Of a stretch of DNA of 64,000 nt, positions 1-64,000 are shown in pieces (position 1 is the first letter of the stretch; each line of letters begins with the position of its first letter). A program made the position numbers and the translations under genes. Source of the stretch: Cordylochernes scorpioides (taxonomy: Eukaryota; Arthropoda; Arachnida; Pseudoscorpiones; Chernetidae). The notes beneath the pieces are model-generated. The model saw only the letters and a list, made by a program, of their open reading frames with translations. It was not told where the DNA came from and did not search any database. The stretch is from positions 11,247,425 to 11,311,424 of the forward strand of contig CP092869.1 of the NCBI GenBank assembly GCA_030710605.1. The letters run 5' to 3'.

Positions 1-122
1 TTATTACACTATAATACTTGTTGTATTACACTGTTGTAGAATCCTGTCGACTCTGTGTAATATGATGCAATTGTTATTGCACTATAATATTTGATGTATT
101 ACACTGTTGTAGAATCCTGTCG
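1..122. repeat. Two-copy tandem repeat, ~72 bp period
   Basis: The block at 1-50 recurs at 73-122 with few changes; both copies end in aatcctgtcga. The complement of that end (gtcgacaggat) is also found just inside the LTRs at 17488 and 20535. I infer that this is leader sequence of that LTR family on the minus strand, cut by the window edge. Confidence 0.6.
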
Positions 123-134
123 ATTTAACCGTTC

Positions 135-990
135 TGTGGCAATATCGTTGCGGGGTTTCTTGTTGTTCGATTTGAATGGTGAGGATTGGTTGAAACGCAG
201 TCGTTGAGTGGTAAGTGAAGCACACAGTTAGGAATAATCAGGACACGTGATTGAGTTTGGAAATAAAAGGCAACTGGATTGGAGGGAAGAAAGCTTGAGA
301 AGAGCTGAGCGATTTGACTTATTAATTAGTTGATCACATGGCGATGATGGATTTAGATGACATGAGCGGAGAGAGAGAGATCTCTAGAGTAGATGTTACC
401 TTGTTGGAAGCGAAGGAGCCACTGTCCGAACTCGGCGAGAGCCACTGAACAACTGTAGGTGTTGTTCCTATGAGAGCGAAAACGTGACTGCCCATTCTTG
501 CTTTTCGATTTAACACCAAGGCTCAGTTTCTCTCTGATTGGTTGAGAGATGATCACCTGATCTTTCCCTATTGGTTGACCTGTTTAGATGCTATCTTCTG
601 ATTGGCCGGCGGCTTCCTTTAGTGTTAGTTACGCCCGGCCTGGGTCAGGAAGTGTCGGGTAGCTTGACGCTTATAACTTCGACGGATATTAGATACGTCC
701 TGTCTTTGCCGGAAATATTGGGTGTTAGCTTTAACATTTATAACTTCTGGTCACTAGATACGTCCTGTTTTTCCAGGAAGTGTTGGTTTAAACTTAGCTC
801 GCAGGGACCTGGGGTCAGAAGGTTAACTGCGTCGTTATTAATAAATATGCTCTCCTCTAGATCTACTTTCTATGTCTTTTGTTACTTTCTTTCCTCCAGT
901 TACCTTATTCTTTTATTAAATTTTTGAAAATCATACATGGTACATACATAGTGGGTCGGGGTTGCATTTAATTATATACAAATTATGACA
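135..990 (-). mobile_element. LTR-like block, minus strand, same broad family as 16953-19931
   Basis: Read on the minus strand this block starts tgtcataat (990) and ends tattgccaca (135), followed by a tcgacaggat leader. The same start, end and leader order is seen at 20242-20535. It is longer (~856 bp) than the other LTRs (~295 bp), partly because of an internal 64-bp tandem repeat. No second LTR is visible. A plus-strand reading frame at 571-927 has no recognisable domain and I do not treat it as a gene. Confidence 0.4.
646..800. repeat. ~64-bp tandem repeat, 2-3 diverged copies
   Basis: The phrases ggaagtgt, tagctt, ataacttc and tagatacgtcctg recur in order at about 648, 712 and 776, the last copy incomplete. 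It lies inside the LTR-like block 135-990 and explains much of its extra length. Confidence 0.55.
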
Positions 991-991
991 T

Positions 992-1203
992 ATATTAAAA
1001 TGAAGAAAGCATTTTATGACTACAAGCACATGTGCTTTTTAGATAGCAGAACGCCATCTAGTAGAGCAAAAATAAACTAACGTTGATTTAGCCTGTACCC
1101 TGATATTCGGCCTACTCAATTTCTTGATAAATCAAGAAAATCCAACCACGAATCTAAAAAGGAGATGAGCTTGTAGTCAGGATATGCTTTCTTTATTTTT
1201 AAT
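992..1203. repeat. Small inverted-repeat element, fragment of the hammerhead-bearing repeat family
   Basis: The left end (992-1026) and right end (1169-1203) are inverted copies (aatgaagaaagcat / atgctttctt). Between them lie gccatcta, aataaactaacgtt, cttgataaatcaag and ccacga, in the same order as in the single-copy elements at 12750-12990 and 30850-31110. It stops exactly where the hammerhead core would begin (ccacga at 1157), so the ribozyme itself is missing. Confidence 0.55.
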
Positions 1204-1263
1204 ATCAACACTTGACCCACTTATTTATTATTTTTTCTATTGTTTTTCCATATATATATATAC

Positions 1264-1470
1264 TAGAAGAATGACCCGGCTTCGCCCGAGAAATCCCCCG
1301 AGTGAAGTATCCTTCATACTGAGAGTACATCAATAATAAATAGTAGAAGTGCTATAGAATAGCAATACAGAGGAAACACATAAACTACAGGGAAAAAAGT
1401 GTGTAATGGCAAAAATTGTATTATATTAGTTTTAGGTATTTGATTTAATTATTTTTTGCAATCCATTTAG
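1264..1470 (+). repeat. Dispersed repeat with cccggcttcgccc head
   Basis: Starts with actag followed by acccggcttcgcccg. The same head opens the repeat at 31121. The 3' end is not clear here. I cannot assign a class. Confidence 0.4.
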
Positions 1471-1813
1471 TTGTTTCAAAATTAATATAGTTTAAATAGA
1501 CGGCAGCTTTTCCACCAAACCCCCATTAACCTTTGAAATTGCCTGAGTTGAGTGACTGACTGTAAATAATCCTGACTGCGATGCCCATCTTCTCAGTAAG
1601 AATAAAATAAAAAAAGGTTTATAAAAAAATAATACAAAATACGGGCATATAAATATTTTTCTGTAAAAAAATAAAAGAGCATATGGAAATATTAGGCAAA
1701 CATATGTGTTCGCTAATGATTGCGACTGCATTTTGAACGATTTTTAAAAAGATATTTAAACAAATAAAGGCCAGAACAAAAATTAGTAAAAAATAAGAAA
1801 TCCATTATTTACA
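1471..1813. other. No gene or recognisable element
   Basis: AT-rich sequence with no coding frame of any recognisable family. The minus-strand frame at 1492-1731 is hydrophobic low-complexity translation of AT-rich DNA. Confidence 0.5.
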
Positions 1814-2061
1814 TACATTCACAAAAGCAAACGATGACAGAATTGATGACTCTGATACTTGTATATTTCAATAATATAAATGAGTTTGCAAAATTGTAAA
1901 AAAAAATGCATCGGTCGGGAATTGAACTCGGGCCGCCCACGTGGCAGGCGAGCATTCTACCACTGAACCACCGATGCTTATAAGGAATGGCCATATTTGG
2001 GTATTTATTCCATTCACAAAAGCAAACGATGACAGAATTGATTGTTGATGACTCTCTGATA
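1814..2061. repeat. ~45-bp direct repeats flanking the tRNA-Gly-like sequence
   Basis: cattcacaaaagcaaacgat and the bases after it occur at 1815-1857 and again at 2010-2061, the second copy with a small insertion. The tRNA-like sequence sits between them. This fits a local duplication or insertion that brought in the tRNA block. Confidence 0.65.
1907..1977 (-). tRNA. tRNA-Gly (GCC)-like, probably decayed
   Basis: The minus strand gives a 71-nt cloverleaf: 7-bp acceptor stem GCATCGG/CCGATGC, discriminator A, D arm with GTTCAGTGGTAGAA, anticodon loop CTGCCAC (anticodon GCC) and T loop TTCAATT. The T stem (CCGAG/CCCGA) has two mismatches. They look like G-to-A changes in the usual CCGGG/CCCGG stem, and the T loop has CAATT where CGATT is usual. 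These changes suggest CpG decay and a pseudogene, but the rest of the fold is sound. Confidence 0.75.
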
Positions 2062-2309
2062 TATATTAATTTAATATTGTGAAATAATAAGGTGGGAAGA
2101 GAAATAATCAAACCACAAGTTGGAAGAGAAACCCAGACAAGAGAGAGAGATTGAGATTGAAACTACTTTATTTCAAAGTACATATAAGAATATATAAGGT
2201 TAAATACAGAATAAATAAAAATATGAATAAATATGATTATATAATGATAAAAATATGAATAAATAGATAAAAATAATTGATAAATATACATTTATATTAT
2301 AATATATAC
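2062..2309. other. AT-rich, low-complexity stretch
   Basis: Contains a short GA-rich run near 2137-2155 and many aaatatgaataa-like repeats at 2210-2280. No gene seen. Confidence 0.4.
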
Positions 2310-3650
2310 AGGGTCTTCATTGGTGGCGCCCACCGCGAGAAAGACTCCGCCACCGGTGGACTGCGAGAGTTCTTTCCCACAGAGTGGGCAGGTCGATGTG
2401 TTGGCTGGCATTACCCAACTCAAGACCAAGATGGTACTTGTAGATGGTATCCTTCGCCACACTTGTGATATTTATTGCCTCGGGATGTAGGCCGACGCCG
2501 AAGAGCCAGGCCTGCAGATCCAGGGGCAAGTCGCAGAAGGCGAACACCTCCCGGAGCAGGGAGCGCACGGCTCGGTAACTCCAATATCTGTGGGTCAGCG
2601 ACCCGTCGCTGAACCCACACATAGCCCAGTTGGCACGCCTCGAGGCAGGATGATCAGGATGGGGTGGGGCGTGGAGGGCAAGCCGTAGGGCGACATCTGC
2701 GTCGTGCCCCGAGAAGCAGTTCCGGCGCAGATCGGCCCAGGTGATAGAGCGGGGCACATCCACGGTAGAGATCCACCGCGCAGCTAGCTCGGCAAAAGGA
2801 TACTCCTGGAGCCGTGCCGAATCAAGTGCCCGGCGCGCCCTCTGGCTGGTGAGGCGGGTAATGGAGTCGCCGAACCCCGCAGGACGATGGTCTCCGCCTC
2901 GTACTCCGCATGATAGCTGGAGCTGGCGTTTTCCCGCAGGAGACGTTGGCAGAAGTCCCCCAGATGCTGCGCGTCCAGGAGCGCGGCCCGCGTTGAGCGC
3001 GCTAGTGCAGGGGCACCATTGGAGAAGTCCCCTACAGTCGCTTGTAGCCAGCGCTCGGGAGCCAGAAGGTCTGGCGGCCGCAGGAACCTGTTGTCACCTC
3101 GAAGACCCAGGGACCTCAGGTTAGCGGGATGAAGAACCCGGTGGTCAAGCTCGAGGACGCTGTACGCGGCCTCCCACAGGCTCAGCAGTCTGCTCCTCCT
3201 AGGCGAGTGCCAGACGTCAGGAGCCGGCGGTGTCAGCCACGCCCGGCTGCGGACCAGCCAAGAGTAGCCGTTGGCGGCGCCGCGAAGAGAGGCCTGGACC
3301 CCCTTCAGGCAGGCGAGCTGAAGCTGGCCGGCAATGTCAAGCAGGCCGACGTCACCATCGGAGACTGGACGAGCCAGGATGGCCGGGGAGCCACGAGACT
3401 CGGCCTGTACCCCACACGAAGCGCGCCAACCGCGCCTGCAGCGGCCGATGGTGGTTTCAGTTGGAAGGTAGCAATGGAGGTGGTGCAGGAGGCCTGGGAG
3501 GCGACGGTATTTCTGGTGGTAATGGTGCAGCCTAGGACGGTCAGCGACTCGGACGTCCAGGAGATTCCCAGAGGAGAATCTGTACGGTGCTTCCAGGAAC
3601 CGCACCAGAGCCCGCAGCTCTTTGTGAAGTTGACAGCCACCCCGGAGAGA
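2310..3650 (-). pseudogene. 3' end of a Tx1/L1-type LINE (RT thumb and C-terminal region), frameshifted
   Basis: On the minus strand, translation from about 3650 gives the post-catalytic part of a LINE reverse transcriptase (KSCGLWCGSW, then TDSPLGISWTSE and LTVLGCTIT). This is the spacing I know from Tx1-like elements. The frame then shifts near 3400-3300 into a 200-residue C-terminal region (VGLLDIAGQLQLACLKGVQA, WEAAYSVLELDHRV, FLRPPDLLAPERW). It shifts again near 2780 into a tail with LDLQAWLFGVGLHPEAINI. No catalytic YxDD or endonuclease is present, so this is a 5'-truncated dead copy. It is much more GC-rich than its surroundings. A second piece of the same 3' end lies at 14540-14830. 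The Tx1 label is from memory of the family. Confidence 0.6.
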
Positions 3651-3864
3651 AAGAGAGATGGGCCCGGCAAAGCCGGGTGTCCGTTTGTGTCGCACACAAT
3701 CCCCAACGGTCTTAAAAGTCCCGAGGTTCCAAGTAACGGGCCCCAGTAGTCGCCCCTTGGAATGTCGCTGATGTCTAAAGTGACCAGTCCTTACCCGCCC
3801 CTCTCTCTCTGGGTTTACTGTAGGTTTGCTTTATTATTCCTGGAAGAGTATATATTATGACATA
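3650..3864 (-). mobile_element. LTR fragment fused to the LINE fragment
   Basis: Read on the minus strand it starts tgtcataatatatactcttc, almost the same as the LTR starts at 16953, 19637 and 20242. It continues with acattccaaggggc and a CT-rich block, in the same order as the LTR at 20242-20535. It ends abruptly at the LINE fragment. Confidence 0.6.
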
Positions 3865-3871
3865 TATATAT

Positions 3872-4413
3872 TGTTACGTAGAAATAAAAGCACATTCCAG
3901 ATGGAGAGAAAATGTTCTAGAGCGTTTAGGAATCATGTAGAAAAGCGGAAGAAAACTGATTGGCCAATCTACAGCTATTGCGCAACGCTCGGTGCTGGCG
4001 GATTTCTGATTGGCTGACCAACCGTGACCGTTGTGGAAAGATCTACTCCGGGATATATAGGGATGAAAAACTCATGCCGAGGAGGAAGAAAGATAAGAAA
4101 AAAGAAGGAGAAGAACGAAGCTACGTGGTGGACTCCAAGCAAATGCTGCTGTCTCAAGAGGTCGGACTGCTGCTTACCGCCGACGCCGGTGTACTTCCTG
4201 GAAGATTCTAGAAGGTTCTACGAACTTCTGTCTCCTGTTCTGCTCCTGATTTCCCTCACCGTGCTGCAGTTGGTGAGTTTGTAACTGCTGTTTTCTTTAT
4301 TGTTGTTTTATTTTTGCGCTCTTCTGTAATTATTTTATCGATTAGGCTTGAATAAAGTCCTAAAGATCCTTTGTACCCACGGAAGTTATTCTTTGTCAAC
4401 CAACAACGCAACA
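3872..4413 (+). mobile_element. 5' LTR of a gypsy-type element
   Basis: Starts TGTTACG and ends CGCAACA (imperfect inverted termini) and is 542 bp long. It contains aataaagt near 4350 and is followed at once by a primer binding site and a gag frame. No matching 3' LTR is visible downstream, where the element ends in tandem repeats. Confidence 0.7.
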
Positions 4414-4414
4414 A

Positions 4415-4433
4415 TTTGGTGTCAGAAATAGGA
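4415..4433 (+). promoter_or_regulatory. Primer binding site of the gypsy-type element
   Basis: tttggtgtcagaaatagg lies directly after the LTR. TGGTGTCAGAA is a common tRNA-primed site in arthropod gypsy elements. A Leu-type tRNA is the likely primer, by memory of the family. Confidence 0.6.
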
Positions 4434-4458
4434 TCTTTGGGTGAAGCCTGAATAATTT

Positions 4459-5735
4459 ATGGTACTTACCAGAAAAATGGAAGAAATATTAAAAGCTATC
4501 CAAGCTCAAAACCAGCCTATGCAAGCTCAAAATCAAGAAACTCGCGAGGGTTTCCAAGCTCAAAACCGAGAAACTCGTGAAGCTATTGAAGCTCAAAACC
4601 AAGCTCTTCAAGCTCAAAACCAAGAAACTCGTGAAGCTCTTCAAGCTCAACATCAAGAGCTAAAAGAAAGCTTGGGGCTTAAGTTCAAATGCTTAGAAGA
4701 AAAAATCTCAGTTGTAAAAGAAGACATTTCCTCTGTAAAAGAAGAAATAAAAGCAAAATGGCCTATTTAAAAGAGAGACTTGCTGCTGTCGAAACTGGCC
4801 AACCAAGAACTCCGGTTTTCCAGCAAGAAAATAACAATAGGGGTAGGCCTCTTGTCAAAGTTCCTACCTTTGATGGAGAATCATCATGGACCTCCTTCAA
4901 AACCCAGTTCGATGTTGTTGCCCAAGCTAACGGAAGGAACGTTAGAGATAAGGCAAGCTTTTTGGCTGCTGCACTTTGTGGGTCTGCAGTGGAAGTTCTC
5001 CAGATGATTCCGAAACAACTTCGCCTAGACTTCAACGCCCTGATCGATGCGTTGGAGTCCCGATATGGAGAAGAACACTACCAACAGCTTCATGTAGTAA
5101 AGTTCAAGAATAGACTACAAGATAAGAAAGAAAGTTTGCAGGATTTTGCCCACGACATCCGACGCCTGGCAAGATTAGCCTATCCAACATGGCCTACTGA
5201 AATACAAGATTTTATGGTCCAACATCAGTTTATTGATGCCATCGGAGACCCTGAAACCCAAAGGTTTGCTTGACTATCAAGTACGACTACTCTACAAGAA
5301 ACCCTGGTCCAAGCCATGAAGTATGAAGCTGCTCAAAAAGCCACAATAGAAAGTTACCGCGTGGCTAGACAAGTTAAATTGTATAATACAGAAAGAAAAA
5401 AGGGTCGCTGCTGGACCTGTCGAGCCCATGATCACATGTCTCCAACTTTCCCCCGAAAAGTAAAACAGCGCAGTGGTACAGGTTGATGGAAATGTGGAAA
5501 ATGTGACCACATAAGGAAAAATTGTCCAGATAACTCTAAGGATAAGCCTGAAAGAAAAGGGGGCCGCGGCTGGAATTGTGGATCCCTTGATCACATTTCT
5601 CCATCTTGCCCCAGAAAAGTAAAACAACGCGGTGATACCGACTGCTGGAGATGTGGACAATATGGCCACATGAGAAGAAACTGTCCGGATAATTCTAACA
5701 CTACCTCTGCCCCTAGAGAGAACCATGAGAGACGG
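4459..5735 (+). pseudogene. Broken gypsy gag with coiled-coil repeats and zinc knuckles
   Basis: The first ATG after the primer site opens a region of repeated QAQNQETREA-like units (about residues 15-75), probably coiled coil, ending KAK. A one-base shift near 4755 moves to the frame carrying the capsid-like region (FDGESSWTSFKTQFD, FLAAALCGSAVEVLQ, ESRYGEEHYQQLHVVKFKNR), which stops at 5271-5273. Downstream, up to about 5710, lie four zinc-knuckle-like segments. Only the last (CWRCGQYGHMRRNC) keeps all four C-C-H-C ligands; others have lost a cysteine. There are further stops at about 5486 and beyond. Not functional as it stands. Confidence 0.75.
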
Positions 5736-6320
5736 AATGATAATGCTGAAGCCTTATCAAGAAGGTCATGTTTTCCACAAAGTGGACATTGCTTTCGTGC
5801 TGAAAACAGATTTTGCGTAAGGTAAGTTACAGTGCAAGAAAGCAATGAAGTGGAAGAGCAACACTGGACTGGCCAAGCTTGAAGAAACGCTCAACGTGAA
5901 GACCGAGATCTCTTGCCAGTGATAAATTGGAAGGAATCAGGTGAAAGACCATCCTGGGAAGATGTGACCTCGAACAGTCCTAAAACCAAAAGTCTCTGGC
6001 GCCTCTGGAATTCATTGAACCTGCGAGATGGAGTCTTATACAGGAAATGGGAGAGCGAGGATGGAAAACATGAAATCTGGAAGTTGGTGTTACCCAGATT
6101 TCATGTTCTTTTGACTCTCCAGGAGATGCATAGCAGTCCCACAGGAGATCACTTCGGCATCAGAAAAACATTGGCCAAATTTATAGAAAGATTTTGTTGG
6201 CCAGGAAGTCGAACTGATGTTGTAAAATGGTGCAGAAACTGTACACGATGTTCAGTGAGAAAGGGACCGACAACAAGATTCAAAGGAAAGGTGAATATCT
6301 ACAATGTAGGTGCCCCATTT
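5735..6320 (+). pseudogene. Gypsy pol remnant: end of RNase H and integrase zinc-binding domain
   Basis: Directly after the zinc knuckles the translation becomes NAEALSRRSCFPQSGHC, the linker that normally follows RNase H in gypsy pol. The protease, reverse transcriptase and most of RNase H are therefore missing. From 5913 the frame reads an integrase N-terminal region with an H2C2 zinc motif (HSSPTGDHFGIRKTLAKF, CRNCTRC), ending KVNIYNVGAPFG at about 6320. The catalytic core is absent; the frame runs into tandem repeats. Confidence 0.75.
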
Positions 6321-6664
6321 GGAGCATATCAGATCGGTCCATGCACCATGATCACAATACCAGCCAACTGAGGTGGTGGTGGTGTCTTGTCCATGGAGCA
6401 GATCAGATCGGTCCATGCACCCTGATCACAATACCGGCCAACTGAGGTGGTGTCTTGTCCATGGAGCAGATCAGATTGGTCCATGCACCCTGATCACAAT
6501 ACCGGCCAACTGAGGTGGTGTCTTGTTCATAGAGCAGATCAGATCGGTCCATGCACCCTGGTCACAATACCGGCGAACTGAGGTGGTGGTGGTGTCTTGT
6601 CCATGGAGCAGATCAGATCGGTCTGTGCACCTTGATCACAATACCGGCCAACAAAGGTGCCTTG
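6321..6664. repeat. 68/74-bp tandem repeat, five copies
   Basis: Units begin cagatcagatcggtccatgc and contain gatcacaataccggccaact and ggtggtgtcttgtccatgg. Length varies by a ggtggt step (68 or 74 bp). The array replaces the rest of the integrase gene. Short frames across it are repeat translation. Confidence 0.85.
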
Positions 6665-6666
6665 TT

Positions 6667-6833
6667 CGTATGGATGTCCTCTTCTTGATTGATGTCTGCC
6701 ATATAGAGGGCTGCAAGGATGGCCAGGCAACTGTATATATGGTACGGAGTGAGTTGGACCATATTTACGGTTGCCCGGCCTTCCTTGCAGCCCTCTATAT
6801 GGCAGACATCAATCCAGAAGAGGACATCCATAC
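6667..6833. repeat. Hairpin: ~78-bp inverted arms, ~10-bp loop
   Basis: The arm 6667-6745 (cgtatggatgtcctcttc, ccatatagagggctgcaagg) is complemented by 6755-6833. The second arm is also where homology with the right duplication arm begins; at 41574-41665 only one arm of the hairpin is present. Confidence 0.8.
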
Positions 6834-6889
6834 GTCGTGTAGGACATCCCTAATGTCATAAGGAAATTAACTGACAAAAAAGTATAAAT

Positions 6890-7360
6890 TGAGAACATAG
6901 AATCTTAATTCCGAAGATGATCCGCTCGCGATAATTGGACAAGACTTTGCGCCATTAATCAAGACGCCATTATGAAACTCGCCGTCTTAGGGGAGAGACA
7001 AGATATTATAGGTTGGCAGTTTGATCGTTACCAATTTGATTTTATATTGGAGAAGAGGTGTTTTACTTTGGTCTCTATATTTTAATCGCATAAAACTGCT
7101 AACATGTCACTACCTTTCAGTTCTGCATTTATAATCAGAATGATCTAATATAGTATTAGAGTTCTAAAGAAACGGTCTGGTAGATTAAAAATTGGTGAAA
7201 TCGCTGGAAGGATTCACCACTAATAAGACAATCCCTCCCAATATATTTTTATCGCAGTAAGGACATAATAAGTTTGACTGATGTGTAAAAGAAACATTCG
7301 TGTCTTAATGTTTTCATTTGCTGTATATAGATTACGCGTTATTCCTTTATATTAACAATT
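6890..7360 (+). other. Upstream region of the left MATH-BTB copy, presumed intron or 5' region
   Basis: Conserved with the right arm (41070-41540). It holds a half foldback with a gcagtaaggac motif (7245-7255), like the MITEs at 11210 and 11512. No upstream exon can be named from sequence alone. Confidence 0.4.
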
Positions 7361-7361
7361 T

Positions 7362-7378
7362 CTTTGTTTTTTTACAGG
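7362..7378 (+). promoter_or_regulatory. Probable 3' splice site before the MATH-BTB exon
   Basis: A T-rich tract followed by acag/gtgtgg, conserved in the right copy (acceptor at 41054-41055 on the minus strand). The exon would start near 7378-7379, with about 115 bases before the conserved ATG, so an upstream exon is likely. Confidence 0.5.
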
Positions 7379-7493
7379 TGTGGAGATATCCAAACTCTGT
7401 GAAGCCTCGTAAAACTTGAGAAAATCTAACGTCAAAAAGGTTTTACATTCACTTTCAAAGCTAGAATATTCTTTATACAAATTTATAACGGGA

Positions 7494-9727
7494 ATGGAAC
7501 CAATATGTGATTTTGATAAAACTTGCTCCAACATAAGCAAATGTTCTTTTCTCTGGACAATTGAAAACATTAAATATATGAAAAAAGGTAAAATGTTAAC
7601 AAGTGCTAAATTTTTTTCAGGTGTAAATGATCCTAAGAAATGGACGATGCATATTACTCGCAATATCATAAGAAATGAAGCGTATTTATCACTCGGGGTT
7701 TTTTTGAACGCCCCAGGAAAAGTAAACTACGCCATTATAAAATATTCACTAATAAATTTATCTCGGAATAAAGAGTATTGTATGAAAAGTGGTTATGTAT
7801 TTAATGGGCTTCCTGGTGGTAGTTGTTGGGAGGTTCCTGAATTCATTAAAGAGGATATTTTAAAAGAAAGATGGAGCGAAATACTGCCTGATGGCAAATT
7901 GACCATTTTCATTGAAATAAAGGTTCGGAATGTTGAAAATGAAACCAATAACAGCCATGGTCTTGTAGAGCGAATCAATGATCCCTATTGCAGATTGACA
8001 AAGGACATGTTAGGCTATTCAGGCTTATTGATTGCAAATGTACAAGGTCATGTCCCACCATTCAAGTTTCCTGATTTCTGTTGGAAAGATGACCTGTTCC
8101 ACATGATTGAACACCAGAAATTCTCAGATATTACATTGTCTGTATGTGGACGCCCATTTTATGCTCATCAGAACCTATTATCTGCTAGGTCCCCAGTATT
8201 TAAAGCCATGCTTACTCATGATATGAACGAGAAGAAGGAAAAATTGATTAAAATTGTTGACGCAGAACCGATGGTATTTGAAGAGCTGCTAAGATATATC
8301 TACACTGGGAAAGCTCCCAACCTGGAAAGTATGGCTGCGAAGCTCATGGAAGCTGCGGACAAGTATGGCCTGGAGAGGCTCAAGACTTTGTGCGAAGTAT
8401 ATTTAGGCTCCAATCTTACAGTAGATAATGCGGCAGAAGTGCTGGTTTTGGCAGATATGCACAATGCTCCACGTCTCAAGTCCTTCGCCATATATTACAT
8501 CAACACACATTCACTTGATGTGGTGGATTCTCAAGGTTGGAAGGTAAACTTGATTCAACATCCAAATATTATAGCTGATCTAAGCTTGGCTCAGAACAAA
8601 CAGGATTCACCATCCTGTTGGGAAATAGTTCCTTTCCAAACAAAGAAATCCAATGTTGATAGATATTGGTGTTGGACCAATATTCCGACATCTCAAACAT
8701 CGTTCAAGTGGTTAATTAACAAAGTCAGCCTAAAGTCAATATATTTAGGAACGCAAAAATTAAAGGTCCAGCATTTTATGAGAACAAAAACAAAGACGCG
8801 AGGTGGTGTCTGGTAGCCTTATTTTCTAGAAATAGCAGAGATTCTGAAAAATACCTGTCAATCTATCTAGAGCTTCTCTCCTCTAACAAAGATCAATTAA
8901 ATACCACATTTTCATTTTCTATTTTGAAATTGTCAGGAGAAATATTTAACACTACTGAACATAATTATACATTTATACGACGTCATCAAGCTGGTAATAA
9001 ATATTTTATGAAAAGTGAATTATTATTTGGGAAAGAAAGCCTTCTACAAAATTGTGAAAATTTGACAATTCTCTGTGAAATTATCAAAGTTGATAAATCT
9101 GATACCACCTCTGGGATTATTAACAACGTCTCTGAGGTTCCAGATTGTACGTGGGCGAAAGACATTGGATCTTTGTTCGAGACTCAGGAATTTTCCGACG
9201 TTATTCTAACGACAGGAAACAAAAGATTCGCAGCCCATAAGAATATCCTGTCAGCCAGCTCATCTGTATTTGCGGCCATGTTTAAAAATAAATCTGATTT
9301 GAACATTGTAGAAATAAATGACATTGAGGCAGCAGTATTCAATGAGATTCTCAACTTTATCTACACGGAACAATCCCCCAACCTGGACAATTTGGCAGAA
9401 CAGCTACTGGAAGCTGCAGACAAATACGGATTGGAAAATTTGAAAGTCGTGTGCGAGGAATTCTTAGCTGCCCATCTCCCAGTAGAGAAGGCTGCAGAAA
9501 TTATGTTACTGGCAGATAGATGCAAAGCTTTTCAGCTCATGTCCTTTATAATCAACTTTATTGTTCGACTATCGGATAAAATAATAGAAGATTGGCTTTC
9601 AACCTTCAGTTCTTATCCTTACATAATGAATGAATTCTATAAAGCACTGACTCATAAACAAATTCACTTCAATAAAAAATCTAAGAGTTTTTCGCTTGAT
9701 TTGCATACAGATAATAATTACAGTTAA
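7494..9727 (+). pseudogene. Double MATH-BTB (TDPOZ) gene, left copy, one-base frameshift
   Basis: Same architecture as the intact right copy: MATH, BTB with 3-box/BACK-like helices, second MATH, second BTB. SPOP-type MATH-BTB proteins bind substrates through MATH and Cullin-3 through BTB. The ATG at 7494 (MEPICDF) is chosen because it is conserved in both copies with a good context (ggaATGg) and precedes MATH by about 17 residues. The frame holds through BTB1 (KFSDITLSVCGRPFYAHQN) and the start of MATH2, then ends at 8816. At 8755-8759 this copy has five A where the right copy has six, so the rest (about 8760-9727, ending at TAA) continues in the next frame. It lacks its own ATG. Either this is a recent pseudogene or a homopolymer sequencing error. 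If real, the truncated product would keep one full MATH-BTB unit. Confidence 0.85.
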
Positions 9728-11209
9728 GAGAGATTCTTCAAATATATTGACGAGAAGAAGAAATATATTGAAATTAATGATAAAATATTTTTATTCTTTT
9801 TACTCAGAATTTTCCAATTTTTAAATGATGGGGATAGAAAAATAGATGTGGATTAAAGGAAAACCTATTGTACATATAATGGAATATTATTAAAAGTACA
9901 AAATAATTAAAATTAGACATTTATTAAGTAAGTTGTTTTAATCTATTTAAAAAGCAATTCTCCTATCATTATAAGGTATCTTGCAATAGCTATCATAACT
10001 GTTGTATAGTCCGTGTTTTCTTATCTTTGCTGCATACTCGATGAAAATGTTCGTGTCCTAGATAAGCAGGTTCTTAGCGTAGGATCCAAGATCTTAAAAT
10101 TCTTATACAACTTACAACTGTCGTTTATCAAGATTGAAAACGCCAGATCTTAATCGGCAGTAGCATCTGTTTAAACTGTTCACAGCAATATTTGTTGGGA
10201 TCAAGACGTATAATAAGGAAGCGGTCAAGAAAGGAAAACAATTCCCATCCCTGGACACTTTATTTTTCAGTTTATCATTACTCTTCACAATTTATCCTAT
10301 CATACTTCATCCCTAAGGATAGGAATACCCGTTATTTCTTCTTAAAAATAAATATAGATTTTTCGTTCAAAAGAAACATTTGCGGCATAATTTTCAAACT
10401 TCGTTCTACAATCAAACATAAGCCGCAATATATTATATCATAAAAAAGGAAATCAAGTTGACCCCCAGCGCTTCTGAATCTTCTACATAATTTTCTCCAA
10501 ATGATTACTTTCATAGCTAAAATAAAAAATAAAACTTTCTCTCAGTCCCCTACTTATTCCCCTATACACACATATTCTTCCCCAACCTTCAATCCAAAAA
10601 AAATCTAGAAAGTATTTTAAATAATAAAAATAACAAATATCTTTAATATGGATCAATAAACTATTGTTTTTGCATTGGGTAAAAGTTTTTTGATAATACA
10701 TTCAAACATAACAAGATTTAGAACACAATCGTTTTCCCTCTAACTTTGTAGTAAAAGATTGTATTCAAAAGTTTTTTTTTTTTACAAAAAGGTTCGATAA
10801 AAAAGAAGCCATTTACCCTGATACGAAAGCAATCATTGTTTCTTGGCCTTTGTCAAGACTTTATTTTTTTTTTTAAACATTCTATAACTTTATAAAACAA
10901 ATAAAGCTTCCAGGGCTTCCATTTGTTAATAAAAATAGTATTTATCATTAATTTATTAACGTTTATTAACTGTTGAAGGGATAACAAGTGCCTTGTGTCA
11001 GAGGCGGCCATCTCATATTGAAGCTAAGTCGGCCTGCTAGTACTCTTAGTCTTAATGACAAAGGCATTCTACTTCACCCAATCATTATGGATGTCAACTC
11101 TACAAGCTTGATACCCTAATATGATTGATTAGAGATAAGAAAGAAGAAGATAAATCTATAGAATATAGTTATATAGAGCAATAACGTTTCATATATAGAT
11201 AAGAAATTA

Positions 11210-11445
11210 TTTAAACACGAAGGTTTCTTTTTCACACAAATCAAACTTCTACTGTCCTTACAGCCGTAAAGAAATTGTCCAATACAGTATTAGAGCTCTA
11301 AAGAAGCGGTCCGATAGAGAAAATTGACGAAACTGCTGGGAGGGTTTACCATTGATGAGCCAAGCCCTCTTGAAATTCTTTCATCGCAGTAAGGACAGTA
11401 GAAGTTTATTTTACGTGTAAAAGAAGCATTTATGCTTAAATGATA
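11210..11445. mobile_element. Foldback MITE (ctactgtccttac type), long variant
   Basis: Ends are inverted copies: cttctactgtccttac near 11247 pairs with gtaaggacagtagaag near 11390, and outer tttacacg-like arms extend this. The counterpart in the right arm is around 37195-37300. Confidence 0.6.
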
Positions 11446-11511
11446 TCATTTCTTAGAATATCGTTATATTTAGGTTATTTATAATATGATGCACTAGCGC
11501 GCCATCTGTTA

Positions 11512-11690
11512 TAAAAATTCGAAACTATTCTAAAAGCGTAAGATTATTTTTGAAATTAAACAATATCTACTGCCCTTACTGCAATGGAATAACTCCCATC
11601 AAATTTTCCATTGCAGTAAGGACAGTAGAAAGTGTTTTAATTTCAAAGAGAATCTCACACGTTTAAAAAAGTTTCGAATTTTGATATTTA
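11512..11690. mobile_element. Foldback MITE (ctactgtccttac type)
   Basis: A ~180-bp palindromic element. The left arm reads aaaattcgaaactatt then ttactgcaatgg; the right arm returns ccattgcagtaaggacag and aagtttcgaatttt. Similar copies occur at 15070-15262 and 36940-37115. No coding capacity. Confidence 0.75.
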
Positions 11691-12190
11691 GGTTACAAAA
11701 ATATTTTATTTTACCCTCTATTATATATTATTTATATACTTTACAGCTATTTTATAAATAATATCTGAGTTTTTAATTCATAAGTTAAAAAATTTGTTAC
11801 AAAAACTAAAAGTGAATTCCTAAAATCTAAATAATATTAAAATTCTTCCTTTCGTGTTTTACAATCCATTTTTTCAAACAAATAATTATCTGGGTGTGTT
11901 AAAAAGAAAATAATTTGTTTATGTAACTATATAAAAGTTTTTTTTTCGAGAAAAGGGAAAATTATTTTTAATTAAAAAATACACACACGCACCCTCGTTT
12001 ATAGATTGCATACACAACAACACTGTTTCTTATATTTAAAGTGAGAATAAAGGATTTGTAATCTTTCTCAAATATGTAAAAAACAACAAATTTCTGTGAA
12101 TTATTTTAGTGAAGAGTATTTATTGTTAATTATTTAGATATTTTTTGTGTAGATTTATGTGTAAATGTGTCTAAGAAAGGAAAATTTGCA

Positions 12191-12650
12191 ATGATTGCAT
12201 GCAGATATATATATATATATATATATTATATTTTTAAAAAAAGTTGAGAGTTTCTGCTTGATATTTGATTCATGTTGAGGATTATTGTAATGGTGGTGCA
12301 GTCGTGGCTATAATATTGAAAGAATAATAACAAAAATGGTTTTGATCAGATATTGTTTTAATTGTGAACCCATGGAATATATATAAAACAATTTGATAAA
12401 AGTAATGCCTGTCTTAAGGCGTATAAATAAATAAAACAAAAGATTATTTACATAATTACAAAAACTTTGGGTCGGCCAGCGGGGAAGAACAACAACGAGT
12501 TTTTATGTGCAAAGCGTGACCTCTGGCGGTCGATTTAACAAAATATTTGTATCTATGAAATTATAATTTTAAATAAAATAATGCCTTAATATAACATTTT
12601 AAATAATACATTTATATAACATATATATAGTGTAAAAACTATATAATAAA
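12191..12650. other. Left-arm-specific sequence without gene
   Basis: Starts with an (AT)n tract at 12207-12228. The rest has no partner in the right arm, where the gypsy element and another repeat stand instead. No domain recognised. Confidence 0.5.
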
Positions 12651-12651
12651 A

Positions 12652-12669
12652 GAAATGGGTATTTGTATA

Positions 12670-12725
<56 letters not shown>

Positions 12726-12742
12726 CAAATACCCATTTCTTG
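12652..12742. repeat. Palindrome around a (TA)n tract
   Basis: agaaatgggtatttgtataa (from 12652) is complemented by ttatacaaatacccatttct (to 12740), with about 45 bp of TA repeat between. Reading frames of repeated Tyr-Ile here are translations of the TA tract. Confidence 0.85.
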
Positions 12743-12800
12743 GTTTCTCAAGAAGCCTCTGGGACCAAAAATATTTTTGGTCGCAATGGTACAGCCTACT

Positions 12801-12840
12801 CCACGCTGACGATCGCCAACAGCGCGAAACGCGTTCGTGT
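12801..12840 (+). ncRNA. Diverged hammerhead ribozyme, single copy
   Basis: Stem I strand ccacg, core CTGACGA (the N7 position tolerates C), stem II tcgc/gcgc around loop caaca, then GAAAC, GCGTT and returning strand cgtgt. Stem II has one mismatch (t/c) and stem I has lost its last pair. The cleavage site is GUU rather than GUC. Weak or inactive is likely. It mirrors the copy at 31000-31039 in the right arm. Confidence 0.7.
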
Positions 12841-13107
12841 ATGACTTTTCTTGATATATCAAGAAATTGGGTTGGCCAAATATCACGGAGCAAGTTAAAT
12901 AAACGTTAGTTTATTTTTGCTCCACTAGATGGCGCTCTGCTATCTAAAAAGTACATGTGCTTGTGGTCAGGATGTGCCTTCTTTATTTTAAATAAGTATT
13001 ATTAAGTAAACATTTTTAAAGACACATATATTTCGCTTTATTTTTAGTTGCTAGCTCTTTTTTGAAACAATTTTCTTCTAGCACTTACCGAAAAAAAAAT
13101 ATAAATT

Positions 13108-13310
13108 TATTTAATTAAAAAGGCATATATTGGATCAAAAAATAATTTATTTTGCCAAAATTTCAGTTGGCTGAACGCCCACTTGCTGTTGACAAACATT
13201 AATATGTTATAATACCTTGATAAAGGTTGGCGTCCAGCCAACTGAAATATTGGTAAAATTAATGATTTTTTGATCCAATATATGCCTTTTTAATTAAATA
13301 TGTATTTATG
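13108..13310. mobile_element. Foldback MITE (aaaggcatatattggat type)
   Basis: The left end aattaaaaaggcatatattg is complemented at the right end (caatatatgcctttttaatt), with inner arms cagttggctgaacgcc / ggcgtccagccaactg. The same element is in the right arm at 26165-26372, and relatives are at 16775-16895 and 25425-25685. The right arm carries the HH-like motif described in the findings. Confidence 0.8.
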
Positions 13311-13618
13311 GATTTTGCTGTATTTTCAAATTCAAAACAATAAAAAAGGTCAGGTGTTGGCATTAAAATCAAAAATGTTTCCTTTCCGTAAGAAATGGCG
13401 AATAGTAGACATAGTGCAATAGATTTATAAACATTTTGTGAGAAGGCATAATGTACATAAATTACTTTAAACTTTTACACGCAAATATCCACATAAGATA
13501 TAGCGTGTGTTTTGTAATAAATAAATAAAAAGGCGAGAAGGATTAGAAACATGTGTAAATAGTTTACCTTTTTTTTTTGGGAGGGGAGGCTCATGTTAAT
13601 ACTTTTATTATAATATAT

Positions 13619-14091
13619 TGTAACATGGATGACAAGGCCAAGATACTAGTGTGAAGTTGGGGGAAGAGGGGTGGACTCCAGCTGCCCCCGCTGCCATGTG
13701 GCAGGCGCCAAAAACAGCATTCCTGTTTGGGGGAGGACAGAGTCTGGTTACATCTGCGGCAAGGAGTAGACGTGACGACTTGCCTCCAGGCGTGTGGATG
13801 ATCCTACAAGACGGTGCCAGGAGAGACTGACATCGGAGCGACCTACAAGGCGGTGTGGGCCAGGCTGCATGTGTATAGTGTGGAGTGGAACGTTTCACAA
13901 GAGGACGTCCACGGCGCCAAGGATTCTTCTGACGGGGAGGTTGAAGACAAGTCCCACTGTTGTATTCCTTCTGTTAAGTGAGATACAATAAAGCGCTAAC
14001 TTTAGCTGCAATCCCTTCGTACTCACATGTGTATCTTTGTGGCATCCTGAGTAGACAAAGTACACGAATAGCGTCTAGGTACGACGTAACA
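13619..14091 (+). mobile_element. Putative solo LTR, 473 bp
   Basis: Starts TGTAACATGG and ends GACGTAACA, with aataaagcgc near 13988. The right arm has an almost equal-length copy at 24573-25044 on the minus strand. No internal region or second LTR adjoins it. The flanks do not show a clear target duplication. Confidence 0.5.
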
Positions 14092-14539
14092 ATAGCATTA
14101 TCCCTCTCTCTAATTGGTAGTCATGAGGATTATACAATTAAATGTACCCTTAATAACTATAATAAATTTGAGATTTACTTTCAAATTTTTATTTTTTAAT
14201 TATTCCACTTTAGAGTGGTAATAAGGTAAAATCATAATACAGCAATGCTTATAAAATATTGTTTAAATTTCCTATTGTTATATCCTCGATGGCACGTAGG
14301 ATCTAGGAGAGACAAGCAGGTGACACAAGATGATAGTTCTTTGTCTCGTTTATATACACGTATGATGATGATGAATAAATAAACAATAAGGCATTGACAA
14401 CAATCCTCTGCTATCAATACACATTTCCTATATCACAAGAGAATTGTACATTGGGAATTCTTCTTGAGAATTCGCCACTAATTAATGAAAGAGATGAAAC
14501 ACATTTTTTTTCAATTTCCTATATGTTTCATAAAACTTA

Positions 14540-14830
14540 CAATATTCTTATGTGAGCAATATTCATCCAGATTTTCTAGTATAGCCTTTTTCTTGCCTCC
14601 TGCGAAGTGCCCCTGGATCTCCAGGCCTGGCTGTTTGGTGTCGGCCTCCATTCCGAGGCAATGAATATCACAAATGTAGCGAAGGCTACCATCTACAAAA
14701 ACCAACTTGGTCTAGAGTTGGGTAACACCAGCTATACCTCATAGACCTGCCCACTCTGTGGGAGAGAACTCTCGCAGTCCATCCGTGGCAGAGTCTTTCC
14801 CGCGGTGGGCGTCACCAAAGACGACTTGTA
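14540..14830 (+). pseudogene. LINE 3'-end fragment (same family as 2310-3650)
   Basis: The plus strand translates to LDLQAWLFGVG, then NITNVAKATIYKNQLGLEL and, after a stop, CPLCGRELSQS. This matches the C-terminal tail seen on the minus strand at 2330-2560. Both end in a TATATTTATA-like tail. Heavily 5'-truncated. Confidence 0.65.
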
Positions 14831-14865
14831 TATATTTATATATTAAAAATAATGAAAACATATCC

Positions 14866-14985
14866 TGACCAAAACAACATGTGCTTTTATATGGCAGAGA
14901 GCGCCATCTAGTGGAACAGAAATAAACTAAACATTGATTTTAAATGTTTCCTGATATTTGGCCAACACATTTTCTTGATAAATCA
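14866..14985 (+). repeat. Fragment of the hammerhead-bearing repeat family, ribozyme missing
   Basis: Contains acatgtgctttt, gcgccatctagtgg, aataaacta, tgatatttggccaaca and cttgataaatca in the order seen at 30880-30990. It breaks off in the cttgataaatca palindrome, just before the ribozyme would start. Confidence 0.6.
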
Positions 14986-15069
14986 TTTTTTTCTATTGTT
15001 TTTTTTTTAATTTATAAATATGTATATTTATCAATTAATTTACATATTTATATCTTGATGCATTAACAC

Positions 15070-15262
15070 GCCATCTGTTATGAAAATTCGAAACTATTAT
15101 AGACGCGTATGATTCTTTTAAAAATAAACAATTTATACTGTCTTTACTGCAATGGAAATTACCCTCCTATTAATTTTTCCATTACAGTAATGGGCAGTAG
15201 AAATTGTTTTATTTTTGAAAGAATCATACGTGTCTATAATAGTTTCGATTTTTCATATTTAT
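15070..15262. mobile_element. Foldback MITE (ctactgtccttac type)
   Basis: Arms tgaaaattcgaaactatt and aatagtttcgatttttca, with inner tttactgcaatgg / ccattacagtaatg. Same family as 11512-11690. Confidence 0.75.
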
Positions 15263-15504
15263 ATTTATTTATTCGTATGTTTATCATTATATAATCTTAT
15301 TTATTCATATTTATATCTGTTCTCCATACTTATGCAATCTTATATGAACATTTTAATAGAGGAGCTTCAATCAATATTTCTCTCTATCAGCTAATATCTA
15401 ACAAATTAGAATAGGTAAAGAAACAAAGAAGTTGCAGTCGAGTAACAAGTTGTGTTGAACATACATGTTATACTTTAATGTTATTAACACAAAGTAAGAT
15501 ATAA

Positions 15505-15947
15505 CTTCCAATGGATCCCTTCCCATGTCGACATACCTCTTATTGAAGAGGCAGACAAATTAGCAAAAAAGGTGTGTCACTTACCAAGAAATAGCAATCA
15601 TCTTACCTTTAAAGAAATATACGTATATATATATTTTTAAAAATAAGTCAAAACTGACAGCTTATCTAAATCATCACTGGTACAAACCATTGAAACAATT
15701 AGAAGAAATTCAAAAACTCAATAGAAATGAACAAACAACTTTAGCAAAACTAAGAAGTTGCCATATAAAAACCTTAAAATTTCAAAATAGACAAAAAAAC
15801 TTCAATAACTGCTTGAAATGCAATAGTTCGGAAGCTTCTCTGGAGCTTATCATGTCATGCTCAGAACTGACAATAGATGACCTATTTTCCAGGCCTATAA
15901 CTACCATCGCAGAATTGGAGAGGAGTGGACTTCAGGAATTGGATTAA
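15505..15947 (+). pseudogene. RNase H C-terminal fragment of a non-LTR element
   Basis: From 15512 the translation reads WIPSHVDIPLIEEADKLAKK, the last catalytic motif of a LINE RNase H domain. A TA-rich insertion near 15640 shifts the frame. The open part then gives HHWYKPLKQLEEI, QTTLAKLRSCHIKTLKF and a cysteine-containing tail (CLKCNSSEASLELIMSC), ending at TAA 15945-15947. This tail order is typical of jockey/I-type elements in arachnids. The rest of the element is absent. Confidence 0.65.
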
Positions 15948-16774
15948 CCATGGAGATAAGCACCACCAAGATATATTCAATCACATTCAAGAAAGTAGGT
16001 AAACACGAAACACAATAACTTCAAACAAATTTACCAACTTCTCTGTTGACAATATCACATCATTCGTCAACCTGGCCACAATCTGATTAATGATGTTTTT
16101 TCTAATATATTCCACTTTCTCCATAATATTAAGATTGGAATAAACAATGTTACCCTATTCTCCCATAGCAATATGTATTTTTTTATTTAATAAATCTTTC
16201 GAAACTTGTTAATGTGAACATATAGAGAACTACTATTGATACATTTACAATGCTATTTTTTAATGAGATGTATTTATCCACGTGTGATTGAAACACTATG
16301 CAAATATAACAACAACAACAACAAAAAGGCTTTTATTAGGGCCCATTACCCTGTATGGATTCGCCATACAACAACAAAACAATACAGCAATTTTTTTCTC
16401 TCCCTTTCCCCATGTGCACGTGAGCCTTTGTTTGAAAAGGGATTTATTCACACATCTGTTCTAAAACTTTCCTCACTACCTTTTTTGTGTGTGAATATAT
16501 ATGCAAATATATAAAATTAATATTTATATCGCTAAATATTTTTGAATAGAGATCTCGATTGTGTTGTTTCTATATTTCCATAAAAGTTGAGCACGACACT
16601 GAAAAATTGTTATATTTATCAATATTAAATAACCAATTTAGTTCAAATCATATACAAAGCTTATAGTAAGCTTCAGAATCATATCGGCAAAAGACATTAT
16701 ACAAACACATACGCATTCATATAAAAATCAAAATGATAATAAATATAAAATTAACGCTATGTGACGCTGAGTTT
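15948..16774. other. No gene recognised
   Basis: AT-rich sequence with an (aac)n run at 16307-16322. The frame at 16236-16514 has no family resemblance. Confidence 0.5.
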
Positions 16775-16895
16775 TTTCTTGACACACATTAATAGGTTAT
16801 AATACCTTGGAAAAGGTTGGCGTTCAACCAACTGAAATATTGGTAAAATAAATTATATTTTGATCCAATATATGCCTTTTTAATTGAATAAAATG
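16775..16895 (+). mobile_element. Half of an aaaggcatatattggat-type MITE
   Basis: Carries only the right arm: ataccttggaaaaggttggc, ttcaaccaactgaaatattg and ccaatatatgcctttttaat. The left arm is missing. Confidence 0.65.
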
Positions 16896-16952
16896 TTATA
16901 TATTTTATGGCCATTGGTCTATTTCCTTTTTACATAATATTTTATAAACATA

Positions 16953-17488
16953 TGTCATAATATATGCTCTTCCAGGATTAATAAAACAAACCTAGAATCA
17001 GCCAGAGAGAGATGGGTAGCTAAAGGGCGTCAAATTAGAAAGAAGGAATCATATATCGCCGCAACTCTTTTTATTATTATAGCGGTTAAGGAAGCTTTCG
17101 GGCAAGCCCTTCTTCAGCTAATTATATTGTACAAACAAAGAGAGATTATATACCGTTTTTAATATGAAAACAAAATAAACGAAAAATAATAAAAAGAGTT
17201 GCGGCGATATATGATTCCTTCTTTCTAATTTGTCGAAATCCGCAAACCGTTTACCATGAATAAAGGGCGTCACTTTAGAGATCACGACATTCCAAAGGGG
17301 CGGCAAAAGAGGCCCGCCCGTCAACACCTGGGGACTATTTTGGTAGTCGGGGGATGACCACACAAAGCAGTCGTTCAGCGGACAGCGCTCTCGCTCCCTC
17401 TCTCTCTCGGATGGCTTCCAGATTCCTCTTCCAACTCGTCGTGTGATTATTTCTCTCCTCACCATATTATTACCACTATATTGTCACA
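16953..17488 (+). repeat. 5' LTR of the non-autonomous element, interrupted
   Basis: Starts tgtcataatatatgctcttc and ends accactatattgtcaca. It is 536 bp because 240 bp are inserted at 17033-17272; without them it is about the length of the 3' LTR (295 bp). Confidence 0.8.
17033..17272. mobile_element. MITE insertion inside the 5' LTR
   Basis: taaagggcgtca occurs on both sides (17021-17032 and 17261-17272) but once in the 3' LTR, so it is a target duplication of up to 12 bp. The insert has ~42-bp inverted repeats (aattagaaagaaggaatcat ... atgattccttctttctaatt). About 30 bp separate the right inverted repeat from the target duplication, which is odd for a simple TIR element. Confidence 0.75.
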
Positions 17489-19636
17489 TTGAAAGTCGAC
17501 AGGATAAGACCTGGCCGGGAAGCGAATCCCTCATATACCGGAGTATGAAGAAACAAGAATCCAAGCCACGATGATCGACCAAACCCAACTCAACTGTAAC
17601 CACTCCTCTTCGAGCCCTCAACCCCTTCCTCGCCAACTTTTGAACCGTTACCCTGAAGAAGTGATCGCCTACGACGGAGATGAAGCTGCCGCCCACTTCT
17701 TCCAGCACTAAACCTGCCCAAGAACGATCTCCGTTCCAGAGCAGGACACTCCCACCATAATGGACAAGACTCCGCCATATCCCTGCCGCTACTGTTATGT
17801 ACAACACTGGTACGCACAGTGTCACAGACAGAACTCTCCCAAAGCTCAATGAACTTACCTGCGCCCTAAACCAACATAACTCGTGAGTGTAACTGTTTTA
17901 ACTCCTACCATTCATTCTTTAAATAAGTCATTCCTTGTAAATTGTCCCAATATTTACATAATTAGCTCCATTTATTTTCTCCACGTCTATTAACAATGTT
18001 TTTATTCTCCATATTATTTATCTAGATATTTGTAACTCATTTAATTAGTTACCTTACCAGTAGGATTTAACAATCGTCATTTTGATTAAATAATTTCCAT
18101 TTTAACGTAACTTAAAAAAAAAAGAAAAAAGAAGGGAATTCTACCTATTAATGCTTTACGATTTTTACTATTAACAATAGATTTTTCATAATCAATTTAT
18201 CTATAAAAATATGCCTCCAGCACCTAAACTTTTGTATACCTATTTGTATATGACCTCTCCTACTTGTAAGCACGACTCACGAAAAATAATTTATTTCCCT
18301 AAACGACTCAAAATTCACCATGTAAGTCAGGCGTCGAAGAATTTCAACCATCACGTGAGCCTTGCTTACAACCAACCCTTGGTGACTCTTATCTACCTTC
18401 CCCTTAATGTCCCACTCATTCTTACAACCTTGTTAACCTTATACCAGCTCAGGACCTTTATAGAGAATTATTGATTAATCAATTATCGAACTTCTATATT
18501 GTCATTTCAAAATCCTAACCTTCGCCCTTCATTTATTATAATATATTTCGTAGTTCATCTCTAGCATATCCACCGACCCACACCATCTAGCCAATGGCGT
18601 GTTCGTCACAGGGTGCAGATTGACTAACCGCTAGATATTTATCCACCCCTTTTTGTTCGCACTTGAACAATCTGCATCGAGCGACACAGTTCGCCCCTTC
18701 TTCTCGCGCTACACGTTCGCCACACGGACCCTGTCTTCAAATCTATGTTTGTCCCTTGTCCAAACCAGCAGGATATAGCCTACCTCCGATATTTCCCACG
18801 GAGGTACGTTAAACGTCGTCGCTGATTCTGTCCGGTCCGTCATCATTTCGCGCAGACATAGGTCTTACGTTCAACCCACCGCGAAATCATCGCCTTGCAC
18901 AAGCTGCCACGACGGTTCAAACACCTCGTGTCCGAGCAGCTTGTCACTTGTAACGGACAACGCAGTCCTCGTCCCAATTTTTGGCACTGTGCGCGCATAC
19001 TTTCCGCAAATTAAATATAAGTCCATTCGACTTCCTCACCTACACACGGGACTTTTCCCCTCGGACTCGCTACACAAGTAACTACATAGATAAGGTAGAA
19101 TGGCCCAGGGCAAGTTTCCCCTGTTCGCCAAGGTTCTAACATTGTATATAGTTTTATATTCACCTCAGTCCTGAGCTCACACAATTGCCAACCTCAACCT
19201 CATTTCTCATACTCTACACCTATAGCATAGAAAGCCCATGCCAAGTTTCCCCTTGCCATGTCCGCCTGAAAAATATCTTAAAGTGTAGAGTTCCCCAGTC
19301 TTAATGATCTTCAGAATTTCATCATGTGTTTGTGACTCTTCTTCTCCTTGTTCACACTCCTCAATAACATTTCCCTTATAATACATTAGATGTTATTGTA
19401 TATAGCATTTTGTAGCTTTGATATTATCCAAAATTCCCTTAAATATCAAACTCTTCGGTGTTGTAAAACTGCTTGTAAATAATATTTACTTGTGTACTAT
19501 ACAATATTTTATTTACATAAAACTATGTCACCATTACCTTAACTAATTTCAACTGTAAAATTATTTTCTCTATTCCTGGCTTCTCCAGCTTTAAGTATAC
19601 TCAAACCATGTTCAGCCTTCTTCAACGGGGGCCATA
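17489..19636 (+). other. Internal region of the non-autonomous LTR element
   Basis: Begins ttgaaagtcgacaggataag. Frames at 17484-17849 (minus) and 18211-18474 (plus) show no known domain and I do not call them. The region is otherwise of unknown content. Confidence 0.6.
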
Positions 19637-19931
19637 TGTCATAATATATGCTCTTCCAGGATTAATAAAACAAACCTAGAATCAGCCAGAGAGAGATGGG
19701 TAGCTAAAGGGCGTCACTTTAGAGATCACGACATTCCAAAGGGGCGGCAAAGGGGCCCGCCCGTCAACACCTGGGGACTATTTTGGTAGTCGGGGGGTGA
19801 CCATACAAAGCAGTCGTTCAGCGGACAGCGCTCTCGCTCCCTCTCTCTCTCGGATGGCTTCCAGATTCCTCTTCCAACTCGTCGTGTGATTATTTCTCTC
19901 CTCACCACATTATTACCACTATATTGTCACA
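19637..19931 (+). repeat. 3' LTR of the non-autonomous element
   Basis: 295 bp; same start and end as the 5' LTR, with very few differences by eye outside the insertion. Confidence 0.8.
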
Positions 19932-19945
19932 TATATATATATATA

Positions 19946-20223
19946 CACCTATCCCCCGATTTACACGGTAATTGTTTAACACGTTTTAGCTTTTACACGG
20001 TTTTCCAAATAAGTTTTTTTTTTGTTTTTATCGCACTATACTAAATGCTACTGTGATTGAACACATGCGCTGTGTACACATCTCACGAGGAATCCCGAGC
20101 TTATGTGCTGACTACGTATTTTAACCTGTCAATGCATTTTATTTTTATTACTGTGTACACCTATCCCACGATTTACATGTTTTTCTCAGGAACTTATCTA
20201 CCGTGTAAATCGGGGGATAGGTG
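19946..20223. mobile_element. TIR element, 278 bp, TA-flanked
   Basis: Termini cacctatcccccgatttaca and its complement ending at 20223, flanked by TA on both sides within TA tracts. A third, slightly changed copy of the terminal motif lies inside at about 20157-20180. No transposase frame. The TA flanks suggest a Tc1/mariner-type source, as inference. Confidence 0.75.
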
Positions 20224-20241
20224 TATATATATATATACATA

Positions 20242-20535
20242 TGTCATAATATATGCTCTTCCTGGAATAATAAAATAAACCTACAGTCAACCCAAAGAGA
20301 GATGGCCAGCTAAAGTACAGTCATTTGAGACACTAGCCACATTCCAAGGGGCCCTTTTCTTGGAACCTCAGGTCTAATTAACACAGTTGGTGATTGTATT
20401 CGACACAAACGGCCGCCCGGTGGACAGCCGGGCCCGCCATCTCCATCTCTCTCTGGTTGCCTTCCAAATTCCTCTACCAATTTGTGGTGTGATTATTTCT
20501 CTTTCCCCACATTATTATTATCGCTATATTGCCAC
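20242..20535 (+). mobile_element. LTR related to 16953-19931, with a short leader remnant
   Basis: 294 bp, starts tgtcataatatatgctcttc, ends tatattgccaca. It is followed by two copies of gtcgacaggatcttatcaca (20542-20586). It differs from the 16953 LTR in the middle (ggccgcccggtggacagccg), so it is a separate subfamily. Confidence 0.7.
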
Positions 20536-20586
20536 ATAAAAAGTCGACAGGATCTTATCACAGAAGAGTCGACAGGATCTTATCAC

Positions 20587-20815
20587 ATATACATATAGAA
20601 GAAAATATAATTTATATGAAGGATAGTTGTATTAGAGAAGGAGTAATAATAATTAGAAACTAATTATAAAAATATTACTTTTAGGGTATCAAAAAGGTTT
20701 TTTTTTATTTCAGTAACAACATAGGGTTATAACAAGTTCACGCTGTAGCCTCGACAGTTACGCGTCATGTGAGCAGCACATAGAAAAAAAGGAAGAATAT
20801 ATATACATCCTAATA
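20587..20815. other. No feature recognised
   Basis: AT-rich sequence between the LTR remnant and the putative Helitron 5' end. Confidence 0.3.
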
Positions 20816-23800
20816 TCTATAAAAATGAAATACAAAATCGATGTTTGTTATCGCGTTGCGCAAAATCTACAGGATCAATCATTATGAAATTTCGCATGTA
20901 GGTAGCTGTAGATTTCGTTTAACATATAGGCTATTAAAAAACTACAAAGGTTAATGTGCTTTTTTTAAAATTTAAAACTAATGTGCATTAGTTCCAGCCT
21001 TTTACCGCTTGGCGCCGCACTGGTCGCGACGATAAATGAATTTGATTGATTAATAATTTTACACTTATTTTGTTTACACGATGAATGTTAGTTTACACGC
21101 TGAAATTTTCAAAAGGTAAGATTATATATATTTATTTAAACTCTTGGAAATAATATTAATCGATCGTTATTAAATTCATACGCCCCCGGAACCTGGGTTA
21201 ATTAAAACTGTATTGTGGAATTTCGCGCGAAGGTAGCTGAGGTTTAGGTTTGCATTTAGGCTTAAAGTGCTAAAATTGCATTTTGAATATCTTTTTTTTT
21301 TCTTTTTAGAAGGTAGGATTTTATTTAGTTGTTTAGTAATATTTTTCGAATTTAATTGATTACAAATATTGATTATTTCGTAGCTTATTCATAACTTTTT
21401 GCTTCGTTTAATTTCAATTAGTGCAAATATAACGATCTACATTTTCAAGATAAGGTTTACTATTTGATTCTCATAAGGAATATTCATATTTTAAGACAAA
21501 TTGAGATTTAGCACAGTATTCTATTTTTTTTCTTTCTTATATTTTGAGTAAGTATACATTTTATTGAAGTTGTGAAAAGTATATTTATTGAAGAAAAGTA
21601 TGTTTTTTCTATATAACTTGCTACATATATTTTACTATATGTTTGTTCCATGTAATATTATTATACTTATTAGCATTTATATTGTAAGCAGCAGCTATGC
21701 ATTTTTAGTAACTGCTTTTTTTTAAGGGTAGGCTCAAATATTTATTTTGCTGTCGTTTGTTTAGGTAGGATTTATATTTATCTGCTTCATAATATATTAC
21801 TACTCATATATATCTATATGGTACAACCATATTTTTGATATGCATATAGATTAAATTAAATTTAAGTAAATAAATGTACAATCAGCTATCTGACCAATGA
21901 GGGAGCCAGAATATGTTCTACTCATATTTATTGTACAGATTTTTTCAGCTAATTATACTTTTTTTTTACGTCTTCTTCCAATTGATTTTTTTTGTCAGTT
22001 GTTTTAAGTTTTCAATTTTTTTTCCAGTTCACTGAATTTTATGCATTTTTCCCTCATTTCAGATTATTTCTATGCATTTTGATTTTGGACTTAAATTTTA
22101 GTCATAAGTCGAGCTTATTTTAATACACTACTTTTTCATTTTTTCTTCATTCTCAGCCCATGATGTTTTACATTTTTCGATTATCCATATTTTTATTTTT
22201 ACTAATGCTTTATGTTTGTAGGTATGTCAAGCCATCGGAGAAGCAATCTTTCTCAGCGTTCCCATAGCTCTAGGGTTCAGCATGCTTACAGACTGCGCGA
22301 AACTAGAGCGCAGAATATTCGGAGATTGCGTGAACAGGCAGAGCGTCAAGCCACTCTGCGGTCGTTAGAGACACCTGATCACACCCATTCTCGATTACAG
22401 GCGCATTCAGAGAGATATTCTTCTACACTCGGAGGAATACTAGAACAAATAATTTTTTCAGAGGCGTTTAGTCTTCTATGGAAAATGCAGGTTTTAATTA
22501 TTCTGTTGCTGGTGAATACTTTAAGCACCCTTTAATTTCCCTTGGGGTGATGGACACTACATGCAGGTTTTGTGGGGCTTTAAGATGGAAAGATGATTCT
22601 TCTGGAATGTGCTGTTCAAACGGGAAAGTCAGTTTGCCATTAGTTGACCTACCTCCCGAGCCACTTCGCAGCCTATTATCTGGAGAGAATTCTGATTAGG
22701 TCCATATTTTGTATAATGTTCGAAAATATAATTCCTGCTTTCAAATGACATCATTTGGAGCTGAAACCCAAACCCACTCTGTTACTTTTCCAACCACATT
22801 TTCTATCCAAGGCCAGGTCTACCACAGGATAGGTTCACTTATGCCATCTGAGAACCAGCCAAGTAGATTTATTCAGATCTATTTTATTGGCGATGATAAT
22901 GATGATGAAATTCAGACTGATCAAAGATGTGAGCAAATACAGGGAGTACGTCGTTATATTGTACAGGGTTTGCAGCGCATGTTGCACCAGCACAGTCTAC
23001 TGGTTCAACAGTTTAAAACTGAACTTGAAAATCTCCCCAGTGACGCATAGAGAGTTGTTGTAAATGCAGATCGGATACCTCCTGGTCAACATCCTAGACG
23101 GTATAATGCTCCTACAGCTAATGAGGTTGCGGTTGTCTTAGCTGGTAATCAGTTTGGCTCACGTGACATTGTTTTACGTCAGCGAGATAATGTACTTAAA
23201 CATGTTAGCGACACACATCGCTTTTATGATGCCCTTCAATATCCTTTAATTTTCTGGAAAGGCCAAGAAGGATATTATTTTCATATTCCTCAGATAGACT
23301 CAAACACTAGACAGCCTTTGTCAAGTAAAGTGTCTTCTATGGATTTTATTGCTATTTTATTATGGTTCGACGAAATAGTACTAATGCCATTATTTAATTT
23401 GGCCAGCTCATTCATCAATTCCTGGTCGATATGTATGCTAAGGTAGAAAGTGAACGTTTGCGCTATATTACACTGCACCAGAGAAACTTGCGTGCAGAGA
23501 GTTATATTCATTTGCGCGATGCCCTGTCAACTGATGCAAATATTGACCCTAATAGCTTGGGTCAAAGGATCATTTTACCGTAAAGTTTTGTCAATAGTCC
23601 CAGGTATTTGGCAGAATATACGCAGGATGCTTTTTGTTATGTTCGGAAATTTGGGCGTCCAGATCTTTTTATTACTTTTACAAGTAACCCCATTTGGGAA
23701 GAGATATCTGCAGCGTTGCTACCAGGAAAAAACAGCTATATAGGCATGATATCACAGCTCGGGTTTTTCGGCAAAAATTACTTAAATTTATTGGGGCTCT

Positions 23801-24215
23801 GACAAAAGGACAATTGTATGGAGCAACAGTTGCGTGGATGTATTATGTTGAATGGCAGAAAAGGAGACTTCCTCATGCGCACATATTAGTTTGGCTAGCA
23901 AATAAGCTCCGTCCCTCTCAGATAGACACTGTTAAATGTGCCGAGTTTCCAGATCTTATTCAAGACCCACTATTGTATAACATTGTGGTTAAGAATATGA
24001 TCCATGGGCCTTGCGGTGAGAACAACCCTGTGTCCCCCTGCATGAAAAATAGTAGATGTTCTAAAAAATATCCTAAACAGTTTTTGCTGGAAACCCAGAC
24101 TAATGAGAATGGTTATTCTTTATATAGGCGACGCGCGCCTGAAGCAGGTGGCTTTACTGCAAGGGTTAAAATACGTGGAAACGAAGAGGTCACAATTGAC
24201 AATCGCTGGGTGGTG
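20816..24215 (+). mobile_element. Decayed, 3'-truncated Helitron
   Basis: A candidate 5' end TCTATAAAAATGAAATAC lies at 20816, between host A and T as Helitrons insert. About 1.4 kb of AT-rich non-coding sequence follows before the Rep gene remnant. The element breaks off near 24215, where sequence of the inverted-duplication arm begins, so the 3' hairpin and CTRR end are missing. Confidence 0.65.
22224..24215 (+). pseudogene. Helitron Rep N-terminal region with HUH motif, multiply broken
   Basis: From the ATG at 22224 (MSSHRRSNLSQR) the translation gives a basic, Arg-rich start. After frame changes it gives a cysteine cluster (CRFCGALRWKDDSSGMCC, 22560-22620), a middle region (MTSFGAETQTHSVTFPTTFS), and then the Helitron-like N-terminal domain. 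That domain shows YITLHQRN near 23466, FGRPDLFITFTSNPIWEEI near 23650 and the replication endonuclease motif RLPHAHILVW (HUH) near 23875. The last clear match is VTIDNRWVV near 24205; the catalytic tyrosines and helicase are absent. Stops or shifts lie near 22445, 22699, 23050, 23440, 23580 and 23740. Confidence 0.8.
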
Positions 24216-24572
24216 ACTTATTCTCTATTGTTATATAGGAAATGTGTATTGATAGCAGATAATTGTTGTCATTGACTTATTGTGTATTTATTTATCATCA
24301 TACGTGTATATAAACGAGACAAAGAACTATCATCTTGTGTCACCTGCTTGTCTCTCCTAGATCCTACATGCCATCGAGGATATAACAATAGGAAATGTAG
24401 ACAATATTTTATAAGCCATTGCTGTATTATGACTTCACCTTATTACCACTCTAAAGGGAAATAATTTAAAAAATAAAAATTTGAAAGTAAATCTCAAATG
24501 TATTATAGTAATAATAGTACATTTAATTGTATAATCCTCATGACTACCAATTAGAGAGAGGGATAATGCTAT

Positions 24573-25044
24573 TGTTACGTCGTACCTAGACGCTATTCGT
24601 GTACTTTGTCTACTCAGGATGCCACAAAGATACACATGTGAGTACGAAGGGATTGCAGCTGAAGTTAGCGTTTTATTGTATCTCACTTACAAGAAGGAAT
24701 ACAACAGTGGGATTTGCCTTCGACCTCCCCGTCAGAAGAATCCTTGGCGCCGTGGATGTCCTCTTGTGAAACGTTCCACTCCACACTATACACATGCAGC
24801 CTGGCCCACACCGCCTTGTAGGTCGCTCCGATGTCAGTCTCACCTGGCACCGCCTTGTAGGATCATTCACACGCCTGGAGGCAAGTCTCCACGGCTTCTC
24901 CTTGCCGCAGAGGTAACCAGATTCTGTCCTCCCCACACAGGAATATTGTTTTTGGCGCCTGCCACATGGCAGCGGGGGCCGCTAGAGTCCACCCCTCTTT
25001 CCCCAACTGTACTCTAGTATCTTGGCCTTGTCGTCCATGTTACA
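24573..25044 (-). mobile_element. Putative solo LTR, right-arm copy
   Basis: Reverse-complement counterpart of 13619-14091, 472 bp; on the plus strand it starts tgttacgtcg and ends ccatgttaca. Frames at 24619-25017 and 24673-24936 are chance translations of it. Confidence 0.5.
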
Positions 25045-25424
25045 ATATATTATAATTTTTTCAATTAATATATTATAATAAAAGTATTAACATGAGCCCG
25101 CCCTCCCAAAAAAAAGGGTAAACTATTTACACACGTTTCTCATTCTTCTCACCTTTTTATTTATTTATTTAATACAAAACACCCGCTAAATCTTACATGG
25201 ATATATTGCGTGAAAATGTTTAAACTATTTTATGTACATTATGCCTTCTAACAAAATTAGTATAAATCTATTGCACTATATGTCTACTTTTCACCGTTTC
25301 TTACAGCAGGGCATAGAGTGATAAATGATTAGCGTTCGTATTATTAAAAAAGTAATTTACTTTCTCATACAGATGATTGTAGGTAAATATATTTTAAATA
25401 TCCTATTATAGTTAAGAATATTAG

Positions 25425-25685
25425 ATAATAAAAAGGCATATATTGGATTGAATAAAATATTTATTTGCCAATATTTCGGTCGGCTGAACGCCAAACCTTT
25501 ATCAAGGCATTACATTTTTGTATACACAAACTCAGCGCCGCATAGTGTTACACTAGTTTATACACTTTTGTATACAAAAATAAAAATGCAATGCCTCGAT
25601 AAAGGTTGGCGTTCAGCCAGCCGAAATATTGGCAAATAAATATTTTATTCAATCCAATATATGCCTTTTAACTATCCAAAGATTT
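25425..25685. mobile_element. Foldback MITE (aaaggcatatattggat type)
   Basis: Inverted arms aaaaaggcatatattggatt ... aatccaatatatgccttttt with inner cggctgaacgccaa / ttggcgttcagccagccg. This copy has no partner in the left arm. Confidence 0.8.
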
Positions 25686-26160
25686 AAGTATGGATTGCTC
25701 TATTTTCAGAAGTTGAGAATATTTTTGATGACTTTAAATTCATCAAATATTTGATGTACAAATTAATGTAAAGTAGTCTGTAACAAGATTAAGTAAGAAT
25801 TGTTTAGCTAAACAAAAGTTCTACTTCAAGGAGTTCAACGGACAATTTAATTGAAAATACAGAACCATACAAAGGAGCTTACTTTAAAGATGAAAATTGA
25901 TTTGTTAGGCTTGTTGAAATTTCTATACTCGTTCAGTATTCTAGGTTATGAAATACTGATATGTAGATACGATAGAAAAAATTAACAATGTTTATGCAAT
26001 ATTAGTTTTTATAATTGTTGTGAATATTGAATAAATTTGAATGATAATAAATTGTCCATATACAGTATTATCTTCTAGGATATGTAAACCTATATGTAGA
26101 TACTCTCACGATAGAAAATAAATATATATTTTGAGAATAGAGCAATACATAAATAATTCT
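25686..26160. other. No gene recognised
   Basis: AT-rich; contains two near copies of atggattgctctattttcag-like sequence, which also occurs near 30716. No coding frame of interest. Confidence 0.4.
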
Positions 26161-26164
26161 TTAA

Positions 26165-26372
26165 TTAAAAAGGCATATTTTGGATAAAAATATAATTTAT
26201 TTTACCAATATTTTAGTTGGCTGAATGCCAACCTTTATCAAGGTATTATAACATTTTAAAGTGTGTCAACAACATTAATATGTTATAACACCTTGATAAA
26301 GGTTGGCGTTCAGTCAACTGAAATATTGATGAAATTAATGATATTTTGATCCAATATATGCCTTTTTAATTA
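26165..26372. mobile_element. Foldback MITE, right-arm counterpart of 13108-13310
   Basis: Arms ttaattaaaaaggcatattt and caatatatgcctttttaatt with inner gttggctgaatgccaacc / ggttggcgttcagtcaac. Flanking sequence also matches the left arm, which places the satellite insertion just downstream. Confidence 0.8.
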
Positions 26373-26535
26373 AATACATATATATATGAAAAGGAAAAGG
26401 CATCTCCTTATCGTGCAACTGAAAGTTGCTGATGGCTGGCGCCATCTATCGGAATAAATATCAACTATTCTCGTTGATTTTTAATTATTCCAGAATTGGC
26501 CAAATACCCATTCTTGATTAATCAAGAAAAGCTAA

Positions 26536-26575
26536 CCACGGACGCGTTTCGGGCTGTTGGCCCTCATCAGCGTGG
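26536..26575 (-). ncRNA. Hammerhead ribozyme, satellite unit 1
   Basis: On the minus strand: stem I ccacg, CTGATGA, stem II gggc-caaca-gccc, GAAAC, GCGTC, stem I return cgtgg. All invariant core bases are present (type I, minimal stem III). Confidence 0.88.
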
Positions 26576-26888
26576 TGCAAGCTGTACCTCAAAGACCAAA
26601 AAAAAAAAAAAAAATGGTCATTAAGGCATCCTGAAATATCATGAAACGGGTAGTTAAGGCCAGAATTGCGTGAGGACGCTACACAATGTGAAAAAATAGT
26701 ACAAATGTAACATTGTACTGGGATAGGGTGCATAAATTATGAAAAGGAAAAGGCATCTCCTTATCGTGCAACTGAAAGTTGCTGATGGCTGGCGCCATCT
26801 ATCGGAATAAATATCAACTATTCTCGTTGATTTTTAATTATTCCAGAATTGGCCAAATACCCATTCTTGATTAATCAAGAAAAGCTAA

Positions 26889-26928
26889 CCACGGACGCGT
26901 TTCGGGCTGTTGGCCCTCATCAGCGTGG
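26889..26928 (-). ncRNA. Hammerhead ribozyme, satellite unit 2
   Basis: Identical 40-nt core to unit 1; minus strand. Confidence 0.88.
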
Positions 26929-27241
26929 TGCAAGCTGTACCTCAAAGACCAAAAAAAAAAAAAAATTGGTCATTAAGGCATCCTGAAATATCATGAAACG
27001 GGTAGTTAAGGCCAGAATTGCGTGAGGACGCTACACAATGTGAAAAAAATAGTACAAATGTAACATTGTACTGGGATAGGGTGCATAAATTATGAAAAGG
27101 AAAAGGCATCTCCTTATCGTGCAACTGAAAGTTGCTGATGGCTGGCGCCATCTATCGGAATAAATATCAACTATTCTCGTTGATTTTTAATTATTCCAGA
27201 ATTGGCCAAATACCCATTCTTGATTAATCAAGAAAAGCTAA

Positions 27242-27281
27242 CCACGGACGCGTTTCGGGCTGTTGGCCCTCATCAGCGTGG
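27242..27281 (-). ncRNA. Hammerhead ribozyme, satellite unit 3
   Basis: Identical 40-nt core to unit 1; minus strand. Confidence 0.88.
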
Positions 27282-27591
27282 TGCAAGCTGTACCTCAACG
27301 ACCAAAAAAAAAAAAATTGGTCATTAAGGCATCCTGAAAAATCATGAAACGGGTAGTTAAGGCCAGAATTGCGTGAGGACTCTACACAATGTGAAAAATA
27401 GTACAAATGTAACATTGTACTGGGATAAGGTGCATAAATCATGAAAAAAGAAAAAGGCATCTCCTTATCGTGCAACTGAAAGTTGCTGATGGCTGAGCGC
27501 CATCTATCGGAATAAATATCAACTATTCTCGTTGATTTTTTTATTCCATAATTGGCCAAATACCCATTCTTGATTAATCAAGAAAAGCTAA

Positions 27592-27631
27592 CCACGGACG
27601 CGTTTCGGGCTGTTGGCCCTCATCAGCGTGG
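27592..27631 (-). ncRNA. Hammerhead ribozyme, satellite unit 4
   Basis: Identical 40-nt core to unit 1; minus strand. Confidence 0.88.
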
Positions 27632-27942
27632 TGCAAGCTGTACCTCAACGACCAAAAAAAAAAAAATTGGTCATTAAGGCATCCTGAAAAATCATGAAAC
27701 GGGTAGTTAAGGCCAGAATTGCGTGAGGACTCTACACAATGTGAAAAAATAGTACAAATGTAACATTGTACTGGGATAAGGTGCATAAATCATGAAAAAA
27801 GAAAAAGGCATCTCCTTATCGTGCAACTGAAAGTTGCTGATGGCTGAGCGCCATCTATCGGAATAAATATCAACTATTCTCGTTGATTTTTTTATTCCAT
27901 AATTGGCCAAATACCCATTCTTGATTAATCAAGAAAAGCTAA

Positions 27943-27982
27943 CCACGGACGCGTTTCGGGCTGTTGGCCCTCATCAGCGTGG
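27943..27982 (-). ncRNA. Hammerhead ribozyme, satellite unit 5
   Basis: Identical 40-nt core to unit 1; minus strand. Last unit before the palindrome centre. Confidence 0.88.
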
Positions 27983-28390
27983 TGCAAGCTGTACCTCAAC
28001 GACCAAAAAAAAAAATTGGTCATTAAGGCATCCTGAAAAATCATGAAACGGGTAGTTAAGGCCAGAATTGCGTGAGGACTCTACACAATGTGAAAAAATA
28101 GTACAAATGTAACATTGTACTGGGATAAGGTGCATAAATCATGAAAAAAGAAAATGGCATCTCCTTATCGTGCAACTGCAACTTTCAGTTGCACGATAAG
28201 GAGATGCCTTTTTCTTTTTTCATGATTTATGCACCTTATCCCAGTACAATGTTACATTTGTACTATTTTTTCACATTGTGTAGAGTCCTCACGCAATTCT
28301 GGCCTTAACTACCCGTTTCATGATTTTTCAGGATGCCTTAATGACCAATTTTTTTTTTTTTTTTTTTTGGTCGTTGAGGTACAGCTTGCA

Positions 28391-28430
28391 CCACGCTGAT
28401 GAGGGCCAACAGCCCGAAACGCGTCCGTGG
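28391..28430 (+). ncRNA. Hammerhead ribozyme, satellite unit 6
   Basis: Same core, now on the plus strand; first ribozyme after the inversion. Confidence 0.88.
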
Positions 28431-28750
28431 TTAGCTTTTCTTGATTAATCAAGAATGGGTATTTGGCCAATTATGGAATAAAAAAAAAAAATCAACGAGA
28501 ATAGTTGATATTTATTCCGATAGATGGCGCTCAGCCATCAGCAACTTTCAGTTGCACGATAAGGAGATGCCTTTTTCTTTTTTCATGATTTATGCACCTT
28601 ATCCCAGTACAATGTTACATTTGTACTATTTTTTCACATTGTGTAGAGTCCTCACGCAATTCTGGCCTTAACTACCCGTTTCATGATTTTTCAGGATGCC
28701 TTAATGACCAATTTTTTTTTTTTTTTTTGGTCGTTGAGGTACAGCTTGCA

Positions 28751-28790
28751 CCACGCTGATGAGGGCCAACAGCCCGAAAAGCGTCCGTGG
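28751..28790 (+). ncRNA. Hammerhead ribozyme, satellite unit 7, stem III change
   Basis: Plus strand. GAAAC has become GAAAA, which breaks the C-G pair of the two-pair stem III and the acgcgt palindrome. Activity is probably reduced. Confidence 0.82.
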
Positions 28791-29099
28791 TTAGCTTTTC
28801 TTGATTAATCAAGAATGGGTATTTGGCCAATTATGGAATAAAAAAATCAACGAGAATAGTTGATATTTATTCCGATAGATGGCGCTCAGCCATCAGCAAC
28901 TTTCAGTTGCACGATAAGGAGATGCCTTTTTCTTTTTTCATGATTTATGCACCTTATCCCAGTACAATGTTACATTTGTACTATTTTTTTCACATTGTGT
29001 AGAGTCCTCACGCAATTCTGGCCTTAACTACCCGTTTCATGATTTTTCAGGATGCCTTAATGACCATTTTTTTTTTTGGTCGTTGAGGTACAGCTTGCA

Positions 29100-29139
29100 C
29101 CACGCTGATGAGGGCCAACAGCCCGAAACGCGTGCGTGG
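29100..29139 (+). ncRNA. Hammerhead ribozyme, satellite unit 8, cleavage-site change
   Basis: Plus strand. The cleavage triplet GTC is GTG. Hammerheads need H (not G) at position 17, so this unit should not self-cleave. Confidence 0.82.
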
Positions 29140-29451
29140 TTAGCTTTTCTTGATTAATCAAGAATGGGTATTTGGCCAATTATGGAATAAAAAAATCAAC
29201 GAGAATAGTTGATATTTATTCCGATAGATGGCGCTCAGCCATCAGCAACTTTCAGTTGCACGATAAGGAGATGCCTTTTTCTTTTTTCATGATTTATGCA
29301 CCTTATCCCAGTACAATGTTACATTTGTACTATTTTTTCACATTGTGTAGAGTCCTCACGCAATTCTGGCCTTAACTACCCGTTTCATGATTTTTCAGGA
29401 TGCCTTAATGACCAATTTTTTTTTTTTTTGGTCGTTGAGGTACAGCTTGCA

Positions 29452-29491
29452 CCACGCTGATGAGGGCCAACAGCCCGAAACGCGTCCGTGG
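29452..29491 (+). ncRNA. Hammerhead ribozyme, satellite unit 9
   Basis: Intact core, plus strand. Confidence 0.88.
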
Positions 29492-29808
29492 TTAGCTTTT
29501 CTTGATTAATCAAGAATGGGTATTTGGCCAATTATGGAATAAAAAAATCAACGAGAATAGTTGATATTTATTCCGATAGATGGCGCTCAGCCATCAGCAA
29601 CTTTCAGTTGCACGATAAGGAGATGCCTTTTTCTTTTTTCATGATTTATGCACCTTATCCCAGTACAATGTTACATTTGTACTATTTTTTCACATTGTGT
29701 AGAGTCCTCACGCAATTCTGGCCTTAACTACCCGTTTCATGATTTTTCAGGATGCCTTAATGACCAATTTTTTTTTTTTTTTTTTTGGTCGTTGAGGTAC
29801 AGCTTGCA

Positions 29809-29848
29809 CCACGCTGATGAGGGCCAACAGCCCGAAACGCGTCCGTGG
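29809..29848 (+). ncRNA. Hammerhead ribozyme, satellite unit 10
   Basis: Intact core, plus strand; last unit of the array. Confidence 0.88.
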
Positions 29849-30011
29849 TTAGCTTTTCTTGATTAATCAAGAATGGGTATTTGGCCAATTATGGAATAAA
29901 AAAATCAACGAGAATAGTTGATATTTATTCCGATAGATGGCGCTCAGCCATCAGCAACTTTCAGTTGCACGATAAGGAGATGCCTTTTTCTTTTTTCATA
30001 TATATATATAT

Positions 30012-30702
30012 GTTCATAAAGGGCACATCTTGGATTCAATAAATAAACTTTTATTTCCGATATTTCAATGGGCTAAACGGCCATCTTTTTCAAGGATCTC
30101 ATCCCCTCTCGTGGTAAGCCGCGCATTACACTTGAGACACGGGCGTCTCACAATCTCTTCGGGCGAAAATCATCCAAATGAAATGTAATGTATACAAATA
30201 AATATCGTACAATACTAATTAAAATAAATGAATAAATAGAGTGAAAAGTAAATATCTATATATACAAAATAAATATTCGGCTATTGCATTATGAATGAAG
30301 ACATTTCACTGAAGTACATATATACATAGAGGTTCCTATTCTAGGAGCATCTAAATTGTGTGTACATACATAGAATAGGAACCTCTATGTATATATGAAC
30401 TTCAGTGAAATGTCATCATTCATAATGCAATAGCCGAATATTTATTTTGTATATATAGATATTTACTTTTCACTCTATTTATTCATTTATTTTAATTAGT
30501 ATTGTACGATATTTATTTGTATACATTACATTTCATTTGAATGATTTTCGCCCGAAGAGATTGTGAGACGCCCGTGTCTCAAGTGTAATTCGCGGCTTAC
30601 CACGAGAGGGGATGAGATCCTTGAAAAAGATGGCCGTTTAGCCCATTGAAATATCGGAAATAAAAGTTTATTTATTGAATTCAAGATGTGCCCTTTATGA
30701 AC
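30012..30702. mobile_element. 691-bp foldback element with ~330-bp near-perfect arms
   Basis: Starts gttcataaagggcacatctt and ends with its complement aagatgtgccctttatgaac. The arms stay paired almost to the centre near 30355, where a ~35-bp loop (aggagcatctaaattgtg) remains. The arm layout (aaagg..cat..ttggat, gatatttcaatgggctaaac, ctttttcaagg) parallels the smaller aaaggcatatattggat MITEs. No coding frame. Confidence 0.85.
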
Positions 30703-30999
30703 AAATATAACAATATGGATTGCTCTATTTTCAGAATATATATATATATTCGGTAAGGGCCAGAGAAAATTGTTTCAAAAAAGAGCTAGCAACTAAAAAT
30801 TATGCGAAAAATATTTGTCTTTAAAAATGTTTACTTAATAATACTTATTAAAAATGAAGAAGGCACATCCAGATCACAAGCACATGTGCTTTTTAGATAG
30901 CAGAGCGCTATCTAGTGGAGTAAAAATAAATTAACGTTTATTTAACTTGCTCCGTGATATTTGGCCAACCCAATTTCTTGATAAATCAAGAAAAGTCAT

Positions 31000-31039
31000 C
31001 CACGAACGCGTTTCGCGCTGTTGGCGCTCGTCAGCGTGG
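31000..31039 (-). ncRNA. Hammerhead ribozyme, single-copy relative in the right arm
   Basis: Minus strand: ccacg, CTGACGA, stem II gcgc-caaca-gcgc (fully paired), GAAAC, GCGTT, cgtgg. The second stem II pair is flipped relative to the satellite (g-c to c-g), which supports the fold. The cleavage site is GUU, allowed but usually slower. Flanked by cttgataaatcaag and, further out, aagtcatcc. Protein-like frames at 30947-31192 are chance. Confidence 0.78.
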
Positions 31040-31120
31040 AATAGGCTGTACCATTGCGACCAAAAAGATTTTTGGTCCCAGAGGCTTCTTGAGAAACCAA
31101 GAAATGAGTATTTATATAAT

Positions 31121-31850
31121 ACTAGCGGATGTACCCGGCTTCGCCCAGGTTTTTCTCGAGGGAATGTTTGTAGTCTAGTAATAAGAAAATAAACTACACC
31201 TAAAAATTATCAGAGAAAAGAGAAACCACGGAAGGTGAACAGAAAAATGCTTACAATGGATGTTATGTTTACGATATCAAGTTAAATAAAAACAAAGATA
31301 AAATTTGCATATGTTGGTCACTATAAATTTGTATATTTGTTAGGCGAAATTAGAAACATGATAAAACAATTGGGTATTTAAAAACAAATGTAGAAATAAA
31401 AGTTGAAGTATAATAAACAATGTTAAAGATTAGTTTTAATTATTAATCAAGATTGTGTGTGAATATGCGAGAAAGATGTAATATAGTTGTTGTTTTCTTG
31501 GCCGACTGTTTTACATATGGTGTTATCTTAAAATTGCTTGTTTTGAATATTTTTTAGATTGAGATTATTAGCTAGTATGTAAAAAAATTAACTCTGTTGA
31601 AATTTAATTTTGTATTTATATATAAATAAAATTAACTCTGTTGATTTTTTTTTGTATTTAATCGATAACAGCCAAGTTACGCATGTTAATGTTAGGAAAT
31701 ATATTTTGATGTTAAGCAAAACCTGCTCCATCTCGTTTTACATAAATGTTGAAAATTTGGTTGAAATTGATGCATTGTAACGAAAGTTTTTAGTGATGTC
31801 CACTTATGAAATTTCCATTTTATTAATATAGATATATATATACATATCTG
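31121..31850 (+). repeat. Dispersed repeat with cccggcttcgccc head
   Basis: Opens actagcggatgtacccggct and closes near attttattaatatagata. The same head is at 1264. About 730 bp, no coding frame seen. It has no counterpart in the left arm. Class not assigned. Confidence 0.5.
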
Positions 31851-31861
31851 CATGTAGTCAT

Positions 31862-32017
31862 TGTGCAGAGTATTAGGCTCATAGAATGTTGTGCTCTGGA
31901 AACCAAAAGGAATAATACTCTGCTAGTGATCTCTTTTGACTTGTATATGACAGATATATTATAATAGGTAATAAACTAATGCTTAGTTAATCTTGCCTCG
32001 TCTTGGATAACAACACA
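31862..32017 (+). repeat. 5' LTR of the gypsy element
   Basis: 156 bp, TGTGCAGAG...AACAACACA. Contains aataaacta near 31971. Confidence 0.92.
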
Positions 32018-32031
32018 TGGTGGCAGCGGTA
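32018..32031 (+). promoter_or_regulatory. Primer binding site of the gypsy element
   Basis: tggtggcagcggta follows the LTR directly; its TGG start fits pairing with a tRNA CCA end. I cannot name the tRNA. Confidence 0.65.
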
Positions 32032-32312
32032 AACTGAATTCATAAAGAAGGTCGTTGTTCGAAGAAAATTTGAAATTCGACATCAAGCAAGCTTAGAAGC
32101 GGTAAACTGAATTCATAAAGAAGGTCGTTGTTCGAAGAAAATTTGAAATTCGACATCAAGCAAGCTTAGAAGCGGTGAACTGAATTCATAAAGAAGGTCG
32201 TTGTTCGAAGAAAATTTGAAATTCGACATCAAGCAAGCTTAGAAGCGGTAAACTGAATTCATAAAGAAAGTCGTTGTTCGAAGAAAATTTGAAACTTGAC
32301 ATCAAGCAAACA
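32026..32312 (+). repeat. 73-bp tandem repeat in the element leader, about four copies
   Basis: The phrase gcggtaaactgaattcataa recurs with the same phase at 32031, 32104, 32177 and 32250, followed each time by aggtcgttgttcg and gacatcaagcaa. The first repeat overlaps the primer site, so each unit carries part of a primer-site-like sequence (gcggtaaactg). Confidence 0.9.
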
Positions 32313-32351
32313 TTTTGGTAAGTTATATTATATTATAAGTAAATCTTTATA

Positions 32352-33395
32352 ATGTCCCAAAATTATAATTGTGTAGCCCCAGAACCTTTTAATTTTTCAA
32401 ATCCAGGTGATTGGCCAAAATGGATTAGGAGATTTGAACGTTTTAGGCAGGCAAGCGGGTTAATTAATAACCCAGAAAATGAGCAAGTTAATATGCTCGT
32501 GTACTGCATGGGTGATAATGCAGATGACATTTTGTTGTCATGTAAAATAGCAAGTGACCAATTAGAAAATTATGATAAAGTTATTGAATGCTTTGAGAGT
32601 CACTTTATTCCAAGACGTAATATAATTTATGAAAGGACAAGATTTAATCAAAGATGTCAGCAGGAAGGGGAAAAGGTGAATGAATTTATCACAGCACTCC
32701 ATAGCCTAGCTGAGCACTGCAATTTTGAGATGTTACATGATGAGTTGATTAGGGATAGGATAGTTGTTGGAGTAAGGGATAGAGCATTATCTGAAAGAAT
32801 GCAACTTGATACAGACTTGACCTTAGTAAAAGCCACACTAATGGCAAAGCAATTAGAAAGTGTCAAAGAACAGCAGTCTAGCCTTTACCAACAAGATTCT
32901 GTAGATCAAATAAAGAAAATGCCTAATCATATAAAAGAAACAAAAAGGCACGAACCAAAAATAAGACAATTCAAGTCAAACCAGTTGGGAGGGTCATCAC
33001 ATGGATGCACCAGGTGTGGCAATTCAAATAATCATGATTGGAAAAATTGTCCAGCTATGAACTCGTATTGTAATAAATGCATGAAAAAGGGCCATTATGC
33101 CAAAGTATGTAGATCAGAAGCTATAAATGAAATAAAATCAGAGATAGCTTTTCTGGGATCTGTAGAAGATAATTCTAAGAAATGGATAGTATCAATTAAG
33201 GTAAATAATAGACAAGTTAATTTTAAAATTGACACCGGAGCTGATGTCAACGTGCTCCCCCTACAATATTATTATCAAAGTTTCCAAAGAATAAAACTGG
33301 AAAAATCTGACAAAGTATTACAAGGTCCAAATGGAATACCCTTGGAAACAGTGGGAATGATCCACGTGAACTTCAAAATAAAGGCCAGCACTTAA
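32352..33395 (+). CDS. gag: Gypsy gag with protease (347 aa)
   Basis: Structural polyprotein that packages element RNA. The ATG at 32352 is the first after the leader and opens MSQNYNCVAPEPFNFSNPGD, a start I know from arthropod gypsy gag. A capsid-like helical region follows (GDWPKWIRRFERF, VYCMGDNADDIL). Two zinc knuckles lie near residues 217-255 (CTRCGNSNNHDWKNC, CNKCMKKGHYAKVC). The aspartic protease active site is FKIDTGADVNVLP, with D294-T295-G296. The frame ends at 33393-33395, partway through the protease. The missing end (KIYIVDKLKQPLLSRETSEK) is open in the next frame, so gag and pol are separated by a one-base shift. This could be a recent indel or a programmed shift, but the place, inside the protease, favours an indel. 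Confidence 0.9.
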   Translation: MSQNYNCVAPEPFNFSNPGDWPKWIRRFERFRQASGLINNPENEQVNMLVYCMGDNADDILLSCKIASDQLENYDKVIECFESHFIPRRNIIYERTRFNQRCQQEGEKVNEFITALHSLAEHCNFEMLHDELIRDRIVVGVRDRALSERMQLDTDLTLVKATLMAKQLESVKEQQSSLYQQDSVDQIKKMPNHIKETKRHEPKIRQFKSNQLGGSSHGCTRCGNSNNHDWKNCPAMNSYCNKCMKKGHYAKVCRSEAINEIKSEIAFLGSVEDNSKKWIVSIKVNNRQVNFKIDTGADVNVLPLQYYYQSFQRIKLEKSDKVLQGPNGIPLETVGMIHVNFKIKAST

Positions 33396-33475
33396 ACTCG
33401 AAAATATACATTGTTGATAAACTAAAGCAGCCACTTCTCTCTAGGGAGACAAGTGAAAAATTAAACATTGTTAGA

Positions 33476-36259
33476 ATGATTCAGCAATTATCATCAAATT
33501 TTTTAAATCCAAAAAGAGAGTTTCCAAAAATATTTAATGGTTTAGGACATGCTAAAATAAATTACAAAATATCCCTACAACCAGATGCGAAACCATATGC
33601 TTTATGCACCCCTAGGAGAGTTCCAATTCCCTTAATGAAACAGGTAAAGGAACAACTTGAAGAGATGACCAGGCTAGGAGTCATTGAATCAGTAGAAGAG
33701 CCGACTGAGTGGTGTGCGGGAATGGTTGCAGTATCGAAACCAGGAGGAAAAATAAGAATTTGTGTTGATTTAACGAAGCTAAATCAGTATATAAGAAGAG
33801 AAAATTATCCGCTACCTGCGACAGAGCATATCCTGGGACAGCTGGGAAATGCTTGCTATTTTTCCAAGCTAGATGCAAATTCTGGATTTTGGCAGTTTGA
33901 GTTAGCTAAAGAATCCCAAAAACTAACCACCTTTATAACGCCATTTGGCAGGTTCTTTTTCAAAAGAATCCCATTTGGAATAACGTCGGCACCAGAAATC
34001 TTTCAAAGAAAGATGACTCAGCTTCTGGGCAATATAGAAGGGGTTGTATGCTTCATGGATGATATTGTAGTATACGGATCTTCCTTAGAAGAACATAACG
34101 AAAGGGTACGCCAAGTTTTGAAGAAAATCCAAGAAGAAGGGATGACACTCAACCCAGAAAAGTGTCAATTTGGAGTTAAAACTGTAAAATTCCTGGGACA
34201 CACATTGAGTTCAGAAGGCTTATTCATTGACGAAGAAAAGCTCGATGCTATTACAAAAATGGAGGCGCCTAGATCAACAAAAGAATTGAAGTCTTTCTTA
34301 GGCATGGTGAATTATTTAGGAAAATTCATTCCCAACCTTGCGGATAAATTACAACCCTTGAATTCGTTACTAAGTACAAAAAACGAGTGGGTTTGGGATG
34401 AACCTCAGAAAAAGAGCTTTAACCTACTGAAACAAGAGTTAGTATCTAGACCTAACCTCGCTTTATTTGATCCCTCAAGAACGACCATAGTATCGGCTGA
34501 TGCTTCTTCATTTGGAATAGGTGGTGTTCTAAGACAAGAACAACCTGATGGATCTTTAAAACCTATAGCTTATGTATCTAGAACACTTTCAGAAACGGAA
34601 AAAAGATACAGCCAAATTGAAAAAGAAGGACTGGCTATAGTATGGACTTGTGAACGACTAAAGGATTATGTTACAGGTATTAAAATCCATATTGAAACAG
34701 ATCACAAACCACTGATTGCCATCTTTACGTCCAAATCCTTGGAAGACATGACTCCCAGACTTCAGCGATTAAAAATGAGGATGATGAGATATTCTTATCA
34801 AATAAGTCACATTGCTGGCAAAAAGCAAATAGTGGCTGATATGTTATCAAGGAAGCCTATGTCTAAACCACATAAAGATGAATTGGAAGAAGAACTTTCT
34901 GCGTACATCCAAGCCATTGAATTTCCAGCAACAGAAGAAAGACTTTTGGAGATTTCTAGAAAGCAAAAGGAAGATTCACTTTGCTCTCAATTGGCTAAAT
35001 ACTGTATGAGTGGATGGCCTAAGAATAAAAGAGAAGTAGATCCAGAACTAAGAGGATACTGGCAATTTCAGGAGGACCTGACCTATCAGAATGGTCTTCT
35101 TCTTAGAGGACAAAGAATTCTAATCCCTAAGACATTGAGGAAAGATATCCTTGAGAAATTGCACCAAGGCCATTTTGGGATCAATAAATGCAGATCTAGA
35201 GCAAAAGAATCGGTTTGGTGGTTAGGAATTTCCCAAGAGATTGAAAGGATGGTTTCGTCGTGTACAAAATGCTTGAAGGAGAGAAAACCCAAGCATGAAC
35301 CATTGATGCCCTCAGAATTTCCGATCAGACCTTGGCAAAAAGTCGGAATGGATCTCTTTTATCTAAATGGGAGATGGTATCTAATTGTATGTGATTACTA
35401 TTCCAGGTACCCAGAAATATCACTTTTACAAAATCTAACTGCTCAAGAAGTAATAGGCCGTCTTAAATCTATATTTGCTAGGCATGGAACACCTGAGACT
35501 GTTAGAAGCGATAATGGACCACAATTCCAAAAAGTTCTGGGTTCCGAATTTTCAAAATTTTCTAAGGAATGGTCTTTCAAACATATCACATCCAGCCCGA
35601 AATTCCCTCAAAGCAATGGATTTATTGAAGCAATTATCAAGAATATAAAGCAAAGTTTTAAGAAAGAAGAAGATTGCTATCTGACTCTTCAAGCATATAG
35701 AACGATGCCCCTGGAAAGTGGTTATAGTCCAGCTGAACTATTAATGGGACGACGCCTTAGGACCTCTGTTCCAGCAATAGAATCATCACTGATGCCAAGG
35801 TACTTGGACTCCGAAGCTTTGCAAGAAAGAGAGAAAAGGAGGGTGATCAACCAGAAGCGCCTATATGATAAACGACACGATGTACATAGCTTGCCTCCGC
35901 TTCAACAAGGGGACAGCGTTTGGGTTAGAGATCAAAGAGTAAAAGGAAAAGTTCTTCACAAATCCGAAGAACCGCGTTCCTATTGGGTACAAACTCCCCA
36001 AGGAAAAGTTAGGCGAAACAGACTCCACCTCACACCTCTACCAAAAATGGGAAGTACCATGGATGCTTCTGAGGATGACCAGGATGACCAGGAGCAAGAG
36101 ACCGAGGAGGATTGCCCTACACAAACGGCCTCATCTACAAGAGATGGAAGGATGCAGAGGGACAACCAAGACCAGGATCCAGAGAAGAGCCTCCCTTCAA
36201 TGCCAGCCGTGCATACAAGATATGGAAGGGCAGTCAAGATACCTCGAAGGTTCCTGTAA
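33476..36259 (+). CDS. pol: Gypsy pol: reverse transcriptase, RNase H, integrase (927 aa from first ATG)
   Basis: Copies element RNA into DNA and integrates it. The frame is open upstream to about 33392, so the ATG at 33476 is only the first in-frame one. RT: IRICVDLTKLNQYI, FSKLDANSGFWQFEL, and catalytic FMDDIVVYG with D195 and D196. RNase H: VSADASSFGIGGVL, YSQIEKEGLAIVW and TDHKPL. Integrase: zinc motif HQGHFGINKC and CTKC, then catalytic D626 (GMDLFY), D679 (RSDNGPQF) and E718 (SNGFIEAIIKN). A basic, acidic-patch tail follows. All catalytic residues are present. TAA at 36257-36259 is followed by the polypurine tract. Length is normal for a gypsy pol lacking the protease end. Confidence 0.93.
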   Translation: MIQQLSSNFLNPKREFPKIFNGLGHAKINYKISLQPDAKPYALCTPRRVPIPLMKQVKEQLEEMTRLGVIESVEEPTEWCAGMVAVSKPGGKIRICVDLTKLNQYIRRENYPLPATEHILGQLGNACYFSKLDANSGFWQFELAKESQKLTTFITPFGRFFFKRIPFGITSAPEIFQRKMTQLLGNIEGVVCFMDDIVVYGSSLEEHNERVRQVLKKIQEEGMTLNPEKCQFGVKTVKFLGHTLSSEGLFIDEEKLDAITKMEAPRSTKELKSFLGMVNYLGKFIPNLADKLQPLNSLLSTKNEWVWDEPQKKSFNLLKQELVSRPNLALFDPSRTTIVSADASSFGIGGVLRQEQPDGSLKPIAYVSRTLSETEKRYSQIEKEGLAIVWTCERLKDYVTGIKIHIETDHKPLIAIFTSKSLEDMTPRLQRLKMRMMRYSYQISHIAGKKQIVADMLSRKPMSKPHKDELEEELSAYIQAIEFPATEERLLEISRKQKEDSLCSQLAKYCMSGWPKNKREVDPELRGYWQFQEDLTYQNGLLLRGQRILIPKTLRKDILEKLHQGHFGINKCRSRAKESVWWLGISQEIERMVSSCTKCLKERKPKHEPLMPSEFPIRPWQKVGMDLFYLNGRWYLIVCDYYSRYPEISLLQNLTAQEVIGRLKSIFARHGTPETVRSDNGPQFQKVLGSEFSKFSKEWSFKHITSSPKFPQSNGFIEAIIKNIKQSFKKEEDCYLTLQAYRTMPLESGYSPAELLMGRRLRTSVPAIESSLMPRYLDSEALQEREKRRVINQKRLYDKRHDVHSLPPLQQGDSVWVRDQRVKGKVLHKSEEPRSYWVQTPQGKVRRNRLHLTPLPKMGSTMDASEDDQDDQEQETEEDCPTQTASSTRDGRMQRDNQDQDPEKSLPSMPAVHTRYGRAVKIPRRFL

Positions 36260-36274
36260 AGATAAGGGAGGAGA
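36260..36274 (+). promoter_or_regulatory. Polypurine tract of the gypsy element
   Basis: agataagggaggaga-type purine run immediately before the 3' LTR, the usual plus-strand primer. Confidence 0.75.
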
Positions 36275-36430
36275 TGTGTAGAGTATTAGGCTCATAGAAT
36301 GTTGTGCTCTGGAAACCAAAAGGAATAATACTCTGCTAGTGATCTCTTTTGACTTGTATATGACAGATATATTATAATAGGTAATAAACTAATGCTTAGT
36401 TAATCTTGCCTCGTCTTGGATAACAACACA
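36275..36430 (+). repeat. 3' LTR of the gypsy element
   Basis: 156 bp, TGTGTAGAG...AACAACACA, one base different from the 5' LTR. Confidence 0.92.
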
Positions 36431-36435
36431 GTGAT

Positions 36436-38705
36436 TATAAATTTTTCCTTTCTTAGACACATTTGCACATATTTACACAAATAATCTGAATAATTGACAA
36501 TAAATACTCTTCACTAGAATAATTCACAGAAATTTGTTGTTTTTTACATATTTGAGAAAGATTACAAATCCTTTATTCTCTCTTTAAATATAAGAAACAA
36601 TTTTGTTGTGTATGCAATCTATAAACGAGGGTGCGTGTGTGTATTTTTTTATTAAAAATCATTTTCCCTTTTCTCGAAAAAAAAAACTTTTAGTTACAGA
36701 AACAAATTATTTTCTTTCTAACACACCCAGATAATTATTTGTTTGAAAAATGGATTGTAAAACACGAAAGGAAGAATTTTAATATTATTTAGATTTTAGG
36801 GATTCACTTTTAGTTTTTGTAACAAATTTTTATCTTTTACTTGCGAATTAAAAACTCAGATATTATTTATAAAATAGCCATAAAGTATATAATGAATATG
36901 TAATAGAGGGTAAAATAAAATATTTTTTGTAACCTAAATATCAAAATTCGAAACTATTTTAAACTCGTAAGATTCTTTTTGAAATTAAACACTTTCTACT
37001 GTCCTTACTGCAATGGAAAAATTAATGGGAGGTATTCCATTGCAGTAAGAGCAGTAGAAATTGTTCAATTTCAAAAAAGAATCTTACGCGTTTAAAATAG
37101 TTTAGAATTTTGATAACAGATGGCGTGCTAGTGCATCATATTATAAATAACCTAAATATATAACGATATTCTGAGAAATGATAGTATTTAAGCATAAATG
37201 CTTCTTTTACACGTAAAATAAACTTCTACTGTCCATACTACGATGAAAAAAAATTCAGGAGGGCTTGGCTGATCAGTGGTGAACCCTCCTAGTGGTTCTT
37301 CCAACTTAAATCTTCGTGTTTAAATAATTTCATTTATTATATATAGATGGTGCGTTATTGCTTTATATAACTATTTTCTATAGATTAATCTTCTTCTTTC
37401 TTATCTTCATTCAATCTTATTAGGGTATCAAGCTTGCAGAGTAACATCCATAATGATTGGATGAAGTGGAATGCTTTTGTCATTAAGACTGAGAGTACTA
37501 CTCAGTAGCAGGCCGACTTAGCTTCAATATGAGATGGCCGCCTCTGACACAAGGCACTTGTCATCCCTTCAACAGTTAATAAACGTTAATAAATTAATGA
37601 TAAATACTATTTTATTAACAAATGGAAGCCCTGAAAGCTTTATTTGTTTTATAAAGTTATAGAATGTTTTAAAAAAACATAATACAATCTTTTACTACAA
37701 AGTTAGAGGGAAAACGATTGTGTTCTGAATCTTGTTATGTTTGAATGTCTTATTAAAAAACCTTTACTCTAATGCAAAAACAATAGTTTATTGATTCGTA
37801 TTAAAGATATTTGTGATTTTTATTATATAAAATACTTTCTAGAATTTTTTTGGATTGAAGGTTGGGGAAGAATATGTGTGTATAGGGGAGTAAGTAGAGG
37901 ATTAAGAGAAATTTTGATTTTTATTTTAGCTATTAAAGTAATCAGTTGGAGAAAATTCTGTAGAAGATTCAGAAGCGCTGGGGGTCAACTTGTATTCCTT
38001 TTTTATAATACAATATAATGCGGCTTATAATTGTAGAACGAAGTTTGAAAATTATACGGCAAATGTTTCTTTTGAACAAAGAATCGAAATTTATTTTTAA
38101 GGAGAAATAACGATTATTCCTATCTTTAGGGATGAAGTATGATGGGATAAATTGAGAAGAGTAAGGATAAACGGAAAAATAAATTGTCCAGGGATGGGAA
38201 TTGTTTTCTTTTCTTGACCGCTTCCTTATTATACGTCTTGATCCCAACAAATATTGCTGTAAACAGTTTAAACAGATGCTACTGCCGATTAAGATCTGGC
38301 GTTTTCAATCTTGATAAACGACAGTTGTAAGTTGTATAAGAATTTTAAGATCTTGGATCCTACGCTAAGACAGAGAGAGAACCTGCTTATCTAGGACAGG
38401 AACATTTTCATCAATTATGCAGCAAAGATAAGAAAACACGGACTATACATCAGTTATGATAGCTATTGTAGGATATCTTATATTGATGGAAGAATTGCTT
38501 TTTAAATAGATTAAAAACAAATTCCTTAATAAAGGTCTAATTTTAATTATTCTGTACTTTTAATAATATTCCTTTATATGTACAATAAGTTTTTCTTCAA
38601 TTCACATTCAAAATTTTGAAAATTCTGAGTAAAAAGATTAAAAATATTTCCTCTCTTAATTTCAATATATTTCTTCTCCTCCACAATATATTTATAGAAT
38701 CTCTC
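36436..38705. other. Non-coding part of the right arm
   Basis: Mirror of 9728-12185. Holds the foldback MITE at 36940-37115 and a long-variant MITE around 37195-37300. Frames at 37791-38018 and 37969-38250 have no recognised domain. Confidence 0.6.
36940..37115. mobile_element. Foldback MITE (ctactgtccttac type), right-arm copy
   Basis: Counterpart of 11512-11690: aaaattcgaaactatttt, ctactgtccttactgcaatg and the inverse ccattgcagtaagagcag, tagtttagaatttt. Confidence 0.75.
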
Positions 38706-40937
38706 TTAACTGTAATTATTATCTGTATGCAAAACAAGCGAGAAACTCTTAGGTTTTTTATTGAAGTGAATTTGTTTATGAGTCAGTGCTTTATAGAATT
38801 CATTCATTATGTAGGGATAAGAACTGAAGGTTGAAAGCCAATCTTCTATTATTTTATCCGATAGTCGAACAATAAAATTGATTATGAAGGACATGAGCTG
38901 AGAAGCTTTGCATCTATCTGCCAGTAACAGAATTTCTGCAGCCTTCTCTACTGGGAGATGGGTAGCTAAGAATTCCTCGCACGTGACTTTCAAATTTTCC
39001 AAGCCGTATTTGTCTGCAGCTTCCAGTAGCTGTTCTGCCAAACTGTCCAGGTTGGGGGATTGCTCCGTGTATATAAAGTTGAGTATTTCATTCAATACTC
39101 CCGCCTCAATGTCATTTATTTCCACAATGTTCAAATCAGATTTATTTTTAAACATGGCCTCAAATACAGATGAGCTGGCTGCCAGGATATTCTTATGGGC
39201 TGCGAATCTTTTGTTTCCTGTCGTTAGAATAACGTCGGAAAATTCCTGAGACTCGAACAAAGATCCAATGTCTTTCGTCCACGTACAATCTGGAACCTCA
39301 TAGTCGTTGTTAATAATCCCACAGGTGGTATTAGGTTTATCAACTTTGATAATTTCACAGAGAATTGTCAAATTTTCACAATTTTGTAGAAAGCTTTCTT
39401 TCCCAAATAATAATTCACTTTTTATAAAATATTTATTACCAGCTTGATAACGTCGAGTAAATGTATAATTATGTACGGTAGTGTTAAATATTTCTCCTGA
39501 CAATTTCAAAATAGAAAATGAAAATGTGGTATATAAATGATCTTTGTTAGAGGAGAGAATCTCTAGATAGATTGACAGGTATTTTTCAGAATTTCTGCTA
39601 TTTCTAGAAAAGAAGGCTACCAGACACCACCTCGCGTCATTGTTTTTGTTCTCATAAAATGCTGGACCTTTAATTTTTTGCGTTCCTAAATATATTGACT
39701 TTAGGCTGACTTTATTAATTAACCACTTGAACGATGTTTGAGATGCCGGAATATTGGTCCTACACCAATATCTATCAACATTGGATTTCTCTGTTTGGAA
39801 GGGTAACATTAACAAGCAAGGCTGTGAATTCTGTTTAATCTGAGCCAAGCTTAGCTCAGCTATAATATTTGGATGTTGAATCAAGTTTACCTTCCAACCT
39901 TGAGAATCCATCACATCAAGTGAATGTGTGTTGATGTAATATATGGCGAAGGACTTGAGACGTTGAGCATTGCGCATATCTGCCAAAACCAGCACTTCTG
40001 CCGCATTATCTACTGTAAGATTGGAGCCTAAATATACTTCGCACAAAGTCTTGAGCCTCTCCAGGCCATACTTGTCCGCAGCTTCCATGAGCTTCGCAGC
40101 CATACTTTCCAGGTTGGGAGCTTTCCCAGTGTAGATATATCTTAGCAGCTCTTCAAATACCATCGGTTCTGCGTCAACAATTTTGATCAATTTTTCCTTC
40201 TTCTCGTTCATATCATGAGTAAGCATGGCTTTAAATACTGGGGACCTAGCAGATAATAGGTTCTGATGAGAATAAAATGGGCGTCCACATACAGACAATG
40301 TAATATCTGAGAATTTCTGGTGTTCAATCATGTGGAACAGGTCATCTTTCCAACAGAAATCAGGAAATTTGAATGGCGGAACATGACCTTGTACATTTGC
40401 AACCAACAAGCCTGAATAGCCTAACATGTCCTTTGTCAATCTGAAATAGGGATCATTGATTCGCTCTACAAGACCATGGCTGTTAATGGTTTCATTTTCT
40501 TCATTCCAAACCTTTATTTCAATGAAAATGGTCAATTTGCCATCAGGCAATATTTCGCTCAATCTTTCTTCTAACATATCCTCTTTAATGAATGCAGGAA
40601 TCTCTAAACAACTACCGTTAGGAAGCCCATTGAAGACATAACCACTTTTCATACAATATTCTTTATTCCGAGATAAATTTATTAGTGAATATTTTATAAT
40701 GGCGTAGTTTACTTTTCCTGGGGCTTTCAAATTAACCCCGAGTGATAAATACGCTTCATTTCTTATGATATTGCGAGTAATATGTATCGTCCATTTTTTA
40801 GGATCATTTACACTTGAAGAAAATGTAGCACTTAATTTTTCATCTTTTTTCATATATTTAAGGTTTTCAATTGTCCAGAGAAAAGAACATTTGCTTATGT
40901 TGGAGCAAGTTTCATCAAAATCACATATTGGTTCCAT
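38706..40937 (-). CDS. Double MATH-BTB (TDPOZ) protein, 743 aa
   Basis: Likely substrate adaptor of the SPOP type: MATH binds degrons and BTB recruits Cullin-3 in a nuclear or cytosolic ubiquitin ligase (known for the family, inferred here). Domains: MATH1 about 17-145 (FLWTIENL, LPDGKLTIFIEIKV); BTB1 about 199-300 (KFSDITLSVCGRPFYSHQN, SPVFKAML, LRYIYTGKAPNL); BACK/3-box-like helices 301-360 (NAAEVLVLAD); MATH2 about 402-531, more diverged (FKWLINKVSLKSIYLGTQ, LTILCEIIKV); BTB2 about 557-655 (EFSDVILTTGNKRFAAHKN, FIYTEQSPNLDSL); 3-box-like 656-715. SPOP-like proteins usually have one MATH and one BTB, so two full modules in one chain is unusual. Start: ATG at 40937 (MEPIC), conserved in both copies; an upstream in-frame ATG at 40946 exists only here. 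A 3' splice site lies at about 41054, so an upstream exon is likely. Single open exon, no intron seen inside. Confidence 0.92.
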   Translation of the reverse strand: MEPICDFDETCSNISKCSFLWTIENLKYMKKDEKLSATFSSSVNDPKKWTIHITRNIIRNEAYLSLGVNLKAPGKVNYAIIKYSLINLSRNKEYCMKSGYVFNGLPNGSCLEIPAFIKEDMLEERLSEILPDGKLTIFIEIKVWNEENETINSHGLVERINDPYFRLTKDMLGYSGLLVANVQGHVPPFKFPDFCWKDDLFHMIEHQKFSDITLSVCGRPFYSHQNLLSARSPVFKAMLTHDMNEKKEKLIKIVDAEPMVFEELLRYIYTGKAPNLESMAAKLMEAADKYGLERLKTLCEVYLGSNLTVDNAAEVLVLADMRNAQRLKSFAIYYINTHSLDVMDSQGWKVNLIQHPNIIAELSLAQIKQNSQPCLLMLPFQTEKSNVDRYWCRTNIPASQTSFKWLINKVSLKSIYLGTQKIKGPAFYENKNNDARWCLVAFFSRNSRNSEKYLSIYLEILSSNKDHLYTTFSFSILKLSGEIFNTTVHNYTFTRRYQAGNKYFIKSELLFGKESFLQNCENLTILCEIIKVDKPNTTCGIINNDYEVPDCTWTKDIGSLFESQEFSDVILTTGNKRFAAHKNILAASSSVFEAMFKNKSDLNIVEINDIEAGVLNEILNFIYTEQSPNLDSLAEQLLEAADKYGLENLKVTCEEFLATHLPVEKAAEILLLADRCKASQLMSFIINFIVRLSDKIIEDWLSTFSSYPYIMNEFYKALTHKQIHFNKKPKSFSLVLHTDNNYS

Positions 40938-41053
40938 TTCCGTCATAAATTCGTATAAAGAATGTTCTAGCTTTGAAAGTGGATGTAAAACCTTTTTGAC
41001 GTTCGATTTCCTCAAGTTTTACGAGGCTTCACGGAGTTTGGATCGCTCCACAC

Positions 41054-41075
41054 CTGTAAAAAAACAAAGACATTG
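41054..41075 (-). promoter_or_regulatory. Probable 3' splice site before the MATH-BTB exon
   Basis: On the minus strand, ttgtttttttacag/gtgtgg, conserved with 7362-7378. Confidence 0.5.
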
Positions 41076-41079
41076 TTAA

Positions 41080-41570
41080 TATAAAGAAATAACGCCCCAT
41101 CTATATACAGAAAATGAAAACATTAAGATACGAATGTTTCTTTTACACATCAGTCAAACTTATTCTGTCCTTACTGCGATAAAAATATATTGGGAGGGCT
41201 TGGCTTATCAATGATGAATTCTTTCATCGATTTCGCCAATTTAATCTACCAGACCGTTTCTTTAGAACTCTAATACTATAGTAGATCATTCTGATTATAT
41301 ATGCAGCACTGAAAGGTAGTGACATGTTAGCAGTTTTATGCGATTAAAATATAGAAACCAAAGTAAAACACCTCTCTCTCCAATATAAAACCATATTGGT
41401 AACGATCAAACTGCTGACCTAAAAAAATTATTTCTTAGCTAAGATTGCGAGTTTTATACTGGCGTCTTGATTAATGACACAAAGTCTTGTCCAAATCTTG
41501 TCGCGAGCGGATCATCTTCGGAATTAAGATTCTACGTTCTCGATTTATACTTTTTTGTCAGTTAATTTAT
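41080..41570 (-). other. Upstream region of the right MATH-BTB gene
   Basis: Mirror of 6850-7360, well conserved. Probable intron or 5' region; no exon named. Confidence 0.4.
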
Positions 41571-41670
41571 TTATGACATTAGGGATGTCCTACATGACGT
41601 ATAGATGTCCTCTTCTGGATTGATGTTTGCCATATAGAGGGCTTCAAGAATGGCCGCGCAACTGTATATG

Positions 41671-42002
41671 TATATATCCATATATGTATATGGATTTATT
41701 ATTATTCAATAACATATTATATCGATTATTATAAAAATGATATCCATATAATTAACATGTTGAATGAAATATTAGAAGAGGGTTTATTATAAAATTTTGA
41801 ATACATTTATTTTATATTCAAGTCGGAATACTTCAAACACGAAAGCTTGTTATTTTATCTTTATAAAGAAACATTTTATAATTATCTAGATTGTTATATT
41901 GTGTTAACTTTTTCATAAGTTGTTTTTCATAGATTAATATATTTTTTATTTTTGACCAGATAACCGGACTACTTTGCATGTATATATTTGGTTTTTGGAA
42001 TG
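41671..42002. other. AT-rich stretch between the duplication arm and the LINE array
   Basis: Begins with a short AT palindrome (tatatatccatatatgtata, ~41671-41692). No gene seen. Confidence 0.4.
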
Positions 42003-42047
42003 ATGTAAGTTATCACTAGTATAAAAACAGCAAAATTCTAACCAAAT

Positions 42048-43175
42048 ATGGAAATGGACAGTGAATCGTCTCTTTCACAAAGAGAAGGAAGCGTGAAACG
42101 CCCGCGTATTGGTGAGCCTTCTTGCAACTTCGAGTTTAACCAGATCAAGGCTATCCATCAGAAGGCTACAAGAAAAATGACTGACGTAGCAAAGTCGAAC
42201 GGCATGACCACAGAACAACTTCAGTCAATGCTATCCCTGATGGGATGGGCTCTAAAAGGAACTGAGGATATAATACTTGATGTATATAAGGGGATAAATC
42301 ACGCCAAAGAACATCATATCCTCAAGGAGAAACCCTACATAAACGCCACAGCCAAGCCGAATGTCACAAAACCGATCCCACTCACAAAAAAGCAGCAGAC
42401 CAAACCCGCCCCAAAAAATTTCACAACCGCTTATGAATCACATGTACTCATAAAGTCAGACAACCCATCCAAGGAAGCACGTGAAATTCTACGTGAAGTA
42501 TAAAAAGCAGACCCCTCAATCCTGAATTCCTCTGACGTGGCAGCCTCCCTCAATGGAAAAGGACGGCTGGTCATCCACACCAGAACCACTCAAGGTGCTT
42601 CGAATCTCACGGCGAGATTCAAAGCTAATAAAAATATCCCCAAGTCCTTGAAATGCACTGAAAGACCGATCATCCATCCCAGATTTTGCCTGCTCGGTGT
42701 AGAAAGCTGCACAACCAACAACATGATCCTTGAAGGCCTCCAAAATAACGAGGATCTCAAGAACCTCTCCGGGACAAGAATGTTCAAGATTGCCCACCGT
42801 CCAAAAGACAACCCTCATGGCTACACCACAGTCTTCCTCGAGGTTGACATCGAAGTGTCAAATTTCTTGGGCCATCGTGGAAAGATCCCCATTGCAGGAC
42901 TCATCCTACGGTACGAAAAAAGTATCTCCCTAAAACAATGTTACCGCTGCTGCAGCTTTGGCCACCGCGCTACAGCTTGCCCTGCTGTCCAACCCATCTG
43001 CTTCAAGTGTGGCACGGCCGGCCATGAGGGCCACTCTTGCCCAAACTCTACTGCAAAATGCCATAATTGCTGCAAGAAGACCGGAGCAGTATTTGAGAAG
43101 CTAAGCCACTACGCCACAGCCCGGACTTGCCCTCTGGTGAAGGCCAAATTAGCTCAACTCAACCGAAATCACTAG
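42048..43175 (+). pseudogene. LINE A1 ORF1 (gag-like), one nonsense codon
   Basis: RNA-binding ORF1 protein. The start MEMDSESSLSQREGSVKRP is shared with the intact copy at 50802. TAA at 42501-42503 interrupts the frame, where the A2 copy has AAA. The same frame then reopens to 43175. The C-terminal part has zinc knuckles CYRCCSFGHRATAC and CFKCGTAGHEGHSC and a third Cys cluster (CHNCCKKTG). Confidence 0.85.
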
Positions 43176-46100
43176 ATCCTTCAAAGTTCTCCAAGCCAAT
43201 ATCAGAAAATCACCTTCTGCGGTGCTCGAACTCTCCAGCATAGCAGCAGAACAAAGAATAGACGCCATTCTGCTACAAGAATTACCAAAGAATTTCAAAT
43301 GGCCTGACTCAAATTTCGTCACCTTCATCCCCAATGATAACTACACCCTTGCGGGACTTGTTATTCGAGCAGACCTCAAACCCATCCCACTCAGCTCTAA
43401 TGACCCCAACATTGTCACTGCCCTGATTCGATTAGGCAGCCAAGGGGTCGTCATTGCCTCAGCATACTGGCATAACAGTGCATCAGAAAACACTTTCCTA
43501 CCAACTCTGGAACATACTATAAATAGAACTCCCTTTCCGTGCATCCTTGGCATGGATGCCAATGCCCACTCTCCAACCTGGGGCAGCGGAGCCGTCCCCG
43601 ACACTCGTGGAGCTAGTTTGGAGGCCTCCGCTTCACTAATGGGCCTACACTTTCTGGGTGGTCCAACACCTTATACCTGGTCCAACGGGGCCCTGCGCTC
43701 CTCCATAGATGTCACCCTAGCATCAAGCTCCCTCGCCATCCATGCCACTAGAGTTTGTCTCGAGGAGATGGCCTTCTCAGACCATCTCCCAATCCTTACC
43801 AATTTCTCAAATATCCTACCTTCGGAGCCCACCAGTTCGTGGGTCGAGTCTTCATGTCTGGAAGCAGCCTTTGCAGCTTTCCTAGGGAACACCCTCCACC
43901 ACGTGGCCTCACGCCTCCAGACCGCAATTACCCCAGGAGATATTGACGAAGCAGTTATTCTCCTCACCACCTGTCTCCAAGAGGCCTGCGAAGAATCTAT
44001 GAAGAAGAAGTCCAAGTCACCGAGACCATCAAAACCTTGGTGGAACAAAGAACTTTCTAAGCTCCGCAATATTGTGGTGGCTCTCCGCCGCTGCTCCCAA
44101 AACACCTTCTTTCCCACCAGGAGCTTCTTCAAAGGCCTTTACAGAGCCTGCCACAATAAACTCAAAGCGGCTATAAGGCGAGCAAAGCGTCTATCCTGGA
44201 TATCACTGTGCCAAGAGGTATCCTCAGCCGCATGGAGCTCAATTCACCGCTATATCTCCAAAGGTCGGAGAGGCTCTTTAAGGCCACCTCTGCTCAAACA
44301 CAAAGATGGTACCCCACTAACCTCAGAGGAAACCTGTCGAGAGGTACTTCGGAACTACTTTCCAACAGATTGGACTGTGCCAAGACCAACAGTGGACTGG
44401 CTCCCAAAATTAAACCAAGAACCGGCTTTCACAGCGGCTGAAATCTTCCGCGCGATCCGACGATGTGGATGGAGAAAGTCCCCAGGTCCCGACAGACTTG
44501 GAGTCAGGTGCATACTCCTCGGTGGGCCAGCACTGCATGAACTCTTATCGCAAATCTTCACCAAATGCCTGCGCCTCGGAAACTTCCCAACCCCTTGGAA
44601 AGCTGGACTACTGGTTCTCATCCCCAAACAAAACTCCACCTCATCCAACCCACTGGACAAATACCGTCCAATTACTATGATCAACACATTAGCCAAAGTT
44701 TTTGAACGATGCATCCTAGCGAGGCTGCAATGGCTAGCAGACCAGCATGGCTGGTTCTCGCCCATGCAATTTGGCTTCGTCCCTGGGCGTTCGGCAGAAG
44801 GAGCCCTTGACTCAATCAACAACTTTATCAACGACGGCCTGAAGCACTGGAGAAAGACAGCGGCAATAAGCTTGGACATTAGCCATGCCTTCGACACGGT
44901 TCAAAGACATACCATCATTCAAGGCCTCCGGGACCTCAACTGTCCAGAAGATCTTATACAACTCTCTGCAAGCTCTCTCAGAGGCAGGAAAGTGATCTAC
45001 CAAGCCTGGGACTCCACTCTCACCGGGCACACAGTACTGGGGGTTGCACAAGGGGCACCGCTAAGCCCCTTCTTTTTCAACACTGTAGCCAGGAAAGCTC
45101 TTTCCCTTCCAAAGCCCCAAAACTGCCAAATAATTTGCTTTGCAGACGACTTCACCTTGCTTTTCAGAGCTTTCCGTAGATTACCAACAAAGGAGATTAA
45201 CAAATTTCTTAAAACTTTCAGCTTGTGGGGTAAAGGGCATGGATTGACCTTTAATCTTAAGAAGACCAGGCCTGCCTCTTTCATTGGAAATCCAAGCGCC
45301 CTAGTTACCAAAATATAAAATTCCTCGACCAGCCTATTTTAATCAACAACCATATAAAAATACGGGGCATAACTTTTGACACCACACGCACATTCGTTCG
45401 CCACTCGGACAACATTTTCAACAAATGCAAATGGATGCTTCCTCGATTAATTAGCACAATTAGGGAACAATATGGACTCACTTACAGCTCAGGCCTGAAA
45501 ATAATCAAGATGGTAATTCTCCCTGCTCTGCTCTACGGCTCGGGTGTTTGGGGCAAGAGAGTGTTCGACACCAATGGCACTCGCAAACTACGTAGTCTCC
45601 ACTATAAATTCGCTAAAATTCTTATTAGGGGGGGCCTTGTACCCCCACAATTCCAGCTATCTCACTCACTGGCGGCCCTCCTTTGGACATTTCAATCAAG
45701 GCACATCTGGCGTACAAAGAAGCAATAAAAAATGGTCCTTTTGAGACACGTCCAAGGCCTAGCGCAGTCTACTATCCACCCCTTAGAAAACTACTTCAGT
45801 TTTCAAAGTCGCTTCCAGAAAATGCAACCATCATATACACCGATGGATAGCGGTCCCTCAAAGGCGTAGGCGGCGCAGTTATTCTGCCACCCCCCTCCAC
45901 TCCAATACAACTAAAACTCCATGATCTTTGCACCTCCTTCCAGGCAGAATTACTTGCTATCCTATATGCAACTAGAGCGATCCAGCTCATGCAAAGACAA
46001 CCAACAGCAATCGCTTCTGATTGCCTGGCAGCTCTCCATGCTATTTGTAACCCAGAACTCCCAAAAACCTCACTCATAGCTGAGATAGTTCGCAATCTTA

Positions 46101-46602
46101 ACCATTTAAACGTACAGCTCTGCTGGGTTAGAGGCCACAGCGGCATAGAAGGCAATGAGCATGCAGATAAATTAGCAAAGGCAGCAGCTGAATCAAACTT
46201 GCCCATATCCTACTCCACTCTATCCAAAAAGTCACAGATCACTCCACAAGAAACCTCAGGAGAATAGCTGCATTCCCAAACACTCTCATGGCGATCCTGC
46301 CCAAAATAAAATTTTGTGGCACCACCTCAACAATCCTCACAGGTCATGGCTTTGTCAAAGCCGATGCTGCAAAATTATCAAGAGACGATCCTACCTGCCC
46401 ACACTGCCACGAGGAAGACCAAACTGTCGACCACCTTCTCTTCAGATGTCCCGCCTACCACCTTCATAGGTTCCAAACAGCCACCCTCCTAGGAATAAAT
46501 ATATTTGCCCCTGAAGACCTGCAGAACATCCCCAAGCACAAGTCAGCCTGGCGACACCTGATAAACTGGATGTCTACTGCCACCATTAGACGTGAAGTCT
46601 AA
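43168..46602 (+). pseudogene. LINE A1 ORF2: endonuclease, RT, RNase H; several breaks
   Basis: The start codon is lost: A2 has ATG overlapping the ORF1 stop, but A1 has ATC at 43168. The frame is open from there to 45318. Endonuclease: AILLQELPKNF, ILGMDANAHSPTWGSG, IDVTLASS, SDHLPIL. RT: KSPGPDRLGVRC, YRPITMINTLAKVFERC, QFGFVPGRS, LDISHAFDTV, GVAQGAPLSPFFFN and the catalytic FADD (45139-45150). A one-base loss near 45270 shifts the frame. RNase H follows (YTDG at 45838, ASDC, WVRGHSGIEGNEHADKLA), with a stop in place of Ser after YTDG and a 55-bp deletion after SKK relative to A2. The last frame ends with CPHCHEEDQTVDHLLFRC. Confidence 0.85.
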
Positions 46603-46756
46603 AGACCAACCCGGATAGTTGGCGACTTAAGTATGCTCCAGGAATCCGGGTTACCTAAATAAATAATAATTATGTAAGTTAATATTCTGGAGGCTACTTA
46701 AAGTTGAGGGTTTTTTAAAGTAACTGCATCTTGGCGCTAATTTTTTCAGGAAAAAT

Positions 46757-47955
46757 ATGCAGCCTATTGTAATCAAATCAACGATCGGCCCAGCTGGCGA
46801 AAAGGTCAGTATAATCGAAACCAACATACTTTTGAAAATTCTTGAAAGATGTGGCATCGAGTACAAAGTAGAAGAAACTCTTTCAACAAAGAAACGAACT
46901 CACGAATCTCCATCAGATTCAACATCACGTAGCCATAAGACACCGAGAATGGAAGTTGTCTCACAGCTCAATGGAAACGATGTCTCCATGAACGAGGTAG
47001 CTGAAATCCCTCAAGAAACGACCGCTGCTACCCCATCTCAGGTTAACGAAGAAGACATTGATGAAGATGGTCCTTGGACAAAAGTCACACATGCAAAAAA
47101 GCCAAGAATACCACCTGTAATAGCAGAAAATGTAAAAGACTGGAAGTTGCTGTGCCAAGAGCTGAAAGACCTGTGCACAGATAAATTCCAATGTATGATC
47201 TCAGGAAATAAGCACATTATCAAGGCCAAAAATATTTCAGACTTCAAAAAAATCAGGGAATATGTTCAAAAAAATAATGGCGGCTACTCTTATAGACTCA
47301 AAGAAGAAAAACCGCTCAAAGTGGTATTAAAGGGCGTGACAACAGCCTAAAAGACTGAAGATATAGCAATAGAACTTGCAACAATGGGCTTTACTGAGAC
47401 CTCTGTGAAGAGACTTCATAGACAATCAACTAAAAGGCCAATGAATTTAGTACTGGTAGAATTACCGAAAAATGAACACAACAAGAAAATTTACGGAATA
47501 ACTGAACTTCTCTATCAGAAAATTGCAGTAGAATCTTTCAGAACAACAAACCGTGTGACTCAATGCTTCAACTGCCAGGGTTTCGGGCACGGTCAACTTA
47601 ACTGCTTCCTGAAACCAAAATGCGTAAAGTGTGCCGAGGAGCACCATTCGAAGGACTGCCCAAGAAAGTCAAGACAACTTCCCCCAAAGTGTGCAAACTG
47701 CGAAGAAACGCACACAGCCAATTACCGCGGATGCTCTAAGTTTCCAAGAGTACATCAGCAACAGCCAAGATACCCTGGTCAGTACAAACCTAACAACCCA
47801 CTTCCGATTTCAAAAAAAGATCTGAAACACTGCCGAAAATGGTAGAACAACAAAACCAAAGCAATGCTGAGGTTGTGACAAGAAAAACTTCTCGTTCTGA
47901 AACTAATGACCTGTGTGAAAAATTAATGCAAGTAATCAAAACATACCTACAATGA
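46757..47955 (+). pseudogene. LINE B1 ORF1 (jockey gag-like), nonsense and frameshift
   Basis: Starts MQPIVIKSTIGPAGEKVSII. TAA at 47348-47350 (TAC in B2) stops the first part; the same frame resumes to 47845. Near 47818 two extra bases (aaaaaaagat against aaaaaaat in B2) shift the end. Zinc knuckles: CFNCQGFGHGQLNC, CVKCAEEHHSKDC and CANCEETHTANYRGC, typical of jockey ORF1. The normal stop overlaps the ORF2 ATG as ATGA. Confidence 0.85.
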
Positions 47956-50588
47956 ATTGCAAATTACCTTTTAAAATTATTGCTTGGAATTGTAACGGAA
48001 TCAGATCAAAGAAAGAAGAATTATTGCACTTTTTAGAAGATAACTCAATTGACATTGCTCTGCTCAGTGAAACTCACCTTAAACCCTCAATTGATCTAAA
48101 GTTCAGGAACTATCAAGCCATTAGAACTGATCGAATTACAGGAAAAGGTGGGGGAACAGCCATCATCATAAAATCCTTTTTTAAATATAAAAATATGCTG
48201 ATTCATACTTTAAACTTGGAAAATACTTCAATTTTGATAAAACCAGATGGAAAAACACTCTTGCAAATCACAGCAATTTATAAGAAGCCTGATGCACCAT
48301 TATTGGAAGAAGATTTGAACCAACTGATAAAACACAACCACTCAATAATCGTTGCAGGAGACTGGAACTCCAAACACCCTCTTTGGGGATCAAGGACTTC
48401 AAATAACAGTGGAATCGTGCTGCACAATTTCTTTGAAAGAAAAAGCCTCGACATTGTCGCACCTTCGTCACCCACGCATTACAGTCCACTCGGCGATCCC
48501 GATTTCCTAGACTTCGCTGTACTTAAAAACATTCCCTGGACCCCAAATGCCAGAACCACCGACGATTTATCATCTGACCATCTCCCTGTAATCTTTGAAT
48601 TGATTTGCCCAAAGGATGAATTCACAACCCAGCTCAGCCGAGTAACTAATTGGGTTCATTTTCAACAAGATCTAATCTCCACCACGCCCCCCAGACTCCC
48701 CTTGAAAAATGAAGTAGACATTGATTCAGCAGTTGGAATTTTAAACGAGAAAATTAATAATAGCTATTCGAAAAACACCATAGTCTCATCTTCCAAATTA
48801 ATAAAGAACCCAAAAACCAAAGCCTTAATAAGGGAGAAAAATAAAGCTACGAAAAGATGGCAATCAACCTGGGATCCAGCTCATAGAGCTACTTACCTCA
48901 ATCTTCAAGGAAAGGTAAATCAAGCCCTTGAAGCAGAGAAATCTGAAAATTGGAATAGTTTTTTAAGCAAACTTGAATCGAGCCCAAAAGACTTCTGGAA
49001 AAAAAACAAAACCCATTAGGAAAAACACTGACAAAATCACTAGTTTAAATGCAAATGGAAAAACCTTGCTGACCGACAAAGAAATTGGAAATGATCTTTC
49101 AGAGCATTTTTCCAAACACTTTTCCAAGGCGGAGGATGAGGTTCCGTCTTACCTAACAGATAACACTTGCCATCATCCCCAAGACAATATACTATCAATG
49201 ACAACGCCAAATGAAGTCAAGGAAGTGATTAAAAACCTAGGTAATCACAAAGCTCCAGGCCACGACAATATTACGCCGCAAATGACTAAAAACCTCCCCA
49301 TCAAATGGATAGTTTTCCTCGCTGGGATCTTCAATGCTGCATTACACCTGTGCTACTTCCCGAAGACATGGAAACATGCCATTATCATAACCATTCCAAA
49401 AAAATCACCTGTCAAATCACCTGAAGATCTCAGACCAATCAGCCTTCTCTCTACCATCGGTAAGGTATACGAGAGGATTGTTCTTCGCAGATTGCAGACA
49501 TACATGGATTCTATTAACTTTATCATTCCTCAACAATTTGGATTCAGAAAAGGACACTCCACAACCCACCAGCTAATCACAGTAATAGACTACATCCAAA
49601 TAAGAAAGTCCCACAAGGAGGCAGTAGGGGCTGTTTTTCTAGACCTTACCAAAGCCTTTGATAGAGTATGGCATGATGGCTTGATAGCAAAAATAACAAA
49701 AAATCAATTTCCAAGGGATTTTATCAAATTCTTGAAAAACTATCTCCAGGACAGAACCTTTTCAATTAAGCAAGGGAATTATATAACCACGGCAAAACCA
49801 ACCCAGATTGGAGTCCCTCAAGGCTCTATCCTTGGGCCCTACCTATTCAACATCTACATCAACGATTTCCCTCCACATCCAAAATGTCAAATAAAACTTT
49901 TCGCAGATGACGCAGCAATTTTAGCAAACTCCAAATCAATAGGAATAAAAACTACACAACTCAAAATTACATAAACAGTATAACCAAATGGTGTAACGAT
50001 TGGAAATTAGACATCAACCCAAAAAAGTCTCCGGAAATAATTTTTCCTCCACTAGACAATAAAAAATTCAAGCCACAATCCATCCTAAAGGTAAACCAGA
50101 GCCCTATTAACTGGACTGACAGCGTTAAATATCTTGGAGTTACCTTAGACTCCAAGTTGAAATTCAACATGCATGTCAAAAATATCATAAAGAAAGCAAA
50201 AATCGCAAAAATAACATTATCAAGCCTGTTCAACTATAGAAGCAAATTGACTACAAAACAAAAGTTTACTCTATACAGAAGTTGTATCCTCCCGATAGTA
50301 ACATACACACTCCCAATTTGGTGTAAATATATTACAACCACAAACAAAAATAGGATAAACGCATTTATGAGAATCTGCCTTCGGACATGTATTGGAGTTC
50401 CATTCAACCTATCAAACAAGATACTGAAGGAGGACTTGAACCAACCCGATCTAGAAGATATGTACCAAACTTCCGTTAAGAAATTATACCTCCAAATGCA
50501 AAATTCAAATAATCCAACCATACAAGATATTCTACAAAATAAAGCAGATATCAATCCCCGATTCCGACGACCCGGCCCTGACACTTAG
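47952..50588 (+). pseudogene. LINE B1 ORF2: endonuclease and RT, two frameshifts
   Basis: The ATG at 47952 overlaps the ORF1 stop. Endonuclease: IIAWNCNGIRSKKEEL, ALLSETHLKPS, IIVAGDWNSKHPLWGS, LDFAVLKN, SSDHLPVIFE. An extra A in an A-run near 49000 shifts into the RT frame (NHKAPGHDNITPQM, LRPISLLSTIGKVYERI, QFGFRKGHSTTHQL, LDLTKAFDRVWHDGL, GVPQGSILGPYLFNIYIND, catalytic FADDAAI near 49903). One missing base near 49960 shifts again into the C-terminal frame (YLGVTLDSKLKF, PFNLSNKILKEDLNQP), ending at TAG 50586-50588. Catalytic motifs are all present. Confidence 0.87.
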
Positions 50589-50801
50589 TCAAGAGCTCAT
50601 CGCCCAACAGCTGCCCTCCTGCAAGGCCTAGGGGGACCACTTCTACTCCACCAACTCGCCATGTGTAAATAGCCAGGATAAGGTGACTCGCGAGCTGTGC
50701 TCGAATGTAACACCTGTAAATTGAGACGAAATAAATAAATAAAATGTAAGTTAATAAAATATAGCCTTTATAAAATTTATTTTAAACAATTCTAACCAAA
50801 T

Positions 50802-51929
50802 ATGGAAATGGACAGTGAATCGTCTCTTTCACAAAGAGAAGGAAGCGTGAAACGCCCGCGTATTGGTGAGCCTTCTTGCAACTTCGAGTTTAACCAGATC
50901 AAGGCTATCCATCAGAAGGCTACAAGAAAAATGACTGACGTAGCAAAGTCGAACGGCATGACCACAGAACAACTTCAGTCAATGCTATCCCTGATGGGAT
51001 GGGCTCTAAAAGGAACTGAGGATATAATACTTGATGTATATAAGGGGATAAATCACGCCAAAGAACATCAAATTCTCAAGGAGAAACCCTACATAAACGC
51101 CACAGCCAAGCCGAATGTCAAAAAACCGATCCCACTCACAAAAAAGCAGCAAACCAAACCCGCCCCAAAAGATTTCACAACCGCTTATGAATCACATGTA
51201 CTCATAAAGTCAGACAATCCATCCAAGGAAGCACGTGAAATTCTATGTGAAGTAAAAAAAGCAGACCCCTCAATCCTGAATTCCTCTGACGTGGCAGCCT
51301 CCCTCAATGGAAAAGGACGGCTGGTCATCCACACCAGAACCACTCAAGGTGCTTCGACTCTCGCGGCGAGATTCAAAGCTAATAAAAATATCCCCAATTC
51401 CTTGAAATGCACGGAAAGACCGATCATACATCCCAGATTTTGCCTGTTCGGTGTAGAAAGCTGTACAACCAACAACATGATCCTGGAAAGCCTCCAAAAT
51501 AACGAGGATCTCAAGAACCTCTCCGGGACAAGAATGTTCAAGATTGCCCACCGTCCAAAAGACAACCCTCATGGCTACACCACAGTCTTCCTCGAGGTTG
51601 ACAACAAAGTGTCAAATTTCTTGGGCCATCGTGGAAAGATCCCCATTGCAGGACTCATCCTACGGTACGAAAAAAGTATCTCCCTAAAACAATGTTACCG
51701 CTGCTGCAGCTTTGGCCACCGCGCTACAGCTTGCCCTGCTGTCCAACCCATCTGCTTCAAGTGTGGCACGATCGGCCATGAGGGTCACTCTTGCCCAAAC
51801 TCTTCTACAAAATGCCATAATTGCTGCAAGAAGACCGGAGCAGTATTTGAGAAGCTAAGCGACTACGCCACAGCCCGGACTTGCCCTCTGGTGAAGGCCA
51901 AATTAGCTCAACTCACCCGAAATGACTAG
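50802..51929 (+). CDS. LINE A2 ORF1, intact gag-like protein (375 aa)
   Basis: Complete ORF1 of the family: basic N-terminal region (VKRPRIGEPSC), helical segment with TDVAKSNGMTTEQLQSML, a middle part with a probable RNA-binding fold (GRLVIHTRTTQGASTLAARF ... CTTNNMILESLQNNEDLKNL), then zinc knuckles CYRCCSFGHRATAC and CFKCGTIGHEGHSC and a third cluster near residue 347 (CHNCCKKTG). It should coat element RNA. TAG at 51927-51929 overlaps the ORF2 start ATG (51922) by 8 bases, an arrangement that fits termination-reinitiation. It is the only intact LINE frame in the array. Confidence 0.85.
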   Translation: MEMDSESSLSQREGSVKRPRIGEPSCNFEFNQIKAIHQKATRKMTDVAKSNGMTTEQLQSMLSLMGWALKGTEDIILDVYKGINHAKEHQILKEKPYINATAKPNVKKPIPLTKKQQTKPAPKDFTTAYESHVLIKSDNPSKEAREILCEVKKADPSILNSSDVAASLNGKGRLVIHTRTTQGASTLAARFKANKNIPNSLKCTERPIIHPRFCLFGVESCTTNNMILESLQNNEDLKNLSGTRMFKIAHRPKDNPHGYTTVFLEVDNKVSNFLGHRGKIPIAGLILRYEKSISLKQCYRCCSFGHRATACPAVQPICFKCGTIGHEGHSCPNSSTKCHNCCKKTGAVFEKLSDYATARTCPLVKAKLAQLTRND

Positions 51930-54900
51930 ATCCTTCAAAGTTCTCCAAGACAATCTCAGAAAATCACCTTCTGCGGTACTCGAACTCTCCAGCATAGCAG
52001 CAGAACAAAGAATAGACGCCATTCTGCTACAAGAATTACCAAAGAATTTCAAATGGCCTGACTCAAATTTCGTCACCTTCATCCCCAATGATAACTACAC
52101 CCCTGCGGGACTTGTTATTCGAGCAGATCTCCACCCCATCCCATTCAGCTCTAATGACCCCAACATTGTCACTGCCCTGATTCGATTAGGCAGCCAAGCG
52201 GTCGTCATTGCCTCAGCATACTGGCATAACAGTGCATCAGAAAACACTTTCCTACCAACTCTGGAACATACTCTAAATAGAACTCCCTTCCCGTGCATCC
52301 TTGGCATGGATGCCAATGCCCACTCTCCAACCTGGGGCAGCGGAGCCGTCCGCGACACTCGTGGAGCTAGTTTGGAGGCCTCCGCTTCACTAATGGGCCT
52401 ACACTTTCTGGGTGGTCCAACACCTTATACCTGGTCCAACGGGGCCCTGCACTCCTCCATAGACGTCACCCTAGCATCAAGCTTCCTCGCCATCCATGCC
52501 ACTAGAGTTTGTCTCCAGGAGATGGCCTTCTCAGACCATCTCCCAATCCTTACCAATTTCTCAAATATCCTACCTTCGGAGCCCACCAGTTCGTGGGTCG
52601 AGTCTTCATGTCTGGAAGCAGCGTTTGCAGCTTTCCTAGGGAACACCCTCCACCACGTGGCCTCACGCCTCCAGACCGCACTTACCCCAGGAGATATTGA
52701 CGAAGCAGTTATTCTCCTCACCACCTGTCTCCAAGAGGCCTGCGATGCATCTATGAAGAAGAAGTCCAAGTCACCAAGACCATCAAAACCTTGGTGGAAC
52801 AAAGAACTTTCTAAGCTCCGCAATATTGTGGTGGCTCTCCGCCGCTGCTCCCAAAACACCTTCTTTCCCACAAGGAGCTTCTTCAAAGGCCTTTACAGAG
52901 CCTGCCACAATAAACTCAAAGCGGCTATAAGGCGAGCAAAGCGTATATCCTGGATATCACTGTGCCAAGAGGTCTCCTCAGCCTCATGGACCTCAATTCA
53001 CCGCTATATCTCCAAAGGTCGGAGAGGCTCTTTAGGGCCACCTCTGCTCAAACACAAAGATGGTACCCCACTAACCTCAGAGGAATCCTGTCGAGAGGTA
53101 CTTCAGAACTACTTTCCAACAGATTGGACTGTGCCAAGACCAACAGTGGACTGGCTCCCAACCTTTAACCAAGAACCGGCTTTCACAGCGGCTGAAATCT
53201 TCCGCGCGATCCGACGATGTGGATGGAGAAAGTCCCCAAGTCCCGACAGACTTGGAGTCAGGTGCATACTCCTCGGTGGACCAGCACTGCATGAACTCTT
53301 ATCGCAAATCTTCACCAAATGCCTGCGCCTCGGACACTTCCCAACCCCTTGGAAAGTTGGACTACATGGTTCTCATCCCCAAACAAAACTCCACCTCATC
53401 CAACCCACTGGACAAATACCGTCCAATTACTATGATCAACACATTAGCCAAAGTTTTTGAACGATGCATCCTAGCGAGGCTGCAATGGCTAGCAGACCAG
53501 CATGGCTGGTTCTCGCCCATGCAATTTGGCTTCGTCCCTGGGCGTTCGGCAGAAGGAGCCCTTGACTCAATCAACAACTTTATCAACGACGGCCTGAAGC
53601 ACTGGAGAAAGACAGCGGCAATAAGCTTGGACATTAGCCATGCCTTTGACACGGTTCAAAGACATACCATCATTCAAGGCCTCCGGGACCTCAACTGTCC
53701 AGAAGAGCTTATACAACTCTCTGCAAGCTCTCTCAGAGGCAGGAAAGTGATATACCAAGCCTGGGACCCCACTCTCACCGCGCACACAGTACTGGGTGTT
53801 GCACAAGGGGCACCGCTAAGCCCTTCTTTTTCATCATTGTAGCAAGGAAAGCTCTTTCCCTTCCAAAGCCCCAAAACTGCCAAATAATTTGCTTTGCAGA
53901 CAACTTCACCTTGCTTTTCAGAGCTTTCCGTAGATTACCAACAAAGGAGATTAACAAATTTCTTAAAACTTTCAGATTGTGGGGTAAAGGGCATGGATTG
54001 ACCTTTAATCTTAAGAAGACCCAGGCCTGCCTCTATCATTGGAAATCCAAGCGTCCTAGTTACCAAAATATTAAATTCCTCGACCAGCCTATTTTAATCA
54101 ACAACCATATAAAAATACTGGGCATAACTTTTGACACCACACGCACATTCGTTCGCCACTCGGACAACATTTTCAACAAATTCAAATGGATGCTTCCTCG
54201 ATTAATTAGCACAATTAGGGAACAATATGGACTCACTTACAGCTCAGGCCTGAAAATAATCAAGATGGTAATTCTCCCTGCTCTGCTCTGCGGCTCGGGT
54301 GTTTGAGGCAAGAGAGTGTTCGACACTAATGGCACTCGCAAACTACGTATTCTCCACTATAAATTTGCTAAAATTCTTATTAGGGGGGGCCCCTGTACCC
54401 CCACAATTCCAGTTATCTCAATCACTGGCGGCCCTCCATTGGACATTTCAATCAAGGCACATCTGGCGTACAAGGAAGCAATAAGAAATGGTCCTTTTGA
54501 GTCACGTCGAAGGCATAGCGCAGTCCACTATCCACCCCTTAGAAAACTACTTCAGTTTTCAAAGTCGCTTCCAGAAAATGCAACCATCATATACACCGAT
54601 GGATCGCGGTCCCTCAAAGGCGTAGGCGGCGCAGTTTTTCTGCCACCCCCCTCCACTCCAATACAACTAAAACTCCATGATCTTTGCACCTCCTTCAAGG
54701 TAAAATTACTTGCTATCCTATATGCAACTAGAGCGATCCAGCTCATGCAAAGACAACCAACAGCAATCGCCTCTGATTGCCTGGCAGCTCTCCATGCCAT
54801 TTGTAACCCAGAACTCCCAAAAACCTCACTCATAGCTGAGATAGTTCGCAATCTTAACCATTTAAACGTACAGCTCTGCTGGGTTAGAGGCCACAGCGGC

Positions 54901-55412
54901 ATAGAAGGCAATGAGCATGCAGATAAATTAGCCAAGGCAGCAGCTGAATCAAACTTGCCCATATCCTACTCCACTCTATCCAAAAAGTTTGTTCGAGCCC
55001 GCAGCGAACAGTATTCACACCAACTCTGGTAGGAATTATATGTCACAGATCACTCCACAAGAAACCTCAGGAGAATAGCTGCATTCCCAAACACTCTCAT
55101 GGCGATCCTGCCCAAAATAAAATTTTGTGGCACCACCTCAACAACCCTCACAGGTCATGGCTTGTCAAAGCCGATGCTGCAAAATTATCTAGAGACGATC
55201 CTACCTGCCCACACTGCCACGAGGAAGACCAAACTGTCGACCACCTTCTCTTCAGATGTCCCGCCTACAACCTTCATAGCTTCCAAACAGCCACCCTCCT
55301 AGGAATAAATATGTTTGCCCCTGAAGACCTGCACAACATCCCCAAGCACAAGTCAGCCTGGCGACATCTGATAAACTGGATGTCAGCTGCCACCATTAGA
55401 CGTGAAGTCTAA
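51922..55412 (+). pseudogene. LINE A2 ORF2: endonuclease, RT, RNase H; several breaks
   Basis: The ATG at 51922 (MTRSFKVLQDNLRKS) is kept. The frame is open to 53460 and covers the endonuclease (GMDANAHSPTWGS, SDHLPIL) and early RT. An extra base near 53366 (actacatgg against actactgg in A1) shifts the frame. RT then continues to 53842, where a missing C near 53822 shifts again. The catalytic motif is FADN (53893-53904) instead of FADD. TGA replaces TGG at 54304-54306. RNase H lies in 54316-55032 (YTDGSRSLKG, GHSGIEGNEHADKLA) and the Cys-His tail in 55125-55412. Confidence 0.85.
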
Positions 55413-55555
55413 AGACCAACCCGGATAGTTGGCGACTTTAGTATGCTCCAGGAATCCGGGTTACCTAAATAAATAATAATAATGATGTAAGTTAGGAAAA
55501 AAGAACAATAACAATTAAAAAAGTTTGCAATATTTTTCTACTTAATCCATTAAAG

Positions 55556-56812
55556 ATGCAGCCTTTTCAACTTTATTCAACTGTAAATACAAAGCGCGAT
55601 GTCCCGCCAAGGACACTGGCGCCCTAATGTAATCAAATCAACGATCGGCCCAGCTGGCGAAAAGGTCAGTATAATCGACACCAACATACTTTGGAAAATT
55701 CTTGAAAGATGTGGCATCGAGTACAAAGTAGAAGAAACTCCTTCAACAAAGAAACGAACTCGCGAATCCCCATCAGATTCAACACCACGTAGCCATAAGA
55801 CACCGAGAATGGAAGTTGTCTCACAGCATAATGAAAACGATGTCTCCATGAACGAGGTAACTGAAGTCCCTCAAGAAACGTCCGCCGCTACCTCTTCTCA
55901 GGTTAACGAGGAAAACATTGATGAAGATGGTCCTTGAACAAAGGTCACACATGCAAAAACGCCAAGAATACCACCTGTAATAGCATAAAATGTAACAGAC
56001 TGGTGTTGCTCTGACAGGAGCTGAAAGACCTGTGCACAGATAAATTCCAATGCACGATCTCAGGAAAAAGGCACATATTCAAGGCCAAAAATATTTCAGA
56101 CTTCAAAAAAATCAGGGAATATGTTAAAAAAAACAATGGCGGCTACTCTTATAGACTCCAAGAAGAAAAACCGCTCAAAATCGTAATAAAGGGCGTGACA
56201 ACATCCTACAAGACTGAAGATATAGCAATAGAACTTGCAACAATGGGCTTTACTGAGATCTCTGTGAAGAGACTTCATAGACAATCAACCAAAAGGCCAA
56301 TGAATTTAGTACTGGTAGAATTACCGAAAAATGAACAAAACAAGAAAATTTACGGAATAAGTGAACTTATCTATCAAAAAATTGCAGTAGAATCTTTCAG
56401 AACAACAAACCGTGTGATTCAATGCTTCAACTGCCAGGGTTTCGGGCACGGTCAACTTAACTGCTTCCTGAAACCAAAATGCGTAAAGTGTGCCGAGGAG
56501 CAACATTCGAAGGACTGCCCAAGAAAGTCAAGACAACTTCCCCCAAAGTGTGCAAACTGCGAAGAAGCGCACACAGCCAATTACCGCGGATGCCCTAAGT
56601 TTCCAAGAGTACATCAGCAACAGCCAAGATACCCTGGTCAGTACAAACCTAACAACCCACTTCCGATTTCAAAAAAATCTGAAACACTGCCGAAAATTGT
56701 AGAACAACAAAACCAAAGCAATGCTGAGGTTGTGACAAGAAAAACTTCTCGTTCTGAAACTAAGGACCTGTGTGAAAATTTGATGCAAGTAATCAAAACA
56801 TACCTACAATGA
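55556..56812 (+). pseudogene. LINE B2 ORF1, with 60-bp insertion and stops
   Basis: The ATG at 55556 starts MQP-like, but about 60 bp (ttttcaactttattcaactg onwards, with gatgtcccgcc) are inserted after six bases compared with B1. TGA at 55935-55937 and small indels near 55985-56020 break the first half. From 56195 the frame is clean to 56812 and includes CFNCQGFGHGQLNC, CVKCAEEQHSKDC and the end VIKTYLQ. Confidence 0.8.
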
Positions 56813-59442
56813 ATTGCAAATTACCTTTTAAAATTATTGCTTGGAATTGTAACTGAGTCAAATCAAAGAAAGAAGAATTATTAGACTTTTTAGAAGATAA
56901 CTCAATAGACATTGCTCTGCTCAGTGAAACTCATCTTAAACCATCAATTGATCTAAAGTTCAGGAACTATAAACCATTAGAACTGACCGAATTACAGGAA
57001 AGGATGGGGGAACAGCCATCATTATAAAATCCTTTTTTAAATATAAAAATATGATGATTCATACTTCGAACTTGGAAAATACTTCAATATTGATAAAATC
57101 AGATGGAAAAACCTTGCAAATCACAGCAATTTATAAGAAGCCTGAGGCACCATTATTGGAAGAAGATTTGAACCAACTGATAAAACACAACCACGCAATA
57201 ATCGTTGCAGGAGACTGGAACTCCAAACACCCTCTTTGGGGATCAAGGACTTCAAATAACAGTGGAATCGTGCTGCACAATTTCTCTGAAAGAGAAAGAC
57301 TCGATATTGTCGCACCTTCGTCACCCACGCAATACAGCCCACTCGGCAATCCCAATTTCCTAGACTTCGCTGTACTTAAAAACATTCCCTGGATCCCAAA
57401 GGCCAGAACCACCGACGATTTATCATCTGACCATCTCCCTGTAATCTTTGAATTCAATTGCCCAAAGGATGAATTCACAACCCATCTCAGCCGAGTAACT
57501 AATTGGGTTCATTTTCAAAAAGATCTAATATCCACCATGCCCCCCAGACTCCCCTTGAAAACTGAAGTAGACATTGATTCAGCAGTTGGAATTCTAAACG
57601 AGAAAATTAATAATAGCTACTCGAAAAACACCATAGTCTCATCTTCAAAATTAATAAAGATCCCAAAAACCAAAGCCTTAATAAGGGAGAAAAATAAAGC
57701 TAGGAAAATATGGCAATCAACCTAGGATCCAGCTCATAGAGCTACTTACCTCAATCTTCAAGGAAAGGTAAACAAAGCCCTTGAAGCAGATAAATCTGAA
57801 AATTGGAATAGTTTTTAAAGCAAACTTGAATCGAGCCCAACAGACTTCTGGAAAAAACCAAAACCCATTAGGAAAAAAACTGAAAAAATCACTAGTTTAA
57901 ATGCAAATGGAAAAACCTTGCTGACCGACAAAGAAATTGGAAATGATCTTTCAGAGCATTTTTTCAAACACTTTTCCAAGGCGGAGGATGAGGTTCCGTC
58001 TTACCTAACAGATAAAACTTGCCATCATCCCCAAGACAATATACTATCAATGACAACGCCAAATGAAGTCAATGAGGTGATTAAAAACCTAGGTAATCAC
58101 AAAGCTCCAGGCCACGACAATATTACGCCGCAAATGACGAAAAAACCTCCCCATCAAATGGATAGTTTTCCTCGCTGGGATCTTCAATGCTGCATTACAC
58201 CTGTGCTACTTCCCGAAGACATGGAAACATGCCATTATCATAACCATTCCAAAAAAATCACCTGTCAAATCACCTGAAGATCTCAGACCAATCAGCCTTC
58301 TCTCTACCATCGATAAGGTATATGAGAGAATCGTTCTTCGCAGATTGCAGTCATACATGGATTCTATTAACTTTTTCATTCCTCAACAATTTGGATTCAG
58401 AAAAGGACACTCCACAACCCACCAGCTAATCACAGTAATAGACTACATCCAAATAAGAAAGTCCCACAAGAAGGCAGTAGGTGCTGTTTTTCTAGACTTT
58501 ACCAAAGCCTTTGATAGAGTATGGCATGATGGCTTGATAGCAAAAATAACAAAAATCAATTTCCAAGGGATTTTATCAAATTCTTGAAAAATATCTCCAG
58601 GACAGAACCTTTTCAATTAAGCAAGGGAATTATATAACCACAGCAAAACCAACCCAGATTGGAGTCCCTCAAGGCTCTATCCTTGGACCCTACCTATTCA
58701 CCATCTACATCAACGATTTCTCTCCACATCCAAAATGTCCAATAAAACATTTCGCAGATGACGCAGCAATTTTATCAAACTCCAAATCAATAGGAATAAT
58801 AACTACACAACTCCAAAATTACATAAACAGTATAACCAAATGGTGCAATGATTGGAAATTAGACATCAACCCAAAAAAGTCTCGGGCAATAATTTTTCCT
58901 CCACTAGACAATAAAAAATCCAAACCATAATCCATCCTGAAGGTAAATCAGAGCCCTATTAACTGGACTGACAGCGTTAAATATCTTGGAGCTACCTTAG
59001 ACTCCAAGTTGAAATTCAACATGCATGTCAAAAATGTCATAAAGAAAGCAAAAAATCGCAAAAATAACAGTATCAAGCCTGTTCAACTATAGAAGCAAAT
59101 TGACTACAAAACAAAAGTTTAATCTATACAGAAGTTGTATCCTCCCGATAGTAACATACGCACTCCCAATTTGGTGTAAATATATTACAACCACAAAAAA
59201 AAAACAGGATAAACGCATTTATGAGAATCTGCCTTCGGACAAGTATAGGAGCTCCATTCAACCTATAAAACAAGATACTGAAGGAGGACTTGAACCAACC
59301 CGATCTAGAAGATATGTACCAAACTTCCGTTAAGAAATTATACCTTCAAATGCAAAATTCAAATAATCCAACCATACAAGATATTCTAAAAAATAAAGGA
59401 GATATCAATCCCCGATTCCGACGACCCGGCCCTGACACTTAG
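56810..59442 (+). pseudogene. LINE B2 ORF2, multiply broken
   Basis: The ATG at 56810 is followed by a stop in the endonuclease start (TGA near 56854, where B1 has a Gly codon) and small deletions near 56970-57005. Endonuclease is open at 57051-57725 (AGDWNSKHPLWGS, SSDHLPVIFE), and RT pieces are at 57918-58277 and 58345-58587 (FGFRKGHSTTHQL, LDFTKAFDRVWHDGL). The last third, with GVPQGSILGPYLFTIYIND, FADDAAI and YLGATLDSKLKF, is split by several indels. Dead copy. Confidence 0.8.
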
Positions 59443-59606
59443 TCAAGAGCTCATCGCCCAACAGCTGCCCTCCTGCAAGGCCTAGGGGGACCACTTCTAC
59501 TCCACCAACTCGCCATGTGTAAATAGCCAGGACAAGGTGACTCGCGAGCTGTGCTCGAATGTAACACCTGTAAATTGAGACGAAATAAATAAAAAAATTT
59601 AAGTTA

Positions 59607-60642
59607 GGACATTATCAATTTTATGCAGAATTATCTAAAGGGCAGGACATTTTCAGGCAAGCAAGGGAATTTTATAACTGAACCAAAGCCAATCCAGACT
59701 GGAGTGCCTCAAGGCTCTATCCTCGGACCCTACCTTTTGAATATTTACATTAATGACATCCCAATGCACTCTAAATGTAAACTTAAGCTCTTCGCAGATG
59801 ACACAGCAATTTTATTTAACTCTAAATCAGTCGACCTATTGGTTACTCAGCTTCAGAATTACCTAAATGACATAATAAAATGGTGCGATGAGTGGAAACT
59901 AGACATTAACCCAACTAAGACTCATGCAATAGTTTTTCCCCCAAGAGATAACAAAAAATTCAAGCCACAAACCAACTTGACAGTAAACTCAAGCACTATT
60001 AGTTGGGCCGACCATGCCAAGTACCTTGGTGTCACTTTGGATTCGAAATTAAAATTTAACCTAGATGTCCAAAACACCATAAGAAAGGCAAAGATAGCCA
60101 AAATACCTCTATCAAGCCTGCTTAATTTTAAAAGTAATTTAACAACAAAGCATAAATTCACGTTGTACAAAACCTGTATTCTACCCATCATCACGTACGC
60201 ACTACCAGTCTGGGGCAAATATATCACACCTACGGATAAAAAAATAATAGATGCCTTCATGAGGATTTGCTTACGAATCACTATAGGAGCCCCATTCAAT
60301 CTTTCAAACAAAATTCTCAAAGAAGATCTCAACCAGCCTAATATAGAAGAGATTTATCAAGACTCAGCGACAAGACTATTCACGCAATTTCAAAAATAAT
60401 CAAATCCAACTATACAATAAATTGTACAAAATCAAGGTGACCTCAGCCACCGAATCCGACGACCTGGACCCAATGGCTAGCTGACAGCCAAACACCCAAC
60501 AACTGCCCTCCTGTAAGGTTCAGGGGGCCACTCCAGCATTACAACTCGCCATGTGTAAATAATCTGGACAAGGTGATTCGCGAGCTGTGCTCGAATGTAA
60601 CACCTGTAATTTGAGATGAAATAAAAAAATAAATGTAAGTTA
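59607..60642 (+). mobile_element. LINE copy B' (second jockey-like subfamily), 5'-truncated
   Basis: Only the last ~1 kb is present. The protein is clearly diverged from B1-B3 throughout, so it is another subfamily. The tail has aataaaaaaataa and ends at atgtaagtta (60633-60642), as in the other copies. Confidence 0.8.
59623..60399 (+). pseudogene. RT C-terminal part of LINE B' (258 aa open frame)
   Basis: Starts within RT (MQNYLKGRTFSGKQGNFI), then GVPQGSILGPYLLNIYIND, catalytic FADDTAI (from about residue 66) and YLGVTLDSKLKFNLDVQN. It ends NIEEIYQDSATRLFTQFQK. The frame is open to TAA 60397-60399, but the endonuclease and first RT motifs are missing, so it cannot be a full product. Confidence 0.8.
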
Positions 60643-60665
60643 GGAAAATAAAGTAGCTGAAAAAG

Positions 60666-61710
60666 ATGCAGCCTATTGTAATCAAATCAACGATCGGCCC
60701 AGCTGGCGAAAAGATCAGTATAATCGAAACCAACATACTTTTGAAAATCCTTGAAAGATGTGGCATCGAGTACAAAGTAGAAGAAACTCCTTCAACAAAG
60801 AAACGAACTCGCGAATCCCCATCAGATTCAACATCACGTAGCCACAAGTCACCGAGAATGGAAGTTGTCTCACAGCATAATGAAAACTATGACTCAATGA
60901 ACGAGGTAACTCAAGTCCCTCAAAAAACGTCCGCAGTTAACCCTCCTCAGGTTAACGGAAAAAACATTGATGAAGATGGTCCTTGGACAACAGTTACACA
61001 TGTAAAAAAGCCAAGAATACCACCTCTAATAGCAGAAAATGTAACAGATTGAAAGGTGCTCTGCCAAGAGCTTAAAGACCTGTGCACAGATAAATTCCAA
61101 TGCGCGATATCAGGAAATAAGCACATTATCAAGGCCAAAAATATATCAGACTTAAAAAAATCAGGGAATACGTTCAAAAAAGCAATGGCGGCTACTCTTA
61201 TAGACTCCAAGAAGAAAAACCGCTCAAAGTGGTATTAAAGGGCGTGACATCAGCCTACAAGACTGAAGATATAGCAATAGAACTTGCAACAATGGGATTT
61301 ACTGAGACCTCTGTGAAGAGACTTCATAGACAATCAACTAAAAGGCCAATGAATTTAGTACTAGTAGTATTACCGAAAAATGAACATAACAATAAAATTT
61401 AGGGAATAACTGAACTTCTCTACCAGAAAGTTTCAGTAGAATCTTTCAAAACATCAAACCGTGTAACTCAATGCCTTAACTGCCAGGGTTTCGGGCATGT
61501 TCAACTTAACTGCTTCCTGAAACCAAAATGCGTCAAGTGTGCAGAGGAGCACCATTCGAAGGACTGCCCAAGAAAGTCAAGACAACCTTCCCCAAAGTGT
61601 GCAAACTGAGAAGAAGCGCACACAGCCAATTACCGCGGATGCCCTAAGTTTCCAAGAGTACATCAGCAACAGCCAAGATACCCTGGTCAGTACAAATCTA
61701 ACAACGCAAT
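60666..61710 (+). pseudogene. LINE B3 ORF1, stops and frameshift, truncated by deletion
   Basis: Starts MQPIVIKSTIGPAGEKISII. TGA at 61050-61052, a missing base near 61150-61160 and TAG near 61400 break it. The zinc-knuckle region survives in part (CVKCAEEHHSKDC). The frame is lost at about 61710, where endonuclease sequence begins. Confidence 0.8.
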
Positions 61711-63790
61711 CCCGATTTCCTAGACTTCGCTGTTTTTAAAAACATTCCCTGGACCCCAAATGCCAGAACAACCAACGATTCATCATCTGACCATCTCCCT
61801 GTAATCTTTTAATTGAATTGTCCAAAGGATGAATTCACAACCCAGCTCAGCCGAGTAACTAATTGGGTTCATTTTTCAACAAGATCTAATCTCCACCACG
61901 CCCCCCAGACTCCCCTTGAAAACTGAAGTAGACATTGATTCAGCAGTTGGAATTTCAAACGAGAAAATTATTAATAGCTACCCGAAAAACACCATAGTCT
62001 CAACTTCCAAATTAATAAATAACCCAAAAACTAAAGTCTTATTAAGGGAGAAAAATATAGCTAGGAAAAGATGGCAATCATCCTGGGATCCAGCTCATAT
62101 ATATAGAGCTACTTACCTCAATCTTCAAGGAAAGGTAAATCAAGCCCTTGAAGCAGAGAAATCTTAAAATTGGAATAGTGTTTTAAGCAAACTTGAATCG
62201 AGCTCAACAGACTTCTGGAAAAAAACAAAACCCATTAGGAAAAAAATTGACAAATTCACTAGTTTAAATGCAAATGGAAAAACCTAGCTGACCGACAAAG
62301 AAATTGGAAATGATCTTTCAGAGCATTTTTCCAAACACTTTTCCAAGGCGGAGGATGAGGTTCCGTCTTACCTAACAGATAAAACTTGCCATCATCCCCA
62401 AGAAAATATACTATCAAAGACAACGCCAAATGAAGTCAAGGAAGTGATTAAAAACTTAGGAAATCACAAAGCTCCAGGCCACGACAATATTACGCCGTAA
62501 ATGACTAAATTCCTCCCCATCAAATGGATAGTTTTCCTCCCTGGGATCTTCAATGCTGCATTACACCTGTGCTACTTCCCGAAGACATAGAAACATGCCA
62601 TTTTTATAACCATTAAAAAAATCACTTCTCAAACCACCTGAAGATCTCAGACCAATCATCCTTCTATCTACCATCGGTAAGGTATATCAGAGGATTATTC
62701 TTCGCAGATTGCAGACATACATGGATTCTATTAACTTTATCATTCCCCAACAATTTGGATTCAGAAAAGGACATTCCATAACCCACCAGCTAATCACAGT
62801 AATTGACTACATCCAAATAAGAAAGTCCCACAAGAAGGCAGTAGGTGCTGTTTTTCTAGACTTTACCAAAGCCTTTGATAGAGTATGGCATGAAGGCTTG
62901 ATAACAAAAATTCAATTTCCAAGGGAATTTATCAAATTATTGAAAAAATATCTCCAGGACAGGACCTTTTCAATTAAGCAAGGGAATTATATAAACACGG
63001 CAAAACCAACCCAGATTGGAGTCCCTCAAGGCTCTATCCTTGGACCCTACCTATTCAACATCTACATCAACGATTTCCCTCCACATCCAAAATGTCCAAT
63101 AAAACTTTTCGCAGATGACGCAGAAATTTTAGCAAAATCCAAATCAAGAGGAATAATAACTACCCAACTCCAAAATGACATAAACAGTATAACCAAATGG
63201 TGCAATGGTTGGAAATCAACCCAAAAAAGTCTCAGGCAATAATTTGTCCTCCACCAGACAATAAAAAATGCAAGCTACAATCCATCCTAAAGGTAAACCA
63301 GAGCCCTATTAACTGGTCTGACAGCGTTAAATATCTTGGAGTTACCTTAGACTCAAAGTTGAAATTCAGCATGCATGTCAAAAATATCATAAAGAAAGCA
63401 AAAATCGCAAAACTAACATTATCAAACCTGTTCAACTATAGAAGCAAATTGACTACAAAACAAAAGTCTACTCTATACAGAAGTTGTATCCTCCCGATAG
63501 TAATATACGCACTCCCAGTTTGGTGCAAATATATTACAACCACAGACAAAAATAGGATAAACGCATTTATGAGAATCTGCCTTCGGACAAGTATAGGAGC
63601 TCCATTCAACCTATCAAACAAGATACTGAAAGAGGACTTGAACCAACCCGATATAGAAGATATGTACCAAACTTACGTTAAGAAATTATACCTTCTAATG
63701 CAAAATTCAAATAACCCAACCATACAAGATATTCTACAAAATAAAGGAGATATCAATCCCCGATTCCGACGACCCGGCCCTGACACTTAG
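61711..63790 (+). pseudogene. LINE B3 ORF2 remnant: late endonuclease and RT
   Basis: Opens at PDFLDFAVFKN, the last third of the endonuclease. It continues through several stops to RT frames at 62709-63242 (FGFRKGHSITHQL, LDFTKAFDRVWHEGL, GVPQGSILGPYLFNIYIND, FADDAEI) and 63197-63790 (YLGVTLDSKLKFSMHVKN, SNKILKEDLNQPDIEDMY). Stop at 63788-63790. Confidence 0.8.
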
Positions 63791-63952
63791 TTAAGAGCTC
63801 ATCGCTCAACAGCTGCCCTCCTTGCAAGGTCCGGGGGGACCACCTGTACTCCACCAACTCGCCATGTGTAAATAGCCAGGATAAGGTGACTCGCGAGCTG
63901 TGCTCGAATGAAACACCTGTAAATTGAGACGAAATAAAATAAATGTAAGATA

Positions 63953-64000
63953 GTTAGTTATGAAAAGAAATTAAAAAGTATTAATTTCTTCGAGGTGTTG
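63953..64000. other. Sequence downstream of the LINE array
   Basis: AT-rich, cut by the window end. Too short to interpret. Confidence 0.3.

Follow-up and report, generated by a model that had tools for sequence, protein, structure and literature searches.

The window analyzed here is a stretch of 64,000 nucleotides from the pseudoscorpion Cordylochernes scorpioides, in which positions 26389-29999 form a head-to-head array of noncoding units of ~350 bp with ten hammerhead-like segments. TRF resolved it into two arrays of ~350-bp units (26389-28178 and 28178-29999, with 5.1 copies and 97-98% matches in either), and the arms are reverse complements of each other (28005-28181 and 28183-28359, with a 1-nt spacer at 28182); this confirms the preliminary description of five units in each direction about a centre near 28178. 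The features of the locus are as follows:

26378-26388, no strand: left copy of the probable target-site duplication, ATATATATATG, low complexity
26389-28181, minus strand (hammerhead sense): left arm, 5.1 copies (four full units and a partial unit at each end); 26389-27292 is subfamily A, 27293-28181 subfamily B
26521-26586, minus strand: hammerhead segment 1, intact
26874-26939, minus strand: hammerhead segment 2, intact
27227-27292, minus strand: hammerhead segment 3, intact
27577-27642, minus strand: hammerhead segment 4, intact
27928-27993, minus strand: hammerhead segment 5, intact
28170-28193, no strand: palindrome centre, within the unit's own GCAACT..AGTTGC hairpin
28178-29999, plus strand (hammerhead sense): right arm, 5.1 copies (four full units and a partial unit at each end), all subfamily B
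28380-28445, plus strand: hammerhead segment 6, intact
28740-28805, plus strand: hammerhead segment 7, GAAAAGCGTC at the stem III position, self-complementary segment broken
29089-29154, plus strand: hammerhead segment 8, GTG at the cleavage site, predicted inactive
29441-29506, plus strand: hammerhead segment 9, intact
29798-29863, plus strand: hammerhead segment 10, intact
30002-30012, no strand: right copy of the probable target-site duplication, ATATATATATG, closing a longer TA run, low complexity

The window copy is a mosaic of two subfamilies, with a clean A-to-B switch near 27293, and its 11-bp target duplication, being of low complexity, is weak taken alone. No stop-to-stop ORF of at least 150 aa was found at 25018-32342, element included; the ORF with telomerase-like RT and GIY-YIG endonuclease by which Penelope-like elements (PLEs) are recognized is absent from the element. 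A second, near-perfect inverted repeat adjoins the array at 29997-30717.

Every unit had been said to have all the hammerhead features. The type I core (CUGANGA..GAAA..NUH, stems I and II) is indeed intact in eight of the ten segments, but the statement fails for the units at 28740 (GAAAAGCGTC) and 29089 (GTG). The window has 12 copies of CTGATGA, ten of them inside the element (five on each strand) and two elsewhere; as a bare 7-mer, it is not enriched there, at least 12 occurrences being reached in 19 of 100 shuffles. The Rfam search that had been advocated did return Hammerhead_HH9 for each of the ten segments, five on either strand, with scores of 21.3-26.5 bits (E-values of 0.0019-0.089 when 5 kb were searched), and with 26.5-28 bits in loci L048 and L083, but neither the ten segments nor these two loci reach the curated cut-off of 52 bits, so that the Rfam evidence for a hammerhead is suggestive only. 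Rfam miRNA matches at the palindrome centre and in neighbouring hairpins fell below cut-off and were set aside as structural look-alikes. A single 66-nt hammerhead segment does not fold clearly better than its shuffles (z -1.2); as a single strand, stem III requires a 2-nt loop, this stem is unpaired in the centroid fold, and the minimum-energy fold has wrong pairs in the core. A dimer with the ACGCGU pairing forced lies 0.5 kcal/mol above the dimer optimum. The entire unit folds far better than shuffles (z -7.9), a result that is uninformative on the hammerhead itself. At the level of sequence, the earlier identification of a type I hammerhead, i.e., a predicted ribozyme, in a retrozyme-like unit is supported.

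The array had also been called a satellite. Across the genome, the core pattern has 10,829 matches and a wider core pattern 24,758, with 0 for the reversed control of each, and strong target-site duplications (TSDs; score of at least 11) flank 20 of 40 loci (copies in list order, without L057, which extends past its fetched edge) versus 5.4% of mismatched flank pairs. The window array, therefore, belongs to a dispersed insertion family, and the satellite label is unsupported. The duplications differ in length among loci, and many targets are (TA)n, where they are uninformative; no clear empty allele appeared among the flank comparisons listed for the sampled loci. The unit (338-360 bp, noncoding, 39% GC, in mono- to multimeric copies) has the features of a metazoan retrozyme, and the family bears the marks of retrotransposition, namely TSDs (of low complexity in the window) and variable 5' ends, the latter seen in single-arm copies that sit beside two-arm copies in the sample. 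Local satellite expansion plus inversion, or an assembly error, would suit the tandem units and TA-rich edges, but is hardly credible in view of thousands of dispersed core matches, a consistent divergent orientation and flanking duplications. A local assembly artefact as the source of the window palindrome is, in particular, unlikely, since the same divergent layout is found at many other loci and target sequence is duplicated around whole palindromes (list-order sample).

The earlier view of the head-to-head arrangement as unusual is not supported in this genome: among the matches listed, all 28 two-strand loci of the retrozyme are divergent (40 loci, 150 of 272 matches), as are all 17 two-strand loci of the PLEs (30 loci). 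Two outer ends recur among the arms, a short 3' end, S, at unit position ~193-203 (..GCCTTTTTCTTAAT), and a long one, L, at ~246-255 (..TATTTTTTCACAT). In a list-order sample (L031-L070), 17 of 20 two-strand clusters pair one S with one L, and none is S/S or L/L; as L043 and L044 are one duplicated insertion, this amounts to 16 independent S/L clusters, the other three being two decayed fragments and L056, a non-divergent nested locus. End mapping left out clusters touching locus ends and matches of <80% identity or <25 nt; it comprises 30 rows, some of them redundant (L002 is L024; L013, L027 and L030 are parts of one locus), and L020 and L056 are not cleanly divergent in it. Outside every S/L count stand C12:73.7 and C13:33.56 Mb, with a single outer end in the sequence covered, as well as four C1 loci (L049, L050 at 3059, L069 and L070) that are S/L by eye, with a second arm of ~10-20 nt. 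The high-similarity locus L014 has, by eye, neither canonical end, and the window copy, whose outer 3' ends are both short, is the one S/S palindrome among those examined. Inner breakpoints differ between the two arms at many loci. The plus arm of L042 begins exactly at position 47.

Within loci, the arms are more alike (identity 0.971, 13 loci) than between loci (0.951, 300 pairs), which is suggestive only, poly-T columns and segments <30 nt being left out; at variable sites, they agree in 32 of 35 cases (5 informative columns), where 60% would be expected if they were independent. Such agreement at informative sites, together with a palindrome centre lying within a hairpin, would fit a snap-back, with the cDNA folding over at its end to serve as its own template, a mechanism put forward for PLE palindromes of rotifers (in the sections covered of PMC3846280); so would the window copy, taken by itself, in which both ends are S. 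However, self-copying would give both arms the same end, yet S and L are combined in 17 of 20 clusters, inner breakpoints are unequal at many loci and the window arms differ in unit subfamily, all of which makes this explanation quite improbable. The inverted architecture, the TA-rich targets and the second near-perfect inverted repeat alongside (29997-30717) could also point to a transposon with terminal inverted repeats (a DNA-level fold-back or MITE type) that contains a hammerhead by chance; we give it very little credence, as the sample has copies with a single arm and a variable 5' end next to two-arm copies, S and L rather than identical ends are the usual pair, and duplication length varies.

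The same retrozyme could be moved by LINE (APE-type) machinery, palindromes arising through twin priming: several long non-LTR-type RT ORFs are present in the window, and variable 5' ends and TSDs of variable length are LINE features too. Nevertheless, LINE twin-priming inversions are not known to form palindromes with the 3' region of the element at both edges. We regard this route as unlikely, the 3' ends being internal to the unit and, much as with the PLE tail (PMC11167929), one of each kind in 17 of 20 clusters.

In the PLEs of this genome, the tail lies on exactly one arm in 13 of 17 two-strand loci (among the matches listed, an arm missing from them being weak evidence that it is without tail), and GIY-YIG matches are divergent at all 11 two-strand loci among 135 loci. 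Rotifer PLEs have head-to-head pLTRs, optionally with a tail on one, and a TSD (sections covered of PMC3846280); for the Anolis PLE, both target strands are cut and extended, and internal start at two sites accounts for the genomic tail (PMC11167929). The retrozyme family shares the head-to-head arms, the TSD and the one tailed arm, the S/S window copy lacking the last. With the Anolis protein in vitro, no difference in start site was seen between top and bottom strand, an active hammerhead is unnecessary for insertion and the dominant substrate is unprocessed RNA (PMC11167929); circles are, therefore, not required, and strict S/L pairing is not predicted by these results alone. When the unit was compared by BLAST with 12 PLE loci, no PLE with the 3' sequence of the retrozyme was found, only short matches and, in or near two of the loci, retrozyme fragments; a hammerhead regular expression had no match in 12 PLE loci, nor its looser version in 13. 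A PLE minimal-hammerhead motif (exact, one unpaired base allowed) occurs in 3 of 13 PLE loci; the exact motif is absent from the window, and no Rfam match at E<=1 was obtained for it in the seven PLE loci scanned, leaving this candidate hammerhead of the PLEs as a lead only.

We consider it probable that the window array is one insertion of a ~340-350-nt noncoding hammerhead retroelement (a metazoan-type retrozyme) placed by PLE machinery. To the anatomy, dispersal, duplications, divergent orientation and sampled S/L pairing observed in the family, and to the matching PLE architecture, this reading adds ribozyme activity, a circular template, PLE agency and a joining step, which we infer. Retrozyme arrays would be transcribed, and their hammerheads, likely as dimers via ACGCGU, would cut the multimers into units, which probably become circular. 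At an AT-rich target, a PLE protein would then cut the two strands, and each 3' end of the target would prime reverse transcription at a site internal to the retrozyme RNA, S for one arm and L for the other; the reverse transcriptase would run from a few nucleotides to several turns on each arm, and the two cDNAs would be joined head to head into a divergent palindrome between TSDs. The palindrome would be explained by this signature of insertion, namely the duplicated target together with 3' ends that pair a short with a long one. Counting against it are the S/S window copy, L014 without canonical ends, the lack of clean divergence at L020 and L056, the sub-cut-off Rfam scores and the unremarkable fold of the segment; 5' ends at the cleavage site were not used to distinguish a circular from a linear template, as a sample picked by intact cores is biased. 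Only tentatively would we go further and suggest that a PLE protein dimer copies one single circular retrozyme RNA from two staggered starts, each subunit extending one cut strand and the occupancy of S forcing its partner to L. On this view, each palindrome would be the fossil of one integration event with two ends, and the S/S mosaic of the window would reflect the use of two RNA molecules, each from S.

The family resembles the metazoan non-LTR retrozymes of coral, mussel and axolotl, as presented in the main text of PMC7229834, in its noncoding tandem units (~170-400 nt there) with a type I hammerhead, GC <45% (39% here), thousands of copies and TSDs >4 bp. The very short stem III and dimer cleavage of the axolotl retrozyme are compatible, judging from sequence, with our units, in agreement with the earlier remark that the self-complementary ACGCGU fits a dimeric ribozyme; type I hammerhead repeats of newt and axolotl have similar units (~330-350 bp), with a palindromic segment in a very short stem III and with dimeric cleavage, as would be predicted here, but differ in hammerhead and unit sequence, and no palindromic insertions are mentioned for them in that text. 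Unlike its retrozymes, many insertions here form divergent palindromes that combine an S with an L end (in the main text, "inverted" does not occur, and "palindrom" occurs once, concerning a tetraloop), and circular RNA is only putative for the pseudoscorpion family. Schistosome W-elements are also hammerhead-bearing repeats with autosomal copies, a TSD being suggested for one, but no paired-end palindrome is described in the sections covered of PMC8490949. With PLEs of rotifers (sections covered of PMC3846280) and Anolis (PAc, PMC11167929), the family has in common head-to-head inverted copies, a tail on one arm, a TSD, an AT-rich target and, probably, internal initiation at two sites; unlike them, it encodes no RT or GIY-YIG endonuclease, and it does not clearly resemble the 3' regions of the PLEs examined in this genome.

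PLEs have been named strong candidate movers of animal retrozymes on account of shared hammerheads, tandem copies and co-occurrence (PMC7229834, sections covered; PMC7761336). The sampled insertions of a family thousands strong are marked in a specific, PLE-like way, by palindromes that diverge and have a short 3' end on one side and a long one on the other, which makes this hypothesis directly testable; they offer a large natural record of PLE integration, including for the two-start, two-strand model versus self-priming. No report of palindromic retrozyme insertions was found in the part of the open-licence PMC literature covered.

A second hammerhead family is represented in the window by two copies:

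12727-13076, plus strand: family-2 copy with a damaged hammerhead, GATC for the GAGC region, CGTGT
30763-31113, minus strand: family-2 retrozyme copy, CTGACGA GCGC..GCGC GAAACGCGTT

In 100 of the 24,758 wider-core matches listed, which are related copies found with a pattern that itself fixes part of the core, the base preceding the cleavage point (H17) is C in 54, T in 39, A in 7 and G in 0; stem II is fully paired in 92, as GGGC/GCCC in 54 and as the compensated GCGC/GCGC in 29, the compensation being between families. Among the same 100 matches, neighbours within 1.5 kb are divergent in seven cases and convergent in one for family 1, and divergent in eight and convergent in none for family 2, of which the insertion L083 has, by eye, L on one side and S on the other.

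The element at window positions 26389-29999 is composed of two tandem arrays of ~350-bp units that, according to tandem-repeat and inverted-repeat analyses, meet head to head near position 28182. Each arm comprises four full units with a partial unit at either end and carries five hammerhead segments; the GC content of the element is 39%, and an ORF scan of window 25018-32342 found no stop-to-stop ORF of at least 150 aa. The preliminary description credited all ten segments with every hammerhead feature, which holds for the eight that have an intact core but not for the unit at 28740, where stem III is altered, or the unit at 29089, whose cleavage site is GTG. The Rfam hammerhead model HH9 matches all ten segments, with every score below the threshold. 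In most sequence-level features the element agrees with the metazoan retrozymes (PMC7229834, in part) and would work alike; it does not reach the Rfam cut-off.

Reading this array as a satellite is at odds with the distribution of its core: the 2.62-Gb genome holds 10,829 matches to the family-core pattern and 24,758 to a wider core pattern, versus zero genome-wide for either pattern when reversed as a control. The element is a member of a dispersed family (family 1), and a second family (family 2), with a GCGC/GCGC stem II and a GTT cleavage site, yields 7,610 pattern matches genome-wide. Among the first 100 wider-core matches listed, which are related copies retrieved with a pattern that itself fixes part of the core, G never precedes the cleavage point, 92 have a fully paired stem II, and a G-C to C-G change in stem II between the two families is compensated; such conservation and compensation form the pattern that selection for a working ribozyme would leave.

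Insertions were compared in copies taken in listed order on contig C1 without selection (loci L031-L070), every one with an intact core, and aligned to a 338-bp unit (L048:3021-3358) in which position 1 is TACAGC and cleavage falls after position 46. Their outer 3' ends lie mostly at two sites, one short (S, ~193-203) and one long (L, ~246-255), and their inner 5' ends are scattered along the unit. Flanking duplications score at least 11 in 20 of 40 loci scored (versus 5.4% of mismatched flanks) and at least 10 in 27 (versus 9.5%), several of the long ones being simple TA repeats; five further loci score 7-8. This 40-locus scoring found no flanking duplication for L034, L055, and L056, nor for L031-L033, three copies that sit within a larger repeat.

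The head-to-head layout, initially thought unusual, is the one taken by all 28 two-stranded loci (out of 40) among the best 150 of 272 matches listed by similarity to the window unit. Neighbours at most 1.5 kb apart, among the first 100 matches listed for each family, are divergent in seven cases and convergent in one for family 1, and divergent in eight and convergent in none for family 2. One S and one L end are combined in 17 of the 20 two-strand clusters of L031-L070 that have both ends within the sampled piece (L043 and L044 being a single insertion within a duplicated stretch); the remaining three are the decayed fragments L034 and L035 and the nested, non-divergent L056, and neither S/S nor L/L pairs occur among these 20. 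Single-arm copies, ending at S or at L, are also present in the sample. At loci picked by similarity, S/L or L/S is found at C3:15.56, C5:81.49, C24:134.0, and C24:164.6 Mb and, once adjoining pieces are joined, at C1:103.9 Mb (L013 and L030) and C1:135.9 Mb (L012 and L026); the nested copy at C7:48.7 Mb (L020) reads, by eye, as S then L, and at C12:73.7 and C13:33.56 Mb a single outer end is visible in the sequence examined. The hammerhead insertion at C24:27.28 Mb (L014) has neither S nor L, its 3' ends lying by eye at ~12 and ~335 of the unit: could reverse transcription have started here from an alternative pair of positions?

Two-ended target-primed reverse transcription, with one arm started at S and the other at L, would account for divergence, target-site duplications, and arms that differ both at their outer ends and at their inner breakpoints. 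Self-priming, which the authors working on rotifer Penelope-like elements (PLEs) preferred, on an antisense template, in the available part of PMC3846280, would leave the unequal outer ends unexplained. Variable sites match between arms at 32 of 35, where independence would give 60% (five linked columns), so the two arms were probably copied from a single RNA or a single RNA lineage. Units of the L048 array are near-identical (0 or 1 differences among the 12 comparisons listed), as would fit rolling round a circular template and also tandem duplication; we infer a circular RNA template. In families 1 and 2, which otherwise differ, S has GGAGATGCCTT and then a T-rich run, and L has TTTTTTCA (family 2 being represented by one two-arm copy), possibly a common start signal for reverse transcriptase.

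The genome is rich in GIY-YIG/RT retroelements, with the endonuclease N-terminal in some (the type of clade Naiad) and C-terminal in others. Among the matches listed, 11 of 135 GIY-YIG loci are two-strand, all of them divergent, as are all 17 two-strand loci among the 30 matching the 3' region of a C-terminal-type PLE. Among the matches listed for a query containing the extra 3' "tail" (40 candidates scored), 13 of these 17 two-strand PLE loci have the tail on one arm and not the other, one (C2) has it on an outer and an inner unit, and three on neither arm; the partner arm's short end is visible in two more pairs, at C24:65.16 and C23:24.15 Mb. The PLE 3' regions L072, L075, and L081 contain a minimal hammerhead-like motif, CTGACGA-R-GACAAAA..TTTTGTC-GAAACGTC, with a self-complementary ACGT and one base unpaired before stem II.

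As reported in the available part of PMC11167929, the Anolis PAc protein cleaves and extends both strands, two internal start sites account for the tail, and in vitro no difference in start site was seen between the strands, an active hammerhead being dispensable; in rotifer PLEs, the tail is optional on one inverted pLTR and a target-site duplication can enclose the whole (PMC3846280, in part). From the PLE architecture found here and this published work, the retrozymes of this genome therefore bear a PLE-like integration mark; their own sequence is not PLE-like, and the element is not itself a PLE. Cervera and de la Pena, in the part of PMC7229834 concerned, put PLEs forward as a strong candidate for mobilising retrozymes, since the two share features and co-exist, and the insertion signature adds independent evidence beside their argument.

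The window copy is S/S, with S at each outer end, and the first three units of its left arm (one partial) belong to subfamily A before a clean change to subfamily B, to which all later units belong, at the palindrome centre and in the right arm as well. If one event used two RNA molecules, both the S/S ends and the A/B mosaic would be explained; at this single locus, recombination after insertion is the alternative.

Other features of the window are as follows:
7413-9727 (+) and 38706-41018 (-): a pair of BTB/MATH (SPOPL-like) coding regions, very similar to each other, that lie ~30 kb apart on opposite strands; the first is divided between two overlapping frames
12649-12750: family-2 retrozyme fragment mirrored across a (TA)27 tract
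26211-26323: strong hairpin, with Rfam miRNA-model scores below the cut-off
29997-30717: inverted repeat with near-perfect arms of 347 nt (97%, 27-nt spacer), directly adjoining the hammerhead element
32025-36259: 73-bp tandem repeat (3.9 copies), with two long ORFs immediately downstream

The inverted repeat at 29997-30717 looks like a fold-back/MITE-type element within a TA tract. Sequence similar to the hairpin occurs at other loci (e.g., L040, L081, and L017), so a MITE-like repeat is probable there. The two long ORFs beside the 73-bp repeat read as a Gypsy-type gag/pol pair, the type being judged by eye.
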